NCBI GenBank assembly: GCA_903884185.1
Contig: CAISDV010000099.1
Coordinates: forward strand, 1 to 64,000
From: an uncultured Chitinophagaceae bacterium
Lineage (GTDB): Bacteria > Bacteroidota > Bacteroidia > Chitinophagales > Chitinophagaceae
DNA: 64,000 bases
Reading direction: 5' to 3'
The translations under genes were made by a program, and so were the position numbers. Under the pieces are notes generated by a model. That model was not told the DNA's origin. It ran no database searches and saw nothing but the letters and a program-made list of their open reading frames with translations. The stretch's first letter is position 1. The number at the start of each line of letters is the position of its first letter. Below are positions 1 to 64,000 of the stretch, one piece after another.

Positions 1-241
1 AACATTCGCTTTTATCTCTTTTATTATACTGATGTTTTTTTATTTAAAGTTTTCAATCGCTTGAAATATTGATGCAGCGCATGTTTCATTGCTTCGTTGT
101 TTTTATTTTTTTATGATTTATTACTGCTTGATATAGCATGATCACTACTTTTTTTACCATTTGTAAGCGGTTAATCCGGCCCTTAAATTTCTTTTCCGCA
201 GCTCCCTACATAGTACCTTTGAAGCACAAAATCTCCCGAAT

Positions 242-1192
242 ATGAAATTTCCATCCCCCGTTGCGGCCTCATGGATCGCAAAACTGATCAATGCAGAGTT
301 ACTGGGAAATACAACTGCTGAAGCAACCGGCATCAATGAAATACATAAAGTGGAAGCGGGCGACCTGGTGTTTGTTGATCATCCTAAATACTATAACAAG
401 TGTTTGAAGAGCGATGCTTCTTTTATCATCATCAATACAAAAGAGGTAGAGATCCCCGAAGGAAAAACTTTATTGGTGTGTGATGAACCATTTGAAGCAT
501 ACCAGAAGATCGTCAATCATTTCAGGCCATTTGAACCGCTGGTGAAAGCTATCAGCGACACAGCTATCATTGGTAAGGAAACTCTTATCATGCCCAATGT
601 TGTTATCGGTAATCATGTGAAGATCGGCCACCATTGCATCATTCACCCTAATGTTACCATACTTGATCATTGTGAAATTGGCAACCATGTTGTGATACAG
701 GCGGGTACCGTCATAGGCAGCGATGCCTTTTATTATAACAGTAAAAAGAACCGGGAAGTATGGTTTAAAAAGATGAGCAGTTGCGGCACCGTAGTGATCG
801 AAGATAATGTAGAAATAGGCGCCTGCTGTACTATTGACCGTGGCGTAAGTTCAGAAACTAGAATTGGTAAAGGAACTATCATAGATAATATGGTGCATAT
901 TGGCCATGATACATTAGTTGGAAAAAATTGCCTCTTTGCTGCACAGGTGGGCATTGCCGGTGTAGTTGTTATTGAAGATGGTGTGACGTTATGGGGACAA
1001 GCAGGCATAGGCAAGACATTGACCATTGGAGAAAATGCAATAGTGCTTGGGCAGACCGGTGTAACGGGAACCATTGCAGGAAACAAATCATATTGGGGAA
1101 CACCTGCCATAGACGCCACCGCCAAACACCGAGAGGCAGTTTGGATGAGGCGTTTACCTGAGTTATGGAAGAAAGTAATGGATACTAAATAA
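242..1192 (+). CDS. LpxD-like UDP-3-O-acylglucosamine N-acyltransferase
   Basis: A 316-residue left-handed beta-helix acyltransferase. Residues 1-95 resemble the uridine-binding domain of LpxD, and hexapeptide repeats (I/V-G-x4) run from about 105 to 285. The stretch NMVHIGHD at 216-223 matches the catalytic-histidine region of LpxD, which transfers a 3-hydroxyacyl chain from ACP to the amino group of UDP-3-O-acylglucosamine in lipid A synthesis. It is a little shorter than typical LpxD and stands apart from fabZ/lpxA. Bacteroidota often carry a second lpxD-like gene, so this may be a paralogue acting on another nucleotide sugar. The ATG at 242 starts directly with the LpxD-like N-terminus. 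No Shine-Dalgarno is visible. Confidence 0.8.
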   Translation: MKFPSPVAASWIAKLINAELLGNTTAEATGINEIHKVEAGDLVFVDHPKYYNKCLKSDASFIIINTKEVEIPEGKTLLVCDEPFEAYQKIVNHFRPFEPLVKAISDTAIIGKETLIMPNVVIGNHVKIGHHCIIHPNVTILDHCEIGNHVVIQAGTVIGSDAFYYNSKKNREVWFKKMSSCGTVVIEDNVEIGACCTIDRGVSSETRIGKGTIIDNMVHIGHDTLVGKNCLFAAQVGIAGVVVIEDGVTLWGQAGIGKTLTIGENAIVLGQTGVTGTIAGNKSYWGTPAIDATAKHREAVWMRRLPELWKKVMDTK

Positions 1193-1195
1193 AAA

Positions 1196-1222
1196 GGCCT
1201 GCGGTATGATTCGCCGCAAGCC
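1196..1222. terminator. Bidirectional hairpin between convergent genes
   Basis: A stem of about 9-10 bp (GGCCTGCGG pairing with CCGCAAGCC, allowing G-T) lies between the convergent lpxD-like gene and the thioredoxin-TPR gene. On the minus strand it is followed by a T-run, so it fits best as the terminator of the minus-strand gene. Confidence 0.6.
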
Positions 1223-1232
1223 ATTATTGTTT

Positions 1233-2135
1233 TTATTTTAATTCTATCAGCATTCTTTTTGCTGTTGCATCTTCTGCATTCAATTGCAATGCTTTCTGAT
1301 AATTCTTTTTTGCTTCTTCTTTATTCCCAGTAGCGATATATACTTCGCCCAAATGATCAAATACCGGCGCCTTGTCAGGGAAGAGATAACTATTCAGCAA
1401 GAAAATATTCATCGCTTCTTTAAGATCCTTTTGTGCCAATAAAATATGCCCGTACCCGCTGAATTCTCCATACGATGTAGTTAAGGGTTTGATCTCAGCA
1501 GCGATTCCTTCTAATCGTTCTTTATTCATTGCTTTATTTCTGTCCTTTATTTTATCCAGCCAATAAGCAACGGCTTTATAATTAGGCGTATATGGTGTGT
1601 GGGTAAGAATTGATTGCAGGTCTTTTTCCAATGATACCACCGGCGATTCGATGATCCTCCCCAGTTCTTTATTGCCATCATACACAATAAATGTTGGCAC
1701 ATGATGAATGTTTTTTCCTTTTTCTTCATGCTGCGGGCTTTGTTTGTAAGTAGCAGTAGCGTTGTCAACGAAGATCAGTTTGATATGTGAAGTATCAAAG
1801 GAAGCTTCTTCCAGTAATTTCATCATCCTGGGAGTTTCTCTTTTACTGTCACCACACCAGGATCCAAGAAATACCTCGATCGTTTTATTTTGAAGCAAGG
1901 GACTGATCTGCGAAACCGTTGCCTTGTCTACCGTGTAGCCAGTAAAAGAGGCATCATACCATTCTTTGTAGCCGGCTGTATGAAGTATTGCCGGGGAGCA
2001 ATGCCCTGCCAGAATAGTTTGCCCATTTGTATTTTTTATTTCTGCATTAGTAAAAGCTGTGGCAGAAGGAACCATATTATGCTGGCAGGATACAGCCAAT
2101 AAAGCAATGGCTGCAACCATGAATGAATATTTCAT
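1233..2135 (-). CDS. Thioredoxin-fold and TPR lipoprotein
   Basis: 300 residues. The N-terminus (MKYSFMVAAIALLAVSCQH) is a lipoprotein signal with the lipobox cysteine at 17. A thioredoxin-like domain follows with the motif WCGDS (a single Cys, CxxS-type) near residue 93, then a C-terminal TPR-like helical region with repeats such as DHLGEVYIATGNKEEAKKNYQKA. CxxS-type thioredoxin folds usually do not act as full disulfide reductases; a binding, isomerase-like or redox-sensing role in the periplasm is possible. Transcribed alone, converging on the lpxD-like gene. Confidence 0.7.
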   Translation of the reverse strand: MKYSFMVAAIALLAVSCQHNMVPSATAFTNAEIKNTNGQTILAGHCSPAILHTAGYKEWYDASFTGYTVDKATVSQISPLLQNKTIEVFLGSWCGDSKRETPRMMKLLEEASFDTSHIKLIFVDNATATYKQSPQHEEKGKNIHHVPTFIVYDGNKELGRIIESPVVSLEKDLQSILTHTPYTPNYKAVAYWLDKIKDRNKAMNKERLEGIAAEIKPLTTSYGEFSGYGHILLAQKDLKEAMNIFLLNSYLFPDKAPVFDHLGEVYIATGNKEEAKKNYQKALQLNAEDATAKRMLIELK

Positions 2136-2214
2136 GTTGTTTGTTTTAAGATTATATAATAAGCAATACAGCCCGCTATAGAGCAGGCAATGATCAACTC
2201 AATAAAATAGAGTA

Positions 2215-2517
2215 TTAACAGGGCGGATGAAAGATGTCTTTGCAGAAAGGAATGGGAATAGCCCAATCATGCCTGTTAGAAAAGGATATTTTGCCAGATG
2301 CTTTTTGTTGGGCGAAAGAAAATTTTTCAGAAAGAATATATTGCCAGTCTGACCGTTCAGTTATTTCTTTTTGTTTGTCAACAGGTGCTGTTGGCTGATC
2401 GCCTGAGGAAGATGTATTGGTAAACTGGCAGTCGCAGGTTTTTGTTTGATCGCTGCTTGAGGCCTGTACAGAACAATGCGCATAAGCGATTATTCTTGCC
2501 ATGTTGGGTGCAAACAA
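2215..2517 (-). CDS. Small Cys-containing exported protein, start uncertain
   Basis: About 100 residues from the TTG at 2517. The same open frame continues upstream to just after the stop of the epimerase and reads V-K-K-S-L-L-N-R-L-L-A-L-I-L-S-I-S-L-F-A, a convincing signal-peptide core, but no ATG or GTG is present there. The mature part holds five cysteines (HCS, TCDC and the C-terminal PPC) and no recognisable domain. It directly follows the SCO1-Fur-epimerase run and is probably cotranscribed. Either a rare start (CTG or TTG) is used or a base change has removed the start. Function unknown. Confidence 0.5.
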   Translation of the reverse strand: MFAPNMARIIAYAHCSVQASSSDQTKTCDCQFTNTSSSGDQPTAPVDKQKEITERSDWQYILSEKFSFAQQKASGKISFSNRHDWAIPIPFCKDIFHPPC

Positions 2518-2564
2518 AGAGATAGATAATATAAGTGCCAGTAACCTGTTCAGGAGTGATTTTT

Positions 2565-3539
2565 TTACAAGTTATACTTTTTCTTCAGTTCCCCGCAGAT
2601 CCTTTGAATAGATTCTTTCACGGGTGTGTATTGGAAGTTTGGGAAAGCCAACTTTAGTTTGCTATTATCAAAATACACTTTTACCTGTGCTGTTTTGGCT
2701 GTTTCTTTTGTGAGAAGTGGTTCTTTACCAGAAAATTTTCCTTTGATCGCTTCTATCCTCCAGGCAATGGTTGAAAGAAAAGGGGTTACTTTTTTATGAG
2801 GTGGCTTCTTGCCAAAATTGATAGCTATTTCTGTAAAAATTTCTTTGTAGGGAACATTATCAGCGCTAAGAATAAAACGTTCACTGCTGATCTCACTTTC
2901 CATTAATAATATCATAGCTTTTACTACATCCTTCACATCTACAAATCCACTAACACCCTCTGTGTACCAGGGAAATTCATTGTAGGCTGATTTAAATATC
3001 CCGGAGGAGCCGCCTTCCCAGTTACCTGCGCCAAGAATGATCACAGGGTTAACGATCACTGCATTCAATCCTTCCCCAATACCCCGCCAGACCTCCATTT
3101 CAGCAAAGTATTTGCTTTTACCATATTCGCTATTCCCCGTCTCTTCTGTCCAGTTCATTTTCTCATTTACAGGGCCATCTTCCCGTATACGCCCTAGTGC
3201 TGCAACAGAGCTTACAAACAATAATTTTTTTACGCCAGCCAGCAAACAGGCATTCACCACATTAGCGGTGCCTTCAATGTTTGTACGATGTAATAAATTT
3301 CTTTTTTGGGGGTTGAAGGAAACAATAGCCGCACAATGATATACCTGTTCAACACTTTGTAACGCGTCTTCCAAAGATGAGATATCAAGGATATCACCTT
3401 TTACCCATTCAATTCCTCGTGGAAAAGAAGAGCGGTCCCAATCGCCGCGGTATAATGCCCGCACTTTTTTGCCTTCGCTGCTTAATTGCCTGGCCAGGTG
3501 TGAGCCTACAAGCCCCGATGCGCCGGTAACTAAGATCAT
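2565..3539 (-). CDS. NAD-dependent epimerase/dehydratase family protein
   Basis: 324 residues of extended short-chain dehydrogenase type. The N-terminus MILVTGASGLVGSHLARQL holds the GxxGxxG dinucleotide-binding motif (residues 6-12). FVSSVAALG supplies the catalytic Ser/Thr region, and YGKSKYFAE (about 139-147) is the catalytic YxxxK. It resembles dihydroflavonol-reductase-like oxidoreductases of Bacteroidota; the substrate cannot be told. It is 29 bp downstream of the fur-like gene on the same strand. Confidence 0.8.
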   Translation of the reverse strand: MILVTGASGLVGSHLARQLSSEGKKVRALYRGDWDRSSFPRGIEWVKGDILDISSLEDALQSVEQVYHCAAIVSFNPQKRNLLHRTNIEGTANVVNACLLAGVKKLLFVSSVAALGRIREDGPVNEKMNWTEETGNSEYGKSKYFAEMEVWRGIGEGLNAVIVNPVIILGAGNWEGGSSGIFKSAYNEFPWYTEGVSGFVDVKDVVKAMILLMESEISSERFILSADNVPYKEIFTEIAINFGKKPPHKKVTPFLSTIAWRIEAIKGKFSGKEPLLTKETAKTAQVKVYFDNSKLKLAFPNFQYTPVKESIQRICGELKKKYNL

Positions 3540-3568
3540 AAGGCAGTAGGTTGGTTATAGGTTGATGA

Positions 3569-3982
3569 TTAACATTTATCGCATGTGCCGCTCACGATCA
3601 CATCGGCCTGTTTCTGTATAAATCCACCGGGCAGCTTCACTTCGGGCACGATGATATTTTCGAGGCAATAAGTTGCGCCACAATTATCACAAATAAAATG
3701 CACATGGTTATCGTGGTGGTGGCCTTCTGTACATTCATCTTTACACAAAGCATAGCGCACAGAATTATCTGCCGTTGGTATGGTATGAATGATGCCTTTT
3801 TCTACAAAGGTTTGCAGTGTGCGGTAAATAGTTACACGGTCGTACTGCTCACCGGTACTGCTTTCAATATCGGCATGTGCCAAAGCCCCATTGCTTTTCT
3901 GAAATAGTTCCAATATTTTTTTCCGGCTGCCGGTAATGCTCAGCTGGCTGCGTTTTAATATTTCTGTTATATCCTTTTCCAT
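3569..3982 (-). CDS. Fur-family metal-dependent transcriptional repressor
   Basis: 137 residues from the ATG at 3982; a TTG at 4021 would add residues that overlap the preceding gene, so the ATG is preferred. The winged helix includes DRVTIYRTLQTFVEKGIIH. The dimerisation part has a His-rich segment (EGHHHDNHVHFICDNC) and a second CxxC-like pair at the end (GTCDKC), giving the usual structural zinc and regulatory metal sites. Whether it senses iron, zinc or peroxide cannot be decided from sequence. It lies 19 bp after the SCO1-like gene, which suggests joint expression with a copper-handling protein. Confidence 0.82.
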   Translation of the reverse strand: MEKDITEILKRSQLSITGSRKKILELFQKSNGALAHADIESSTGEQYDRVTIYRTLQTFVEKGIIHTIPTADNSVRYALCKDECTEGHHHDNHVHFICDNCGATYCLENIIVPEVKLPGGFIQKQADVIVSGTCDKC

Positions 3983-4001
3983 TTTCAATTCAATAGTATC
4001 A

Positions 4002-4649
4002 TCAAAAAACACCGTTTGCAAAATTCCCTTTCATCGTTCTTTCTTTCAGTAATCCTTTGATATCTTTTTTCATCCTGGTTAGCTCCTTTTCTTTCAATCC
4101 GTCATAAACAGGGCCTCGCACTTTTCCATTTTTATCAACCAGTGCGAAGAATTGTGTATGAATAAAATCATCTTTGGGATCGGCCACAATATTCTTTGGA
4201 TCATCTACTCCATAACTAAACCTTGCCATTTTATATAGACTGTCTTTTCTTCCGGTGAGGAATACCCATCTCCTGGTATCTACTTTCATCGAATCAGCAT
4301 AATGTTTCATACGCGGTACTGAATCGGTTTCGGGATCACAGGAATGAGATAAGATCAAAAGATCGGGTTCATCTCTGAATTCGTTGTAGATGGTTCTCAT
4401 ATTATTATTCAACCGTGGGCAAATGCCTTTACAGGTAGTAAAAAAATATTCTACTACACATACTTTGCCGCGCATATCTGCATTGGTAAATGGAATATCA
4501 TCCTGTGTTTTAAAGCTGAAGGGTTGCACCGCGCTTCTTTCTACCAGGCTGCTTTGGCCAAGGATGCCGGTTCCTTTGAATACAAAAAACCAGAAGACCA
4601 GAACCAGAACCACAAAGAATAAGGAATAGCCCAGAAGCTTTTTGCTCAT
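4002..4649 (-). CDS. SCO1/SenC family copper chaperone
   Basis: 215 residues. An N-terminal membrane anchor (LGYSLFFVVLVLVFWFFVF) is followed by a thioredoxin fold with the copper-binding motif FFTTCKGICPR (CxxxC) and the distal histidine in DDFIHTQFF. SCO proteins deliver copper to the CuA site of cytochrome c oxidase or act as periplasmic thiol reductases. First gene of a run that continues with the Fur-like regulator and the epimerase. Confidence 0.87.
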   Translation of the reverse strand: MSKKLLGYSLFFVVLVLVFWFFVFKGTGILGQSSLVERSAVQPFSFKTQDDIPFTNADMRGKVCVVEYFFTTCKGICPRLNNNMRTIYNEFRDEPDLLILSHSCDPETDSVPRMKHYADSMKVDTRRWVFLTGRKDSLYKMARFSYGVDDPKNIVADPKDDFIHTQFFALVDKNGKVRGPVYDGLKEKELTRMKKDIKGLLKERTMKGNFANGVF

Positions 4650-4703
4650 ACCAATAATTTACCGGGCAAAGTTACGCGATGGTAATCGTAGATCAGATCG
4701 TAT

Positions 4704-5486
4704 TTATTCGTCTTTTTTCCTGAAAACTCCTTTTGCGTTCAACCTGTCTATCTTAAACTGTTTATAGGACTCCTCAATATAAAAACCCAGTTCCAGGTCG
4801 TTCAGGCGTTTTGTTAGTTCGTAAGTAGGGCGATACCGCACCATGAAAGTATCTAATTCGGGGCTTTGCAATTTCGTGATCTTTCTTACAAACTGTTTGC
4901 TAAAACGATGGTCCAAATATTTATCCTGCTCCTGCTGTATCAATCTTCTTTGAAGGCTTTCCAAACTCCGGGTACGCTTGGGACGGAATATATTGATGAT
5001 CTCATCAAGGTCTAGCCCTACTGTTACGCCGCCAGGATTAAAACCGGGGTTACTGCTCAGGCGGATACCAGGTTTATGAAAATCAAAATATTTCGCATAA
5101 TCCTTCCGGTTCTGAAGAGAATCAAGGCGGTAATTGCTGTTTCGCACTTTTACTTCAGGAAGTTCGGCCGCTTTTACATGGATCATCACATCAAAATTGG
5201 CCATGCTGGTAATGGTATCCGTTGGGAATTTCATTGTTGCCTTATTCAATAAAGAAAACCAGATAGAATCACCGATCCTTACAGAAACAGTATAATGGCC
5301 TAATGAGTCAGTGACCGTTCCCCTGCCCGAAGTGCTGAAAACTGCCACAGCTTCCAATGGCCTGTGGCCCGAGATATCGTAAACCGTTCCACTGATGGTG
5401 ATCAACTTTGGATTGGCCGGCCGTTGCCCAAAAACAAAGCTGCCCGATAGTAAGAGTATAAGTAATAAGTGTATCCTTTTATCCAA
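4704..5486 (-). CDS. Secreted protein with carboxypeptidase-regulatory-like domain
   Basis: 260 residues. A signal peptide (HLLLILLLSGSFVFGQ) is followed at about 28-105 by a CarboxypepD_reg-like beta-sandwich (ISGTVYDISGHRPLEAVAV...GHYTVSVR), the domain that begins TonB-dependent receptors in this phylum. The rest is helical and charged, with no receptor plug or barrel. Such stand-alone proteins are common in Bacteroidota and of unknown function. Confidence 0.7.
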   Translation of the reverse strand: MDKRIHLLLILLLSGSFVFGQRPANPKLITISGTVYDISGHRPLEAVAVFSTSGRGTVTDSLGHYTVSVRIGDSIWFSLLNKATMKFPTDTITSMANFDVMIHVKAAELPEVKVRNSNYRLDSLQNRKDYAKYFDFHKPGIRLSSNPGFNPGGVTVGLDLDEIINIFRPKRTRSLESLQRRLIQQEQDKYLDHRFSKQFVRKITKLQSPELDTFMVRYRPTYELTKRLNDLELGFYIEESYKQFKIDRLNAKGVFRKKDE

Positions 5487-5600
5487 CCGGTAAAATTAAG
5501 GTTGTAATATTAAAGCCTTCAGCGCAGACCACCACTAATTACAGGCTGAATTAACGCTTTTTTGCAGATTACAGTGTATTAACCTTTTAGAAGATGGGGT

Positions 5601-6332
5601 TTAGAATTTTTCCCCGATAATATGAGGTAACATAGCGCGCCAGGTAGGCCAGTCGTGGTTGATATCTTCGCCCCAGATACCCAGGTCGTGCCAGATACCT
5701 TTATTCCACAATACTTCAGAAAATTTCCTGTTCGAGGCGGGGTCTTCGTGTGCACCGCTCCCTGTATAAATATGAATATGGCCACTTGCTTTTATTTTGT
5801 CCATATACCAGGCATCATTCAAATTAGGGATATAGTGAAGAGGGCTGTTATAATACACTTGTTCATCCCAATATCCTTTTGTGTATTCTGTGAGATCATA
5901 TACGCCGCTCATGCTGATAGCGCCGTTAATAATATCGGGGCGTTTTAAAAACAGGTTCATTGAATGCAGTGCGCCAAAGCTTGCACCCGAAATATAGACC
6001 ATCGTATCAGTACCCGAATCGTTGCGTATATACGGCACTACTTCATTATAAACATATTGATTGAATTGATTATGGCGGATGGCTTTATGTTCAGGAAGCA
6101 TTTCATTATTCAGCCAGCTTTCTTTATTGATACTGTCGATGCTATACACTTTTAATTTCCCTTCATTAATAAAGGGAGACAATGCATCTATCATTTGAAA
6201 TCTTTCATACTCCAGGTAATCGGCTGCAGCTGTAGGTACCAACAACAATGCAAACCCAAAATGCCCGTAAGAAACAATAGGCATTTCTTTGCCAAGTGAT
6301 GGGCTATGCCAGGAAGAAACTTTTTTATCCAT
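5601..6332 (-). CDS. Esterase-family alpha/beta hydrolase
   Basis: 243 residues resembling the esterase D/enterochelin esterase-like family. The nucleophile elbow is GASFG within YISGASFGALHSMN, and a late histidine occurs in GEDINHDWPTWRAMLPH. There is no signal peptide, so it probably acts in the cytoplasm. It follows the parA-like gene by 18 bp on the same strand. Substrate unknown. Confidence 0.75.
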   Translation of the reverse strand: MDKKVSSWHSPSLGKEMPIVSYGHFGFALLLVPTAAADYLEYERFQMIDALSPFINEGKLKVYSIDSINKESWLNNEMLPEHKAIRHNQFNQYVYNEVVPYIRNDSGTDTMVYISGASFGALHSMNLFLKRPDIINGAISMSGVYDLTEYTKGYWDEQVYYNSPLHYIPNLNDAWYMDKIKASGHIHIYTGSGAHEDPASNRKFSEVLWNKGIWHDLGIWGEDINHDWPTWRAMLPHIIGEKF

Positions 6333-6350
6333 AAATTTTGTGCTGGTCTT

Positions 6351-7091
6351 TTATAAACAATTCTTTTTGATCTCTTTCCAAAGATCGCGGTAGCATTGCG
6401 CGGCATAACTGCTGGCAGCAAAGGTTTCAAGGGGTGCTTCGTTAGTGCCCATCTTCTCCACATCACTTAAATATGGGATATAATTTTTGAAAAAAATCTT
6501 ATCTCGGTAAAATTTCTTCATAGTCTCGTGGTGAAGATTTTTTCGATGGTCTACCATACTGAAAAAACATTTCACCTTATCAATATCGAGATCGTTCTCT
6601 TTAAAATATTCTGCCACCGATTCATATGAGCGAATAGATAAGGTAGTGGGAATATTTGGCATCAATACCCAATTGGCAGCATTAAAAATATTATCATGCA
6701 GTAATGAAATGCCGGGAGGACAATCCAGTATCACTATATCATATTCTTTTTTCAGGGGCGATAAGAGAGAAGACAATTTTCTTTTTGATTGTTTCATCTC
6801 GTTCAATAAAATATCTGCATGCCTGGCAGACATATCAGCAGGGATGATAGAAAGATTTTCATATTCTGAAGGCTGTACAGCATCGGCCAGGTCCATTTCG
6901 CTGTTAAATAATTTTTTGGACTCATTCTTCACAGAGGTTTTCACTCCCAGATAGAATGAGGACGAGCCTTGCGGGTCAAGGTCCCAAAGCAGGGTCCTGT
7001 TGCCTTCTTTTGCTGCGAGATAGGCTAGGTTGATGGCTGCAGCTGTCTTGCCAACACCGCCTTTCAGGTTGTATAGTGCGAGTGTAGTCAT
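6351..7091 (-). CDS. ParA-family ATPase
   Basis: 246 residues beginning MTTLALYNLKGGVGKT, with the deviant Walker A box KGGVGKT at 10-16 and a Walker B-like strand at DIVILDCPPG. It belongs to the MinD/ParA class that positions DNA or protein cargo. No parB gene or parS-like site was seen nearby, so it is more likely an orphan ParA than the chromosomal segregation system. It lies between uvrB and the esterase on the same strand. Confidence 0.82.
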   Translation of the reverse strand: MTTLALYNLKGGVGKTAAAINLAYLAAKEGNRTLLWDLDPQGSSSFYLGVKTSVKNESKKLFNSEMDLADAVQPSEYENLSIIPADMSARHADILLNEMKQSKRKLSSLLSPLKKEYDIVILDCPPGISLLHDNIFNAANWVLMPNIPTTLSIRSYESVAEYFKENDLDIDKVKCFFSMVDHRKNLHHETMKKFYRDKIFFKNYIPYLSDVEKMGTNEAPLETFAASSYAAQCYRDLWKEIKKNCL

Positions 7092-7126
7092 AACTAAATA
7101 TACAAAAAGTTTAAAAATCGCGGAGT

Positions 7127-9181
7127 TTAGCTGCGTTTCATCTTTTCCAGTTCTTTTTGCAGGCGGAACATCTCGTCACGCAGGCGCGCTGCTTCCATAA
7201 AATCAAGGTCGCGTGCCGCTTTTTCCATTTGTTTTTTGGTTTGAAGGATGGCTTTTTCTACTTGTGGGATGGTCTTCAATCCCGCATTATATTCAGCGGG
7301 GTCTTCTGCAGCAATATTGATCATGTCCTGGTCGGGCTGTATCGCAAATGGGTTGGAAGGGTCATATCCTTTAATATCCAGAACCGATGTTTGTGCAAAC
7401 ACTTGTTGCTTGCTTTTGAAGATCGTCTTTGGCGTAATACCGTGTTCTATATTATATTGTACCTGCTTCTCCCTTCTGCGGTTGGTTTCATCAATGGTAC
7501 GTTGCATGCTTGTGGTCATCTTATCGGCATAAAAAATAACAAGCCCGTCAACATTTCTTGCGGCACGTCCTGCTGTCTGTGTCAGTGAACGTTCATTCCT
7601 CAAAAAACCTTCTTTATCTGCATCAAGGATCGCAACCAGAGAAACTTCGGGGAGGTCTAATCCTTCGCGTAGCAAATTCACTCCCACCAATACATCTATT
7701 CCGCCCAATCTCAGTTCTCTTAAAATTTCTACACGCTCCAGGGTATCAACATCGCTATGAATATATTTTGATTTGATATTGATGCGACCCAGGTATTTAT
7801 CCATTTCTTCCGCCATGCGTTTTGTCAAAGTTGTTACCAAAACCCTGTCGCCTTTTTTTACACGCCTGTCTATTTCATCCAGCAGGTCATCAATTTGGTT
7901 CACACTCGGTCGAACTTCTATTGGTGGATCCAGCAAACCCGTTGGGCGCACCACTTGTTCTACCACCACACCTTCTGTTTTTTCCAATTCATAATCTCCG
8001 GGCGTAGCGCTTACAAAAACTGTTTGTCCGATGAGGCTTTCAAATTCATGGAAATTCAGAGGACGGTTATCCAGCGCACTTGGTAAGCGAAATCCATAAT
8101 CAACAAGCACCAGTTTACGGCTTCTGTCGCCGCCATACATTCCCGACACCTGCGGAATGGTTTGGTGGCTTTCATCTATCACACATAGAAAATCTTTCGG
8201 AAAATAATCCAGCAAACAGAATGGCCTTGTGCCGGGTTGCCGACGGTCAAAAAAGCGCGAATAGTTTTCTATACCGCTGCAATAACCCAGTTCGCGGATC
8301 ATTTCAAGATCATATTCCACCCTTTCTTTCAACCGCATGGCTTCCTGTGATTTGCGGCTGTTCTTAAAATATTCTACCTGTAGCATCATCTCATCCTGTA
8401 TCTCGTACATCACCTGTTGCATCATATCCTTTGGTGCGAGGTATAAATTTGCAGGGAAGATAGCGGCATCCTGCATACTGTTGATACGCTTTCCTGTAGC
8501 CAGTTCCAGCGTTTCTATTTCCTCGATCTCATCTCCAAAAAAGGTTACACGGTAGCCCTGGTCCAGGTAAGGAAGGTTAATATCAACCGTATCTCCTTTC
8601 ACGCGAAAACTTCCGCGGCCAAAATCTCCTTGGGAACGGTTATACATACTATTCACCAGTGCATGCAAAAATCCCTGCCGCGAGATCACCTGTCCTTTAT
8701 GTATCCTGATGATACCATTTTCAAATTCGGCGGGATTACCAATACCATAAATACAACTTACGCTCGCTACTACAATAATATCTCTTCTGCCACTTAATAA
8801 TTGTGTGGTGGCGTGCAGGCGGAGTTTATCCAGTTCTTCATTAATGCTCAGGTCTTTCTCTATGTACACATTGCTCACAGGCATGTATGCTTCGGGCTGA
8901 TAATAATCATAGTAAGAAACAAAATAGCCTACCGCATTATCGGGGAAGAATTGTTTGAATTCGCCGTACAGTTGTGCCACCAGGGTTTTATTATGTGTGA
9001 GAACCAGGGTGGGGCGTTGCACTTGCTGGATCACATTAGCCATGGTGAATGTTTTGCCCGATCCTGTAACTCCGAGGAGGGTCTGAAATTTATCGCCATT
9101 CAGGATGCCTTCTGTTAGCTGCGCGATAGCAGAGGGTTGGTCACCGGCAGGTTGGTAGGGGGAATTCAACTGAAAAGGCAT
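7127..9181 (-). CDS. uvrB: Excinuclease ABC subunit B
   Basis: 684 residues, full length. The Walker A box GVTGSGKT is at 38-44, the damage-probing beta-hairpin YYDYYQPEAY near 91-100, helicase motifs DESHQT and SATPGDYE follow, and a C-terminal UVR motif (about 640-675) binds UvrC. UvrB verifies DNA lesions in nucleotide excision repair together with UvrA and UvrC, neither of which is in the window. Confidence 0.97.
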   Translation of the reverse strand: MPFQLNSPYQPAGDQPSAIAQLTEGILNGDKFQTLLGVTGSGKTFTMANVIQQVQRPTLVLTHNKTLVAQLYGEFKQFFPDNAVGYFVSYYDYYQPEAYMPVSNVYIEKDLSINEELDKLRLHATTQLLSGRRDIIVVASVSCIYGIGNPAEFENGIIRIHKGQVISRQGFLHALVNSMYNRSQGDFGRGSFRVKGDTVDINLPYLDQGYRVTFFGDEIEEIETLELATGKRINSMQDAAIFPANLYLAPKDMMQQVMYEIQDEMMLQVEYFKNSRKSQEAMRLKERVEYDLEMIRELGYCSGIENYSRFFDRRQPGTRPFCLLDYFPKDFLCVIDESHQTIPQVSGMYGGDRSRKLVLVDYGFRLPSALDNRPLNFHEFESLIGQTVFVSATPGDYELEKTEGVVVEQVVRPTGLLDPPIEVRPSVNQIDDLLDEIDRRVKKGDRVLVTTLTKRMAEEMDKYLGRINIKSKYIHSDVDTLERVEILRELRLGGIDVLVGVNLLREGLDLPEVSLVAILDADKEGFLRNERSLTQTAGRAARNVDGLVIFYADKMTTSMQRTIDETNRRREKQVQYNIEHGITPKTIFKSKQQVFAQTSVLDIKGYDPSNPFAIQPDQDMINIAAEDPAEYNAGLKTIPQVEKAILQTKKQMEKAARDLDFMEAARLRDEMFRLQKELEKMKRS

Positions 9182-9299
9182 CCTGCAAATTACTTAATAT
9201 ATGAAGGCTGAAAAAATGGGTGTTTTCACCCTTTTTTAAGAAAAAAGCTTGCCGGAGTTTTGCACTTGTAAAAATTTATTCATTTCTAAATCAAATTTT

Positions 9300-10520
9300 A
9301 TGAAGAAGATCATGTGTGTATGCATGGTGGTGGTTTCGGCGATCATCTGCATTTATTCCTGCAAGAAAACAAGTGTTTCGGAAACTGTGCTCCCTATTAC
9401 TACCGATGAAATGGCGGGGGCTAAAAGCTGGCTGTTGCAGCAGAGAAGCTCTGCTCCTGACAAAAAATGGTTTGATTCGCTAATGTCTGCCATTGATTGG
9501 CCAAAATCAGAAGTGGCTGAGTTCAAAGACAATCAATTACTCATTACACTTCCTGTTCATCTAAACATCTGGAGAAATTTTTCTTCGAAGTATTTATCTG
9601 TTGCTACAAATGCTACGGCTACTCAGCTTGTTTTAATAGCTGATAAAAGAGGTGGCATTCAATCGGGCAACCTGGTTCAGCTGACGCCAACTGCAAATAG
9701 TAATGATGCCGGTAGCAAGGCATCGTTATTAAATAAGTTATTCCGATTCTCAACTGACAATGATCAATACAATGGGTATCTCACTGTTTCTTCAGTGGTG
9801 GATACATTGTTATATGAGTACAAATTCAATAATGGGCAGAAAGAAATGTACAGCCAAAGACAGTTAAAAACAAAAACTACCCCTACAAATTCATCTGCAA
9901 AAAGTGCTGATGCAGTTTTGATGAAGGCGATGACTCCACCAGCGACTGCGGCTACGTGTATTGATTGGTATTGGACGACAACTTGGTATGATAATGCAGG
10001 GAATATCATAAGCCAAGATGAAACATATCTATATACAACTTGCAATCAGAATACTTTGAGCAGCCCAGACGACGATAATAAGGATGTAAATGCTATGCTA
10101 ACAACTGTGATTGAGAGTATTCATCCTATTTCGGAGTTACGATCAACAGATATAATTAGCCAGGAGCCATATAAAAGAACGGTCAAATATTCATGGAGAG
10201 CCGCTGAGGGCTTTTGTGTAATTGCACATTTTTATGCTGTAAGTTACGAAACAGGAGTCCATCGTTACTCAGAACCAATTGGTCAATGGGTTTGGGAGTC
10301 GCTAACACATGATCGCGTAGAAGCAGAAGTTCTTTACAATTTAGGGGTAAGCTGCTCGGCCGAAGAAGTGCCTAATACTGCCATTGCTGTAGTTCGCACT
10401 TTCAGCGCAACAATGAATATAACAGTTAAAGTAGCAGTTTCAGCAATTTATAAAGGTTCCCCTATCGGAAAGGGCGAAAAAATGAATCGTGACTGCACAT
10501 TTTTCACCAACATTGAATAA
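9300..10520 (+). CDS. Hypothetical lipoprotein
   Basis: 406 residues from the ATG at 9300, chosen because it gives an exact lipoprotein signal (VVVSAIICIYSC); an earlier start at 9249 would bury it. No domain is recognised. The mature part is rich in Ser and Thr, with a Trp-rich stretch (WYWTTTWYD) after residue 220. It starts an AT-rich run of three exported proteins on the plus strand. Confidence 0.7.
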   Translation: MKKIMCVCMVVVSAIICIYSCKKTSVSETVLPITTDEMAGAKSWLLQQRSSAPDKKWFDSLMSAIDWPKSEVAEFKDNQLLITLPVHLNIWRNFSSKYLSVATNATATQLVLIADKRGGIQSGNLVQLTPTANSNDAGSKASLLNKLFRFSTDNDQYNGYLTVSSVVDTLLYEYKFNNGQKEMYSQRQLKTKTTPTNSSAKSADAVLMKAMTPPATAATCIDWYWTTTWYDNAGNIISQDETYLYTTCNQNTLSSPDDDNKDVNAMLTTVIESIHPISELRSTDIISQEPYKRTVKYSWRAAEGFCVIAHFYAVSYETGVHRYSEPIGQWVWESLTHDRVEAEVLYNLGVSCSAEEVPNTAIAVVRTFSATMNITVKVAVSAIYKGSPIGKGEKMNRDCTFFTNIE

Positions 10521-10531
10521 ATAAAAAATCC

Positions 10532-11311
10532 ATGAGTAAATTATTTTTTATTGTCTTCATCTTATTTTTTGATCAATCACAACTTTGGAGTAAACCTAAA
10601 ATTGCTAATGATACCATTCATTCTGTAAGAGTATACTCCAATTTCCCTGGAGTTTCACCAAAAGGGAAGTTGCTAAATATGTATGATAGCCTGACCATTT
10701 TCTATTACAAGGAGATGGTCTTGTATCAAATTCCAACTGTACACCTTATTACGAATACATATCTCAACAAGTTTGGGAATACAGTTAAAAACACTACTAA
10801 AGAAGAACCTGCCTTTGAATATTTTGTATACAAACAAGGAGATGATTCAGGTTTCTCTGGCCTTTTGTATGATACTTTAACTGTCTCAGCATTTAAAAAA
10901 AGACGCCTTGACAGTTTCCTGGTTAACGAGGCTCTTAGAAATCCTGTAGCCTTCAATAATCTTGACGAGGTCCTGATTGAGCATAAATTGAGCAAGGGGT
11001 ATTACTCGCTTATTGAAAAATCTGCTCCAAAAAAGAAGATCGACGAGACTTATGAAGATACTTCTTATTTCTATTTTTCTGACAGGCTAAAAGACATCGA
11101 TTTTTCTTTTTCACCGAAAATGGATAGTCTAAAAAATTCTAAACTTGTTAAGATCCGGTTTCTATATAATGCCACCTACAGTAAAAAATATAAAATAAGA
11201 CTGCCTCGAAGAGAAATGTTTTTCGAAATCCGGCAAGTCCCTGTAATCAACAGGAAAGAAATAATTGATTTGATAGAAGAATGTAAAAAACTAAACAATA
11301 CCGGGAGTTAA
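10532..11311 (+). CDS. Hypothetical secreted protein, paralogue of the next gene
   Basis: 259 residues with a hydrophobic leader (FFIVFILFFDQSQLW), probably a signal peptide. No known domain. The last 90 residues align with those of the following gene: FYFSDRLKDIDFSFSPK against YYFSKSLGDIPYSLSPK, and a final pattern of PRRE/PKRE, EIRQVP/EVRSLP, KEIIDL/KEIIAL. It lies 11 bp after the lipoprotein gene, so probably one transcript. Codon use is AT-rich. Confidence 0.6.
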   Translation: MSKLFFIVFILFFDQSQLWSKPKIANDTIHSVRVYSNFPGVSPKGKLLNMYDSLTIFYYKEMVLYQIPTVHLITNTYLNKFGNTVKNTTKEEPAFEYFVYKQGDDSGFSGLLYDTLTVSAFKKRRLDSFLVNEALRNPVAFNNLDEVLIEHKLSKGYYSLIEKSAPKKKIDETYEDTSYFYFSDRLKDIDFSFSPKMDSLKNSKLVKIRFLYNATYSKKYKIRLPRREMFFEIRQVPVINRKEIIDLIEECKKLNNTGS

Positions 11312-11356
11312 ACTTCTTCCGGTATTTATTTATTATCAAATATTAAACCCCTGTTT

Positions 11357-12106
11357 ATGATTAAAAACAAATTTGAAATCACAATTATTATTGCTTTTGC
11401 TTTATTTATTATAACCTCATGTTCAGCTCAGCGCAGTAAAAACATAAGAGCCCTTGAATACATCACGCAAATGCCTGAGTTTTACGAAGCAAAGGATGGA
11501 ACAGCCATCCCAATAACAGATTCTCTAGCTATATTTTACATGGATGAGTATGTTTTATGTCGCCTATCGCCAACAATAGAGACAAAACATTATAAAAAAA
11601 TTGAAGCCTCTGAACCTTATTTTATTTACAGGGATAAAAATCATTATGGCTTCTACTTCACATCATTAAATGACTCAGCGCATGGCAAAAAAATGTCGGT
11701 AGATTCTATTTATTGCCTACATTATCCAAAAATGAGTTCATGTAATATTCAGGAAATGGGGTATGAATTAAGTGAGCAAATAACTTCCAAGGATAGTGCT
11801 TTGTTACAAAAGTATGTAGCTGCTAACCGTCTAGGGGAAGGCTATCCTGATTCTGTCTATTATTATTTTTCAAAAAGCCTGGGTGATATTCCTTATTCGC
11901 TTTCTCCTAAGCGAGATAGCATTCAAAAAATGAAATTGGTAAAAGTAGAATTGCTTTACAAGGAATTGCTTTTGACAAAACTAAAGAAGATAATCCCTAA
12001 ACGGGAAGCATCTGTGGAGGTTAGAAGTTTACCTATCAAAAATCCAAAAGAGATCATAGCACTTTTTGAAAAGTTTAAAAAGCAGATACCCTCTAGCAGT
12101 TACTAA
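11357..12106 (+). CDS. Hypothetical lipoprotein, paralogue of the previous gene
   Basis: 249 residues with a lipobox (IIAFALFIITSCS). The C-terminal half is clearly related to the preceding gene, so the two arose by tandem duplication; this copy kept lipidation while the other has a plain signal peptide. No catalytic motif seen. Its TAA is followed with no spacer by the stop codon of the convergent phytase-like gene. Confidence 0.6.
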   Translation: MIKNKFEITIIIAFALFIITSCSAQRSKNIRALEYITQMPEFYEAKDGTAIPITDSLAIFYMDEYVLCRLSPTIETKHYKKIEASEPYFIYRDKNHYGFYFTSLNDSAHGKKMSVDSIYCLHYPKMSSCNIQEMGYELSEQITSKDSALLQKYVAANRLGEGYPDSVYYYFSKSLGDIPYSLSPKRDSIQKMKLVKVELLYKELLLTKLKKIIPKREASVEVRSLPIKNPKEIIALFEKFKKQIPSSSY

Positions 12107-13270
12107 CTACGGCATCACCTCAAACAACAAAAACTGCGTCTTCTCCAACAGGTTAAAATTATTGTCGGCAACAAACAGTAATGTATTATGACCATTTGGA
12201 AGCCTTGGCCCAAAAGTTACGCCTTCAATATTATCAATATAAATACCCAACATATCCATGTTTAATAATAATTTTTTCTCCGCAGGATGAAATGTTGCAT
12301 TTGTTTTTAATGAAGGAATATGAATGATATTGGATGCCTGGCTGATATCGGTTAAGAACACTTTGATCGTACATGCCATCTTCCCGCTCGAAAAAGATCT
12401 TTCTATAATAATGAATTTATCATCGCCGATGGACAAGATATCAGGAATACCATTTATCATGAATGCCTCTGCCGGAGTGGAAGGGTGTGCTACCGGGTCT
12501 AATTTATAAGCATACTGCGCCGTATTCTTTTTTGATTGCATATCAAATTTGAGAATGCGTATCCAGGCATTGTTCTCGGTAATATCCGCTCTTGGCCCAT
12601 CTTCATATAAAGGCTCTTCTACATTTACATAAAGCGTCTTGAAATTATCTGCGAATGTCAGCCCTTCAAATACGCCATTCTGCCTGGGGCCTTTTTCTGT
12701 TGCCTGCATATGCAGGTTGGGTGGAAGAGAAAATGTATCAATATACTTTCCTGAAGGAGTAATGATAGTAACTTCCGGGTTTTCCAGGATAGTATCTTTT
12801 GAACCAACAATTCTTTCGCCTTCACTACTCCATATCATCTGGTGTGTAACCGGGTTATAGCGCAAAGCTTCGGGGTCAGGAGTATGGCCGGGGTCATGTT
12901 TAGAATCAGGATATGATTTTCCATTCTTCGCAAGCAATGTGGTTACATTTACAAACTCAACTTTTTTTATCCCGGTTTGATCAAATAATATTTTCGCTGT
13001 ATAATACCGCGCAGGGTTTATTGCCGAACGGTCATCTGAGATCAGGTAATACAATTGTTGTGTAGAATCATAATCAATTCCTGATAATCCGCCAACCGTA
13101 GTGTTGTTATATTGATGATTAAAAGGCACATCATATTCTCCCAGAAATTTCAACTGCCCGATTGGCACACTTTTTTTCTGTTCGGTTGACTGACAGAAAG
13201 GAGTGCTGGATAGCAGCAGGCATAACACGACTACTATTACTTGTATTCTTTTGCTAAAAAAATATACCAC
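12107..13270 (-). CDS. Esterase-like activity of phytase family protein
   Basis: 387 residues with an N-terminal signal peptide (VIVVVLCLLLSSTPFCQS). The body matches the phytase-like propeller family: GGLSGIDYD near the start, PDPEALRYNP, NGVFEGLTFADNFKTLYV and a C-terminal NIEGVTFGPRLPNG. These secreted proteins are annotated as phytase-esterase-like, with little biochemical proof. It converges on the paralogue pair with zero intergenic bases. Confidence 0.78.
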   Translation of the reverse strand: MVYFFSKRIQVIVVVLCLLLSSTPFCQSTEQKKSVPIGQLKFLGEYDVPFNHQYNNTTVGGLSGIDYDSTQQLYYLISDDRSAINPARYYTAKILFDQTGIKKVEFVNVTTLLAKNGKSYPDSKHDPGHTPDPEALRYNPVTHQMIWSSEGERIVGSKDTILENPEVTIITPSGKYIDTFSLPPNLHMQATEKGPRQNGVFEGLTFADNFKTLYVNVEEPLYEDGPRADITENNAWIRILKFDMQSKKNTAQYAYKLDPVAHPSTPAEAFMINGIPDILSIGDDKFIIIERSFSSGKMACTIKVFLTDISQASNIIHIPSLKTNATFHPAEKKLLLNMDMLGIYIDNIEGVTFGPRLPNGHNTLLFVADNNFNLLEKTQFLLFEVMP

Positions 13271-13354
13271 AATAAAATATTTTACTCCACTAAAAATACT
13301 GATTAACCAACGATTATATTTTTAATACTTTATGAAACTATTTTAATACGCAAT

Positions 13355-13384
13355 AAAAAAGCCCTGCAAAATGCAAGGCTTTTA
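13355..13384 (-). terminator. Terminator of the M28 peptidase gene
   Basis: AAAAGCCCTGCA and TGCAAGGCTTTT form a 12-bp stem with one G-T pair and a three-base loop. On the minus strand it ends in a T-run, 16 bp after the peptidase stop. Confidence 0.75.
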
Positions 13385-13399
13385 CTTTAAATGATCATA

Positions 13400-15643
13400 C
13401 TATCGCTGCGGGTTGGGGTTGGCCATCCCCGCATTCCTTAAATAATCTGCAAACTGGTTGATGGCCCTTGCGTCTATTCCAATCTGCTCCTGCGCTTCTT
13501 TCCAATTACGCTGTTCTATTGCTTCGCGGATACCAGGCAATGTTTTTACTCCGTACCCGGTATAAAATCCGGGTGCGTATAAACTGTGCTTATACCACTC
13601 CCTTCTTGGAAGTCCCATGGGAGTAAGTAATTGTTGTTCTGCTTTATACAATGCCTTATTCAATGCACCCTGTGTAGCAGGCTGGTTGATCGCTCTATTC
13701 GATATATCCGATAATATAGTAGTACTTCTTTCCAGGTTAACCAGTGCATTTTGCAAAGGGGAAAAGTCAATATAAGGTACCTCTTGTTTTGGCTGCGGCA
13801 CTCTTATATTTTTTACGGGATCATTTGCAAGCTGATAGGCGTTTGTCCTGATCGCTTCATTTTCCACCACAGTGCTTTCACGCATTTGGTCTGTTAATGT
13901 GATCAGCTCTGTTATATAAGTCCCTATCGTTTTATGCAGGCTACGAAAATCAAATGGCAATACATCCGCATCAGCCATACGAAGTGCAGTCCGGCCGGCA
14001 GCTTTGGATAAAGCTATGCCATATACAAAACCGGGATCTTTGTATTTAGAGAAGTCATCATAAGAATCGTAAATAGAATGGTATTCACCGCCACTTCCCT
14101 CACCACCAAATCCTAAATTCAAAGATGGAACTCCTGCATGCTGAAGAAATGAAGAATAATCAGAACCCGAACCCAATGCACCCAAGGTCAGTCCTTTTTT
14201 ATTCATCGCTGTTTTCTTTGCGGCTGTTGTTGCAGCTCTTGCAACTTCATTTGCCCTGCTTCTATCAAATACGCTGACGTGTGTTTGAGGGTCTTTTACA
14301 TCCTTCGCTATTTCATATACCATTGTTTCCAATGCATGTGAGCCTGATGCTCCAAAGAATCCACGGCTATAATCATCCGTATTTATATACAGCACTCCTT
14401 TTTGTTTCAGTTCTGCACCATGGTCTTCTACCCATTCTGTAGAACCCATTAATCCAGGCTCTTCACCATCCCAGGCACAATAGACAAGTGTACGTTTTGG
14501 TTTCCATCCACTTTTTACCAGTTGCCCGATAGCCTGCGCTTCTTCCAATTCTGCTGCTTGTCCGCTCAGCGGATCATCCGCGCCATTTACCCAGGCATCA
14601 TGATGATTGCCACGTATCACCCATTCATCAGGAAACTGAGACCCTTTGATCATTGCAATTACATCATAGGCCGGAACCATCTTCCAATCGAATTCCAGTT
14701 TTAAATGCACTTTTGCTTTGCCCGGCCCGATATGATACGTAAAAGGTAGGCCACCTCGCCAGTCTTCCGGCGCAACAGGCCCGCTCAATGCTTCAAGCAA
14801 AGGTTGTGCATCATGATAGCTGATAGGTAACACAGGAATTTTTAAAATAGTTGGCGCTTCTGCCCTGTTCAACCGTTTTGCGGTTTCTGTTGCACCCACC
14901 CCAGGAGTTAAAGGATCGCCGGGATAAATAACCATATCCATTACGGAGCCACGTTGTACCCCGAATTCATTTTTAAAAGCACCTTTTGGATATACATCGC
15001 CCTGGGAATAACCATCATCTTTAGGATCGGAATAAATGATACAACCGATAGCGCCGTGTTCATAGGCCACTTTGGGTTTAATGCCTCTCCAGCTTCTTCC
15101 ATATTTTGCAATTACAATTTTCCCCTTTACGTCAATTCCTAATTTTTCGAGTTCTTCATAATCAGCGGGTAATCCATAGTTCACAAATACAAGTTCACCC
15201 GTTACATCTCCATCAGCACTCCATGCATTATAAGTAGGCAATTGCCCGTCCTGCCCGGAAGTAGCATCTTCTTTTAACGCCGGCTCCTTTAATATGGCTT
15301 TATACGAAGTGGGCGATGTTAATTCCAGTTCCCTGACTTTGGGTGTAGGGAACAACACCATATACTTATCTATCCGTACATCCCAACCCCAGCTTTTATA
15401 TTTATTATAGATCGCATCTGCCACGTCTTTTCCACCCGGAGATCCAATATGGTGGGGCTTTGCAGAAAGTTCTTTGATAGTTGCTCCTAAACGGTCAGCA
15501 TTCAGCAGCCCATCAAATTTTTGTTCGAGTGCTGCCTGATCGGCAGAATTTTTTTCAGTAAACCCTGTAATTGTTTTTGTTTGAGCGGTGATCGACTGAT
15601 ACGCTCCAAATAAAAAAAAGGTAAGTGCAAGAAATTTTCTCAT
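13400..15643 (-). CDS. M28-family zinc peptidase (glutamate carboxypeptidase II-like)
   Basis: 747 residues. Signal peptide (LALTFFLFGAYQSITAQ), then a protease-associated domain (VFVNYGLPADYEELEKLG, GKIVIAKYG) and an M28 catalytic domain. Likely zinc ligands: NHHDAWVNGADDPLSG, DGEEPGLMGSTEW and a late histidine in GGEYHSIYDSYDDF. A C-terminal helical dimerisation domain as in transferrin-receptor/PSMA-type proteins follows. Size and domain order match the GCPII-like family, exported aminopeptidases or carboxypeptidases. Isolated transcription unit. Confidence 0.88.
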   Translation of the reverse strand: MRKFLALTFFLFGAYQSITAQTKTITGFTEKNSADQAALEQKFDGLLNADRLGATIKELSAKPHHIGSPGGKDVADAIYNKYKSWGWDVRIDKYMVLFPTPKVRELELTSPTSYKAILKEPALKEDATSGQDGQLPTYNAWSADGDVTGELVFVNYGLPADYEELEKLGIDVKGKIVIAKYGRSWRGIKPKVAYEHGAIGCIIYSDPKDDGYSQGDVYPKGAFKNEFGVQRGSVMDMVIYPGDPLTPGVGATETAKRLNRAEAPTILKIPVLPISYHDAQPLLEALSGPVAPEDWRGGLPFTYHIGPGKAKVHLKLEFDWKMVPAYDVIAMIKGSQFPDEWVIRGNHHDAWVNGADDPLSGQAAELEEAQAIGQLVKSGWKPKRTLVYCAWDGEEPGLMGSTEWVEDHGAELKQKGVLYINTDDYSRGFFGASGSHALETMVYEIAKDVKDPQTHVSVFDRSRANEVARAATTAAKKTAMNKKGLTLGALGSGSDYSSFLQHAGVPSLNLGFGGEGSGGEYHSIYDSYDDFSKYKDPGFVYGIALSKAAGRTALRMADADVLPFDFRSLHKTIGTYITELITLTDQMRESTVVENEAIRTNAYQLANDPVKNIRVPQPKQEVPYIDFSPLQNALVNLERSTTILSDISNRAINQPATQGALNKALYKAEQQLLTPMGLPRREWYKHSLYAPGFYTGYGVKTLPGIREAIEQRNWKEAQEQIGIDARAINQFADYLRNAGMANPNPQR

Positions 15644-15681
15644 GTTGTTAGTTTTGGAATGATTTGGGCAAATTAATGTAT

Positions 15682-15712
15682 AACCCCGAGGATTTTAAAA
15701 ATCCTCGGGGTT
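15682..15712. repeat. REP-like palindrome at one end of the RAYT unit
   Basis: A perfect 15-bp inverted repeat (AACCCCGAGGATTTT and its complement) around one central base. The last base is also the last base of the transposase stop codon. A related palindrome lies at the other end of the gene, as expected for a REP-RAYT pair. It could also act as a terminator. Confidence 0.85.
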
Positions 15713-16320
15713 TATTTTCTTCTGATGGGTTGGTTATGGAAGTCAAGAAACCCCTCTAGTCCACCAAACCTTTCCCAGACACTTTCTTTTGCAAGCCATG
15801 TAGTTCCTGGATGGCTTAACTCTATGAAAGAAGAATATCGCCAATCTTTGATCTCACTGCTTATCCCATGTTGAACAGCATTTGCATGGATGTAATGAAT
15901 AATTTTTGAGAAATAATCGTCTGTATGGATCAGCTTCCTGTTTAAACTATCCATAAAAAGTTTCCCTTTTCGGTCATATTTCTTATTAAATGCTTTTGTA
16001 TAAGCATTACACCAATTACCAAATTGTTCAGAAATAAAAGCAGACCGGTTACCCTCATATTTTCTTCGTAATTCTTGGGGCTTTAGTTTATTGAATATTA
16101 ACTCAATCTCCGCCGCTGGTTTAATTCTTACAAAAAGATGAAAATGATTGGGCAAAAAATTATAACAAAAAATATCAGCAACAGGTAAAATGTACTGCTG
16201 CATTTTCAAAGAAAAATAATGATAGTTATCTGCTTCTCTAAACATTTTTTCGCTTCCAACAGCCCTATTAAATACATGGTAGCAGTGGTTTGGAAGAAAA
16301 GGTTCCTGAAATTGGCGCAT
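15712..16320 (-). mobile_element. REP-associated Y1 tyrosine transposase (RAYT) gene
   Basis: 202 residues from the ATG at 16320; a TTG at 16362 is an alternative. It carries the Y1_Tnp (IS200-like HUH) signature: HCYHVFNRAVGSEKMF near the start, the HUH strand FLPNHFHLFVRI, and the catalytic-tyrosine helix region FSKIIHYIHANAVQHG. RAYTs are single-copy domesticated relatives of IS200/IS605 transposases that act on REP palindromes. The gene is bounded tightly by two palindromes (15682-15712 and 16404-16438), so the whole unit spans about 757 bp. Both flanking host genes look intact. Confidence 0.9.
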
Positions 16321-16403
16321 ATGAAAGTATGTTGAGTTATAAAATACTTTTGAATTCAGCAATCTGGTTTTGATTCATTGAGTATTTTATGCTCTTACTT
16401 TCC

Positions 16404-16438
16404 CAAACCCCGAGGGTCTTTTAGACCCTCGGGGTTTG
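16404..16438. repeat. REP-like palindrome at the other end of the RAYT unit
   Basis: A perfect 16-bp inverted repeat (CAAACCCCGAGGGTCT and its complement) around three bases, ending 5 bp before the amidase stop codon. It shares the CCCCGAGG core with the palindrome at 15682. Confidence 0.85.
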
Positions 16439-16442
16439 ATGC

Positions 16443-18101
16443 TTAATTTTTAAACATCTCAGGGTGAAGTTTGTTCCATTGTGTTGCATCCTGATAGGCT
16501 TTCGCAACAGCCAGCAATGTTGCCTCATCATATAATTTACCGATGAAAGTGATGCTTGTTGGCAGGCCGAACCTTTTATCAAACCCTGTTGGAGTACAAA
16601 CAACCGGGTTGCCGGTGAGATTGGTAATGGCCGATTGATTCCCACTTCCGCGTGTTGGGCAAATGATTGCATCAAATTGTTGTGTGACCGCATTTACCTT
16701 CTGCATCAACAAATAGCGGTGCCGATTTGCATTAATATATTCTACAGCGCTCATTAATCGTGATGTACGGAATTGATTGGGCCAGTCATTCTTTCCCTGC
16801 ATGGTCATTTCATCATCAATGTTGTTGCGTGTGAACTCGTCAAATTGTGCAGCACATTCAGCATCGATCACCACACTCATGATATTAAAATTATAAACCC
16901 CGCTGTCAGGAAAGTCAACAGGAATTAGTTGTACGCCCATCTTCCTGAATACATCCAGCACTTTTAATTCGGCGCGGGAAGTATCTGTGATCTTGTCGTA
17001 ATAATTTTTTGCATACGCGATCTTCATTTTTTTCACATCGGCGTTGCTATTATAATTAAATGGCCTGTTTACTGCGCTTGCGTCTTTTTCATCTGTGCCA
17101 TGTATATAATTAAATACCACTGCCGCATCTTCCGCACTCCGGCACAATGGCCCGATCTTATCAAGGCTCCAGCTCAATGCCATGGCTCCGCTCCGACTTA
17201 TGCTGCCGAATGTTGGTCGCAATCCGGTTGCACCACAAGTAGAAGCAGGTGAAACAATACTTCCCCATGTTTCTGTACCTATTGCAAATGGAACAAGCCC
17301 TGCAACAGTTGCAGAGGTTGATCCCGCAGAAGAACCAGATGAACCAAACCGCAGGTTCCATGGATTTTTTGTGCGGCCACCATACCAGTAATCACCCATT
17401 GCCAAAGCACCCAATGTAAACTTTGCCACAAGCACAGCACCCGCATCTTTCAATTTTGTATACACAAAAGCATCTTCATCAATAGTTTGATTTTTATACG
17501 GCGCAGCGCCCCAGGTTGTTTTTGTTCCTTTTACCGAGAACAGGTCTTTTAATCCATAAGGAATTCCATGAAGTGGCCCGCGGTATTTTCCTTTGGCAAT
17601 TTCCGCATCTGCCTGTTTCGCCTGTTGCATGGCAATATCTTCTGTTATAGAAATGACGCATTGCAGGGTGTCGCCATATTTTTTTATACGGTTGATAAAG
17701 AATTTTGTCAGTTCTACCGAACTGATCTTTTTATTCTTTATAAGCGATGCCAGTTGCAGCACGGAATAAAAAGCGAGTTCATTTTTGTCTTTGGGCACTT
17801 GCACATTAGCAGGGATATTCCAATTGATCACATTTTGTTTGTCGTTAAATTTCATTCCGGGCAGCACAGGGCTTTGCCACAAGCTCATTGGCACGCTGTT
17901 ATTTAGCGACTGCGCATGCATGAGTTTATATGTTTTCTGGTTGTCTTTCGCGCCATCGTATAAAGTATCAATCTCTTTTTGCGTGAAATTGATATCAAAT
18001 AGTTTAGCGGCAGAACGAAGATCACTCTTCGTAATAATGGTGTCTTGTGCGTTTGTGCAAAAACAAAGCAGCAGCAAAGCGGGGGTGATTAGTTTTCTCA
18101 T
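16443..18101 (-). CDS. Secreted amidase-signature family protein
   Basis: 552 residues with a signal peptide (LLLLCFCTNAQ). Amidase-signature features: catalytic lysine K185 in YGLKDLFSVKG, the Ser/Gly-rich stretch RFGSSGSSAGS (251-261) supplying the cis-serine, and the nucleophile S281 in GTETWGSIVSP. The Ser-Ser-Lys triad is therefore present. It is not GatA: it is exported and stands alone. It probably hydrolyses small amides, peptide amides or acylamides in the periplasm. Confidence 0.85.
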   Translation of the reverse strand: MRKLITPALLLLCFCTNAQDTIITKSDLRSAAKLFDINFTQKEIDTLYDGAKDNQKTYKLMHAQSLNNSVPMSLWQSPVLPGMKFNDKQNVINWNIPANVQVPKDKNELAFYSVLQLASLIKNKKISSVELTKFFINRIKKYGDTLQCVISITEDIAMQQAKQADAEIAKGKYRGPLHGIPYGLKDLFSVKGTKTTWGAAPYKNQTIDEDAFVYTKLKDAGAVLVAKFTLGALAMGDYWYGGRTKNPWNLRFGSSGSSAGSTSATVAGLVPFAIGTETWGSIVSPASTCGATGLRPTFGSISRSGAMALSWSLDKIGPLCRSAEDAAVVFNYIHGTDEKDASAVNRPFNYNSNADVKKMKIAYAKNYYDKITDTSRAELKVLDVFRKMGVQLIPVDFPDSGVYNFNIMSVVIDAECAAQFDEFTRNNIDDEMTMQGKNDWPNQFRTSRLMSAVEYINANRHRYLLMQKVNAVTQQFDAIICPTRGSGNQSAITNLTGNPVVCTPTGFDKRFGLPTSITFIGKLYDEATLLAVAKAYQDATQWNKLHPEMFKN

Positions 18102-18213
18102 GATTGAAAGTTACACCATGGGAAATAAAAAAACGAGCCCACTTCAAATTATTACATGGGCGTTCCAATGTGGCTTCAAAGCGGGAAACTAATCCATCAT
18201 CCCCCTATCAAAT

Positions 18214-18243
18214 AAAAAAGCGGGCATCCACAGCCCGCTTTTT
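18214..18243 (-). terminator. recA terminator
   Basis: AAAAAGCGGGC and GCCCGCTTTTT form a perfect stem with a seven-base loop, 29 bp downstream of the recA stop on the minus strand. Confidence 0.85.
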
Positions 18244-18271
18244 ACTTACTAACCCATATACAAAAGCCCGA

Positions 18272-19291
18272 TTATTCTTTTGCTTCCGCAACGCCATCCC
18301 TCACTTCTGTGATCTTAGCCCTTATTTTGGCTTCGATTTCATTTGCGAGTTCGGGATTATCGCGCAATAACCCTTTCACAGCATCACGTCCCTGTCCTAA
18401 TTTATTGCTTTCATAACTGAACCAGGATCCGCTTTTGTTTACGATGCCCAGTTCAACACCCATATCAATGATCTCACCCAGTTTGCTGATTCCCTCACCA
18501 AAAATGATATCAAATTCTGCAGCACGGAAAGGTGGCGCCACTTTATTTTTTACCACTTTCACTTTTACATGGTTGCCTATTGCTTCATCGCCATCTTTGA
18601 TCTGTGCCTGGCGGCGAATATCCAATCGCACAGACGCATAAAATTTCAATGCGTTACCACCCGTGGTAGTTTCGGGGTTGCCGAACATCACACCGATCTT
18701 TTCACGCAACTGGTTGATGAAAATACAAACCGTATTTGTTTTATTAATAGTAGCGGTGAGTTTGCGAAGCGCCTGGCTCATCAACCTTGCATGCAATCCC
18801 ATTTTGCTGTCGCCCATTTCGCCTTCGAGCTCACTCTTAGGAACCAATGCCGCAACAGAATCTATCACCACCACATCCAATGCGCCGGAAAGTATCAACC
18901 TGTCGGCAATTTCCAGGGCCTGTTCGCCATAATCGGGTTGGGAGATCAGCAGGTTGTCAACGTCCACTCCGAGCTTCTGTGCGTAGCCGCTATCGAATGC
19001 GTGTTCTGCATCAATAAAGGCGCACATACCACCTTTTTTCTGTGCTTCTGCTATAATATGTATGGCAAGTGTTGTTTTACCCGAGGACTCCGGCCCGTAT
19101 ATTTCCACTACCCTGCCTTTTGGCACGCCACCCACGCCCAGCGCACTGTCCAGCCCGATGGACCCCGTCGATATTACCTCTATCGGGTCCTGGCTTTTTT
19201 CATTCATCAACATAACACTTCCTTTGCCAAAGTCTTTGTCGATCTTGTCCATCGTCAGCTTCAGCGCCTTGATTTTTTCTACGGTACTCAT
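18272..19291 (-). CDS. recA: Recombinase A
   Basis: 339 residues, full length. Walker A GPESSGKT at 66-73, Walker B in [10 protein letters not shown], and the L2 loop region [20 protein letters not shown]. RecA coats single-stranded DNA, performs strand exchange and drives the SOS response. It is monocistronic with its own terminator; recX is about 7 kb away on the other strand. No LexA-type operator was recognised in the 268 bp upstream, which holds no gene. Confidence 0.98.
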
Positions 19292-19560
19292 ACTATTCAG
19301 TTTTAATTTCCAAAATTAATAAGGGAGTAAAATTAGGGAGTTTTTGTTATACACACTAATTTTTTTAGCAATTTTTTACTAAATTTTTTGGATGGGTTGA
19401 TTTTCAGGAAGTTGGAGGAAAGTTGCTGGTTATTTGCCGATCCTGTCGGCATAAAAACAACTGTCAGGAACCTGATTTTAGAGGGATAGTCTAGTCTAAA
19501 TCGGAATGAAGTGGTCAATGCAATGGGATTTTGCACACTCATCCACTCTGTCTAACGACA

Positions 19561-19731
19561 TTATGCTAAAGCCTTTTTTCGTTGAGTAGCTTTTACCTTA
19601 CGAATTTGTTTTTTCGCCTTCAATAATTTTTGAGCTTTGATAAATTCACTGATGGCTTTTTCTTCTTTTTCTGTTAACGAACTTTGTCCGCCAATGAAGT
19701 CCACATCAAGTTCTAATGATTTTTTTTTCAT
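19561..19731 (-). CDS. 56-residue basic protein, partner of the GNAT-like gene
   Basis: A 56-residue protein starting MKKKSLELDVDFIGGQSSL, followed by an acidic stretch (TEKEEKAISEF) and a Lys/Arg-rich tail (LLKAKKQIRKVKATQRKKA). Its ATG overlaps the TGA of the upstream GNAT-like gene (ATGA, four bases), a sign of translational coupling. Helical and charged, no known domain. Conserved spacing and coupling suggest it works with the upstream protein, for instance as an antitoxin-like or adaptor subunit; that is inference. Confidence 0.6.
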   Translation of the reverse strand: MKKKSLELDVDFIGGQSSLTEKEEKAISEFIKAQKLLKAKKQIRKVKATQRKKALA

Positions 19732-20255
19732 TTTGGGAAATATTTGTTTATTAATTTTAATGCTGCATTGGTATCAATAATCATTATCCTTCCTCCAAAG
19801 TGCATCGCTCCTAAAGTATCAATGTAATGTTGAACAAGCTGTGTTTTTGAAAAAAATGAAACATTACCCTCATGCCCAAGCCGAAATGAAAGTTTACAAG
19901 AAAATGCAACTAAATTCCCCGGAACACCTGCGTAAATTTTTGTTTTCCCTTTATTAAAAGGCGCACTTTCAACCAGGTGCATATATACATGGTCTGACCT
20001 GATTTCTAAACTAATCAATCCTTGAATGACCAATTGATTATTTACGATGGTTAGTTTGTAAACATATCTCCCGGGTTGGTTGAATTCCGATCTCCAATTA
20101 AAAAGCCAACCATTTTTCTTTGTTATTGTTTTTAAATCGTCATTTGAAAGGAGGGTTACCTCAGTAGAAAAACTGTCGCCAGTAATCACATTTTCAATGG
20201 AGTGAGTCAGTTTATCAACCTCAAAATCAAGCCCTATTTGTCCCCGCTTTTTCAC
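19728..20255 (-). CDS. GNAT-fold-like protein of unknown function
   Basis: 175 residues. The second half reads like a divergent GNAT acetyltransferase fold: a strand with a loop at YAGVPGNLVAFSCKLSF, a region KTQLVQHYIDTLGA, and a final FGGRIMIIDTNAALKLI. I do not see the usual R/Q-x-x-G-x-G/A acetyl-CoA loop in clear form, so catalytic activity is uncertain. No signal peptide. First gene of a two-gene unit with the 56-residue protein; nothing else in the area is related to it. Assignment rests on pattern resemblance only. Confidence 0.55.
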   Translation of the reverse strand: MKKRGQIGLDFEVDKLTHSIENVITGDSFSTEVTLLSNDDLKTITKKNGWLFNWRSEFNQPGRYVYKLTIVNNQLVIQGLISLEIRSDHVYMHLVESAPFNKGKTKIYAGVPGNLVAFSCKLSFRLGHEGNVSFFSKTQLVQHYIDTLGAMHFGGRIMIIDTNAALKLINKYFPK

Positions 20256-20337
20256 TCAACCAAGTTACGAAATAAAAGTCAAAACTGATCCGTTTATGAG
20301 CTTGTTTTGTCGATAAAATTATGTCATGGAATTCTCC

Positions 20338-20796
20338 TCACTTCCAATAATCCTTCATCAAATCACTCACCCACTCAGCCTGCCGTATTTCTCCTTTGGG
20401 TTGAAATTCTTTCATCACGGGTTTGATATCCAGTACCGGCGTACCGTCAATGGCATCTAAATTTTTTACGGTAATAATTCTTCCTTCATGTTTGATTAAT
20501 TCTACTGTGCAGAGACCGATTGCATTGGGGCGGTCTTTTTTTCGTTGCGCAAAAATTCCCATGAGAGGATAAAGGGGATTGCCGCGAGGCCTTCCACTAA
20601 AAACAACATCTTCGGGTTTGGATTTATTGAAACTATAAATGATCTCGAGATGGGAGAACAAGTCAATATTACTCAGCGCTTCTTCGGGAACACCTTTTTC
20701 CAGTTCAATTTCAGAGATTACGGAGCCCCAGAAATCATCAGTGGGTTGAGTGCGGGTGTTTTTTACAAAGGCAATGGGTTGCAGTTCGATCTTCAT
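20338..20796 (-). CDS. trmO: tRNA (N6-threonylcarbamoyladenosine(37)-N6)-methyltransferase TrmO-like
   Basis: 152 residues of the TsaA/YaeB (TrmO) beta-barrel family. Hallmarks: PIAFVKNTRTQPTDDFWG, HLEIIYSFNKS, and FSGRPRGNPLYPLMGIFAQRKKDRPNAIGL, close to the family signature FatRsPxRPNpIGl. TrmO methylates t6A37 in tRNA using S-adenosylmethionine. It is shorter than E. coli TrmO and lacks its C-terminal extension, as do many bacterial forms. Confidence 0.8.
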   Translation of the reverse strand: MKIELQPIAFVKNTRTQPTDDFWGSVISEIELEKGVPEEALSNIDLFSHLEIIYSFNKSKPEDVVFSGRPRGNPLYPLMGIFAQRKKDRPNAIGLCTVELIKHEGRIITVKNLDAIDGTPVLDIKPVMKEFQPKGEIRQAEWVSDLMKDYWK

Positions 20797-20860
20797 TTAT
20801 CAAATCTACAAAACAAAAGAAATCGAGCCTTTTAGAATTTATTTCACCGGGGGGACAGGG

Positions 20861-20927
20861 AGACGGAGAGATTCGCAGAGGTATTTACATGAACTAAGAG
20901 AAATTAACTCTGCGAACCTCTCCGTCT
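20861..20927. repeat. Imperfect inverted repeat after the KdnB-like gene
   Basis: AGACGGAGAGATTCGCAGAG (20861-20880) and a complement at 20908-20927 match at 19 of 20 positions around a 27-base loop. GC-rich in an AT-rich spacer, it looks like a dispersed intergenic palindrome and may end transcription of the gene to its right. Confidence 0.7.
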
Positions 20928-20965
20928 CTGTGGCTCTGCGGTAATTCTTTCTATTATAGTAGTAT

Positions 20966-22045
20966 TTATAATTTATCATACAAAGCCCTCAACTTATCCC
21001 GTGTCATGATCTTTTCCCAATCCTTACCCAAAGCATTTTCCCATAAAGGCTTCATGCCCAGCGATACATTGATCATGGTATCAAACTGTTCTTCACTCAA
21101 TCCCTTACAAATTCCAACAGGTATCTCCACTTTATTTTTTTCAACCATCTTTTTAAATTCAACAACGCCTTCGGGATAATATTCTTCCAAATGATTCATC
21201 ACAATACAATTACCAATACCATGTTTTGTGCCAAGTAAATAACTCAAACCATAACTCACCGCATGCGCCACACCCACTTGTGAATATGCAATACTCATTC
21301 CGCCTGCATAAGATGCCATCATGAGTTTATTATCGCTTTCATCATCCCACACATCTTTCTCTAGAAAAATATGCTGGCATAATTGCAGCGCCTTCTCTCC
21401 ATAACTTTTGCTGAATTCATTTAAAAAAGTTCCCTGCAAACTTTCAATACAATGGATATAACAATCCATACCCGTATAAAATCTTTGATTGACAGGAACA
21501 TTTTTCGCTAGCGCAGGATCCAATACGATTTGATCAAAAGGAGTAAAATCACTATTCATTCCCAGTTTCCTTGTTGGGCCGGTCAATACAGTTGTCCTAC
21601 TTACTTCTGCACCAGTACCGCTCAAAGTTGGAATACCCGCTTTATATACACCAGGAAATTTTACCAGGTCCCATCCCTGGTAATCAGCTGAGGAACCGGG
21701 ATTATTCATCATTAATGAAACTGCTTTGGCAAGGTCCATCGTACTTCCACCACCAATACCAATCACGCCGCTAATTGTTCCAAATTCATCTTTCAATTGC
21801 TGCGCCAACGCATCAACCTGTTTTGTTTTTGGTTCGTAGGTAACATCTGCAAAAATGATCTTGTCCTTTCCGCGCAGGGGTACACGGGCAACCAATGGAT
21901 GATGGTTATTAGAAAAGAAATGATCCACCAAAAATATCATGGGTGCATCGCTCTTACGTTTTGGTGCAAGTATCTCATCCAGCTGGTCGAAGCTGCCTCT
22001 TCCATACACCACATAATCAACCATCTTAAAATTTCTGAATTGCAT
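20966..22045 (-). CDS. Iron-containing alcohol dehydrogenase, KdnB-like
   Basis: 359 residues from the ATG at 22045; a TTG at 22066 would add seven. Group III iron-dependent dehydrogenase features: GIGGGSTMDLAKAVS (NAD binding) and metal ligands around DCYIHCIESL, VGVAHAVSYG and LGTKHGIGN. The N-terminus (VDYVVYGRGSFDQL) recalls KdnB, which oxidises C8 of Kdo in 8-amino-Kdo synthesis. The nearby kdsB gene supports a Kdo-related role, but the partner aminotransferase KdnA is not here. Family is certain; the KdnB assignment is moderate. Confidence 0.72.
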   Translation of the reverse strand: MQFRNFKMVDYVVYGRGSFDQLDEILAPKRKSDAPMIFLVDHFFSNNHHPLVARVPLRGKDKIIFADVTYEPKTKQVDALAQQLKDEFGTISGVIGIGGGSTMDLAKAVSLMMNNPGSSADYQGWDLVKFPGVYKAGIPTLSGTGAEVSRTTVLTGPTRKLGMNSDFTPFDQIVLDPALAKNVPVNQRFYTGMDCYIHCIESLQGTFLNEFSKSYGEKALQLCQHIFLEKDVWDDESDNKLMMASYAGGMSIAYSQVGVAHAVSYGLSYLLGTKHGIGNCIVMNHLEEYYPEGVVEFKKMVEKNKVEIPVGICKGLSEEQFDTMINVSLGMKPLWENALGKDWEKIMTRDKLRALYDKL

Positions 22046-22118
22046 AGCCGGTATTTTGAATGACAAATTTCATGAATTTGAATAAGATGTGTGAATTTAT
22101 TATAGCGCGACAAATATT

Positions 22119-22214
22119 TTGTGCCGATGGCACAATGTAGGCGGTCTAATACCCCATCGGGGTTACCTGTTTGTAGAAAAGATTCGTTGTGGTTTTTATA
22201 TGCCCCAGCGGGGC
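22119..22214. repeat. Composite intergenic repeat with three small hairpins
   Basis: Three perfect short palindromes follow each other: TTGTGCCGATGGCACAA (22119-22135), ACCCCATCGGGGT (22151-22163) and GCCCCAGCGGGGC (22202-22214), the last two separated by an AT-rich linker. It fills the spacer between the ROK gene and the KdnB-like gene and looks like a dispersed intergenic repeat. Confidence 0.65.
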
Positions 22215-22233
22215 TACCCAGCGATACGCGCAT

Positions 22234-23148
22234 CTATTGCCCAGCCAGAGCGGCAGCGCCAAACACACCCGCGCTATCGCCCAACGCAGGTTTCAGCACA
22301 GGCGTATCAAGGCGGTCATTAAAAATGAATTGTTTGATTGAAGTAATCCCGTCAGTATATAATGCATCAATATTTCCAACACCACCTCCTACAACAATCA
22401 CATCGGGATCCAGCAAATTGGTGATCACAGAAACTGCTTTTCCAAAATAATGGCAGAGCCGTTGAATGGTTTCGATAGCTGCCGGATCATTTCCTGCATA
22501 ATAATTATGTACAATTTCTTTGAGCGATAATTTTTTATTGCTGATGGACTGATAAAATTTTTCTGTCGCGGGGCCGGATATCACAGTCTCCACACATCCT
22601 CTTTTCCCACAGTAACAAAGTTCACCATCATTTATTAAAATGTTATGTCCCCATTCACCTGCAATTCCATGCTTGCCATTCCATACTTTTCCATCTATCA
22701 CAATACCGCCTCCCACGCCTGTTCCCATAATAATACCAAATACAACTCTTGCACCAGGCACTTTTTCTTTCACCACTCCCCAATGTGTTTCGGCCAGGGC
22801 AAAACAATTGGCATCATTGGCTAAAACAAATGAGCATTGAGTGATTGCTTCCAGGTCTTTCGCCAATGGCTTCCCATTCAATACAAGCGTGTTGCAATTT
22901 TTCATGCCTTGTAAAACAGGATCAAGCACGCCGGGTGTTCCCATGCCGATCTTTTGCGGTTGAAGCCCTGATTCTTCTTTCATGATATTGATCAGCCTGG
23001 AAATTTGTTGAAGAATATGGTCGTACCCTTTTTCGGCTTCTGTGTCAATGCGTTTACGTATCAAGGGCGTTGGGCCCTGCAGCGATCTCAGGATAACACC
23101 TTCCATCTTTGTTCCACCCAGGTCAATTCCCCATAATGGTCCTGCCAT
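22234..23148 (-). CDS. ROK-family sugar kinase
   Basis: 304 residues. ATP-binding DLGGTK at 9-14, catalytic aspartate in LANDANCFA (about D112), glycine-rich GIIMGTGVGGGI, and the ROK zinc signature CYCGKRGCVE at 178-187. Likely a glucokinase or related hexose/hexosamine kinase. Lies 31 bp after kdsB in the same operon; whether it acts on a sugar of that pathway is unknown. Confidence 0.88.
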   Translation of the reverse strand: MAGPLWGIDLGGTKMEGVILRSLQGPTPLIRKRIDTEAEKGYDHILQQISRLINIMKEESGLQPQKIGMGTPGVLDPVLQGMKNCNTLVLNGKPLAKDLEAITQCSFVLANDANCFALAETHWGVVKEKVPGARVVFGIIMGTGVGGGIVIDGKVWNGKHGIAGEWGHNILINDGELCYCGKRGCVETVISGPATEKFYQSISNKKLSLKEIVHNYYAGNDPAAIETIQRLCHYFGKAVSVITNLLDPDVIVVGGGVGNIDALYTDGITSIKQFIFNDRLDTPVLKPALGDSAGVFGAAALAGQ

Positions 23149-23179
23149 GATATATATTTATTATTATGTAAGGGAAATA

Positions 23180-23905
23180 TTAGAGAAGTTTTGCGGCACG
23201 TTGCAGATCCTCGGGTGTATCTATTTCAATACCCATATAATCCGTTACCACCATTTTTATTGAAACGCCATTTTCAAGATAACGGAGGCATTCAATTTTT
23301 TCTGCGTTTTCCAATGGCGTTGCGGGCCAGTTGGTGAAATTCATCAATGCTTCTTTCCGGAAAGCATACACACCAATATGTTCATAATAAATACTGGCAG
23401 CGGTTTCATTACGTGGGTAAGGAATTACGCTTCTTGAAAACATAAGCGCATTCATATTTTTATCAAACACCACTTTTACGTAGTTGGGATCATCAATGAG
23501 TTTTTGTTCTGTCAATACCTGCATCAAAGAAGCAACCTGCACCTGTTTTCCTTTTTCTCCTTCAAAAACATTCAGCAATTTTTGCAATGGTTCTTTTTTT
23601 ACAAATGGTTCATCGCCCTGCACATTCACAATAATATCCACTTCCATTCCTGCTGCTGCTTCAGCAATCCGGTCACTTCCGCTTTCATGTTCTTTTTTAC
23701 TCATAATAGCTTTACCACCATGAGATGTTATTTCAGAAAAAATGATATCGCTATCGGTCACAACAACCACTTCATCAAACAAACCTGTTGCAACAGTATT
23801 ATCATACGTATGGCGGATCACCGTTTTATTTCCCAATGCCTGCATGAGTTTGGCAGGGAAACGGCTGGCGGCATAGCGCGCGGGGATCATAGCTATTCTT
23901 TTCAT
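23180..23905 (-). CDS. kdsB: 3-deoxy-manno-octulosonate cytidylyltransferase
   Basis: 241 residues. The N-terminus IPARYAASRFPAKLMQALGNK is the CMP-Kdo synthetase signature; VNVQGDEPFV and the late EIDTPEDLQRA also fit. KdsB activates Kdo with CTP for the lipopolysaccharide inner core. It is 9 bp downstream of the sterol-desaturase-like gene and 31 bp upstream of the ROK kinase. Confidence 0.95.
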   Translation of the reverse strand: MKRIAMIPARYAASRFPAKLMQALGNKTVIRHTYDNTVATGLFDEVVVVTDSDIIFSEITSHGGKAIMSKKEHESGSDRIAEAAAGMEVDIIVNVQGDEPFVKKEPLQKLLNVFEGEKGKQVQVASLMQVLTEQKLIDDPNYVKVVFDKNMNALMFSRSVIPYPRNETAASIYYEHIGVYAFRKEALMNFTNWPATPLENAEKIECLRYLENGVSIKMVVTDYMGIEIDTPEDLQRAAKLL

Positions 23906-23914
23906 CTGTTGTTG

Positions 23915-24739
23915 CTATTCCATTTTTTTGAAAGGCGCTTTCATCAGCCTCATAAAATTTTCATCGTGTTCATTGGGATAGTACCTGTCTAACCCATATT
24001 TTATTTGAGAAGGATCCAGTTTTTTAAATGTGCCGAGTATCCTGTCCCACACTGACAATATCGCGCCATAATTACTATCGGTAAACGGTTGTTTCCAGTG
24101 ATGGTGTACTTTATGCATATTAGGAGAAACCAGTATCCAGCTCAATCCCTTATCCAGCCAGCGGGGCAGACTGATATTGGCGTGAGTAAAAGCAGCCGAC
24201 AATACCAAAAGTGTTTGAAAGATCATGACGGCATACATGGGCGCGCCTGAAACAAATATTCCCATGAAAAAAAATAATCCGCGTACCACACTTTCTATGG
24301 GATGATGCCTGAGCCCCGTGGTAACATCCACATTATTATCGGCATGATGTATCACATGAAAACGCCATAAAAATTTTATTTTATGCTCTGTGATGTGAAC
24401 CAACCAACCACCAAAAAAATCGAGCGTTAAAAAAGAAATAATAATGATCCCCAAAACATTTGCATTCAACCAATATACCAGCCCGAACTGATGACTGAGA
24501 CACCAATCAGACAACATTACTATCAATATGGCAAGAAAAGTATGGATGATCAGGTGAATAACGGTAAAACTAAAATTGACCCCGGCATGGCGGCTTTTAC
24601 TCTTTTTATATTGCATCCCGATCAGGGGGATGGCACCTTCTATCACCCAAAAGATCAATAGCCCGCCTACCAGCAGCGCCATTCGCTCGAGCGGGCGATG
24701 GTCAAGGGTTTGAAAATGGCGGATGATTTTTTCTAACAT
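23915..24739 (-). CDS. Sterol desaturase/fatty acid hydroxylase family membrane protein
   Basis: 274 residues with several membrane segments (LVGGLLIFWVIEGAI, LIIHTFLAILIVML and others). The three histidine clusters of the di-iron hydroxylase superfamily are present: HITEHK, FHVIHHADNN with GLRHH, and NMHKVHHHWKQP. It probably hydroxylates or desaturates a lipid chain in the inner membrane. Position at the head of the kdsB operon suggests, without proof, an envelope-lipid substrate. Confidence 0.85.
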   Translation of the reverse strand: MLEKIIRHFQTLDHRPLERMALLVGGLLIFWVIEGAIPLIGMQYKKSKSRHAGVNFSFTVIHLIIHTFLAILIVMLSDWCLSHQFGLVYWLNANVLGIIIISFLTLDFFGGWLVHITEHKIKFLWRFHVIHHADNNVDVTTGLRHHPIESVVRGLFFFMGIFVSGAPMYAVMIFQTLLVLSAAFTHANISLPRWLDKGLSWILVSPNMHKVHHHWKQPFTDSNYGAILSVWDRILGTFKKLDPSQIKYGLDRYYPNEHDENFMRLMKAPFKKME

Positions 24740-24780
24740 TGCGACTGTAACTTTTATTTGAATATTCTCCTCTTATAAAC

Positions 24781-25035
24781 TCAATTCATTTTAACCAAAT
24801 GTCTGAATATCCATGCGTTAATTGCGGAAAGTACGACAACTGCTAAAACATAGCCCGTGAATTTCATTGCTCTTGAATAATGCAAGTTCCAGCGTTCTTT
24901 CCAAAAGACATAATACCCACTAAAAATAAAACTATATAAGCAAGAAAAGAACACTTTAAAGTTTCTGAAAACGATAACAGCTAAAACAATTATTAATATT
25001 CCCTCTACAAGAATAAAAAGATTTGATTTATCCAT
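24781..25035 (-). CDS. Small two-helix membrane protein
   Basis: 84 residues with membrane segments at about 6-25 (LFILVEGILIIVLAVIVF) and 60-75, joined by an aromatic stretch (YSFIFSGYYVFWKERW). No family recognised. It precedes the sterol-desaturase-like gene on the same strand by 41 bp and may be cotranscribed. Confidence 0.55.
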   Translation of the reverse strand: MDKSNLFILVEGILIIVLAVIVFRNFKVFFSCLYSFIFSGYYVFWKERWNLHYSRAMKFTGYVLAVVVLSAINAWIFRHLVKMN

Positions 25036-25078
25036 TAAAAACAGGTTCGGTTTTTTGGCTCTTTTCTATCCTAAACTA

Positions 25079-25106
25079 AAAAACCTTCTCAAGAGGAAGG
25101 TTTTTT
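25079..25106 (-). terminator. dnaN terminator
   Basis: AAACCTTC and GAAGGTTT form a short stem flanked by A- and T-runs, about 19 bp after the dnaN stop on the minus strand; it works in either direction. Confidence 0.7.
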
Positions 25107-25124
25107 AGTTAATTATTTTTTTGA

Positions 25125-26240
25125 TCAGTTATTAAGCATGAGCGGCATTACCAGCATCAACAGCTCCTCATTATCAGCTTGTTCCGATGGTTTAATGATC
25201 CCTGCTTTAGTGGGGGTTGACAATTCCACTTTTATTTCATCGGTATCTGCTGCGCTGAGCATTTCAATTAAAAATTTTGCGTTGAAAGCGATCTGCAAGT
25301 CGCCGCCATCATACTGGCAACTCATGCGTTCATTTCCTTCAAAACTGAAATCTATATCCTGTGCTGCCATCTGCAATTCACTTCCGCTGATGTTCAGCGC
25401 AACTTGGTTAGTGCTTTTATTGGAGAACACATTTACACGGCGCAATGCGTTTTGAAAATCATTTTTATTAACCACGAGCTTATAGGGATTATCAACAGGT
25501 ATCACCACTTTGTAATCTGGGAAACGCGCATCGATCAAACGGCAGATCATTTGTACATCGCCATGGCTTACAAATAAATGATTGCTGTTATAGCTGATGT
25601 TGAGTTCGTCATCATTATCGGGCAATGCGTTCTTCAATAAGTTAAGTGGTTTTTTAGGAACGATAAAAGAATCCGCTTTGGAAGCTTTACTGTCTGTTCT
25701 TTTATAACGTACCAGCCTGTGTGCATCTGTTGCAACAAATTGAACACCATCTTTTGCGAGTTCAAAAAATACCCCCGTCATTGCCGGGCGAAGATCATCA
25801 CTGCTTACTGCAAACAATGTTTTGTTGATAGCAGTCACCAAGGCACTGCTGCTCATTGTAAATCCTGTGGTATCATCAGCGGTAGGTTCTTTAGGAAAAT
25901 TATCGGGGTTTTCGCCCATCACTTTATACTTACCGTTATCGCTGGTGATCTCTACTGCAAAATTTTTATCAATATTGAATGTGAGCGGTTGATCTGAAAT
26001 ATTTTTCAATGAGTCGAGCAATATTTTTGCGGGAATACAAACTTTGCCATTTGCCTTGCTCTCCACATCCATGTGCACGCGCATTACCGTTTCCAGGTCT
26101 GTTGCCACGATGTTCAGTTTTTTATCCTGTATCTCGAATAAAAAATCTTCCAGTATTGGCAGTACAGTATTGGCATTAATAACGCCGCTAATCTGTTGCA
26201 GGTGCTTTAGCAGGGATGAGGATGAAACGATAAACTTCAT
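25125..26240 (-). CDS. dnaN: DNA polymerase III beta sliding clamp
   Basis: 371 residues, full length, three clamp domains. Features: MKFIVSSSSLLKHLQ start, VATDAHRLVRYKR at the domain 1-2 junction, and the C-terminal LMLVMPLMLNN, the usual clamp ending. dnaA is not adjacent, so this is not a dnaA-dnaN replication origin locus. Single-gene unit with its own terminator. Confidence 0.97.
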   Translation of the reverse strand: MKFIVSSSSLLKHLQQISGVINANTVLPILEDFLFEIQDKKLNIVATDLETVMRVHMDVESKANGKVCIPAKILLDSLKNISDQPLTFNIDKNFAVEITSDNGKYKVMGENPDNFPKEPTADDTTGFTMSSSALVTAINKTLFAVSSDDLRPAMTGVFFELAKDGVQFVATDAHRLVRYKRTDSKASKADSFIVPKKPLNLLKNALPDNDDELNISYNSNHLFVSHGDVQMICRLIDARFPDYKVVIPVDNPYKLVVNKNDFQNALRRVNVFSNKSTNQVALNISGSELQMAAQDIDFSFEGNERMSCQYDGGDLQIAFNAKFLIEMLSAADTDEIKVELSTPTKAGIIKPSEQADNEELLMLVMPLMLNN

Positions 26241-26394
26241 GTTAATTCCGGTTTATTTATGGTGGAAGCCCGTCATTAGGCAGGCAAGCAAACCTACTGT
26301 AAAATGTTAATATTCCATACAGAATTTATCCCATCATTTATGAACAATCAGCTCCATTTTTAACCTGTCGTGTATATCCGCCGAACGATTAGTT

Positions 26395-26892
26395 TTGCCT
26401 GAGAAAATCAATCCAGCCTTGCTCAAACAAAGAACTACACCAGAAGAAGCCTTGTATAAAGCGAGGCATTTTTGCGGGTACCGTGAACGCTGCAGGTATG
26501 AAGTAACAGAGAAGCTATACGGCTTGGGACTGCACAAACAGGAAGTGGAGAAAACATTGTTACAATTGACCGAAGATGGCTACCTGAATGAGGACCGTTT
26601 TGCTTCCATGTTTGCCGGTGGGCGATTTCGCGTAAAGAAATGGGGGCGAGTGAAGATCAGGTATGAGCTAAAATTAAAAAGAGTGGAAAACTCTTCTATT
26701 GTGCATGCACTGAGCGAGATCAATATTGAAGAGTATGCGCATGTACTGGAAGTGATGGCGAGAAAGAAATGGAACAGTTTAAAAAACTTGCAGGACTATA
26801 GCCGTTCCGCAAAAACGATGCAATATCTTTTAAGTAAAGGTTATGAGCCGGGGTTGATCAGCCGGGCATTGACTGTGCTAAAACAAGGATAG
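26395..26892 (+). CDS. recX: RecX-family regulator of RecA
   Basis: 165 residues from a TTG at 26395. The frame is open upstream to a TGA at 26341 but holds no ATG or GTG, so a rare start is needed. RecX three-helix repeats are visible: ALYKARHFCGYRERCRYEVTEKL, LTEDGYLNEDRFASMFAGGRFRVKKWG, and a final RSAKTMQYLLSKGYEPGLISRAL. RecX binds in the groove of RecA filaments and restrains them. Separate from recA here. Confidence 0.82.
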   Translation: MPEKINPALLKQRTTPEEALYKARHFCGYRERCRYEVTEKLYGLGLHKQEVEKTLLQLTEDGYLNEDRFASMFAGGRFRVKKWGRVKIRYELKLKRVENSSIVHALSEINIEEYAHVLEVMARKKWNSLKNLQDYSRSAKTMQYLLSKGYEPGLISRALTVLKQG

Positions 26893-26943
26893 GGTTATTC
26901 TCATTTCATCCATAACTCAGTATCTTCATTCCCAATTTTATTT

Positions 26944-27765
26944 ATGTCCCTCACATTCACCCTCATACAAACTTCTTTGCATTGGGAAGACAAGGCATCC
27001 AACTTGCAAATGCTGGAAGAAAAAATAAACAGTATCACAGAAAAAACAGAAGTGGTGGTCTTGCCTGAAATGTTCAGCACGGGCTTTAGCATGCGGCCTG
27101 AAGTGTTTGCAGAAAAGATGGATGGTGAAACGGTTTCCTGGATGAAGAGAATTGCCGCTAAAAAGAAGATCATTTTAACCGGCAGCCTCATGATCGAAGA
27201 ATGGGGTCATTATTATAATCGTTTGATCTGGATGTTGCCTGATGGCACCATAGGTTTTTATGATAAGCGCCATTGTTTCGCTTACGCGGAAGAGGACAAA
27301 CATTATACTGCGGGTAATAAAAGATTGATCGCCTCAGTGAAAGGATGGAAGATCAACCTGCAGGTTTGTTATGATTTGCGTTTCCCGGTGTGGGCGCGAC
27401 AAAACCAATCTCCTCTCCCCCGCGGGGAGAGGCCGGGTGAGGGGGAGTATGATGTCTTACTATATGTTGCTAACTGGCCCGAGCGCCGCAACCATGCATG
27501 GAAAAGTTTGCTCATAGCAAGGGCAATAGAAAACCAGTGTTATGTAATTGGCGTGAACCGCACAGGCAATGATGGAAATAATATTTTTCATAGTGGAGAT
27601 AGCATGGTAGCAGGTCCGCTTGGTGAAGTGTTATATCACAAAGCAGAAGGAGAAGACATTTTCACTATCACACTCGACAAAGAAAAACTTGCAGAGACAA
27701 GGACTCGCTTTCCTTTCTGGAAAGATGCAGATACATTTATGATCACGAACCCCGAGGATGAATAA
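26944..27765 (+). CDS. Nitrilase-family omega-amidase with in-frame palindromic insertion
   Basis: 273 residues of the carbon-nitrogen hydrolase superfamily, close to the YafV/Nit2-type omega-amidases. The catalytic triad is E42 (LPEMFSTGF), K108 (FYDKRHC) and C142 (VCYDLRFP). These enzymes hydrolyse 2-oxoglutaramate or 2-oxosuccinamate. After VWARQ, where relatives usually run straight to YDVL-YVANWPERR, there are about 15 extra residues (NQSPLPRGERPGEGE) encoded by a GC-rich palindromic repeat at 27407-27447. The frame stays open. The gene overlaps nagA by eight bases. Confidence 0.87.
   Translation: MSLTFTLIQTSLHWEDKASNLQMLEEKINSITEKTEVVVLPEMFSTGFSMRPEVFAEKMDGETVSWMKRIAAKKKIILTGSLMIEEWGHYYNRLIWMLPDGTIGFYDKRHCFAYAEEDKHYTAGNKRLIASVKGWKINLQVCYDLRFPVWARQNQSPLPRGERPGEGEYDVLLYVANWPERRNHAWKSLLIARAIENQCYVIGVNRTGNDGNNIFHSGDSMVAGPLGEVLYHKAEGEDIFTITLDKEKLAETRTRFPFWKDADTFMITNPEDE
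27407..27447 (+). repeat. Palindromic repeat inside the nitrilase gene
   Basis: CTCTCCCC (27413-27420) and GGGGAGAG (27424-27431) form a perfect hairpin, followed by GCCGGGTGAGGGGGAG. The type CTCCTCTCCCC...GGGTGAGGGG is known as a dispersed intergenic repeat in many bacteria; here it is in a coding region and in frame. Confidence 0.8.
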
Positions 27766-28840
27766 ACAAGAAATTTTTTCGGCGATGAAAATTTTTACCG
27801 GCGATGAATGGCTTTCTGACAAGGCTATTATTGCTGAGGAAGGGATTATTGTTGATATTGTTCCTGCTTCCTCTGTTCATTCATCTACCAGCCATCAAAC
27901 ATTGGTTCCTTCATTTATCGACCTACAGATATATGGAGCGAATGGAAAATTACTGGCAGTATATCCCAATGCGGATTCGCTGTTTACTTTATATGATTAT
28001 TGCAGTAAGGGTGGGGCTTTGCATTTTCTCCCAACGGTAGCAACCAATACTTACGAAACTTTCTATCGTTGTATTGATGCGGTAAAAGCTTACTGGCAAC
28101 AGGGTGGCAAGGGTTGCCTTGGATTACATATCGAAGGGCCATGGATCAATAAAATAAAAAGAGGCGCGCATATTGAATCGCTGATCCATTCTCCAAACTT
28201 GAAAGAAGTAAAAGATCTATTAGAGTACGGCAAAGGAGTAACAAAGATGATTACACTGGCACCTGAAGTTTGCAGTGAGGAAGTAATAAAATTGATAAAG
28301 TCTTATGGCATCATCATTTCCGCAGGCCACAGCAACGCAACTTATGAAGAAGCCACACAGGCCTTTGATAAAGGCATCCACGCTGTTACTCATTTATATA
28401 ATGCCATGAGCCCGCTGCAACATCGCGCACCGGGGTTGGTAGGGGCTGTATTCAATCATACCAAAACAATGTCGAGTATTGTGCCAGATGGCTACCATGT
28501 TGACTTTGCGGCGGTATCCATCGCCAAAAAAATAATGAAAGAAAGATTGTTTGTTATTACTGATGCGGTAACGGAAACAACTGAAGGTTATTACCCGCAT
28601 CATCTGGCAGGCGATAAATATGAAAGCAATGGCATACTCAGTGGTTCGGCGTTGACCATGATAAAAGCAGTAAAAAATTTAGTGCAACATTGCAATATCG
28701 AATTAGCAGAAGCATTGCGCATGTGTAGTTTATATCCCGCGCAGGTATTTGGAATTGATAATGAATTGGGAAGAATTAAAAAAGGATACAGAGCCAGTTG
28801 GGTGGAGTTGGATGATGAATCCCTTGGAGGGTTTAAATAA
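27758..28840 (+). CDS. nagA: N-acetylglucosamine-6-phosphate deacetylase
   Basis: 360 residues from 27758; a start at 27785 (MKIFTGDEW) fits the family N-terminus equally well and avoids the overlap. Amidohydrolase TIM-barrel features: DLQIYGANGK, LHIEGPWIN (metal ligand E), SAGHSNATYEEA and THLYNAMSPL (metal histidines), and the catalytic D269 in VITDAVTE. It removes the acetyl group from GlcNAc-6-phosphate, feeding amino-sugar recycling. The gene ends in a repeat-like stretch (CTTGGAGGGTTTAAATAA) that also begins the downstream palindrome. Confidence 0.9.
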   Translation: MNKQEIFSAMKIFTGDEWLSDKAIIAEEGIIVDIVPASSVHSSTSHQTLVPSFIDLQIYGANGKLLAVYPNADSLFTLYDYCSKGGALHFLPTVATNTYETFYRCIDAVKAYWQQGGKGCLGLHIEGPWINKIKRGAHIESLIHSPNLKEVKDLLEYGKGVTKMITLAPEVCSEEVIKLIKSYGIIISAGHSNATYEEATQAFDKGIHAVTHLYNAMSPLQHRAPGLVGAVFNHTKTMSSIVPDGYHVDFAAVSIAKKIMKERLFVITDAVTETTEGYYPHHLAGDKYESNGILSGSALTMIKAVKNLVQHCNIELAEALRMCSLYPAQVFGIDNELGRIKKGYRASWVELDDESLGGFK

Positions 28841-28874
28841 CCTTTGGAGGGTTTTAAACCCTCCAAAGGTTATT
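28836..28874. repeat. Perfect palindrome after nagA
   Basis: A 19-bp perfect inverted repeat around one base (AATAACCTTTGGAGGGTTT and its complement), overlapping the nagA stop. The inner part (GAGGGTTTTAAACCCTC) resembles the palindromes around the RAYT gene. It lies just past two convergent gene ends, so it may also serve as a terminator. Confidence 0.85.
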
Positions 28875-28875
28875 T

Positions 28876-29625
28876 TTAATTTACCACACTCAATGCTGCT
28901 TTTTGTGCGGCAGCTTTTCTCTGCTTTTTTTCTTTGGCATCAGAAAATATCTTGTCGATAAAAATGGCGGTGCCAATGCTCCAGTACATGCCATCATAGT
29001 TAGCCCTTTTATCAGATTCAAAAACAGTTTTGCGGTAACCCGCCATTGCATTCAATCCCATATAAGTAAGAAAATGCAGGTGCTTGATCTCTGGTATTTT
29101 AAAGTTGAAAGAAACACCCGCACCAACAGGTACGAAACTCTGCTTGCTTGTTTTTGTAGTAGTTATTTCTCCATCGCTTGAAGTGGAATCTATTGTTGCT
29201 TTGCCATAACCTGCTTCAAAAACCAGGCTCATTTCTATCATTTCTTTGCGGAAAACAAAAGGTTCAAAATAAACAGTGCCGAAAGTAACTTTTCTTTCAA
29301 CTGAACTCGTTGTTGTCATTTTTGAATTAGATGACTGTACACCCATACCTGTCTGGTCAAAATAATAACCGCCAATTCCGATCTTGAATTTATCATGAAC
29401 CACCACACCAATACGATAACCCCAAATATTGATCATTTGCCCGTCTATATAAGAAAAGCGCTGGTCGAAATCTGTGGTGGGTTTAATAGCGATCTCTTTG
29501 AGAGTAATAGCTGAATCTTTTTTTGATGCGTCTTGTGAAGTAGCGCTAAGGACTGCACATAAAAGCAATATTGAAAGGAGGAGAGATTTGTTCTTCAGTA
29601 AATTTTTGGAGTATCCTTTTGTCAT
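28876..29625 (-). CDS. Outer-membrane-type secreted protein of unknown function
   Basis: 249 residues with a signal peptide (LLLSILLLCAVLSATSQ). The mature part alternates polar and hydrophobic residues with many Gly and aromatics (GYRIGVVVHDKFKIGIGGYYFDQTG, GTVYFEPFVF, LVFEAGYGKA), typical of a small beta-barrel. No family name assigned. It follows the S41 peptidase by 47 bp on the same strand. Confidence 0.6.
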   Translation of the reverse strand: MTKGYSKNLLKNKSLLLSILLLCAVLSATSQDASKKDSAITLKEIAIKPTTDFDQRFSYIDGQMINIWGYRIGVVVHDKFKIGIGGYYFDQTGMGVQSSNSKMTTTSSVERKVTFGTVYFEPFVFRKEMIEMSLVFEAGYGKATIDSTSSDGEITTTKTSKQSFVPVGAGVSFNFKIPEIKHLHFLTYMGLNAMAGYRKTVFESDKRANYDGMYWSIGTAIFIDKIFSDAKEKKQRKAAAQKAALSVVN

Positions 29626-29672
29626 GAGCCTTGGTTTAGACGAATTTTCCCTTCGTCTACTACAGAGGCTCC

Positions 29673-31181
29673 CTATTTCTGTTTTGCTGCCTGAACCATC
29701 TCCCGAATCGTAAATATTTTCATATCTACCCCGTTTTTGATGGCTGTTGAGGAGGGTTTTACCTCAATATCAGGCATAATTCCCCTGCCGTTTTTTATTC
29801 TTTTTGCGTCCATTACCAGTCGGTACCTTGGTAATGACACCCGGATATTGGTATTTGGCAGCACAATATCTGGTATATGCATGGCCGAATTACCATAGTA
29901 GCCGCCACCCGTCTCTTCGCCTATGACCGTTGTATTGGACTGGCCTTTGAGTGCCGAAACTAACATGGTTGACGCCGAAAAGGTATATCCGCCCTGTACT
30001 ATATAAAGGTGTCCGTCAAAATGATTGGTGGTCTTTGGCTGAAAATAATGCGTTTCATAACGATGTTCATGGATGCGCCCATCGCTCATTTTCCGTGCAG
30101 AAAAATGCATTGGGAACCACCAGTATAACCAGGAAGGGTGGATGTACTGTCCATATTGAAAGTTCCTGCTCACGGCTGCAACGGTATCTCCTATTTTAAA
30201 AGGGGAGGTTTTTAAATATTTTGTCAATAGAATACTGTTCAAAACATTTCCGCCACCATTTTCGCGCAGGTCGATCACAAGATTGGGAATATGTTTCTCG
30301 CGGATCATCCGGAATGATTGGCGGAAAAATTTTCTCAATCCGCCACCAGTAAATGTGCTGAGGCGAATAAATGCTGTATTAATAGAAGTATCAATTCCTA
30401 TGGCCCTCTTGTTCAGCAGTTTTGCCAGCCTAAGTTCCCTATGTGTTGGTTGCACGATCGTTCGCCGAAGGCTATCGATGTTTAATGTACTATCCCTGCG
30501 GGGAATAAAATTTCTTATATATACTATTGCTTCTTTTCCTGTGGAATCAATATAACCAATACGGTAACGGCTGGTTAATCCAAAGCTGATCTTATAATAT
30601 GAAGGAAAATTTCCGCTGATCACCTGGCTTTTATAATTATCCGAATAACCATCGGTACTGATAAATTGGAACATGGAATCAAGCAGTCGCCGGTTACTCA
30701 TTCCATTAATAGAAGTAATAATAGTGCCTCTTTTAAAAATAGAATCTTTCGGAAATACGCTACCCAGCACCACCAGGCTATCATCCCATGTTTTCAGGTA
30801 AAGTGGAAATTGCGGGTAACGATGCTTATCTGAGAGTTTTGTATATGCTTTCGAGAACCGAACGGAAGTATGCCCGCATCTAATCTTGCTTACTACAGAA
30901 GCAACTTTATTTCTGAATTGTGTTTCAGTTAGTGAATCGGTAATGCTATTGATCGCGTTATCAAAATATTGATCAATGCTGTCTTTAGGTGTGTACCAGT
31001 AAAGGCTGGGGTGATTGGCTTCGAGGGTTTCTCTCAGGATAATAAAATCTTCCTTCAGTTTTGGCGCAGCATATTTTTGATTGAAGGTGTAGCGCGAACT
31101 GCATGATGAAAGAATACTGGCAACACCGATCATAAAGAAGAATGTCCTTAGACCGGATATGGATTTTATTTTTCTTTTCAT
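29673..31181 (-). CDS. S41-family peptidase lipoprotein
   Basis: 502 residues from the ATG at 31181, which gives a lipoprotein signal (FFFMIGVASILSSCSS); an ATG at 31187 is nearly equal, and the start at 31241 would overlap thiL. The C-terminal-processing-protease fold is seen in NLVIDLRENGGGNVL and in YTFSASTMLVSALK, with catalytic Ser and downstream Lys-type residues, then GEETGGGYYGNSA. A short PDZ-like segment lies near GTIITSINGMSN. Periplasmic endopeptidase of unknown target, 19 bp after thiL. Confidence 0.85.
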   Translation of the reverse strand: MKRKIKSISGLRTFFFMIGVASILSSCSSRYTFNQKYAAPKLKEDFIILRETLEANHPSLYWYTPKDSIDQYFDNAINSITDSLTETQFRNKVASVVSKIRCGHTSVRFSKAYTKLSDKHRYPQFPLYLKTWDDSLVVLGSVFPKDSIFKRGTIITSINGMSNRRLLDSMFQFISTDGYSDNYKSQVISGNFPSYYKISFGLTSRYRIGYIDSTGKEAIVYIRNFIPRRDSTLNIDSLRRTIVQPTHRELRLAKLLNKRAIGIDTSINTAFIRLSTFTGGGLRKFFRQSFRMIREKHIPNLVIDLRENGGGNVLNSILLTKYLKTSPFKIGDTVAAVSRNFQYGQYIHPSWLYWWFPMHFSARKMSDGRIHEHRYETHYFQPKTTNHFDGHLYIVQGGYTFSASTMLVSALKGQSNTTVIGEETGGGYYGNSAMHIPDIVLPNTNIRVSLPRYRLVMDAKRIKNGRGIMPDIEVKPSSTAIKNGVDMKIFTIREMVQAAKQK

Positions 31182-31200
31182 AACCATCACCTCTTCATTG

Positions 31201-32232
31201 CTACTCTCCAAATGCGTTCCAACCCTGTGCAATAATATCATGTGTGCCGCCGCCTTTGGTAAGCAACTTACACTTTTCTTCCATTTCTGTCATATAGCCC
31301 ACTACGCTGATATCTTCATTTAAGACAATTTTATCATGGTCTTCCTGTTTCAAAGTAAAGATCAGTTCATAATCTTCGCCACCGTTTAATGCGCACATAG
31401 TTGGGTCAAGCCCGAATTTAAAAGCGGCTTTCCTGCTGGCATCGTTAATAGGAATTTTATCCTCATAGATCCTGCACCCTGTATTGCTTTGTCTGCATAG
31501 GTGCAATACTTCGCTGCTTAATCCATCGCTGATATCCATCATAGAAGTGGGAGTGATCTTATTCTCCTCAAAAAAATCAATGACATCTTTTCTTGCTTCA
31601 GGTTTCAATAATCTTCCAACAATATAATCTTCTCCTTCCAGGTCGGGTTGCACTTTTGGGTTTTCAAGGAATATCTTTTTTTCACGATCCATCAATGTCA
31701 ATCCAAGAAAAGCACCGCCGAGATCACCACTCACACAGATCAGGTCTCCCGTTTGTGCTGTACTACGTTTTACAAATTTATCGGGGGCCACTTCACCCAA
31801 TGCAGTGACAGAAATAATGAATCCTTTATTGGAAGAAGAAGTATCGCCACCTACCAAATCAACGCCATACTTTTCACAGGCAGCATACACACCTTCATAA
31901 AATTCATCCAATGCTTCTACACTAAACCTGTTGCTGAACGCAAGGCTGATGGTTATTTGTGTAGGTGTGGCATTCATGGCATATACATCGCTCAGGTTTA
32001 CGATCACACTTTTGTAGCCAAGATGTTTGAGCGGCATATACATCAGGTCGAAGTGAATGCCTTCTACCAAAAGATCGGTTGTTACTACCGTCTGCTTTCC
32101 AAAATGATCTATCACGGCTGCATCATCCCCCACACTCAAAACTGTTGAAACATTTTTTATTTCAAAATTTTTTGTTAAATGCTCAATCAATCCAAATTCA
32201 CCAAGAGAGGAAATTTCTGTTCTATTACTCAT
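31201..32232 (-). CDS. thiL: Thiamine-monophosphate kinase
   Basis: 343 residues of the PurM/ThiL fold: GDDAAVIDHFGKQTVVTTDLLVEGIHFD near the start, GGDTSSSNKGFIISVTALGE in the middle, and MDISDGLSSEVLHL and NGGEDYELIFTL later. It phosphorylates thiamine phosphate to thiamine diphosphate. No thi operon or TPP riboswitch was found near it. Confidence 0.95.
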   Translation of the reverse strand: MSNRTEISSLGEFGLIEHLTKNFEIKNVSTVLSVGDDAAVIDHFGKQTVVTTDLLVEGIHFDLMYMPLKHLGYKSVIVNLSDVYAMNATPTQITISLAFSNRFSVEALDEFYEGVYAACEKYGVDLVGGDTSSSNKGFIISVTALGEVAPDKFVKRSTAQTGDLICVSGDLGGAFLGLTLMDREKKIFLENPKVQPDLEGEDYIVGRLLKPEARKDVIDFFEENKITPTSMMDISDGLSSEVLHLCRQSNTGCRIYEDKIPINDASRKAAFKFGLDPTMCALNGGEDYELIFTLKQEDHDKIVLNEDISVVGYMTEMEEKCKLLTKGGGTHDIIAQGWNAFGE

Positions 32233-32264
32233 TTCTATTTGCGATTTTTTTTATGTTGCGAAGA

Positions 32265-32756
32265 TTATACATATTTCGAACCATCCAATTCCTTAATTAT
32301 CAATCTTTCAAAACTTCGTCTCAAAAAAAATGAACTGATTTGAATAATTGTAAAAATTACCACTTCCAGCAGTAACACAACCCCAAAATTGTTTAACCTG
32401 CTATTTTCTTGTCCTAATAAGGAGTTATCGCCAAAAAAAATATTCAATAAAAGCAATGGCAAAACATAAATAATAATAACAAAAGTGATATTTGGAGATA
32501 GCTTTATGTTAACAATTGTATCTTCTTTATCTCTTACAAGGTTGCCCGTAAAATATATAGTTTTCCCATAATGCATTGTATAGCCAAAAACAAATTTCTT
32601 CGTGAAAGAAAAAGTTCCGTTCTCATCAATAGAACCATAAAAATTCTTCGAAAGGTCATACCATTTGCTGTTAAATATGCCTTCCAGCTTCGCTTTTGTG
32701 GCATCAAATGAAGCTGAAATTTTATAGCTATATTTTTTTCTCAATAAGCTATCCAT
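32265..32756 (-). CDS. Hypothetical membrane protein
   Basis: 163 residues. A soluble N-terminal part of about 90 residues (FNSKWYDLSKNFYGSIDENGTFSFTKKF) is followed by two membrane helices (ITFVIIIYVLPLLLLNIFF and FGVVLLLEVVIFTIIQISSFF). AT-rich; no family recognised. Between the inositol monophosphatase and thiL genes on the same strand. Confidence 0.55.
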   Translation of the reverse strand: MDSLLRKKYSYKISASFDATKAKLEGIFNSKWYDLSKNFYGSIDENGTFSFTKKFVFGYTMHYGKTIYFTGNLVRDKEDTIVNIKLSPNITFVIIIYVLPLLLLNIFFGDNSLLGQENSRLNNFGVVLLLEVVIFTIIQISSFFLRRSFERLIIKELDGSKYV

Positions 32757-32813
32757 TTAAACAAGTATTACATTTTTACAAATCGTATATCCAAAATCGT
32801 ATATCGCAAATTT

Positions 32814-33590
32814 CTAAATTTCCCCTCCATTCACAATCCTCACTACCTCATCATGGATCTTTCCATTCGTTGCAATGATATGTGGCTGATAAGGCGAATA
32901 ATGTTCTCCTTTAAAATCTGTGACCTTCCCACCTGCTTCTTCAACGATCAGGAAACCTGCGGCGCTGTCCCATGCACTGAGCTTATGCTCATAAAATCCA
33001 TCAAAACGGCCAGCTGCCACCCAGCAAAGATCGATGGCTGCACTACCTAACCGACGAACAGGCACCCCCTTACGAATAAATTTTTCAAATATTTGTAATG
33101 GCCCGTTGGGTGTATCCAGGTAAGTATATGGGAACCCTGTTACAAGGCAACTTTCGAGTACATTTTTTTTGTCGCTTACGCGGATGATCTTGTCGTTCAG
33201 GGTAGCGCCATATCCTCTTTGCGCAAAAAATAATTCGCCAATAAAAGGATTATACACAGCACCCAATTCCATCACAGCATCAATTTCAACAGCAATACTT
33301 ACGCAGCAAATGGGAATACCATTGGCATAGTTTACCGTTCCGTCAATTGGGTCGATGATCCATTTGTAAGTGGAATCCTTCGCCAGCTCGCCCGCCTCTT
33401 CACTCAAAATAAAATGATCGGGATAATCTTCTTTAATGATACGGATAATAGCCTCTTCACTTTTATGGTCAACTTCGGTGACCAGGTTATTCATTCCTTC
33501 TTTATTAGAAATGGTGAAAGACTTATCAAAATATTCTTTCATGATCGCCGCGGCAGCTTCCGTGGCTTTTAATAAGGTAGTTTTTAGCAT
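32814..33590 (-). CDS. Inositol monophosphatase family protein
   Basis: 258 residues from the ATG at 33590 (MLKTTLLKATEAAAAIM); the upstream TTG or ATG starts add only unrelated residues. Metal-binding motifs: SEEAG, WIIDPIDGTVNYANGIP and WDSAAGFLIVEEAGGKVTDFKG. Lithium-sensitive phosphatase fold acting on inositol phosphate or related sugar/nucleotide phosphates. Confidence 0.92.
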   Translation of the reverse strand: MLKTTLLKATEAAAAIMKEYFDKSFTISNKEGMNNLVTEVDHKSEEAIIRIIKEDYPDHFILSEEAGELAKDSTYKWIIDPIDGTVNYANGIPICCVSIAVEIDAVMELGAVYNPFIGELFFAQRGYGATLNDKIIRVSDKKNVLESCLVTGFPYTYLDTPNGPLQIFEKFIRKGVPVRRLGSAAIDLCWVAAGRFDGFYEHKLSAWDSAAGFLIVEEAGGKVTDFKGEHYSPYQPHIIATNGKIHDEVVRIVNGGEI

Positions 33591-33679
33591 GCCGCAAAGA
33601 TAACAAACCATGCGGCGTCTCTTATGAGAATTATAGGGCCGAATGGCTTACATTGGTTCTTCAAAATTTCCAGGGCCGA

Positions 33680-35620
33680 ATGCAATTGTCTATCATCATA
33701 GTCAACTATAACGTAAAATATTTCCTTGAGCAATGCCTTTGCTCAGTGAGAAAAGCGGTGTTGGGAATTGATGTGGAAATTTTTGTAGTTGATAACCATT
33801 CCATCGACGGAAGTATTGAATATTTACAACCTTTATTCCCAGAAGTGTCTTTTATTGTAAATGAAAAGAACCTGGGTTTTGCCGCTGCCAATAATAAGGC
33901 GTTATTACATGCAAAAGGAGAATACATTCTCTTCCTGAACCCTGATACATTGGTTCCAGAAGATTGCCTGGCTGACTGCATTTCTTTTTTGGAAAATGAT
34001 GAAACAACAGGTGCAGCTGGTGTTCGCATGATCGATGGCCGCGGAAAATTTTTGCCCGAAAGCAAACGGTCATTCCCATCTCCATTGATCTCTTTTTTTA
34101 AGCTGATGGGGTTATCGTCTCTTTTTCCCCGCTCCCGCTTTTTTAACCGCTACTCTTTGGGATGGCTGGATGAAACTAAAAATTATGAAACAGAAGTTTT
34201 GGCAGGCGCATTTATAATGGTTAGGAAACAGGTATTAGATAAAACAAGTGGCTTTGATGAAAGTTTTTTTATGTATGGCGAGGATGTGGACCTGAGTTAT
34301 CGTATCCGCAAACTGGGTTATAAAAATTATTATCTCGGAGAAGATTGTATTATTCATTTTAAAGGCGAGAGCTCAAGAAAAGGAAGCCTGAATTATGTGC
34401 TGATGTTTTATAGCGCCATGAAAATTTTTGTCAACAAACATTATGGCGGAAGCAAAGCAAAATTATTTTCCTTTTTTATCAGGCTGGCGATATGGGGCAG
34501 GGCATTGTTATCCATACTAGCCCGGTTGTTTAATAAAATTGGCCTGCCACTCACAGATGCTCTGATTGTTTTTCTTTCTTTATTTTTTGTGGAGCGTGGA
34601 TGGGTTCATTTTATCAGTCACCGTGAATTTGGAACCTATTTCGCTCCCTATGCCATCCCGGTTTTTACGCTTGTATTTTTATTGGCTGCCACTATCACAG
34701 GGATGTACGATAATTTATACAAGCCATCAAAAGCCTTCCTGTCCTCAGTTTCAGCGATCATCGTTATGCTGGCGGTTTATTCTTTATTGCCAGAACAGGT
34801 AAGATTTTCGAGAGGAGTGATCTTATTTGGGGGAATACTTGCAGGAATCGTTGTTATAACTGCCAGGTGGATACTGATAAGATCCGGAATCGTTGCAGAA
34901 AATCATCTCTCAAAAAAAAATCATCCTTGTTTGATAGTGGGTTCTTTGGAAGAGCATGATCAGGTTGCACACTTATTGAAGCAAAGCGGCATGGAAGAAA
35001 AAATTATCGGAAGAATAAAAACAACTGAAGATAATGAAGTGGCTCTTGGCGATCTTTCCCAATTACCTGTATTGATTCAAAAATTAATGATACGTGAATT
35101 AATATTCTGTACTGATAGTTTATCCTATAATAAAGTGATCGCAGTAATGCAGTCCATCAGCCAAAAAATTTCTTTTCGCTTTCATTCAAAAAACAGCGGG
35201 AGTATTGTGGGGAGTGATTCGTCGGCAACCACAGGCGAAACTGTTGCATCAGATAGTTATTATCAAATAGCACAACCCTATTTTAAAAGAATGAAGAGAT
35301 TGGTGGATATTAAATTTTCTTTATTCCTCTTACTTGGATTTCCAGTGCATTTATTATTTATCAAAAAAGGTGGCCATGCTTTAGCCAATGCATTCCAGGT
35401 TTTATCAGGAAAGAAAACATGGGTGGGTTATGCCTCTGAAGAAAAAAAACTTCCTCCTATTTTACCTGCTGTCCTTAATTCTTATGGCGAACCGTTACAC
35501 CAGCCTTCTCTTCTTACAAAAGATGCATTGGAGAGAATTGACCTTTTGTATGCCCGGGAATATGATTGGCTGCCCGACATACAGTTGATCCTGAAAAACT
35601 ACCGGAACCTGGGCGGATAA
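33680..35620 (+). CDS. GT2 glycosyltransferase fused to a degenerate sugar-phosphate transferase domain
   Basis: 646 residues from the ATG at 33680. Residues 1-250 are a GT-A glycosyltransferase of the rhamnosyltransferase-like group (IIIVNYNVKYFLEQCL, LFLNPDT, GEDVDLSYRIRKLGY). Then come several membrane helices (TYFAPYAIPVFTLVFLLAATI, VILFGGILAGIVVITARWI), a CoA-binding-like region, and a C-terminus whose ends (RLVDIKFSLFLLLGFP, VLSGKKTWVGY, IDLLYAREYDWLPDIQLIL) resemble polyprenyl-phosphate sugar transferases while the catalytic centre is missing. Probably envelope polysaccharide assembly. Confidence 0.75.
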   Translation: MQLSIIIVNYNVKYFLEQCLCSVRKAVLGIDVEIFVVDNHSIDGSIEYLQPLFPEVSFIVNEKNLGFAAANNKALLHAKGEYILFLNPDTLVPEDCLADCISFLENDETTGAAGVRMIDGRGKFLPESKRSFPSPLISFFKLMGLSSLFPRSRFFNRYSLGWLDETKNYETEVLAGAFIMVRKQVLDKTSGFDESFFMYGEDVDLSYRIRKLGYKNYYLGEDCIIHFKGESSRKGSLNYVLMFYSAMKIFVNKHYGGSKAKLFSFFIRLAIWGRALLSILARLFNKIGLPLTDALIVFLSLFFVERGWVHFISHREFGTYFAPYAIPVFTLVFLLAATITGMYDNLYKPSKAFLSSVSAIIVMLAVYSLLPEQVRFSRGVILFGGILAGIVVITARWILIRSGIVAENHLSKKNHPCLIVGSLEEHDQVAHLLKQSGMEEKIIGRIKTTEDNEVALGDLSQLPVLIQKLMIRELIFCTDSLSYNKVIAVMQSISQKISFRFHSKNSGSIVGSDSSATTGETVASDSYYQIAQPYFKRMKRLVDIKFSLFLLLGFPVHLLFIKKGGHALANAFQVLSGKKTWVGYASEEKKLPPILPAVLNSYGEPLHQPSLLTKDALERIDLLYAREYDWLPDIQLILKNYRNLGG

Positions 35621-35694
35621 TTTGCGCTTTTGGCTCCTTTGTTTTTGCCGTATTTCAAGTAGCTTCGTGAGCTAACTAAACGAATATCCTAACG

Positions 35695-37221
35695 ATGTCA
35701 ATTATAGACATTCAGGTTCCAGCTTCTATTGCCAGGGCGCTTCGCCTGCCGGAGAATAATCCAAGGCGCCAGCAACTTAGGGTACTCAAAAAATTATTAC
35801 GCAAAGCGCGTTTTACTGAGTTTGGCCAGCAATATCGTTTTGATGAAGTATTAATGAACAAGCATGTTGGGAAAAAGTTCCAGGAACTGGTTCCCCATTT
35901 CAATTATAATTCCATTTATAAAGAATGGTGGAACAAAACACTGGAAGGGAAACCGGATGTATGCTGGCCCGGTAAAATAAAATATTATGCGCTTTCGTCC
36001 GGAACATCTGAGGCAGCCAGCAAATACATTCCCATTACCAACGATCTTTTGCGCGGCAATAAGATCGCGATGATAAAACAATTGTTGAGTTTACGGACCT
36101 ATGAAGACATTCCCTTCGGTTCCATCAGCAAAGGGTGGCTCACGCTTAGCGGCAGTACCGACCTGCAAAAGGGGTCGGGTTATTATGCCGGCGACCTGAG
36201 TGGCATCACCGTAAAAAAATCGCCCTTCTGGTTTCAGCCATTTTATAAACCGGGAAAAAAGATCGCCAAACAAAAAGACTGGAATAAAAAATTAAAAGAG
36301 ATTGTTGAAAAAGCACCTGAATGGGATATTGGTTTTGTAGTGGGTGTTCCTGCCTGGGTGCAGATGTGTTTGCAAATGATCATTGAGCGCTACAAGCTGA
36401 ATACCATTCATGACCTTTGGCCCAATCTCGCATTTTTTGTGCATGGGGGTGTAAGCTTTGAGCCATATAAAGCCGGGTTCGAAAAATTATTAGGCAAGCC
36501 GCTGACTTATATAGAGACCTATCTCGCCAGCGAAGGGTTTATTGCCTACCAGGACAAACAATATGCAAAAGGAATGAAACTGGTGACAAACGAACATATT
36601 TTTCATGAGTTTGTTCCGTTCGATGAAAAGAATTTTGATAGCGATGGAGAGCTTGTAGAAAATCCAGAAGCATTAATGATACACGAAGTTGAAGAGAGAA
36701 AAGATTATGCATTGCTCATCAGTACTGCCGGCGGCGCCTGGCGTTACCTGATCGGAGATACCATCCGGTTTATTGATAAAGAAAAATGTGAGATCATCAT
36801 TACTGGCAGAACCAAGCAATACCTAAGTCTCGTAGGTGAGCATCTTAGTGTAGAGAATATGAATAAAGCAGTTCAGCAGGTAAGCGAGGAAATGAATATC
36901 AGCATTCCTGAGTTTACTGTTGCTGGTATTCCTTATGATGGATTTTTTGCGCATCACTGGTATGTTGCCTGCAATGATAAAGTAGATGCTGACGCTCTTC
37001 GTACGCGGATCGATGAAAAATTGAACCTGCTGAACGACGACTATGCTGTTGAAAGAAGAAGCGCTTTAAAAGACGTGATGCTGGATGTTTTGAGCGAGCA
37101 GCAATTCATGGATTTTATGCGCCTCAAAGGGAAAGTTGGTGGCCAGCATAAGTTTCCAAGGGTATTAAAAGGGCAGATGCTCGAAGACTGGCAGAATTTT
37201 TTGAAACCAGGTACGGCATAA
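35695..37221 (+). CDS. GH3 auxin-responsive-promoter family protein
   Basis: 508 residues matching the bacterial GH3-like adenylating family: YALSSGTSEAASKYIP (ATP-binding SSGTS), TYIETYLASEGFIAYQ, and YLIGDTIRFIDKEKCEIIITGRTKQYLSLVGEHLS near the C-terminal domain. Plant GH3 enzymes couple acyl acids to amino acids via acyl-adenylates. The bacterial substrate is unknown. Confidence 0.85.
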   Translation: MSIIDIQVPASIARALRLPENNPRRQQLRVLKKLLRKARFTEFGQQYRFDEVLMNKHVGKKFQELVPHFNYNSIYKEWWNKTLEGKPDVCWPGKIKYYALSSGTSEAASKYIPITNDLLRGNKIAMIKQLLSLRTYEDIPFGSISKGWLTLSGSTDLQKGSGYYAGDLSGITVKKSPFWFQPFYKPGKKIAKQKDWNKKLKEIVEKAPEWDIGFVVGVPAWVQMCLQMIIERYKLNTIHDLWPNLAFFVHGGVSFEPYKAGFEKLLGKPLTYIETYLASEGFIAYQDKQYAKGMKLVTNEHIFHEFVPFDEKNFDSDGELVENPEALMIHEVEERKDYALLISTAGGAWRYLIGDTIRFIDKEKCEIIITGRTKQYLSLVGEHLSVENMNKAVQQVSEEMNISIPEFTVAGIPYDGFFAHHWYVACNDKVDADALRTRIDEKLNLLNDDYAVERRSALKDVMLDVLSEQQFMDFMRLKGKVGGQHKFPRVLKGQMLEDWQNFLKPGTA

Positions 37222-37279
37222 GTTTTGCTAACTTACCAGCAAATCATACACCCGCTTGCATAACGTATAAATTTATTTC

Positions 37280-37945
37280 ATGGTTGCTGCTTTATTAAAA
37301 GGACTTTTACTGGGGTTGATGTTATCTGTTTCTGTTGGGCCCATTATTTTCACGATCATTAAACAAAGCATCCTTCATGGCCGCAAAGCAGGCTATGCTT
37401 TTGTGGCAGGCATCTCGTTTAGTGATATTACAATGGTGGTTATCTGCAATTTTTTTACCGGATTGTTTGATGCCGCTTTAAAACATGAAAAAGTGATAGC
37501 CATTGCAGGAAGTATTTTTCTATTGGGATTGGGTATTTACACTTTCTTCTTTAAAAAAGTAAATCTCACCGATGAGAACAAGAATATAAAACTTCCCGAA
37601 AAAGTATTTAAGCACCACGAATTACTGGCACTTTCTGTTTCTGGTTTTTTTATGAATATGCTGAATCCAGGAGCTATCCTCTTTTGGTTTGCCTGGTCTG
37701 CAGCTATTATGGCAGATTCCAAGAGTACACCACATCCCATTCAATACCGGATCATTGTTTTTGGCACCTGCCTGGCCTTTTTACTCGCTACTGATATTGC
37801 GAAAGTATTGCTCGCAGGCCGGTTGCGCTCAAAACTGACCCAGAAGAACATGCATAGGATCGATCAGTTGCTGGGGCTTATATTGATTGGTTTTGGTATC
37901 GCATTGTTTTGGGGCGTTTTGGAATTCGGCAGCAAGTTGAAATAG
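37280..37945 (+). CDS. LysE-family transporter
   Basis: 221 residues, about six membrane helices. LysE/RhtB features: GLMLSVSVGPIIFTIIKQSI near the start and FFMNMLNPGAILFWFAWSA in the middle. Likely amino-acid or small-metabolite export across the inner membrane; substrate unknown. Confidence 0.85.
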   Translation: MVAALLKGLLLGLMLSVSVGPIIFTIIKQSILHGRKAGYAFVAGISFSDITMVVICNFFTGLFDAALKHEKVIAIAGSIFLLGLGIYTFFFKKVNLTDENKNIKLPEKVFKHHELLALSVSGFFMNMLNPGAILFWFAWSAAIMADSKSTPHPIQYRIIVFGTCLAFLLATDIAKVLLAGRLRSKLTQKNMHRIDQLLGLILIGFGIALFWGVLEFGSKLK

Positions 37946-37999
37946 GTTTTTAACGAAGCATTAGTGAAATCCATTAACACATCGTTATATCTTTCGGTG

Positions 38000-38563
38000 A
38001 TGAGATTTTTTACCCTCACTTTTTTATTTATTATTCTTACTACAAATTTGCTTGCACAGCAATCTGACCTGCTTGTATTAAAGAAAAGGGATTTGACCAT
38101 TGAAACGTTTTTTGCAGGAGGTTATATAACATTTAAACTCGACAACTATCAATGGGTGGAGGGTAGAATAAAATTCATTCGTCATGATTCAATTGCAATA
38201 GATCAGATGAAGCTGAAACTGTTTGTGAATATGTGGGGGATGGTGGTGCAGGATACTTTAAAGTATGGTGCATTAAAATATAGCATACACGAGATTGTAG
38301 CGATGCCGGTAAAAGCTCAGAAACTGGGTATCATTAAAGGTGGCGGGCTTTTCATTGCCGGCGGAGGCGGGTATATTGGCTTGAATATTTTGAACAGTGT
38401 TATTAATAATGATAATTTTTTTACTTCACAAAATCTTACCCGTGTGGGAATTGCCGGCCTTGTTTTCCTATTCGGAAAAATTTTGCAATGGACGCATCCT
38501 TCGGAAGTAAAGCTTGGGAAAAAATACAAGTTAGAGATGGTGTATATCTCAGACGCTAAATAG
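38000..38563 (+). CDS. Hypothetical secreted protein
   Basis: 187 residues from the ATG at 38000, which gives a clean signal peptide (FFTLTFLFIILTTNLLAQ); the GTG at 37964 is less likely. It has a GGGLFIAGGGGYIGLNIL stretch, perhaps a membrane or glycine-zipper segment, at about 125-145. No domain identified. Ends 14 bp before mtgA on the same strand. Confidence 0.6.
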   Translation: MRFFTLTFLFIILTTNLLAQQSDLLVLKKRDLTIETFFAGGYITFKLDNYQWVEGRIKFIRHDSIAIDQMKLKLFVNMWGMVVQDTLKYGALKYSIHEIVAMPVKAQKLGIIKGGGLFIAGGGGYIGLNILNSVINNDNFFTSQNLTRVGIAGLVFLFGKILQWTHPSEVKLGKKYKLEMVYISDAK

Positions 38564-38577
38564 TATCTTGCCGAAGC

Positions 38578-39297
38578 ATGGCAACACGATCTACCCTTTT
38601 TTTTAAGAAGCTCTGGAAATGGACAAAAAGGATATTCCTTTTCTGTTTTATTTCTTCTTTCTTATATATCGTCCTTTGCCGTTGGGTGATGCCTCCTATT
38701 ACTATTACCCAGATCAGCAATTCTTTTAGTTATGGTTTGAAAAGGGATTATGTAAAATGGGAAGACATCTCCTACAATGTAAAGCTGGCTGCATTGGCGA
38801 GCGAGGACCAGATTTTTGCGGAGCATGGTGGGTTTGACTGGGAACAGATTCAAATGAGCCTGCATCCCCCGAAGGGAAAAAAAAGAAAACTGCCATTAGG
38901 CGCTGCAGCGAGTACCATTACACAACAAACTGCAAAGAATGTTTTTTTATGGCAGGGAAATGGAGTTACGAAATATATCCGCAAAATACCGGAAGCGTAT
39001 TTTACAAAAATGATCGAGTGGTTTTGGGGGAAGAGAAGAATACTTGAAGTGTACCTGAATGTGATTGAAATGGGGCCGGGTATTTTTGGGATCGAATCTG
39101 CCGCGCAACATTATTTTCATAAACATGCGAAGAACCTGTCGAGAGAAGAAGCAGCCATGATCATTGCCTGCCTGCCTAATCCTAAAAAGTTTTCTGTGGT
39201 TCCTGCCAGCAGAAGGGTTTCCTGGCGCTACCCACAAATACTGCAACAGATGCGGCTCATTGAGGATGATGAGGATATACAGAAGATCATAAAATGA
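38578..39297 (+). CDS. mtgA: Monofunctional peptidoglycan transglycosylase
   Basis: 239 residues with one N-terminal membrane helix (LFCFISSFLYIVLC) and a GT51 domain: EDQIFAEHGGFDW with the catalytic Glu, ASTITQQTAKNVFLW, KRRILEVYLNVIEMGPGIFGIESAAQHYFHK. It polymerises lipid II glycan strands. No transpeptidase domain, as usual for MtgA. Confidence 0.93.
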   Translation: MATRSTLFFKKLWKWTKRIFLFCFISSFLYIVLCRWVMPPITITQISNSFSYGLKRDYVKWEDISYNVKLAALASEDQIFAEHGGFDWEQIQMSLHPPKGKKRKLPLGAAASTITQQTAKNVFLWQGNGVTKYIRKIPEAYFTKMIEWFWGKRRILEVYLNVIEMGPGIFGIESAAQHYFHKHAKNLSREEAAMIIACLPNPKKFSVVPASRRVSWRYPQILQQMRLIEDDEDIQKIIK

Positions 39298-39341
39298 AAA
39301 TAACATTTTAAAGTGTTGTTTATATTTATGAAATTTGATAC

Positions 39342-41501
39342 ATGTATACCCCTCGATTGTTTCTCCTCCTATGTTTCATGGGATTAGCTCTTTTTAGTTT
39401 TTCACAAACTGTTGCTCTTATTTATTCTAAGTCAAGCCTGCAACAAGTTTATGCGGCTGGAAGATTACAAACCGCCCTTGAAAAAAAAGGTTATTCAGTT
39501 AAACAAGGTGCGACAACTGATACCATCTATCTCTCACTCAATTTTTCAAAATCAAACCTTGGCAGCGAATCTTATTCTATTTCTATAAATGGAAAAAATA
39601 TTTCCATCACCGGCGGCGATGAAAGGGGATTGATCTATGGAAGCTTGTCTGTTGCTGAAGACCTGGATAATGGCATTCCTTTGGAAAAAATCAGAGCAAG
39701 CAATGAAAAACCAAATCTTGGTTTGCGCGCTATCAAATTTGATCTCCCCTGGGATACTTACCGGCACAGTTATTCGCTCGACCAGCATATTGAAACCTGT
39801 AAAGACACGAGCTACTGGAGAGCATTTTTAGATATGATGGCAGAGAATCGTTTTAATGCGCTCACACTCTGGAACCTGCACCCTTACACATTCATGATCC
39901 GTGCAAAAAATTTTCCGGAAGCTTGCCCGTTCTCCGATGCCGAACTAAAACAATGGCAAACATTGTTTCATACTATTTTCAAAATGGCGAAAGAACGCGC
40001 CATTGATCTTTACCTGGTTCCCTTCAACATATTTGTGAGCCCCGAATTTTCTAAAGCGCACAATGTGGCGATGGATAATCTGCAACACAATTTTTTTGTG
40101 AATGGCGATACTTCCGAAATTGTAAAACGTTACACCCGCGAAAGTGTAACACAGGTCTTGCAGGAATACCCGGAGCTTACCGGCTTCGGGCTTACACTTG
40201 GGGAAGGAATGGGCGGAATGAGCGCACAGCAACGCGAAGATTGGATGAAAGAAACGATCATTGAAGGTATGCGTCTCTCTGGGCGTAAATTAAAACTCAT
40301 ACACCGCATACCTTTCTCCAGTACCACAGGTTCTCTCGGTATCACCAGTATCGAAACAGAAAAACTTACTCGCAAAGCAATTGATGAAGAAGGAAAACTG
40401 GATTTTATAGAAGGCCCTATCTATGCCGATTTGAAATATAATTGGTCGCATGCACATTCCACCACCACTCTCGTAAAAGTACACGGCGGCAAACTCTACG
40501 ACACATACTTTGTTCCCAAACCAGAAAATTATAAGATCAGTTGGACCGCGCGCAACGAAGATTTCTTTTGCCTGCGCTGGGGTGTTCCGGGTTTTGTACG
40601 ATCTCATATCAATACCAATAACCAGTCGTACACGGGCGGTTATTTTATTGGCTCCGAAACATATATTCCTGCCAAAGACTATTTTACCAGCATTACACCC
40701 GTCAATTGGAAATATGCATTTGAAAGGCAATGGCTGTTTTATAAAATTTGGGGAAGGCTATTATACAACCCTACCACTTCTGATGATGTATTTAAAGCAG
40801 AGTTCGTTCGCCGTTATGGAAAACAAGGAGAAAATTTATTAGAAGCTTCTTCTCTTGCGGGCGCAACGCCTTTGCGGCTCGCCTCTTCATTCGATTTTAC
40901 CTGGGATTTCTCTCTTTACAGCGAAGGCTTTCTGGCACTTGATAGCAAGACCAAACGTGTAGATTATATTTCTATCGACAGGCAGATCAACCAACCGCCA
41001 ACAGACCCCAATTATGTTTCTATTGCTGATTATGTAAAAACTATTTCATTGGGCAATTCTTTTGATAAAAGCAAGATCACTCCGCCCATACTTGCTTCCA
41101 TGCTTGAAAAAGATTGTGCAAAAGCACTTGAATTGATAAAAAATATTCAGCCAGGAACCAATCATTCTCTCATGTATGAACTGGCTGATATAAAAACCTG
41201 GGCCACTCTCGGTTTATATTTTGCAGAAAAATTAAAAGGGGGAATCGCATTACAAACCTATCGCGTGAAAGGTGTTGAAGAAAATAAACTATCTGCAATA
41301 AGCCACTTACAAAAAGCATTGCACTATTGGGATGAGGTAGTTTCTATCACTCGCCCTATCTACAAAGACATGCCCTTGGTTCATTACAGCGAACAGGATG
41401 GCAAATCCTGGAAAGAAAATGATCAGCTGCGTTTTCACTGGGGACTTATAAGGCCTGATGTTGCGAAGGATGTGGAAATTGCGAGAAGTAGCCTGCATTA
41501 G
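39342..41501 (+). CDS. Secreted alpha-glucuronidase-like glycoside hydrolase
   Basis: 719 residues with a signal peptide (LLLCFMGLALFSFSQ). Residues 25-120 resemble the GH67/GH20-type N-terminal domain (ISITGGDERGLIYGSLSVAEDL). A TIM-barrel region follows (FLDMMAENRFNALTLWNLHPY, ELTGFGLTLGEGMGG with a candidate catalytic Glu). Substrate uncertain; uronic-acid-containing glycans are plausible. Its last codons and TAG (41499-41501) lie in the left inverted repeat of the GxxExxY element, so the native C-terminus may have been altered by the insertion. Confidence 0.65.
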   Translation: MYTPRLFLLLCFMGLALFSFSQTVALIYSKSSLQQVYAAGRLQTALEKKGYSVKQGATTDTIYLSLNFSKSNLGSESYSISINGKNISITGGDERGLIYGSLSVAEDLDNGIPLEKIRASNEKPNLGLRAIKFDLPWDTYRHSYSLDQHIETCKDTSYWRAFLDMMAENRFNALTLWNLHPYTFMIRAKNFPEACPFSDAELKQWQTLFHTIFKMAKERAIDLYLVPFNIFVSPEFSKAHNVAMDNLQHNFFVNGDTSEIVKRYTRESVTQVLQEYPELTGFGLTLGEGMGGMSAQQREDWMKETIIEGMRLSGRKLKLIHRIPFSSTTGSLGITSIETEKLTRKAIDEEGKLDFIEGPIYADLKYNWSHAHSTTTLVKVHGGKLYDTYFVPKPENYKISWTARNEDFFCLRWGVPGFVRSHINTNNQSYTGGYFIGSETYIPAKDYFTSITPVNWKYAFERQWLFYKIWGRLLYNPTTSDDVFKAEFVRRYGKQGENLLEASSLAGATPLRLASSFDFTWDFSLYSEGFLALDSKTKRVDYISIDRQINQPPTDPNYVSIADYVKTISLGNSFDKSKITPPILASMLEKDCAKALELIKNIQPGTNHSLMYELADIKTWATLGLYFAEKLKGGIALQTYRVKGVEENKLSAISHLQKALHYWDEVVSITRPIYKDMPLVHYSEQDGKSWKENDQLRFHWGLIRPDVAKDVEIARSSLH

Positions 41502-41540
41502 GATTCGTAGGATTAACGGATAGATAGGATTAAGGAAGCC

Positions 41541-41580
41541 AATCCTTCAATCTTCAAATCCTACGAATCCTAATACAGAC
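41541..41580 (+). repeat. Copy A of the GxxExxY-associated repeat
   Basis: Forty bases beginning AATCCTTCAATCTTCAAATC and ending CTAATACAGAC. Copies C (42151) and D (42206) downstream of the gene match it almost exactly. Its inner part is the inverted complement of the sequence at 41494-41514. Confidence 0.85.
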
Positions 41581-41654
41581 AATTGAATTACACTAAGTAT
41601 AAATTCAGGGATTTATACAACAATTTAGTTCCTCAAAAAACATACTATTGATGA

Positions 41655-42065
41655 ATGAAGTATGAGGAGCTTACGCACAAAATAATTGGTTGTGCTATGA
41701 AAGTACATCGTGTAATGGGAAATGGTTTTCAGGAAGTAATATACCAGCGTGCATTAGCAATAGAAATGAAAAAACAGGAGTTGAGCTTTAGCCGTGAAAT
41801 GGAAATGACCATTTATTATGATGACACAGGCATCGGCACAAGAAGAGTTGATTTTTTTGTAGAGAATAATATTATGGTTGAAATAAAAGCCGTAATCAAG
41901 TTAGATGATATACATCTTGCCCAGGCTATGAACTATTGTCAGGCATATAACTTACCAGTTGGCCTATTGATCAATTTCGGCGCAAGAAGTCTTGAGTTCA
42001 AAAGAGTTTATAATGTTAATCACCCCGATAATAAAGAGTACATTGAAAACAAAACTAGGATTTGA
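41655..42065 (+). CDS. GxxExxY protein (PD-(D/E)XK-like)
   Basis: 136 residues. The name-giving motif is GFQEVIY at 24-30. RRVDFFVENNIMVEIKAV has the D...ExK arrangement of a PD-(D/E)XK nuclease fold, followed by HLAQAMNYCQAYNLPVGLLINFGA, typical of the family. This Bacteroidota-rich family has no established function that I know of. The gene is embedded between copies of a 55-bp repeat. Full length for the family. Confidence 0.85.
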   Translation: MKYEELTHKIIGCAMKVHRVMGNGFQEVIYQRALAIEMKKQELSFSREMEMTIYYDDTGIGTRRVDFFVENNIMVEIKAVIKLDDIHLAQAMNYCQAYNLPVGLLINFGARSLEFKRVYNVNHPDNKEYIENKTRI

Positions 42066-42091
42066 TGATTAAAAGATGATAGGAATAATGA

Positions 42092-42245
42092 AACCCATCC
42101 TACAATCATTAAATCTTACGAATCTTAATACAGACAAAGGAGTTTAAACCAATCCTTCAATCTTCAAATCCTACGAATCTTAATACAGACAAAGGAAGTT
42201 AACCCAATCCTTCCATCTTCAAATCCTACGAATCCTAATACAGAC
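42092..42245 (+). repeat. Three tandem 55-bp units downstream of the GxxExxY gene
   Basis: Units starting near 42096, 42151 and 42206 repeat with a 55-base period (AATCCTTCAATCTTCAAATC, then CTACGAATCYTAATACAGAC, then AAAGGAAGTTAACCC). The first is degenerate, the other two nearly identical. The last one contains the stop codon and last two codons of the convergent kinase gene. Confidence 0.85.
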
Positions 42246-42828
42246 AGTTAACCGCCTTAATCGCTTTCTCTAATCTCTCCTCATACCCACCACTGATCTC
42301 TACCCATGGCGTAGATTGGTTCATCAAAAGGTCTTTATAAATTTTGTATAGTTCCTGGCGGGGCTTTTCATCGGGATATTCGCGTAGCTCATCTTTTACC
42401 CAGGGAAGATCAATATCGCAAAGCAGGTACAGGTCATATTTGCGTTCAACAATTTTATCAAGAATAAACTGGTGGCATCTTCCACAAACATATTCGCACC
42501 ATACTTTCATTACATACATATCAGTATCCAGGAAAAGCAAGGGGGCGTATGCGACGGATGTTGTTGAATATTTGTTTATCCAATGCTTATCATCCACTTT
42601 TGACCATTCGCTTTTTATCTTTTCCGTATACTCATCTTCCATGGCCAGTTGCCCTTTTGCAATAGTAAGCAGGTCGTCAAAATCATAATCCTTTCCGTGA
42701 GTAAGCAGGAATTCCCTTGCAAATTCAGGGCACCATTGCATCTGGTAATGTTGTGCAAGTAATTCGCAAAGGGTGCTCTTGCCTGTAGATTCAGGGCCAA
42801 TTATTACAACTTTTTTAGGCTCGTGCAT
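42235..42828 (-). CDS. NadR-type ribosylnicotinamide kinase
   Basis: 197 residues, P-loop GPESTGKSTL at 11-20, matching the C-terminal kinase domain of NadR; the nucleotidyltransferase domain found in enterobacterial NadR is absent. It would phosphorylate nicotinamide riboside to NMN. It overlaps pnuC by 14 bp, so uptake and phosphorylation are coupled. The last residues (C-L-Y) and TAG are encoded by repeat D. Confidence 0.83.
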   Translation of the reverse strand: MHEPKKVVIIGPESTGKSTLCELLAQHYQMQWCPEFAREFLLTHGKDYDFDDLLTIAKGQLAMEDEYTEKIKSEWSKVDDKHWINKYSTTSVAYAPLLFLDTDMYVMKVWCEYVCGRCHQFILDKIVERKYDLYLLCDIDLPWVKDELREYPDEKPRQELYKIYKDLLMNQSTPWVEISGGYEERLEKAIKAVNCLY

Positions 42829-43447
42829 GGTCTGCCTTTTTCTTCCATGAAATAAGTCCGGCTACTGCCAATGCCAGCAATACCATGAATTGTACGCTGG
42901 TGAATGCATAGCCTTTGACAAAATATAACGGGATGGAAGCAATATTTGTTGCGATCCACCAGATCCAGCTTTCCACTTTTTTTTTCGCCATCAGCCACAT
43001 ACCGGTGAACGCCGTGGCACTCGCAAATGCATCTGCCCACGGAATGGCTCCCGGCGCAAAATTTGCTTTCAACCAGGTAAGCGATGCGAAGATGGTGATA
43101 TAAAATGCTCCAAAAAATAATAGCTGGTACAACCATTCTTTTTTACTGCTGGTGGTAACATGAAGTATTACCTCATGTGTTTGTTCATTTTTCCTGGCCC
43201 ATAAGATCCACCCATAAATACTCATTACGGTATAGTAAATATTCACACTTGCCTCACCAAATAATTTCCCTTTTACACTGAGATAAATATAGATAGCTGT
43301 ATTGATCAATCCTATTGGATAAACAAGTATGTTTTCCTTTTTACTAAACCATACACAAGTAATGCCCGCAAATACTCCTATAAATTCTACAAGTGTTGTC
43401 TGCTGAATTCCTGCAATGAACTGGTGGTAAATTTCGGGGATGCTCAT
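42815..43447 (-). CDS. pnuC: Nicotinamide riboside transporter PnuC
   Basis: 210 residues with about seven membrane helices. PnuC features: VWFSKKENILVYPIGLINTAIYIYL, NIYYTVMSIYGWILW, SWIWWIATNIASIPLYFVKGY. Imports nicotinamide riboside by facilitated diffusion and works with the overlapping kinase gene. Divergent from the OsmC gene across 97 bp. Confidence 0.92.
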   Translation of the reverse strand: MSIPEIYHQFIAGIQQTTLVEFIGVFAGITCVWFSKKENILVYPIGLINTAIYIYLSVKGKLFGEASVNIYYTVMSIYGWILWARKNEQTHEVILHVTTSSKKEWLYQLLFFGAFYITIFASLTWLKANFAPGAIPWADAFASATAFTGMWLMAKKKVESWIWWIATNIASIPLYFVKGYAFTSVQFMVLLALAVAGLISWKKKADHARA

Positions 43448-43544
43448 AGGAATGCGAAGGTAAGTAAGGCTCTCCGATAAAATGTGTTGCCTTTGTCACG
43501 ATATCGTAACTTGCATATTAATAAATTATTAAAAAAGAAATTAT

Positions 43545-43955
43545 ATGACACGCAACGCAACCGCCGTATGGAACGGCTCCGGTAAAGAAGGCTCCGGCCA
43601 TCTCACCACACAAAGCACCACTTTAAATAACACCCAGTATTCATTCAATTCCCGTTTTGCGGATGGGGTTGGAACAAATCCTGAAGAGCTGGTAGCAGCC
43701 GCGCATGCCGGCTGTTTTACGATGAAATTGAGTTTTGTTTTAGGTGGCGCGGGCTTTACTCCTGAAAGCTTGCAGACAAAATGTGATATCACATTGGAAG
43801 ATGGTGCCATCACAAAATCGCACCTCACCGTTCAGGGAAAAGTATCAGGTATTACCAAAGAAAAATTTGAAGAGTGTGTGAAAGATGCAGAAGCAAATTG
43901 CCCCATCTCCAAATTATTCAAAACAGAGATCTCATCTGAAGCTGTATTATTATAA
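43545..43955 (+). CDS. OsmC-family peroxiredoxin-like protein
   Basis: 136 residues. OsmC/Ohr fold with the two redox cysteines: AAHAGCFTMKLSF (about C57) and ANCPISKLFK (about C125). These reduce organic hydroperoxides with thiols. N-terminal TRNATAVWNGSGKEGSGHL is typical of the OsmC (YhfA-distinct) subgroup. Confidence 0.9.
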   Translation: MTRNATAVWNGSGKEGSGHLTTQSTTLNNTQYSFNSRFADGVGTNPEELVAAAHAGCFTMKLSFVLGGAGFTPESLQTKCDITLEDGAITKSHLTVQGKVSGITKEKFEECVKDAEANCPISKLFKTEISSEAVLL

Positions 43956-43961
43956 TTATTA

Positions 43962-43995
43962 AAGGATGGTTGCATCTTGCTGCCATCCTTATTTT
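43962..43995 (+). terminator. Terminator of the OsmC gene
   Basis: AAGGATGG and CCATCCTT form an 8-bp stem followed by ATTTTTC, directly after the osmC-like stop; the end overlaps the stop of the convergent DUF2891 fragment. Confidence 0.75.
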
Positions 43996-44243
43996 TCATT
44001 CGTCAGCGCATACACGGCAAAACTTGCCAGCCAATGCTCTCCACCATAACTGCCCGATGCAATATTGGGCAGGCTTGTTTCAAGGTGATGGATAGCTGAT
44101 CTCAATAATATTTTTTTACGCGTGTCGTTATCCGGCAATTGTGAGGCTATCCCTTTCATGCACCAGCTACGGCTTAATGATAATCCGTCAAGGTGCACTA
44201 TCTGAAGGTCGGACCTGTCTGAGACTACTGGCAATTTCGTCAA
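43989..44243 (-). pseudogene. C-terminal remnant of a DUF2891 gene
   Basis: About 84 residues matching only the C-terminal end of DUF2891 proteins: VSDRSDLQIVHLDGLSLSRSWCMKGIA and IASGSYGGEHWLASFAVYAL. The full family is about 330 residues. The frame is open only about 15 codons further upstream to a TAG, and just 70 bp separate it from the next gene, so roughly three quarters of the gene is gone. It starts with TTG and has no sensible N-terminus. Confidence 0.7.
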
Positions 44244-44316
44244 GTGTTCTGGTAAGAGATGTTGTTTCTTTCTTTGGGCTGGGGGGAGCTATTATTATTG
44301 AGAAAGAAGGCCTATC

Positions 44317-44952
44317 TTAATCTGCAAGACTTAAAAAATTTTCGTGTGTTCTTTCGGGAAGGCCTTCAATTTCCAGTATTTTTTTAAGCAGGCATTTATC
44401 TGCTCCTCTTGTCTGATACGCATCTACCATATTCTCAATCGTTACATCATATTTCGATTCTTCTACCAGCCTGATACTGTAAACCTTTTCTATAAACCCC
44501 TCTTCCAGCACCCTGAAATAAGTGCCGTTTCTTTTTTGTTCCCAGAACAATTTTGTCATATTACTCAGCCCAAATCTTGCATTTAATTTAAAGCAGGGAA
44601 ATCTTGGTTCAACGGCCTGGAGAAGCACGCTGCCTATGCGATAAATATTTCCTATTCTTACTTCGGTATCAGGTAACCCTTCTGTGGTAAGGTTTTCGCC
44701 AAACATTCCATAAGACCAGTCATTACGATCTAAAACATTTTTCCAGTGAGCATAATAAGAAACATCATAAGAATAAACCGCTTTGTCTTTACCGCCATGA
44801 ACGCGCGGATCGGCCTGTTCATCTCCCTTAATATTTAAGAAAGAAACTTTGAGTGGCTCTGAGGTGGGTTGTTTGAAGATGCCAGTCAGTATCTTTTCAC
44901 CCTGCCATTCTATTTCCCTGGCCGCCCCAATATTGACCGATATTATTTTCAT
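44317..44952 (-). CDS. MOSC-domain protein (YiiM-like)
   Basis: 211 residues. MOSC features: VHGGKDKAVYSYDVSYYAHWK, YGMFGENLTTEGL and the conserved cysteine in VEPRFPCFKLNARFG. YiiM-like proteins reduce N-hydroxylated compounds using a molybdenum cofactor; that activity here is by family only. Confidence 0.85.
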   Translation of the reverse strand: MKIISVNIGAAREIEWQGEKILTGIFKQPTSEPLKVSFLNIKGDEQADPRVHGGKDKAVYSYDVSYYAHWKNVLDRNDWSYGMFGENLTTEGLPDTEVRIGNIYRIGSVLLQAVEPRFPCFKLNARFGLSNMTKLFWEQKRNGTYFRVLEEGFIEKVYSIRLVEESKYDVTIENMVDAYQTRGADKCLLKKILEIEGLPERTHENFLSLAD

Positions 44953-44970
44953 TCAAATAAATGTACAAAT

Positions 44971-44999
44971 AAAAAAGCATCCCGTTTTGAGGATGCTCT
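44971..44999 (-). terminator. Terminator of the nfu gene
   Basis: AGCATCC and GGATGCT form a stem, T-run on the minus strand, 26 bp after the NifU-like stop. Confidence 0.8.
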
Positions 45000-45024
45000 A
45001 TTAAATATTTTTTCCGTTATTGAA

Positions 45025-45624
45025 TTATTCTGATTCTGCCACCACTTCTTTCACTTCGGGTATCATACGTTTCATCATGCCTTCAATGCCTGCTTTCAAT
45101 GTGATCATAGAAGAAGGGCAGCCGCTGCAGCTTCCCTGCAACATCAGGTTTACAACACCGTCGTTATAACTTTTAAACTGGATAGCGCCACCATCCATTT
45201 CCACAGCGGGCTTCACATAATTCTCCAAAAGCTCTTTTACTCTTTTTACAATATCATCATCATCGGCACTAACAGTATTGCTGGCTTCCTGTTTTATTTT
45301 TGATACTTCCTCTTCATTCACCACCACACCATTATTCTCAAGATAATCTTTCAGGAATTGTTTGATCGTAGGGATCACATCCTGCCAGTCTTCCGTATCT
45401 GCTGTTTTTGTAAGTGTTACAAAATTGCTGGCAATAAACACACTTTTAATAAAAGGGAAACTGAACAATTCTTTTGCAAGTGGTGATGGGCCGGCCAGGC
45501 TCTCCTCTGCAAAATCAATGCTCTTGCCGGGATATAATAATTTATTGGCAACAAATTTCATTGTTTCCGGGTTCGGCGTCATCTCTGTATAAATACTTAC
45601 AACGGTATTGCCTGTCTTGATCAT
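45025..45624 (-). CDS. NifU/Nfu-type iron-sulfur cluster carrier
   Basis: 199 residues from the ATG at 45624 (MIKTGNTVVSIYTEMTPNPE); the open frame reaches 45741 but the extra part overlaps the helicase gene and has no domain. The N-terminal Nfu domain (PNPETMKFVANKLL) is joined to a C-terminal NifU domain with the cluster-binding CxxC in GSCSGCPSS. Carries iron-sulfur clusters to apoproteins. Confidence 0.92.
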   Translation of the reverse strand: MIKTGNTVVSIYTEMTPNPETMKFVANKLLYPGKSIDFAEESLAGPSPLAKELFSFPFIKSVFIASNFVTLTKTADTEDWQDVIPTIKQFLKDYLENNGVVVNEEEVSKIKQEASNTVSADDDDIVKRVKELLENYVKPAVEMDGGAIQFKSYNDGVVNLMLQGSCSGCPSSMITLKAGIEGMMKRMIPEVKEVVAESE

Positions 45625-45737
45625 AACGGTACTTTTCTTACTGCAAAGTAAGTCAAAACTGAGGCAGGAAAAGCCTGTTTTTCCGGCTAAGCCTTGCCAG
45701 CAGGGAGATTTTTCGTTTATCGAAAATTTGTGAGGTA

Positions 45738-48053
45738 TCAAGCCTTGTCAACGATCCGCAACTTAGCATAGTTGAGCATGATCTTTTTTTCGCCGTTCAA
45801 TTCAAATTTGATCGTGGCAATAGGATTGTGTGCACTTCCTTCAATTTTTTCTACCAGCCCGAATCCAAATTTCTGGTGCTCTACTTTTTGGCCTGCTTCC
45901 AGCGCAGAAGTATCGCTTGCTTCAAATTCTTTGGAAGGCACATGCGCAACTATTTTTGAAGTGGGTGGTACAATAGGTAAGTACTCTGGCTTTTTTTCTC
46001 CCGATCCGCGACCTTCTGAACCGCGATGCAATCTTTCAAAAGCAGAACCTAAATTAAATGCGCCCTGGTTTCTTGCACCACCGCCGGCAAAACTTTTATC
46101 TAAATATTTTTCGGGCAGTTCTTCCAGGAAACGGCTGGGATCGTTCTGTACAAGTTGCCCAAAACGATAGCGTGCATTAGCATAGGTTAACCATAACCTT
46201 TGTTTGGCCCTGGTTACCGCCACATAGAATAATCTTCTCTCTTCTTCCAGCTCTTCGCGGGTATTGATCGACATAGCATTAGGAAATAGTGTTTCTTCAA
46301 TACCGCCTACAAATACTGCTGCAAATTCAAGCCCCTTTGCAGCGTGGATCGTCATCAGTTTTACAGAATCATTATCCCCTTTGTCATTATCTGCATCAGT
46401 TAATAGTGTGATCTGCTGCAAATAGCTTCCCAAACTTTTATCTCCCTGCTCCCCATCTTCATTCATGGGGCTTTCTGTCCATTCTTTTATTGAATTCAAT
46501 AACTCCTGAATGTTTTCATACCGCGCCAATCCTTCTGTTGTCTTATCATTAAAAAGTTCTTTTACAATATTGGTGTGCTTGCCTATTTGTACTGCTACAT
46601 CATAAGCATTCTTACTTGCAAGCATACTCTGGAAGTAACGGATCGTTGTCACAAAATCTTTCAACGCTTCCAGTGTGCCCGACTTAAACCCGAATTCCGC
46701 CGCACGCTGCAATACTTCATACACCGGTATATTTTGTTCATTGGCAATGGTCACCAATTTTTCGATCGTTGTTTTACCAATGCCGCGGGCGGGATAATTG
46801 ATGATACGTTTCAAAGCTTCTTCATCCTTTGTATTAACGATCAATCGCAGATAGGCAATGTAATCCCTGATCTCTTTGCGCTGGTAAAAACTGATCCCAC
46901 CATAAATTCTATATGGGATGCCCATCCTCCGCAGGCTTTCTTCAAAAGCACGGCTCTGTGCATTGGTGCGATATAAAATTGCAAAATCATTATTGTAATA
47001 GTGGTTACGGAGTTTTTGCTCCTTTATTGTATCGGCTACAAATTTCCCTTCTTCATTATCGGTTGCAGTTCTGATCACGTTTATCTTTTCCCCTTCCGCA
47101 TTTTCCGTCCATAGTTCTTTTGGTATCTGCCCTTTATTGTTTTTGATCACATCATTCGCCACGTTAAGAATACTTTGTGTACTGCGGTAATTCTGTTCCA
47201 GCTTTACCACTTTTACATCATCATAATCTTTCTGGAATCTCAAAATATTTTCGATCGTTGCACCACGGAAACTATAAATGCTTTGTGCATCATCTCCCAC
47301 CACGCAGATATTTTCATGCGCTGCGGCCAGAAGTTTTGTTATCTCATATTGTACTGCGTTGGTATCCTGGTACTCGTCTATCAGTATATATTTGAATTTA
47401 TGCTGAAACTTGTGCAGCGCTTCGGGAAAATCGCGCAGCAATTCAAACATCTTCAGCAACAGGTCATCAAAGTCCATTGCACCATTCTTAAAACATCTCG
47501 CGGCATACGCTGCATATACCTGTGCGATAGCGGGGCGATTAGATCTTGTGTCTTCCTGCTGGATATAATAATCATTGGCATATTCTGCCGGGCCGATCAA
47601 TGCATTTTTTGCAGATGAGATCCGGTTGTGCACGATATTGGGTTTATAATGCTTGTCATCCAGATCCAGTTCTTTGATCACTGCTTTCAAAACGCTTCGG
47701 CTATCGTCTGTATCGTAAATCGTGAAATTGGCGGGATAGCCCATGCGGTATGCTTCGCCGCGTAAAATTCTTGCAAATACACTATGAAATGTGCCGATGT
47801 ATAAATTACGTGCGTCCGTATTGCCAAGGATCTTTTCCACGCGCTCCTTCATTTCGGCCGCTGCTTTATTCGTAAATGTAAGCGCCAGTATATTGAATGC
47901 GTCTACATTATGTTCCGACATCAGGTGGGCAATACGTGTTGTGAGCACTTTGGTTTTTCCACTACCCGCACCAGCCACTATCATCAACGGCCCTTTCACA
48001 TGTAACACAGCTTCTTTCTGCTGTTCATTCAATCCCACTAAATAATCTTGCAT
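45738..48053 (-). CDS. pcrA: UvrD/PcrA-family DNA helicase
   Basis: 771 residues, superfamily 1A helicase. Walker A GAGSGKT at 28-34, DEYQDTN (motif II), QSIYSFRGA (III), NYRS (IV), TIHAAKGLEF (V) and VAVTRAKQRL (VI). The C-terminus has a Tudor-like segment (VEHQKFGFGLVEKI) as in PcrA, which binds RNA polymerase. Roles in repair and in removing RecA filaments. Followed by nfu at 113 bp. Confidence 0.95.
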   Translation of the reverse strand: MQDYLVGLNEQQKEAVLHVKGPLMIVAGAGSGKTKVLTTRIAHLMSEHNVDAFNILALTFTNKAAAEMKERVEKILGNTDARNLYIGTFHSVFARILRGEAYRMGYPANFTIYDTDDSRSVLKAVIKELDLDDKHYKPNIVHNRISSAKNALIGPAEYANDYYIQQEDTRSNRPAIAQVYAAYAARCFKNGAMDFDDLLLKMFELLRDFPEALHKFQHKFKYILIDEYQDTNAVQYEITKLLAAAHENICVVGDDAQSIYSFRGATIENILRFQKDYDDVKVVKLEQNYRSTQSILNVANDVIKNNKGQIPKELWTENAEGEKINVIRTATDNEEGKFVADTIKEQKLRNHYYNNDFAILYRTNAQSRAFEESLRRMGIPYRIYGGISFYQRKEIRDYIAYLRLIVNTKDEEALKRIINYPARGIGKTTIEKLVTIANEQNIPVYEVLQRAAEFGFKSGTLEALKDFVTTIRYFQSMLASKNAYDVAVQIGKHTNIVKELFNDKTTEGLARYENIQELLNSIKEWTESPMNEDGEQGDKSLGSYLQQITLLTDADNDKGDNDSVKLMTIHAAKGLEFAAVFVGGIEETLFPNAMSINTREELEEERRLFYVAVTRAKQRLWLTYANARYRFGQLVQNDPSRFLEELPEKYLDKSFAGGGARNQGAFNLGSAFERLHRGSEGRGSGEKKPEYLPIVPPTSKIVAHVPSKEFEASDTSALEAGQKVEHQKFGFGLVEKIEGSAHNPIATIKFELNGEKKIMLNYAKLRIVDKA

Positions 48054-48136
48054 GGGCGCAAGTTACGAAGGGAGGGTGCTGAAAAGTATAGTGGTTGAAA
48101 AGTTCATGAGGGTTTTATTTTACCCCGCTATCAACA

Positions 48137-49714
48137 TTAATTACCCCTTCTTTTCTTTCTTTCCAGGTATTTGTTATAAATGATCTCTCCCATTGGCTTC
48201 TGGGATAATTTGCTTTCCACCCAGGAGATCACATCCAGGTAAGCAAAAGAGCGCGTTTCAAAACGGCTATTTTCTACCTGCTTTATTTTTTGAAGGAATT
48301 TTTTTAATTCAGGCATCATTTTTTTCGTCGGCACATAAAAACTGTTTCTCAAAAATTTGAACATTTCCTCTTCTACTACTGTCAGGTTTTCCATCTTCGC
48401 CATAAAACGATATACTGATTTGATCAGCGACTCAATGATCTCGGCATTCCCCATTTCATAGTGTGCCATCAAGTGCATTAGTCGGGCATAACATTGAAGA
48501 TCGTTGCGCAGACCCACCTGGTCGTTGATGATCTTATGCAGGTAGTCGATACATTTTTCATAATTACCGCTACCAAAATACAGGCTGGCTATTTTATAGT
48601 TGAATACCAGGATTCGGTGCCTGTCGATATACATATCATATTCATCTAATTTTTTTTCGATAAAAGGGATCAGTAATAACCCTTCATTAAATGTTCCGGT
48701 CATCAAGTGCTTGTTGATCTTTGCGCTGTTGATATAAACAAACGTGTGTACGCGGAAATTATCGTGGTGGTTGGCAATATCTGATTTTCCAAATGCTTCG
48801 AATTTTTTCAGCACTGTATCGAATTTTTGGAAATTCCTCAGATCAAAATGTGCATTCAATAAATTATGCATGCCCTTGATATAATGCCCTGTTTCTACGC
48901 CGATCATTGCATCCTGCTGTTCATAAAGGTCTATCCACTTTTGGCTGTAGCGGTAATACATTAAAAAATCCTGCCTGATAAAAGCATACCATGTGTAGCT
49001 TTGATAGAGATATAGTCTCTCATAAAAGTCTGTCCGTTCATTGACGTTGGCCGGAAGGTTTTCCCTGAAGAATTGTTTTACACCTGTCTCATCTTTTTCA
49101 TTTCGCGCATGGCCGTTTTTAATATACCAACTGTATAACCGCAGGGCAAGGTTCGAAAGCTTAGTTACCATATCAATATGGTCGCTTATTTCCAGCGCTT
49201 CTGTTGAAAGGAGTTCGGCCCGGTCCTGCATGCTTCGTGTGATATGAAGTGTTTCGATCTTTTTTTCAAGGCTGATCACCTGTGCCAGGAAATTGAATTT
49301 ATAATTTGCTTTGGCCATTTCCCTTGCCCTTTCCAGTATTTTAAGACTTTGCAGCTTCAACCCTTTATTATAAAGTATCCGGGCATGGTCCAGTTGCTCA
49401 TTTAGCTGGAGCTCTACGCTCTCAGTGCTTTTTAATACCCGGAGGCTGGCAAGTAATTGCTTATATAAATGCGTTTTCAGGTTGGCCAACTGGGGCTTTT
49501 CAACTGAAGGCATTTTTTTAAGCAGCAATTTCTCGTCATATTCCTTCAGTTTATCAAGTGCATCAAAAAGCTGGATGATCTTGAGGTTCTCTTTTGCAGA
49601 ACTTCTTTTAATATAGAGCTTGAAATTCCTTTTTTCGGATTTTTCGAGGGTATGCACCAGTTGAAATAATGTATCGTTCAGGCGGTTGGGCATCATTAAC
49701 TGATTTTCATGCAA
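48137..49714 (-). CDS. Hypothetical helical-repeat protein
   Basis: 525 residues, almost fully alpha-helical and charged, with TPR-like pairs such as LQSLKILERAREMAKAN, NYEKCIDYLHKIINDQ and MEEMFKFLRNSF-type helices. Contains no signal peptide and no catalytic motif. An ATG at about 49696 is an alternative start. Probably a cytoplasmic protein-interaction scaffold, sometimes annotated as a hypothetical of Chitinophagaceae. Confidence 0.65.
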   Translation of the reverse strand: MHENQLMMPNRLNDTLFQLVHTLEKSEKRNFKLYIKRSSAKENLKIIQLFDALDKLKEYDEKLLLKKMPSVEKPQLANLKTHLYKQLLASLRVLKSTESVELQLNEQLDHARILYNKGLKLQSLKILERAREMAKANYKFNFLAQVISLEKKIETLHITRSMQDRAELLSTEALEISDHIDMVTKLSNLALRLYSWYIKNGHARNEKDETGVKQFFRENLPANVNERTDFYERLYLYQSYTWYAFIRQDFLMYYRYSQKWIDLYEQQDAMIGVETGHYIKGMHNLLNAHFDLRNFQKFDTVLKKFEAFGKSDIANHHDNFRVHTFVYINSAKINKHLMTGTFNEGLLLIPFIEKKLDEYDMYIDRHRILVFNYKIASLYFGSGNYEKCIDYLHKIINDQVGLRNDLQCYARLMHLMAHYEMGNAEIIESLIKSVYRFMAKMENLTVVEEEMFKFLRNSFYVPTKKMMPELKKFLQKIKQVENSRFETRSFAYLDVISWVESKLSQKPMGEIIYNKYLERKKRRGN

Positions 49715-50160
49715 TTCAGTGCTGTAAAGGGTTTTACTCGCTGGAATACAGTTTTAGCGTAATAAATCCGTAGTTAATTTGTTTTGAACAAGATTGAAAC
49801 ACGCCCTACATTCGTTTAGCAGGGTTGAGAATTCATACAGCAGGCAATCGTTAGAGAGAAATGGCAATTGTTAGAGGCCGAAATTCGAAAATCCTGAATC
49901 CGCCAAAGCAGACACTAGTACTAAGAATTTTCATATGGCAAGCAATCGTTAGAGGCCAGTCCGTTTCCACGGAAGGGCCCTTTTTTTGCAATCCGGTAAC
50001 GAATTTAACGGATATTCTCATTTTAACGAATTTTTTTCCCCGCTATTGCTTCCCGCCAGAAATTAACCCCAGAATACCCCGTATTAGAAATCGATTAGAT
50101 TTTGTCTATTTCCGCCGAATACTATAATGATGGCTGGCGATAACTCCTAATTTAGCCCGG
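49715..50160. other. 446-bp intergenic region with short direct repeats
   Basis: No convincing gene. It holds three copies of GCAATYGTTAGAG (near 49845, 49864 and 49942), the last two followed by GGCC, and near 50083-50100 two 11-bp-spaced copies of ATTAGA, the reverse complement of the motif repeated before the 74-residue and universal stress genes. It separates two divergent genes and should hold both promoters. Confidence 0.55.
50083..50100 (-). promoter_or_regulatory. Candidate autoregulatory operator of the response regulator
   Basis: ATTAGAA (50083) and ATTAGAT (50094) are 11 bp apart and are the reverse complements of the TTCTAAT-like motif found before the downstream genes. About 60 bp upstream of the response regulator ATG. 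Only two copies in AT-rich DNA, so the call is tentative. Confidence 0.3.
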
Positions 50161-50853
50161 ATGGACGAGCGAAAAATTTTAATAGTAGAAGACGAGGTCA
50201 AAATCGCTAAAGCGCTTCAGCTGGGGTTGAGCGAAAGTGGCTATTTAGTTGAATTAGCTTTTGATGGTATCATCGGAAAAAAATTATTTCTTTCACACAG
50301 CTACGACCTCGTTATACTCGATATCAATCTTCCTGGAATAAATGGATATGAGCTATGCACCGAGATCAGGAAGCGCGACCAGCACGTTCCCGTGATCATG
50401 CTTACTGCCATGAACACAACCGAAGACAAGATCGAAGGGTTCGATGCCGGTGCAGATGATTATATGATCAAGCCTTTTGAATTCAAAGAATTGCTGGTTC
50501 GCATTCGCGCGCTCTTAAAAAGAACACTTAACCAGCAATTGCCAACTGGAAATATTCTGCGAGTATCCGATCTTGAAATGAATCTAGACAGCAAAGAGGT
50601 AAAACGCGGCGATAAAAAAATACTCCTTACGGCAAAGGAGTTTCAGCTGTTAGAGTACTTTATGCGTAACAGGAACCGCGTAGTGTCTAGGGCTGATATT
50701 GCCGAATCGGTTTGGGGAATTGATTTTGATACACAAACCAATGTAATAGATGTTTATGTAAATTACCTTAGGAATAAAGTGGACAAGGGTTTTAGCGGAC
50801 GATTGATCCACACACAGGTGGGAATGGGTTACATGTTAAAAGAAGAAAGATGA
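50161..50853 (+). CDS. OmpR/PhoB-family response regulator
   Basis: 230 residues. Receiver domain with acidic pair in VEDE (residues 9-11), phosphoacceptor D54 in LVILDINLPG, and K in DDYMIKPFEF. C-terminal winged-helix DNA-binding domain: LTAKEFQLLEYFMRNRNRVVSR, DVYVNYLRNKVDKGF. Its TGA overlaps the kinase ATG by four bases. As a PhoB-type regulator it should bind direct repeats about 11 bp apart, which are present downstream. Confidence 0.93.
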   Translation: MDERKILIVEDEVKIAKALQLGLSESGYLVELAFDGIIGKKLFLSHSYDLVILDINLPGINGYELCTEIRKRDQHVPVIMLTAMNTTEDKIEGFDAGADDYMIKPFEFKELLVRIRALLKRTLNQQLPTGNILRVSDLEMNLDSKEVKRGDKKILLTAKEFQLLEYFMRNRNRVVSRADIAESVWGIDFDTQTNVIDVYVNYLRNKVDKGFSGRLIHTQVGMGYMLKEER

Positions 50854-52232
50854 AGATCAAATACCGGATCACCATCATATTTACGCTGATCGTATCAAGC
50901 ATACTTTTCCTTCTATGCTTTTCTGTTTACTATTTCTTTGACCTCAAGAGGGAGTCTGAATTCAAAAAAAGGCTCAAGAACCGAACACGGTTTACTATCA
51001 ATCTTTTGAAAAAAGTAGAGGGCATCAATAAAGACTTGCTTGGTAAGATCGATGCCTCCACTTATACGCTTGAATCAAAAAGTATTATTGTTTATGATCA
51101 GAACGACAAAGAAGAATATAGTTATACGGAAGAGGGTGCTATGCGTATTGAGGCAAATAAGACGATTTTAGAGAAGGCAAAGAAAAACGGAGATTATTAT
51201 TTTATTAAAGATGATCACGAGGCCGTAGCGGTGGCCTACACCGACAACCAAAATACCTTTGTAGTGGTTACCGCCGCTTACGACAAAGATGGATTTCAAA
51301 AATTGTCAATGCTGGCGCTTATCCTTTCTCTCAGCTGGGTAACGGGGGTTCTAATTACTTTTTTATCCGGCTTATTGTTTTCAATGCGGCTGGTTCTGCC
51401 AATCAGAAATATTATTAACGAGGTAAAGAAGATCTCCTCACAAAATCTTTCACGAAGGATAGATACTTATAAATCAAAAGATGAACTCGGAGAGCTGGCC
51501 TCTACTTTTAATGAATTGCTTACACGGCTACAGGAGTCGTTCGATATACAGGGAAGATTTATAGCCAATGCTTCTCATGAGCTTTCAACTCCACTTGCTT
51601 CCATTTCCAGTCAATTGGAGATCGCTTTGCAAAATGAACGCAGTACTGATGAATACAAGACCCTTATTTATTCTGTTTATGAAGATGTCCGCACGCTCAC
51701 TCAATTAACCAGGAGCTTGTTAGAGATCGCAAAGGCAAGTGGCACTACCGATGGAATTGAACTATCGCTTGTGAGGGTAGATGAATTACTTATGAAAATT
51801 CCCGCCGAGCTAAAAAAATCTGATGCCAGGTATAATGCGGAACTCCATTTCGATAGTTTCCCCGATGATGAAGACCGCTTGCTTGTATTCGGTAATGCCG
51901 ATCTATTATACAGTGCTATTAAAAATATTGTTATTAATGCCTGCAAATATTCCGAGGATCACCAGGCAAATGTTTCTCTGCATTTTTTAGAAGCTTCGGT
52001 TCAGATCAGGGTAGCAGACAATGGCCCCGGTATAAAAAAAGAAGAGTTGGAGCTTGTATTCCAGCCATTTTACAGAAGTAAGGATAATATTACTACACAG
52101 GGTTTTGGGTTGGGCCTTTCTTTAGCATCAACCATCATTAAACTTCATAAAGGAACCATCAAGCCTGTTGCCGGAAAGGGAACAGTTTTTGTTATTGAAT
52201 TTCCCATCGCACGCTTTTTTCACGTGCTGTAA
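50850..52232 (+). CDS. Sensor histidine kinase
   Basis: 460 residues. Two membrane helices (about 8-30 and 151-175) border a periplasmic sensor of about 120 residues. A HAMP linker is followed by the H-box with H243 (NASHELSTPLASI), N-box (NIVINACKYSED), and glycine-rich DNGPGIKKEE and GFGLGLSLA. Phosphorylates the overlapping response regulator. Sensed signal unknown; the sensor has no family I recognise. Confidence 0.93.
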   Translation: MKIKYRITIIFTLIVSSILFLLCFSVYYFFDLKRESEFKKRLKNRTRFTINLLKKVEGINKDLLGKIDASTYTLESKSIIVYDQNDKEEYSYTEEGAMRIEANKTILEKAKKNGDYYFIKDDHEAVAVAYTDNQNTFVVVTAAYDKDGFQKLSMLALILSLSWVTGVLITFLSGLLFSMRLVLPIRNIINEVKKISSQNLSRRIDTYKSKDELGELASTFNELLTRLQESFDIQGRFIANASHELSTPLASISSQLEIALQNERSTDEYKTLIYSVYEDVRTLTQLTRSLLEIAKASGTTDGIELSLVRVDELLMKIPAELKKSDARYNAELHFDSFPDDEDRLLVFGNADLLYSAIKNIVINACKYSEDHQANVSLHFLEASVQIRVADNGPGIKKEELELVFQPFYRSKDNITTQGFGLGLSLASTIIKLHKGTIKPVAGKGTVFVIEFPIARFFHVL

Positions 52233-52235
52233 TTT

Positions 52236-52279
52236 TTCTAATAATATTCTAATCTTACACTAACTCTCTTTTAATTCTG
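52236..52279 (+). promoter_or_regulatory. Four 11-bp-phased repeats before the 74-residue gene
   Basis: TTCTAAT (52236), TTCTAAT (52247), CACTAAC (52258) and TTTTAAT (52269) recur with an exact period of 11 bp, TAA being invariant. The same arrangement precedes the universal stress gene. It starts four bases after the kinase stop. Likely operator for the adjacent PhoB-type regulator. Confidence 0.6.
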
Positions 52280-52347
52280 CGGGTGGAATATTGCATTGCT
52301 GTTGCGATTACCATTAGCCTGGTAGTCATAAAAAATTCACAAAGAAC

Positions 52348-52572
52348 ATGGCCGCTTTTATCTTTTTTTTGATCAATTGTTTTTTGCCCCTATTCCTTTT
52401 TCTGCGTAAATGGGAGCCGGATGATTTTGTATCAAGGTCAGTTGCGTCTTCCTATAAAGCTGTTAAAAGATTTAGCCACCGGTTAAATCCCCGCGAAGGG
52501 AGAATAGTAGAAATGGACATTAACCCAAGGGCTTTCTTTACATCGCGGCGACAAAGGCCATGGAAAAAATAG
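52348..52572 (+). CDS. Small protein with N-terminal membrane helix
   Basis: 74 residues: a membrane helix or leader (FIFFLINCFLPLFLFL) followed by a basic soluble tail (SVASSYKAVKRFSHRL, TSRRQRPWKK). No family recognised. It has its own 11-bp-phased repeat array upstream and a strong terminator downstream, which support a real transcription unit controlled with the stress gene. Confidence 0.55.
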   Translation: MAAFIFFLINCFLPLFLFLRKWEPDDFVSRSVASSYKAVKRFSHRLNPREGRIVEMDINPRAFFTSRRQRPWKK

Positions 52573-52612
52573 TATTATATCCTCATGATAACCTCAGCAG
52601 GTTTGGTTTATC

Positions 52613-52640
52613 GCCACTCTTTTTTAAGAGTGGCCTTTTT
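52613..52640 (+). terminator. Terminator after the 74-residue gene
   Basis: GCCACTCTT and AAGAGTGGC form a perfect 9-bp stem followed by CTTTTT, 40 bp after the stop codon. Confidence 0.85.
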
Positions 52641-52651
52641 ATGCCAGCAAT

Positions 52652-52702
52652 TTCTAACCTGTTTTTAATGTTAGTTTAATTGATCGTTAATCACACGGTA
52701 AT
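52652..52702 (+). promoter_or_regulatory. Five 11-bp-phased repeats before the universal stress gene
   Basis: TTCTAAC (52652), TTTTAAT (52663), GTTTAAT (52674), CGTTAAT (52685) and CGGTAAT (52696), each exactly 11 bp from the last and all with TAA at positions 4-6. One helical turn apart on one DNA face, as in Pho-box type sites for OmpR/PhoB regulators. Confidence 0.65.
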
Positions 52703-52709
52703 AGGTTTG
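52680..52709 (+). promoter_or_regulatory. Bacteroidota-type promoter of the universal stress gene
   Basis: TTG at 52680-52682 and TAGGTTTG at 52702-52709 fit the -33/-7 consensus (TTTG and TAnnTTTG) with a 19-bp spacer. Transcription would begin at about the ATG (52715), implying a leaderless or nearly leaderless mRNA. Confidence 0.5.
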
Positions 52710-52714
52710 CTGGA

Positions 52715-53536
52715 ATGATCTTATTTAAAAACATCCTTATCCCGATAGATGGTTCTGATGATGCGGAAGTTGCTGTAAAAAAGGCTGTGGAACTATACGA
52801 ACCTTTTAAAACCCGGGTGCATCTTGTTTATATAATAAAAAGCCGGGTGCGTTTTTCCTTGTTTCAATCTTCCAGTGATCAATTACACAGAAAAGCAGAG
52901 ATTCTGCTTGGTGCTCTTCGTAAACTGATTTCGGAGAATGATGGTTGTGGTGTGACGAGCAGTGTAATGGAAGAAAGTAATCCTACTTATTCCCTCGGCT
53001 CGCATATTCTTAAACACGAAATTGACCTGATGATTATTTGCAGGAAAAAAAGAGTTGGATTTTTTTCATTCCAGGTAGACGAAGAGCGGATCGCAAAAAG
53101 AACCGGGTGCCCTGCGCTTACCATTACACCAGGATCCCTGCAACATCCTGTCAGGTCTATTCTGTTGCCTGTTGATTCTTTACTTCCTCAAAGAAAAATA
53201 CAACTGGCCCTTGCTTTTGCAAAAAAATATAATGCGAAAATCCATCTTGTAATAGCAATGAATCCGGGGAGTGCTAATGGCAGGGAATATATAGATGCTT
53301 TTTATATTGCCTATAAGATGCTGAAGGAATGTGGGCATACCCCACAATACAAGGTTTTACCGGGTATGGATTCTTTGCCTTCTTTACTGCATTATGCCGA
53401 AGATGTAAATGCGGGGATGATACTTTTGCAACCTGAAAAGAGGTCTTCGATCACTAGCCTGATTCACAAAAAGGTGAGTGGGCTTATATCCCCTTTATCT
53501 GCTCTGCAGGTATTAACCTTGCAACCGTACATATGA
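52715..53536 (+). CDS. Universal stress protein (two UspA domains)
   Basis: 273 residues: first UspA domain from ILIPIDGSDDAEVAVKKAV, second from SILLPVDSLLPQRKIQLAL. The typical ATP-binding loop G-x2-G-x9-G-S/T is not clear in either half, so nucleotide binding is doubtful. These proteins are induced by stress and starvation. Downstream of five phased repeats, so likely controlled by the neighbouring two-component system. Confidence 0.82.
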   Translation: MILFKNILIPIDGSDDAEVAVKKAVELYEPFKTRVHLVYIIKSRVRFSLFQSSSDQLHRKAEILLGALRKLISENDGCGVTSSVMEESNPTYSLGSHILKHEIDLMIICRKKRVGFFSFQVDEERIAKRTGCPALTITPGSLQHPVRSILLPVDSLLPQRKIQLALAFAKKYNAKIHLVIAMNPGSANGREYIDAFYIAYKMLKECGHTPQYKVLPGMDSLPSLLHYAEDVNAGMILLQPEKRSSITSLIHKKVSGLISPLSALQVLTLQPYI

Positions 53537-53588
53537 TCTTTCTTTAATAAAAAATATAGTTTTTAGGGGTCTAATAGTTCGTATTAGC

Positions 53589-53619
53589 AGCCGGTAGAGT
53601 CTTCTTCCGGCTTTTTTTA
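53589..53619 (+). terminator. Terminator of the universal stress gene
   Basis: AGCCGG and CCGGCT stem with a T7 run, about 50 bp after the stop. Confidence 0.75.
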
Positions 53620-53713
53620 TTCCAAGCGAAGGGAAAACAATAAAACAGCGTCAAATTACAGAACATGCCTTTGGCGTGTTCTAAAAACGTGGGGTTTTTA
53701 TAGTTTGCATGCG

Positions 53714-53740
53714 AACCAGGGGAAAACCCCTGGTTTTTAT
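53714..53740 (+). terminator. Second perfect hairpin with T-run
   Basis: AACCAGGGG and CCCCTGGTT form a perfect 9-bp stem with an AAAA loop and a T5 tail. It lies between the universal stress gene and the convergent tRNA gene; the region 53540-53760 holds no gene I can support. Confidence 0.65.
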
Positions 53741-53767
53741 TTTCTGTGAATTCCACGGCATCCGCAT

Positions 53768-53800
53768 AAAAAAGCCGGCAGTTAATGACTACCGGCTTTT
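53768..53800 (-). terminator. tRNA-Gln terminator
   Basis: AAAAAAGCCGG and CCGGCTTTT pair around a 14-base loop; on the minus strand the T-run follows, 8 bp after the tRNA 3' end. Confidence 0.8.
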
Positions 53801-53807
53801 AGTTTTC

Positions 53808-53881
53808 TGGTTACCCGACCTGGATTCGAACCAAGACAATCAGAACCAGAATCTGAAGTACTACCATTATACTATCGGGCA
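53808..53881 (-). tRNA. tRNA-Gln (anticodon CUG)
   Basis: Cloverleaf on the minus strand: acceptor TGCCCGA pairing with TCGGGTA (one G-U), D stem GTAT/GTAC, anticodon stem TCAGA/TCTGA with loop TTCTGGT (anticodon CTG), four-base variable loop, T arm CTTGG-TTCGAAT-CCAGG, discriminator A and encoded CCA. Reads CAG codons. Confidence 0.93.
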
Positions 53882-53890
53882 ATGGGGAGG

Positions 53891-53898
53891 CAAATTTA
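53891..53898 (-). promoter_or_regulatory. -7 box of the tRNA-Gln promoter
   Basis: On the minus strand TAAATTTG matches the Bacteroidota -7 consensus TAnnTTTG, nine bases before the tRNA 5' end. The -33 element is weak. Confidence 0.5.
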
Positions 53899-54027
53899 AA
53901 GTATTATCCCTTATCCCAGTAGCCCTTTGTAAAAAATATTGCCCTCCCCAAATAAGCAGCAAAACGTTCATGTATTTCTTTTTTCGCCTAAATCTTATAA
54001 TACTTATCTTTTCCAAAAAATCAAACT

Positions 54028-55665
54028 ATGCGTAACCTGTCTCGTTTTTTACCCACCCTTGTTATCATATGTTTATTTTCCTGCAAACAGCCTTCAGGCA
54101 ATGAAACCACCAGTGGTATCAGCAAGGATAGCCTTGCCCATCATATTATGGTCTTGTCTTCAGATTCTTTCCAGGGACGCCGTCCATTTACACAAGGCGA
54201 AACAAGAACTGTAGGCTACGTGAAAACCGTTTTTACCCAATTAGGCCTTGAGCCCGGAAATGGCAATAGTTATATACAGGATGTACCAATGGTAGAGATC
54301 ACCCCCGATGTTTCACCTATGATGAGAATACAGTCTGCCAAAGCAAGCACTGACCTGAAAAAAATGGAGGATTATGTGATATTCACAGAGCGCACAGATT
54401 CTCTCATCACTCTAAATAATGATCCTGTTGTCTTCGCCGGTTTTGGGATCATAGCGCCTGAATATAATTGGAATGATTATGCAGGGCTGGATGTAAAAGG
54501 AAAAATTGTAGTGGTTCTCGTTAACGATCCGGGGTTTTATGATTCCACACTTTTCAAAGGCCACACCATGACCTATTACGGCCGTTGGACCTACAAATAT
54601 GAAGAAGCCGCACGTCAGGGCGCAAAGGGCTGCCTTATCATTCATAATACCGCCGCTGCATCTTATCCTTTCAGTGTTGTACAAAGTTCAAATGGCGGAG
54701 TAAAATTACACCTCGATTCACGCGGAAGCAAGCAATACCAGTTAGCTGCACAAGGATGGATAACAGGAGATGCCTCAAAAAAATTATTGGCAGCGGCGGG
54801 CAAAGACACCAGCCTGATCTTACAGGCGCATCATAATGGGTTCAAGGCTGTGCCTCTCGACATAAAACTTTCTGCTTCCATTAAAGTAAAAGCGGTCTTT
54901 AATCAATCACACAATGTGATTGCTAAAATAACCGGAACAAAAAATCCAAATGATTATATTATTTACACAGCACACTGGGATCACCTTGGTATAGGTAAAC
55001 CAGACAAGACTGGCGATTCAATTTATAATGGGGCGCTTGACAATGCCAGCGGAACTGCTGCATTGCTAGAGATGGCCCGCTCTTTCAAAAATCTTTCTGT
55101 AAAACCGGAACGCACTATTATTTTTCTTTCAGTTACCGCAGAAGAGCAGGGATTGCTTGGTTCTGCATATTATGCACAGCATCCTGTTTATCCTTTGGCG
55201 CAAACTGTTGCCGAAATGAATATGGATGGAGTTAATGCGTATGGTAAAACAATGGATGTGGTGATCACTGGTGCCGGCCAATCAGAACTGGAAGATTACC
55301 TGAGAAAAGAAGTGGAAGCCCAGGGAAGATATATAGCGCCCGAATCACATCCTGAGGCAGGGCATTATTTCCGTTCTGATCATTTCAATTTTGCGCGTGG
55401 AGGTGTTCCTGCGCTGGATGCAAAAGGCGGTATTGATTATGCCGGGAAAGGAAAAGAATATGGTAAAAAAATTGAGGATGATTATGTTGCCAATAATTAT
55501 CATCAGCCTTCAGACCAATTCAAGTCGGACTGGACATTTGAAGGTGGTATTCAGGACCTGGACCTGCTTTTCGCTGTTGGAAAAAAATTGGCATTTGAAA
55601 ATACATGGCCAAAATGGAAAACAGGATCTGAGTTTAAAGCTATCCGCGAAAAAAGCGGAAAATAA
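54028..55665 (+). CDS. M28-family zinc peptidase with PA domain, lipoprotein
   Basis: 545 residues with a lipoprotein signal (LVIICLFSCKQ). A PA-like segment (VFAGFGIIAPEYNWNDYAGLDVKGKIVVVL) is followed by an M28 domain with zinc ligands in TAHWDHLGIG, GALDNASGTAALLEM and TAEEQGLLGSAYY, and later SDHFNFARGGVPAL. Predicted aminopeptidase of the cell envelope, unrelated in detail to the larger M28 protein at 13400. Confidence 0.87.
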   Translation: MRNLSRFLPTLVIICLFSCKQPSGNETTSGISKDSLAHHIMVLSSDSFQGRRPFTQGETRTVGYVKTVFTQLGLEPGNGNSYIQDVPMVEITPDVSPMMRIQSAKASTDLKKMEDYVIFTERTDSLITLNNDPVVFAGFGIIAPEYNWNDYAGLDVKGKIVVVLVNDPGFYDSTLFKGHTMTYYGRWTYKYEEAARQGAKGCLIIHNTAAASYPFSVVQSSNGGVKLHLDSRGSKQYQLAAQGWITGDASKKLLAAAGKDTSLILQAHHNGFKAVPLDIKLSASIKVKAVFNQSHNVIAKITGTKNPNDYIIYTAHWDHLGIGKPDKTGDSIYNGALDNASGTAALLEMARSFKNLSVKPERTIIFLSVTAEEQGLLGSAYYAQHPVYPLAQTVAEMNMDGVNAYGKTMDVVITGAGQSELEDYLRKEVEAQGRYIAPESHPEAGHYFRSDHFNFARGGVPALDAKGGIDYAGKGKEYGKKIEDDYVANNYHQPSDQFKSDWTFEGGIQDLDLLFAVGKKLAFENTWPKWKTGSEFKAIREKSGK

Positions 55666-55671
55666 ATTGTA

Positions 55672-56358
55672 TCAGTTTGTTCCATGCTTAGGCTGAGTGG
55701 TTCCGGGTTTAAAAACACCTGTACGTATTGCATAGGTAATGATCCCGGCAATACCCCTGGCGCCTATTTTATCCATGATGCGAACACGATGGCTTTCAAC
55801 TGTTCTTTTGCTCAATTTCATTTTTAGAGCGATCTCTTTACTCGTGTATTCCTGGCAGATCAATCGCATGATCGATTTTTCCCTGTCACTGAAATCAATT
55901 AAAAAGCTCGCGTGCAGGGGCTGGTGATTCCGCGATATCATTTGTGCCACACTCTCAGCTATTTCTTTCCCGAAATATGGCCTGTTTTCATTTACTGTTT
56001 CGATGGCCCGTATGATCTCGTCCGGGTTGGCTGTTTTTAGCAAATAGCCAAGCGCTCCGGCTTCCAGCATTTCTATGATCATCTTATCGTGTGCCCACAT
56101 AGAAAGTGCTATCACTTTTACAGATGGCCTGGCCTTCCGTAATGCTTTCGTTGCGTCTATTCCATCCATTACAGGCATCATTACATCCATTAAAACAACA
56201 TCTGCCTCAATTTCATATGCCAGCTTAAGCAACTCTTCTCCGTCAAGCGCCTCTCCGGCTATTTCTATGTGTTTTGCTGATTTTAAAACAGCCCTGATTC
56301 CCGACATGAAAATTGCATGGTCATCTGCCAATAATAATTTGATCGTTTTCTTTTCCAC
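55672..56358 (-). CDS. NarL/FixJ-family response regulator
   Basis: 228 residues. Receiver domain with D58 (VVLMDVMMP) and acidic ADDH at 11-14; LuxR-type HTH in SKEIALKMKLSKRTVESHRVRIMDKIG. No kinase gene lies next to it, so its partner is elsewhere. Convergent with the M28 peptidase, six bases apart. The 290 bp upstream hold no gene I can support. Confidence 0.9.
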   Translation of the reverse strand: MEKKTIKLLLADDHAIFMSGIRAVLKSAKHIEIAGEALDGEELLKLAYEIEADVVLMDVMMPVMDGIDATKALRKARPSVKVIALSMWAHDKMIIEMLEAGALGYLLKTANPDEIIRAIETVNENRPYFGKEIAESVAQMISRNHQPLHASFLIDFSDREKSIMRLICQEYTSKEIALKMKLSKRTVESHRVRIMDKIGARGIAGIITYAIRTGVFKPGTTQPKHGTN

Positions 56359-56648
56359 TTGTTCAATAGTTTATTTTCACCCTGTTTAAACCGGGTTTAT
56401 TTTAAATACACAATGCGAGGGGGATTGCAATTATTTAGAGAGGATCTCTATGCAGGATACTAAGATACAATGGTGAAGCCAAAATCTGCAAATAAATTAC
56501 TGCGCCAATTTGATCGTTTGGTTTTTATTTATTTATAAGGCCTTACATCGCAACATATTATTTTTTTGCTTCAAAAAAAATACTTGCTTATAGGTGATTA
56601 GTGATTTTTTATTTTCTTAGCTTTGTTTAAGGTGTCAGGGTAATTTAT

Positions 56649-56876
56649 TTAGAATGGTTTTTTAGGGAGAAAATCCTGCGGGCTGCATTCCAATATTCTT
56701 GCCAATTGGTTCAAGTGCTTGATATTGTAATGAGTAGGGTAATTCGGGCTTTCTATTTTTCCGATAAATCCTACAGACATCCCTAATTCAAAAGCCATAT
56801 CTGCCTGGGAGATATTTTTCTCAAGCCTCTTTTCCCTGACCTTATTGATTACGTAAATGTTGATCTTATCCTTCAT
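56649..56876 (-). CDS. XRE-family transcriptional regulator
   Basis: 75 residues from the ATG at 56876 (MKDKINIYVINKVREKR); the open frame to 56936 adds nothing domain-like. Cro/CI-type helix-turn-helix: ISQADMAFELGMSVGFIGKIES. The end (LARILECSPQDFLP) is typical. Divergent from a small ORF on the plus strand across 76 bp. Confidence 0.8.
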   Translation of the reverse strand: MKDKINIYVINKVREKRLEKNISQADMAFELGMSVGFIGKIESPNYPTHYNIKHLNQLARILECSPQDFLPKKPF

Positions 56877-56952
56877 CGCTTGCTTGCCAATAGGCAAGTA
56901 GCAAAGTTGATAGAAGATCATACGACAGACAATCACCCATGAGCAAGTGTTT

Positions 56953-57108
56953 ATGAAAAGTGACAGACAAAATAAAAAAAGAATAACTGATGTGTGGATA
57001 GATCCTTACACCACTCAGTTATCAAAAGAAGTATGGGATACTATTCTGTATGCTTTATTTCATTCACAGAATAAAAGAAAAAGGAAAATGGCAGTATCCC
57101 CTAAATGA
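56953..57108 (+). CDS. Possible 51-residue protein divergent from the XRE gene
   Basis: A frame encoding MKSDRQNKKRITDVWIDPYT then TQLSKEVWDTILYALFHSQN and a basic tail (KRKRKMAVSPK). Short, but a strong terminator with T-run on the plus strand follows at 57142, and the sequence looks protein-like rather than random. No known family. Confidence 0.42.
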   Translation: MKSDRQNKKRITDVWIDPYTTQLSKEVWDTILYALFHSQNKRKRKMAVSPK

Positions 57109-57141
57109 TGTTTGCCGTTTTTTTGTTTTACTCTTCAATGG

Positions 57142-57171
57142 CCTCCTTTAACAAAATAAAGGAGGTTTTTT
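57142..57171 (+). terminator. Plus-strand terminator
   Basis: CCTCCTTTA and TAAAGGAGG form a perfect 9-bp stem with a T6 run on the plus strand only; it would end a transcript from the 51-residue ORF. Overlaps the stop codon of the convergent gene. Confidence 0.75.
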
Positions 57172-58021
57172 ATTGATCTGCGGGCTTTTTCTTATCCCAG
57201 CTTCCATAAGCAGAGCGCACTCCAGCGGCTACTGGCTTTGAGGTAATAGAAGTGTCTTGTACAGGCAAAACCACTGCGGGCAATGGTTGTGGCTTTATTG
57301 CTGCTGGCTTATCGCTGGCCGGGGCATTGGTTACCTGGGTTTTAACTGAAGCGGGTTTAACTTGTGCCGGTGGCGGCATATAAGAATTATTTTCTCTTGG
57401 TGTTGTTTCAACATATGGATCAAAACCTTCAGCTTCTTTCTGAATATTTTTAGTTCCTTTTTGGGGCTGATAAGAAGGCTGATATTTTTCGGGGGCTGAA
57501 TTTATCCGCGAAGAAAAGTTTGTCTGTTCTTCTCCGGCAGTGTATTGTTCATTAGTGCTGCTGTTCTTTCTAAAATTATTGTACCAGTTTATATATCGCT
57601 CGCGCGAGGGTTGTTGCCCCCTTTCTTCAGCGCGATAATTTTCTGCAAGGGCTTCGCTATTATATTTATTGTATTGTACTCCACGATATGCCGCATACTT
57701 TGTTTGGTAATATTCATTTTCCAAATACGGCCTTTCGGTATTGATGCGGATCTTATAGCAATTATAAAGATCAAATCCATTGTACTTTGCCGGAAGCGAT
57801 CTCGAAAAAAACCATTCCCCATTATTCAGGTAAACAAATTCTTTTGCAGGTGCATAATAATAGACATCAATATCTGGCAGAAAATAATACATCCCTTTTT
57901 GATAGCTATTGAATACCCTGGGATCGTTTATTTCTCTTGCAAAAACCGGTATTGCCCTTTGTGCCTGATTTTTAGGTGATATAGACACGGCAATAAGAAG
58001 GCTAAGCAGGTATTTTTTCAT
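57170..58021 (-). CDS. Secreted Pro-rich hypothetical protein
   Basis: 283 residues with a signal peptide (YLLSLLIAVSISPKNQAQ). The folded part (about 30-110) has the pattern DIDVYYYAPAKEFVYLNNGEW found in Bacteroidota secreted proteins of unknown role; residues 150-283 are disordered, rich in Pro, Gln and Ser. Not a catalytic protein by motif. Confidence 0.6.
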   Translation of the reverse strand: MKKYLLSLLIAVSISPKNQAQRAIPVFAREINDPRVFNSYQKGMYYFLPDIDVYYYAPAKEFVYLNNGEWFFSRSLPAKYNGFDLYNCYKIRINTERPYLENEYYQTKYAAYRGVQYNKYNSEALAENYRAEERGQQPSRERYINWYNNFRKNSSTNEQYTAGEEQTNFSSRINSAPEKYQPSYQPQKGTKNIQKEAEGFDPYVETTPRENNSYMPPPAQVKPASVKTQVTNAPASDKPAAIKPQPLPAVVLPVQDTSITSKPVAAGVRSAYGSWDKKKPADQ

Positions 58022-58244
58022 ATTGCATGGATTACAGGGCTCTGACCCCTTTATGATAGCCCGGATTAAATTCCGCGTGTTATGGAAACGCTAATTTTTT
58101 TGGCTTATTCCCACCCGCAACAGCGATACATGCAAAAATTGTCCAAAATATATTTTTCTGGATTTTCAATAATTATAGCTTTTTTGCGTTTTTTAATTAG
58201 TATTTTTCTATTTATTCCCCATTTTCACCCCAAAATGACCAATT

Positions 58245-58705
58245 ATGCGCCCCCTCAGAAGTTTCACTGCATCGGACCTGACGATCTTTATGCAGCACCT
58301 TTCCGGTATCCGGATGATGCTCCCCAGCCATGTTAAGCTGAAACCTACTGAACGCAGAAGTATGTTCAAATTGAACTCAAAAAGCATGTATTTGTGGAGT
58401 CTGCCCTCAAATACATGAAAACACAGCCGGATACGGTGCCACCCTTTGTGGATGTATCTACCTGCGACAATTATCTTCAATTATATCACCAGTACACAGA
58501 ATTAATCCTGGAATTAGAAAAAGTAAAAAAACAAATGGAGGATGTGAAGTTGCAAATTGGAAATGATGTAATGAATATGACGAAAGCATATTTCCACAAT
58601 GCAAAATTTGCTTCACAATCGGGTATCCGCGGCGCAGAACCAATATACAAGCAGTTAAAAATGAATTATGCTGTGGGAAGGAATAGTAAAAAAGTGAGTG
58701 TGTAA
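58245..58705 (+). pseudogene. Frameshifted Bacteroidota hypothetical gene
   Basis: Two open frames make one protein. 58245-58418 encodes MRPLRSFTASDLTIFMQHLS and continues to LKPTERRSMFKLNS; a second frame from about 58379 encodes KKHVFVESALKYMKTQP and PPFVDVSTCDNYL, ending 58705. Together they match a family of about 150 residues. The switch is at an A5 run (58379-58383): six As would restore one frame. Either a true frameshift mutation or a sequence error. Confidence 0.65.
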
Positions 58706-58833
58706 ATAGTCTTGAACACGATTGCGGGATTACGGGATGGACAGGATTGGTTTACATTTTCAAATCGTACCTATACCAAAATCCAGTCCTTGTGTTCTGA
58801 AACATGTGAGATCAATATACTTTGAAACACCAA

Positions 58834-59637
58834 CTATCTATATGCTCCATGGTTGGGGAAATCAATCTTTTTCAGATAGCTTAAAATAGCCTCTTTTGTC
58901 TTTTGCTTTTCGGGATCACCATGAACGTCATGTTCATTTAATAGTGAAATTATCTGAATCGGCTTGTGATCAGGTATTGTATAACATACTGTATCAGGCA
59001 CAGGCATCTTTTTATCAACAATTAAATATTTCGCTACAAAAATATTTTGGTCGGGCTTAAGATCTGAACTCAATAAAACAAACCAAACTGGGTATTCATT
59101 GTCATACTTCCAATATAGATTTGCGCCATGCTCTAAAAGTAATTTGGAGCACTCAAGATTTCCGACAGCGCCCAAAAGCGGAGTGCTTACATACGGTATT
59201 GAATCGCCCACTCTATCATATCTTACTAGTAATTCATTTGGATCAGCTCCATATTTTAACAACAATTTTAATATCTCTGCAGTATGTTTTTTTAGACCAA
59301 TATGAGTAACTGCTTCCTGAATAGGTGATATTTTTAAGGAATCCAAAATATTTAACTTTGCTCCATGTTCAAGTAATTTTTTCGTAGAAACTGGTTTATC
59401 ATTCCCAACCGCAAGCAATAATAAAGTTGTTCCATATTTTGATTCTTGCAAATCAATATTTATGTTTCCACTCTTTAGTATGTTGTCTATCATGCTTTCA
59501 TCCTCTCTATCTACAGCCTGGGATAGTTCCCAATTTTGGGTATTCTTAAATAAGTCAAACCGATAACCAGGGCCTCTATCTTGTGAACAAGCTATTAAAC
59601 AACAATTAACCAAGAAAATAATTTTGAATATTTTCAT
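58834..59637 (-). CDS. Ankyrin-repeat lipoprotein
   Basis: 267 residues from the ATG at 59637, which gives a lipobox (IFLVNCCLIACSQ). Ankyrin repeats: TTLLLLAVGNDKPVSTKKLLEHGAKLNILD, AEILKLLLKYGADPNELL, CSKLLLEHGANLYWKYD. Protein-protein interaction module tethered to the envelope; partner unknown. AT-rich compared with its neighbours. Confidence 0.8.
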   Translation of the reverse strand: MKIFKIIFLVNCCLIACSQDRGPGYRFDLFKNTQNWELSQAVDREDESMIDNILKSGNINIDLQESKYGTTLLLLAVGNDKPVSTKKLLEHGAKLNILDSLKISPIQEAVTHIGLKKHTAEILKLLLKYGADPNELLVRYDRVGDSIPYVSTPLLGAVGNLECSKLLLEHGANLYWKYDNEYPVWFVLLSSDLKPDQNIFVAKYLIVDKKMPVPDTVCYTIPDHKPIQIISLLNEHDVHGDPEKQKTKEAILSYLKKIDFPNHGAYR

Positions 59638-59701
59638 TTTACCATTTATTTCGCTCCCGAAGAGTCTCAGGCACATAAAGCAGGCGTATAAATCCGGTTC
59701 T

Positions 59702-60580
59702 TTATTTATCCAGGAACGCTATCACTTTTTTGATCAGCGATATCCTTTTATTGGTAAATGGATGATCTGTTTTCCAAACCTCGTATTCAAAAGAGGCTTT
59801 GTTATATATCTTGAGCGAGTCGGCAATAACTTTATTATATGGATGCTCGTCTAGCATTATGATCTCCTTGTTTTGCAGTGCCGGCCCATCGTGTACCAAA
59901 TTATGAAATGCAGTATCCCTCATCACCGCAGCAAATAATTCTTTACCCGATTTTTTATTCAGTACAAAATAATCGTCGGCCTCTTTCTCCTTTTCATTCA
60001 TTTTATTTTTACTGGCAGAGTAAACAACATCGCCATAAATATTCCAGGTCGAGAGCACAAATCCTTTTTTAATTTCTGGTATTTGCAATGATTTCAACCC
60101 TACCCATCCACCCATACTATGCCCAAACAGTGCCATGCGCGCGGTATCTATTTTTAAGGAGTCAGAATATTTTTTACAAAATGCCACCACATTCTTTACA
60201 TCTTCCACACATTGCCTGAAAGAAAATTCGCCGGTGCTTGCCCAGGAACCGCTGTAATCAAAATAAATAACATTCCATCCGTGCGCGCGTACCGCCTGCG
60301 CCAGGTCAAGGTTTTTTTCATTCCCAGGATAGCCGTGAAGCATCAGTAATGTTGGGTGCTTTGCTTTGCCGTTCGGTTTGTAAATAAAACCCTGTAGCTT
60401 ATTGGCGCCGGACGGTATTTGTAATTCGCTCATTCCTGCGGGAGCGGTTGAGTCCCAAACAATATCCTGCATCACTAATGAATCGCCTGAGGTTGTTGAA
60501 GCCGTTTCTTTATTATTATTGCAAGCTGTGATCGTTGCTGCCAAGAGAATACAGCCCAGTATTTTATTTTTCATGATCAT
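59702..60580 (-). CDS. Alpha/beta-hydrolase lipoprotein
   Basis: 292 residues (ATG at 60580 or 60574). Lipobox in GCILLAATITACNNN. Nucleophile elbow GHSMGG in ARMALFGHSMGGWVGLKSL, oxyanion region LMLHGYPGNEK, late Asp/His in KTDHPF. Predicted periplasmic esterase/lipase or peptidase-like hydrolase. Follows the OmpA lipoprotein gene by 21 bp. Confidence 0.83.
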   Translation of the reverse strand: MIMKNKILGCILLAATITACNNNKETASTTSGDSLVMQDIVWDSTAPAGMSELQIPSGANKLQGFIYKPNGKAKHPTLLMLHGYPGNEKNLDLAQAVRAHGWNVIYFDYSGSWASTGEFSFRQCVEDVKNVVAFCKKYSDSLKIDTARMALFGHSMGGWVGLKSLQIPEIKKGFVLSTWNIYGDVVYSASKNKMNEKEKEADDYFVLNKKSGKELFAAVMRDTAFHNLVHDGPALQNKEIIMLDEHPYNKVIADSLKIYNKASFEYEVWKTDHPFTNKRISLIKKVIAFLDK

Positions 60581-60601
60581 CCTTTATAAACAAGATCCAA
60601 A

Positions 60602-61504
60602 TTATTCTTTCTTTTCCAATAGTTTAAAGAATTGATCCAGCTGCGGCAATATCACGATCCTTGTTCTTCTGTTAGCAGCTCTGCCTTCGGGATTGGTATT
60701 ATCTGCTACAGGCAAATATTGGCTGCGGCCCGCTGCGGTCATTCTTTTAGGATCAAGCCCGTAGGTTGTCTGCAATAGTCTTACAATTGTCGTTGCCCTT
60801 TTTACACTCAGGTCCCAGTTATCCAAAAGAACCGGGCTTTTATATGCCACCGAATCTGTATGTCCTTCCACCATAAATTCTATGTCAGGTTGTGCGTTCA
60901 GCACTTTAGCAACCTTGCCCAACACCTCCTTCGCCCTGTCTGTAACTTCGTAACTCGCGCTTTTAAATAAAAGTTTATCTGAAATATCAATATATACCAC
61001 CCCTTTATCTACTTTAATATTAATGTCTTTATCATCAATATTTCCAATTGCACCCTTTAGGTTCATCACTAATGTCATGTTCAGGGAATCCTTTTGTGCA
61101 ATAGTTGATTGAAGGCCTTTGATATAATTATCTTTTGCGCCTATATTTTCCAACGATTTCTTAATGCTTTCTGCCTGCGATCCCGTTACAACAGAAAGAT
61201 CTTTTAATTGTCCGAGAACTGTTGTCGTATTTTGTTTCAGAAAATCTATCTGCCGGTTGAGATCATTGATCATTGCTTCAGAGGCAGATTTTTGATTCGC
61301 TAATTGATTGGAGAGGTCGGTGTTTTTATTCTTTGCTCCGCTTGCTTCTCCCTGGCAATCTCTCAGCTTGTTTTGTAAGTCGAGATACGCGCCGTTAAGC
61401 TGACTATATTTTGCTTCAGCCTGTTCCAGTTTCTTGGGACTTACGCAGGAAAAAAGTGTGGCTAAAATAAAAACGAATAAAAAGAAGGTGTTTTGGCGTT
61501 TCAT
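60602..61504 (-). CDS. OmpA-family lipoprotein
   Basis: 300 residues. Lipobox (FVFILATLFSCVS), a long coiled-coil segment (about 25-160), then a C-terminal OmpA peptidoglycan-binding domain: FMVEGHTDSV, LSVKRATTIVRLLQ, GRSQYLPVADNTNPEGRAANRRTRI. Anchors the outer membrane to peptidoglycan. Confidence 0.9.
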   Translation of the reverse strand: MKRQNTFFLFVFILATLFSCVSPKKLEQAEAKYSQLNGAYLDLQNKLRDCQGEASGAKNKNTDLSNQLANQKSASEAMINDLNRQIDFLKQNTTTVLGQLKDLSVVTGSQAESIKKSLENIGAKDNYIKGLQSTIAQKDSLNMTLVMNLKGAIGNIDDKDINIKVDKGVVYIDISDKLLFKSASYEVTDRAKEVLGKVAKVLNAQPDIEFMVEGHTDSVAYKSPVLLDNWDLSVKRATTIVRLLQTTYGLDPKRMTAAGRSQYLPVADNTNPEGRAANRRTRIVILPQLDQFFKLLEKKE

Positions 61505-61566
61505 AAAAAAGAGATTTTAATAAAATCAGAAACGCTTTTTTATGGAAAATATTGAGCTACCCGGTG

Positions 61567-62136
61567 TTATTTGTAATAACCCGCATTCTCTATTTCTTCA
61601 CGTACTTTTTCAGGAACCAGGTAGCGGATGGTTTTGCCTTCTTTTCTGTTTTGCCTGATGGTAGTGGCGGAGATCTCCAATAGTGGCGCTTCTACGATAT
61701 TCACCTGTGCTCCCCATGTTTCTTTTATATCATGGTCGCGGCGGCGGTAAACAATGAACGGATATTTTTTTAAAAGGAGTTCGAAGTTTTTCCATTTCGG
61801 CAGATTCTGAAAGCTATCGCTTCCCATTATAATGGAAAACTGGTGTTGGGGATATTTTTCATGGAGATAGGCCAATGTATCAATGGTATAAGATGGTTTG
61901 GGCAATTTAAATTCAACATCAGACGCTTTTACCTGGGGATCATCTTCCAGGGCAAGCCGTACAAGGTGTAAGCGATGGTATTCATTCAATAAAGTTGCGG
62001 AAGGTTTAAGCGGATTTTGAGGGCTTACAACGAGCCAAACCTGGTCCATTTCTGTATGATTGGCTACATGGCTGGCAATGATCAGGTGGCCAATATGTAT
62101 AGGGTTAAAAGATCCAAAATAGAGGCCTATATTCAT
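61567..62136 (-). CDS. nadD: Nicotinate-nucleotide adenylyltransferase
   Basis: 189 residues. Nucleotidyltransferase signature GSFNPIHIGHLIIA (residues 8-21) and the C-terminal ISATTIRQ motif (SATTIRQNRKEG). NadD adenylates nicotinate mononucleotide in NAD synthesis. 15 bp after feoA on the same strand. Confidence 0.93.
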   Translation of the reverse strand: MNIGLYFGSFNPIHIGHLIIASHVANHTEMDQVWLVVSPQNPLKPSATLLNEYHRLHLVRLALEDDPQVKASDVEFKLPKPSYTIDTLAYLHEKYPQHQFSIIMGSDSFQNLPKWKNFELLLKKYPFIVYRRRDHDIKETWGAQVNIVEAPLLEISATTIRQNRKEGKTIRYLVPEKVREEIENAGYYK

Positions 62137-62151
62137 ATAATATGTTGACTA

Positions 62152-62382
62152 TCAAATACTTATCTCTTCTACAAAAATACTGTTTGCCTCATTAAGTCGC
62201 AGGCTGAGGCTATACCCCGCAACAGAAATAGAAATAGGATCTCCCAGGGGTGCGATTTGTTCTACTTTAATGACCTCCCCGGGCACACACCCCATTTCCA
62301 TTAGTTTGATAAAGATATCATCCTTCTCGAATGATAAAATTTTTGCCCTTTTTCCAACCTTTAGCTCGCTTAATCTTTTCAT
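62152..62382 (-). CDS. feoA: FeoA-like SH3-domain protein
   Basis: 76 residues from the ATG at 62382; the open frame to 62631 runs into ybeY on the opposite strand and has no domain. FeoA hallmarks: LKVGKRAKILSFEKDD, LMEMGCVPGEVIKV, GDPISISVAGYSLSLR. It assists the FeoB ferrous iron channel; feoB is not seen nearby. Confidence 0.83.
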   Translation of the reverse strand: MKRLSELKVGKRAKILSFEKDDIFIKLMEMGCVPGEVIKVEQIAPLGDPISISVAGYSLSLRLNEANSIFVEEISI

Positions 62383-62454
62383 TTCTCCGTTTGTTGCAAA
62401 AGTAAATTCAGCACTTCGGTTTTTGTTACGAATTTTGGAGTTACAAAAGATATT

Positions 62455-62892
62455 ATGCAAAAGGTGTTTTTTCATTCTGGTGATGCTGTTTTCCGGTTCC
62501 CGGGTAAAACTGCCTTGAAAAATTTTGTTGGTGATATTTTTAAGCGGGAGAAAAAACCACTTGCTTCCATTCATTATATCTTCTGTTCTGACGATTATCT
62601 TTTGCAGATCAACCGCGACTTCCTTAAACACGACTTTTATACGGATATCATAACTTTTAATCTGGCTGAAAAGGGAAAGGCTGTTGAGGCCGAGGTGTTT
62701 ATTAGTGTAGACCGGGTCAAAGACAATGCTTCTTCGCTAGGAATTAGTCAGAAAGAGGAGTTTCTAAGGGTCATTTTTCATGGTGCGCTTCATTTATGCG
62801 GCTATAAGGACAAAACAAAGGCAGATATTAAAACAATGAGAGGAGGGGAAGACTACTACTTAAGACTCTACAAAAAACGCATTCCTGAGTAA
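62455..62892 (+). CDS. ybeY: Endoribonuclease YbeY
   Basis: 145 residues. Metal-binding motif HGALHLCGYKD at 109-119: H109 and H113 are present, but the third ligand position (119) is Asp rather than the usual His. Matures rRNA 3' ends. Divergent from feoA across 72 bp and followed by the HNH-like gene. Confidence 0.9.
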   Translation: MQKVFFHSGDAVFRFPGKTALKNFVGDIFKREKKPLASIHYIFCSDDYLLQINRDFLKHDFYTDIITFNLAEKGKAVEAEVFISVDRVKDNASSLGISQKEEFLRVIFHGALHLCGYKDKTKADIKTMRGGEDYYLRLYKKRIPE

Positions 62893-62944
62893 ATGAATGT
62901 TCCACGAATCACAGTTTCCGTCAGAAACATTTTTATATTTGCAG

Positions 62945-63565
62945 ATGGAAAGGAAAAAATGGACGCCAAAAGGGGATGTCACGGAGTCTGATCTACATTT
63001 TCGTGAAAAAAGGAAGTGGCAGATTGCTCTGAGAAGATATGTTTTAGAGAGAAACCCCTCTAGTTTTTACGCTCCCTACTTTGGACTTGATATAGAATCT
63101 TTCAGAAAATGGATTGAGATTCAGTTTGACAAGGAATTAAGCTGGGAAACCTTTTCGAAATCCTGGCAGTTTGACCATATCATACCGGTAGCTTATTTCG
63201 ACTTTCAAAATGAAGAAGACCTGAAATTATGCTGGAACTTCGTAAACATAAGGGTAGAAAGGATCCATTTAAATAAGAACAGGGGAAACCGGGTAGATGT
63301 TTTAGCCACAAAAGCTTACTTCGAATCCATATATACTCAAACAGGAAGTGTTATTTGCAGTAAAATGCTTGAGAAGATCAATAGCATAGAATTATCGGTG
63401 ATCGAAAATAGTACCGCATCAACCTCGTTTATTCTCGACAATAAGGAAACCATAGAAATGCTTTCTTCCTTTGGTTCATATGAATTTAAAAAAATAAATG
63501 AAGGGGTATCTTTGAACGAAGTATTGGCAGAAAGAATGCTCCTGAAAAAATTTTCTGGCCTTTAA
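62945..63565 (+). CDS. HNH-endonuclease-like protein
   Basis: 206 residues from the ATG at 62945; an ATG at 62897 adds 16 unrelated residues. The middle (WQFDHIIPVAYFDFQNEEDL, then CWNFVNIRVERIHLNKNRGN) has the order D-H-x-I-P...N...N of an HNH fold, without zinc cysteines. Target unknown. It lies between ybeY and mnmG on the same strand. Confidence 0.55.
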   Translation: MERKKWTPKGDVTESDLHFREKRKWQIALRRYVLERNPSSFYAPYFGLDIESFRKWIEIQFDKELSWETFSKSWQFDHIIPVAYFDFQNEEDLKLCWNFVNIRVERIHLNKNRGNRVDVLATKAYFESIYTQTGSVICSKMLEKINSIELSVIENSTASTSFILDNKETIEMLSSFGSYEFKKINEGVSLNEVLAERMLLKKFSGL

Positions 63566-63622
63566 TCATTAATAATCAATACCTTATGAAGGTTTTTATT
63601 TTATCAAACTATTTGTACGCTC

Positions 63623-64000
63623 ATGTTTCCTAAGTACGATGTCATAGTAGTGGGCGCAGGCCACGCCGGTTGTGAAGCGGCAGCCGCGGCAGCCAACCTG
63701 GGCAGCAAGGTTTTGCTGGTAACGATGAATATGCAAACCATTGCCCAAATGAGCTGCAACCCGGCAATGGGTGGTATTGCCAAAGGGCAGATCGTGCGTG
63801 AAATTGACGCCATGGGTGGATATAGCGGTATTGTTTCTGACCTGAGTACTATTCAATTCCGCATGCTGAACCGAAGCAAAGGCCCAGCGATGTGGAGTCC
63901 ACGTACACAGAACGACCGGATGCTCTTTGCAGCAAAATGGAGGGAGATGCTGGAGAAGACTCCCAACGTAGATTTCTACCAGGATATGGTGCGGTCTATT
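63623..64000 (+). CDS. mnmG: tRNA uridine-5-carboxymethylaminomethyl modification enzyme, N-terminal part
   Basis: 126 residues up to the window edge, starting at the ATG 63623. FAD-binding [12 protein letters not shown] (about 8-19) and [24 protein letters not shown], the GidA signature. MnmG with MnmE modifies U34 of tRNAs. Truncated only because the window ends. Confidence 0.95.

Follow-up and report, generated by a model that had tools for sequence, protein, structure and literature searches.

Response regulators of the OmpR/PhoB family provide well-studied examples of proteins that read direct repeats spaced near one helical turn. In Mycobacterium tuberculosis, PhoP recognizes 7-bp motifs separated by a 4-bp spacer, which results in an 11-bp period, and three or four such repeats are bound more tightly than two (PMC4832192). 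Likewise, PmrA recognizes CTTAAT and CCTAAG half-sites with 5 bp between them (PMC3973317). Bacteroidetes promoters, for their part, carry a -7 box with the consensus TAnnTTTG (PMC7366714).

We analyzed a 64,000-nt stretch of DNA from an uncultured Chitinophagaceae bacterium, hereafter called the window, in which an initial annotation had pointed out TAA motifs in exact 11-bp steps ahead of two neighboring genes. All nine units were found as described. Those of array 1 begin at positions 52236, 52247, 52258, and 52269 (TTCTAATAATA, TTCTAATCTTA, CACTAACTCTC, and TTTTAATTCTG), those of array 2 begin at positions 52652, 52663, 52674, 52685, and 52696 (TTCTAACCTGT, TTTTAATGTTA, GTTTAATTGAT, CGTTAATCACA, and CGGTAATAGGT), and the step is exactly 11 bp throughout both. 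Pfam domains also agree with the annotated placement of both genes downstream from a PhoB/OmpR-type regulator and kinase (Table 1). Both regulator domains score above their cut-offs (Response_reg, 2.7e-29; Trans_reg_C, 2.5e-26), the receiver residues are conserved across an alignment of 10 orthologues, and the regulator and kinase genes share a 4-bp overlap. A literature search yielded no paper on TTCTAAT arrays or on this regulator.

Table 1. Coordinates of features in the window and of counterparts in related genomes
Feature	Position	Strand	Remarks
Two TCTAAT half-sites, 11 bp apart (TCTAATcgattTCTAAT)	50083..50099	-	Upstream of the regulator gene, pointing away from it
OmpR/PhoB-type response regulator (receiver and winged-helix DNA-binding domains)	50161..50853	+	Pfam; presumed array binder
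Partner sensor histidine kinase (HAMP, HisKA, HATPase_c)	50850..52232	+	Pfam
Array 1, four 11-bp half-sites	52236..52279	+	Starts 4 bases past the kinase stop codon
Weak -7 element (GAATATTG)	52286..52293	+	In register after array 1; 4/6 matches to TAnnTTTG
74-aa ORF, hydrophobic N-terminus	52348..52572	+	Intermediate codon score
Terminator-linked conserved RNA element	52578..52642	+	Covariance model R1; candidate small RNA or 3' end
Intrinsic terminator hairpin (terminator-like)	52613..52634	+	Separates two transcription units
Array 2, four 11-bp half-sites	52652..52695	+	
Reported fifth copy (CGGTAATAGGT)	52696..52706	+	Overlaps -7 box; probably no regulator site
-7 box (TAGGTTTG)	52702..52709	+	Perfect match, 10 bp past the fourth TAAY core
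Universal stress protein, 273 aa	52715..53536	+	Pfam Usp, 7.2e-13
RNA element in relatives	L109:8198-8260; L111:8162-8224; L247:7737-7799; L252:6984-7046		
RNA element in relative L251	3525-3587	-	
QNDS-type small proteins	L094:6767-7024; L096:6206-6415; L256, L261, L265, L276, L297, L299, L300		

The window arrays are real and are not a product of chance. No other run of at least three TAAY copies was found in the window at periods of 7-15 on either strand. When 200 dinucleotide-Markov copies of the window were searched, a mean of 0.195 runs of at least three was encountered, and none of four. In the entire 2.95-Mb genome, four TAAY copies at 11-bp spacing are present only in the two window arrays and at one additional site (C122:40910). 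The initial annotation would have been refuted by an equal abundance of such arrays in the rest of the genome, and this outcome was not observed. This additional array, which is L106:4907-4950 on the minus strand, consists of four GGTAAC units beside DUF47 and PHO4 phosphate-transporter genes, and it looks like a Pho box. A genome-wide regulon search with a relaxed pattern that tolerates three mismatches gave 21 matches, compared with 28 in the control, and ranked the two window arrays first (0 and 2 mismatches). Two mismatches were otherwise seen only at the Pho-like array and at a site on C90 close to a different regulator gene.

Since the units are rich in A and T and recur about once per helical turn, they might have arisen by chance or from a feature that AT-rich intergenic DNA has in general, such as A-tract phasing or curvature, with no regulator involved. 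This explanation is exceedingly improbable. Simulated DNA modelled on the two intergenic stretches yields 5e-5 four-copy arrays per 257 bp, the unit is a sequence consensus rather than a series of A-tracts, and the occurrence of the arrays tracks one regulator clade.

This last observation comes from several comparisons of related loci. The seven closest orthologues of the regulator in other genera (63-75% identical) all have an array of 3-4 copies nearby, and most of the less similar regulators in that first comparison have none. A set of 11 loci whose regulators are 66-84% identical, drawn from named or metagenomic genomes including Hydrotalea, Sediminibacterium, and Ferruginibacter, has 29 period-11 arrays, and no other period is represented by more than two. 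A larger set of 60 loci was picked by regulator similarity alone and shares some genomes with the set of 11; it carries 64 arrays at period 11 versus eight at all other periods (7-15) combined. Arrays are located near 44 of these 60 orthologue loci, and at the other 16 no array of at least three strict copies is nearby. Among more distant regulators (44-55% identical), many of which reside in the same genomes, the corresponding figure is only 1 of 26 loci, a difference with a Fisher p of ~1e-9 for counts that are not independent because the genomes are related by descent. Larkinella relatives (59-60% identical) have kept arrays whose half-sites are TTTAAC. Overall, a close orthologue of the regulator is present in 113 of 396 genomes of the bacterial family.

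Of the 64 arrays at the 60 loci, 34 are located downstream from the kinase on the same strand, as is array 1, and 18 are divergent and upstream of the regulator. The half-site pair that precedes the regulator gene in the window has the position and orientation of this second group, and is possibly an autoregulation site or the remnant of a divergent array.

The arrays of relatives conform to a common layout, TTCTAAT-N4-TTCTAAT-N6-YTAAT-N6-YTAAY, followed by 10 bp and then by the Bacteroidota -7 box TAnnTTTG. Across 52 arrays, the consensus reads TTCTAATnnna TTCTAATnnnn nnYTAATnnnn nnYTAAynnnn N6 TAnnTTTg. Units 3 and 4 are variable, and units 1 and 2 are TCTAAT or TTTAAT almost without exception. 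In a first set of 53 arrays, the box lies exactly 10 bp past the last TAAY core in 26 and at 21 bp in another 10, whose last unit is degenerate, and each remaining offset from 0 to 69 accounts for 0-3 arrays. The second set gave a similar distribution, with the box at 10 bp in 26/64 arrays, at 21 bp in 6/64, and at any other distance in no more than four. Head-to-tail half-sites about one helical turn apart are thus found near promoters, as four units at 11 bp, across genera. Judged from this sequence context, the arrays are predicted promoter elements.

This geometry also clarifies how many sites each window array contains. The TAnnTTTG box, which serves the primary sigma factor of Bacteroidota (sigma-ABfr), is matched at 6/6 positions after array 2 and at 4/6 after array 1. 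Because the unit at 52696 overlaps TAGGTTTG, and because its spacing from unit 4 is that of the promoter in related loci, it is best read as part of the promoter, and the five-site reading of array 2 was rejected. With its box in register after unit 4, array 2 joins array 1 as a four-site array, and four is the standard number. Hence, the initial annotation was right to count four copies before the 74-residue ORF, but its five before the stress gene become four plus a -7 box. Its view that the copy number is unusually high does not hold, since this regulator normally has four sites and the family commonly carries Pho-like arrays of at least four units.

Taken together, the co-occurrence of arrays and orthologues across genera and the rigid distance to the promoter support a link between the two. 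The suggestion in the initial annotation that the arrays are putative sites of the adjacent OmpR/PhoB-type regulator is therefore well supported by comparative sequence data. It is nonetheless conceivable that the arrays serve as Pho boxes or are bound by another OmpR/PhoB-family regulator, given that the genome contains some 20 additional regulator matches. Pho-like arrays that share both the 11-bp period and the 10-bp distance to the -7 box (the latter in 8/23) occur in the family, and this genome has one at C122. We consider this very unlikely because the half-sites differ, being TCTAAT or TTTAAT here versus TAACATT or GGTAAC in the Pho-like class, and because the TCTAAT class accompanies orthologues of this regulator but is not associated with the paralogues that these genomes also encode.

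The arrays are very probably operator-promoters of the adjacent two-component system, at which tandem binding to four sites would recruit polymerase. Upon phosphorylation by the kinase, four regulator subunits would align head to tail on one face of the DNA, each occupying an 11-bp half-site. Such tandem 11-bp half-sites are documented for this regulator family, which counts in favor of the proposed binding. The strongest half-sites would be the TTCTAAT sequences of units 1 and 2, followed by the degenerate YTAAT sequences of units 3 and 4, and binding is likely to be cooperative. The last subunit, positioned 10 bp upstream of the -7 box, would then recruit RNA polymerase carrying the primary Bacteroidota sigma factor. 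The weak -7 box of array 1 counts against this proposal, as do the 16 orthologue loci that lack a nearby array and the shared ancestry of the genomes compared.

The position of the sites alone suggests activation rather than repression. Within the OmpR family, some regulators can act both as repressors and as activators, and because the putative sites abut the promoter and start codon, subunits bound beside the -7 box could instead block RNA polymerase until a signal arrives. This arrangement is unlikely, since the last half-site stops short of the -7 box, at a constant 10 bp and with no overlap, and a distance that remains rigid over genera is what would be expected for contact with polymerase.

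If the arrays act as activating operator-promoters, the output of the locus in the window would be two separately controlled transcripts, one being a short post-kinase RNA and the other encoding the universal stress protein. The start codon of the stress gene lies only 5 nt past the -7 box (window 52709-52717), and so its mRNA is predicted to be leaderless or nearly so. Start codons of array-driven genes in relatives are often 5-30 nt from the box. Of 49 proteins encoded directly after array promoters, 19 are universal stress proteins, which form the most frequent kind and occur at this place in many genera. Others include TPR and OmpA proteins, trehalose-phosphate synthase/phosphatase, and glycerol-3-phosphate dehydrogenase, as well as a glycosyltransferase-HAD fusion for which NCBIfam gives glucosyl-3-phosphoglycerate synthase as the best match, below its cut-off. 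Single cases were observed of a ribosome-hibernation factor, an MscS channel, a ClC channel, and an iron-sulfur repair protein. The genes located behind the arrays are therefore those for stress, solute, and envelope functions rather than the phosphate genes that would mark a PhoB regulon. Trehalose and glucosylglycerate are compatible solutes. For this reason, our best guess for the signal is osmotic or drying stress; envelope stress is likewise among the likeliest, judging in each case from target genes only.

The short post-kinase transcript could correspond to the 74-aa ORF, to the terminator-linked RNA, or to both. The ORF may or may not be a gene, and a search for homologues of its product found none that were convincing. 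In several relatives, the post-kinase array is immediately followed by genes for small proteins (70-90 aa) that combine a hydrophobic N-terminus with a conserved segment containing QNDS. Despite this shared position, no convincing alignment links them to the 74-aa protein, and they were set aside as its relatives.

Covariance model R1 of the RNA element, built from 11 sequences including the window's own, scored 62.1 bits for the window element versus 30.9 for the next place in the genome. The hairpin of the element exhibits covariation, with changes on both sides in 7/12 pairs, and the single-stranded stretch before the hairpin is almost invariant inside each of two subtypes. In six relatives (L109, L110, L111, L247, L251, and L252), no conserved gene is located between the first array and the RNA element; the conserved single-stranded stretch (for example, TTATTTGCTCAGGGTTTAGTTTAA) is simply followed by the covarying terminator hairpin. 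In L107, L108, and L248-L250, the element comes after an OmpA-type gene. Transcription from the first array in the six relatives thus appears to yield a short non-coding RNA. A tiny ORF ending in LLFAQGLV* runs through the conserved stretch in some relatives, and was not called a gene because its third codon positions do not vary and the frame upstream is different in L111.

It is possible, if somewhat doubtful, that array 1 controls a small regulatory RNA instead of, or besides, a protein. If true, a stress-protein promoter and an sRNA promoter would be paired under one four-site switch. Similar terminator-linked motifs recur elsewhere in the genomes of relatives, and so the element may represent a class of terminators. 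An Rfam search returned tRNA only, and a DNA-similarity search for the element found mostly ordinary terminators. Other pre-terminator motifs, of the CATATGGCAAGCAATCGTTA and CATAAGCAGTTGGTTTTGGTTAA types, are recurrent in the family (L214, L320; L315, L324, L325, L328, L329), and one is present in the window at ~49930-49975, upstream of the regulator.

The four-site array is a newly defined, predicted operator-promoter of a familiar kind, found in dozens of related bacteria. An uncharacterized but widespread Bacteroidota two-component system thereby gains a precise predicted binding code and a list of targets. Moreover, four 11-bp sites, 10 bp, and TAnnTTTG constitute a rigid and probable activator-promoter geometry for the unusual sigma factor of this phylum. 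That the Pho-like arrays of the family have this geometry in common points to a general rule by which OmpR-family regulons could be located, which would be useful in a phylum whose promoters are hard to predict.

With the regulator itself, none of the curated models for CusR-type, PmrA, PhoB, or RprY proteins reaches its cut-off, and the regulator was therefore filed under none of these groups. It reaches 180.7 bits with the Bacteroides PhoB model NF053854 (cut-off 270), 184.3 with the PhoB model TIGR02154 (cut-off 296.2), and 145.3 bits with NF051850 (cut-off 370), the model for RprY, the stress regulator studied in Bacteroidota. The closest NCBIfam subfamily by sequence is the CusR/CzcR type for both proteins, with 245.7 bits against a cut-off of 279.2 for the regulator (TIGR01387) and 179.1 against 292.55 for the kinase (TIGR01386). 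Systems of that type differ in that they serve metal export, whereas stress and solute genes follow the arrays described here. The PmrA/BasR box (CTTAAT-N5-CCTAAG) resembles the window arrays in its xTTAAT-type half-site and 11-bp step, but it has two half-sites rather than four, and the window regulator falls far below the cut-off of the PmrA model (NF007928; 171.9 bits versus 330). The DNA-binding domain of M. tuberculosis PhoP, also of the OmpR/PhoB family, is among the closest solved ones to that of the window regulator, although the two systems differ in half-site sequence, targets, phylum, and sigma factor. Most similar in layout are the TAACATT arrays of the same bacterial family, presumably bound by PhoB, which likewise comprise four or more 11-bp units placed 10 bp from the -7 box, but which differ in their half-site and in this genome adjoin phosphate genes.
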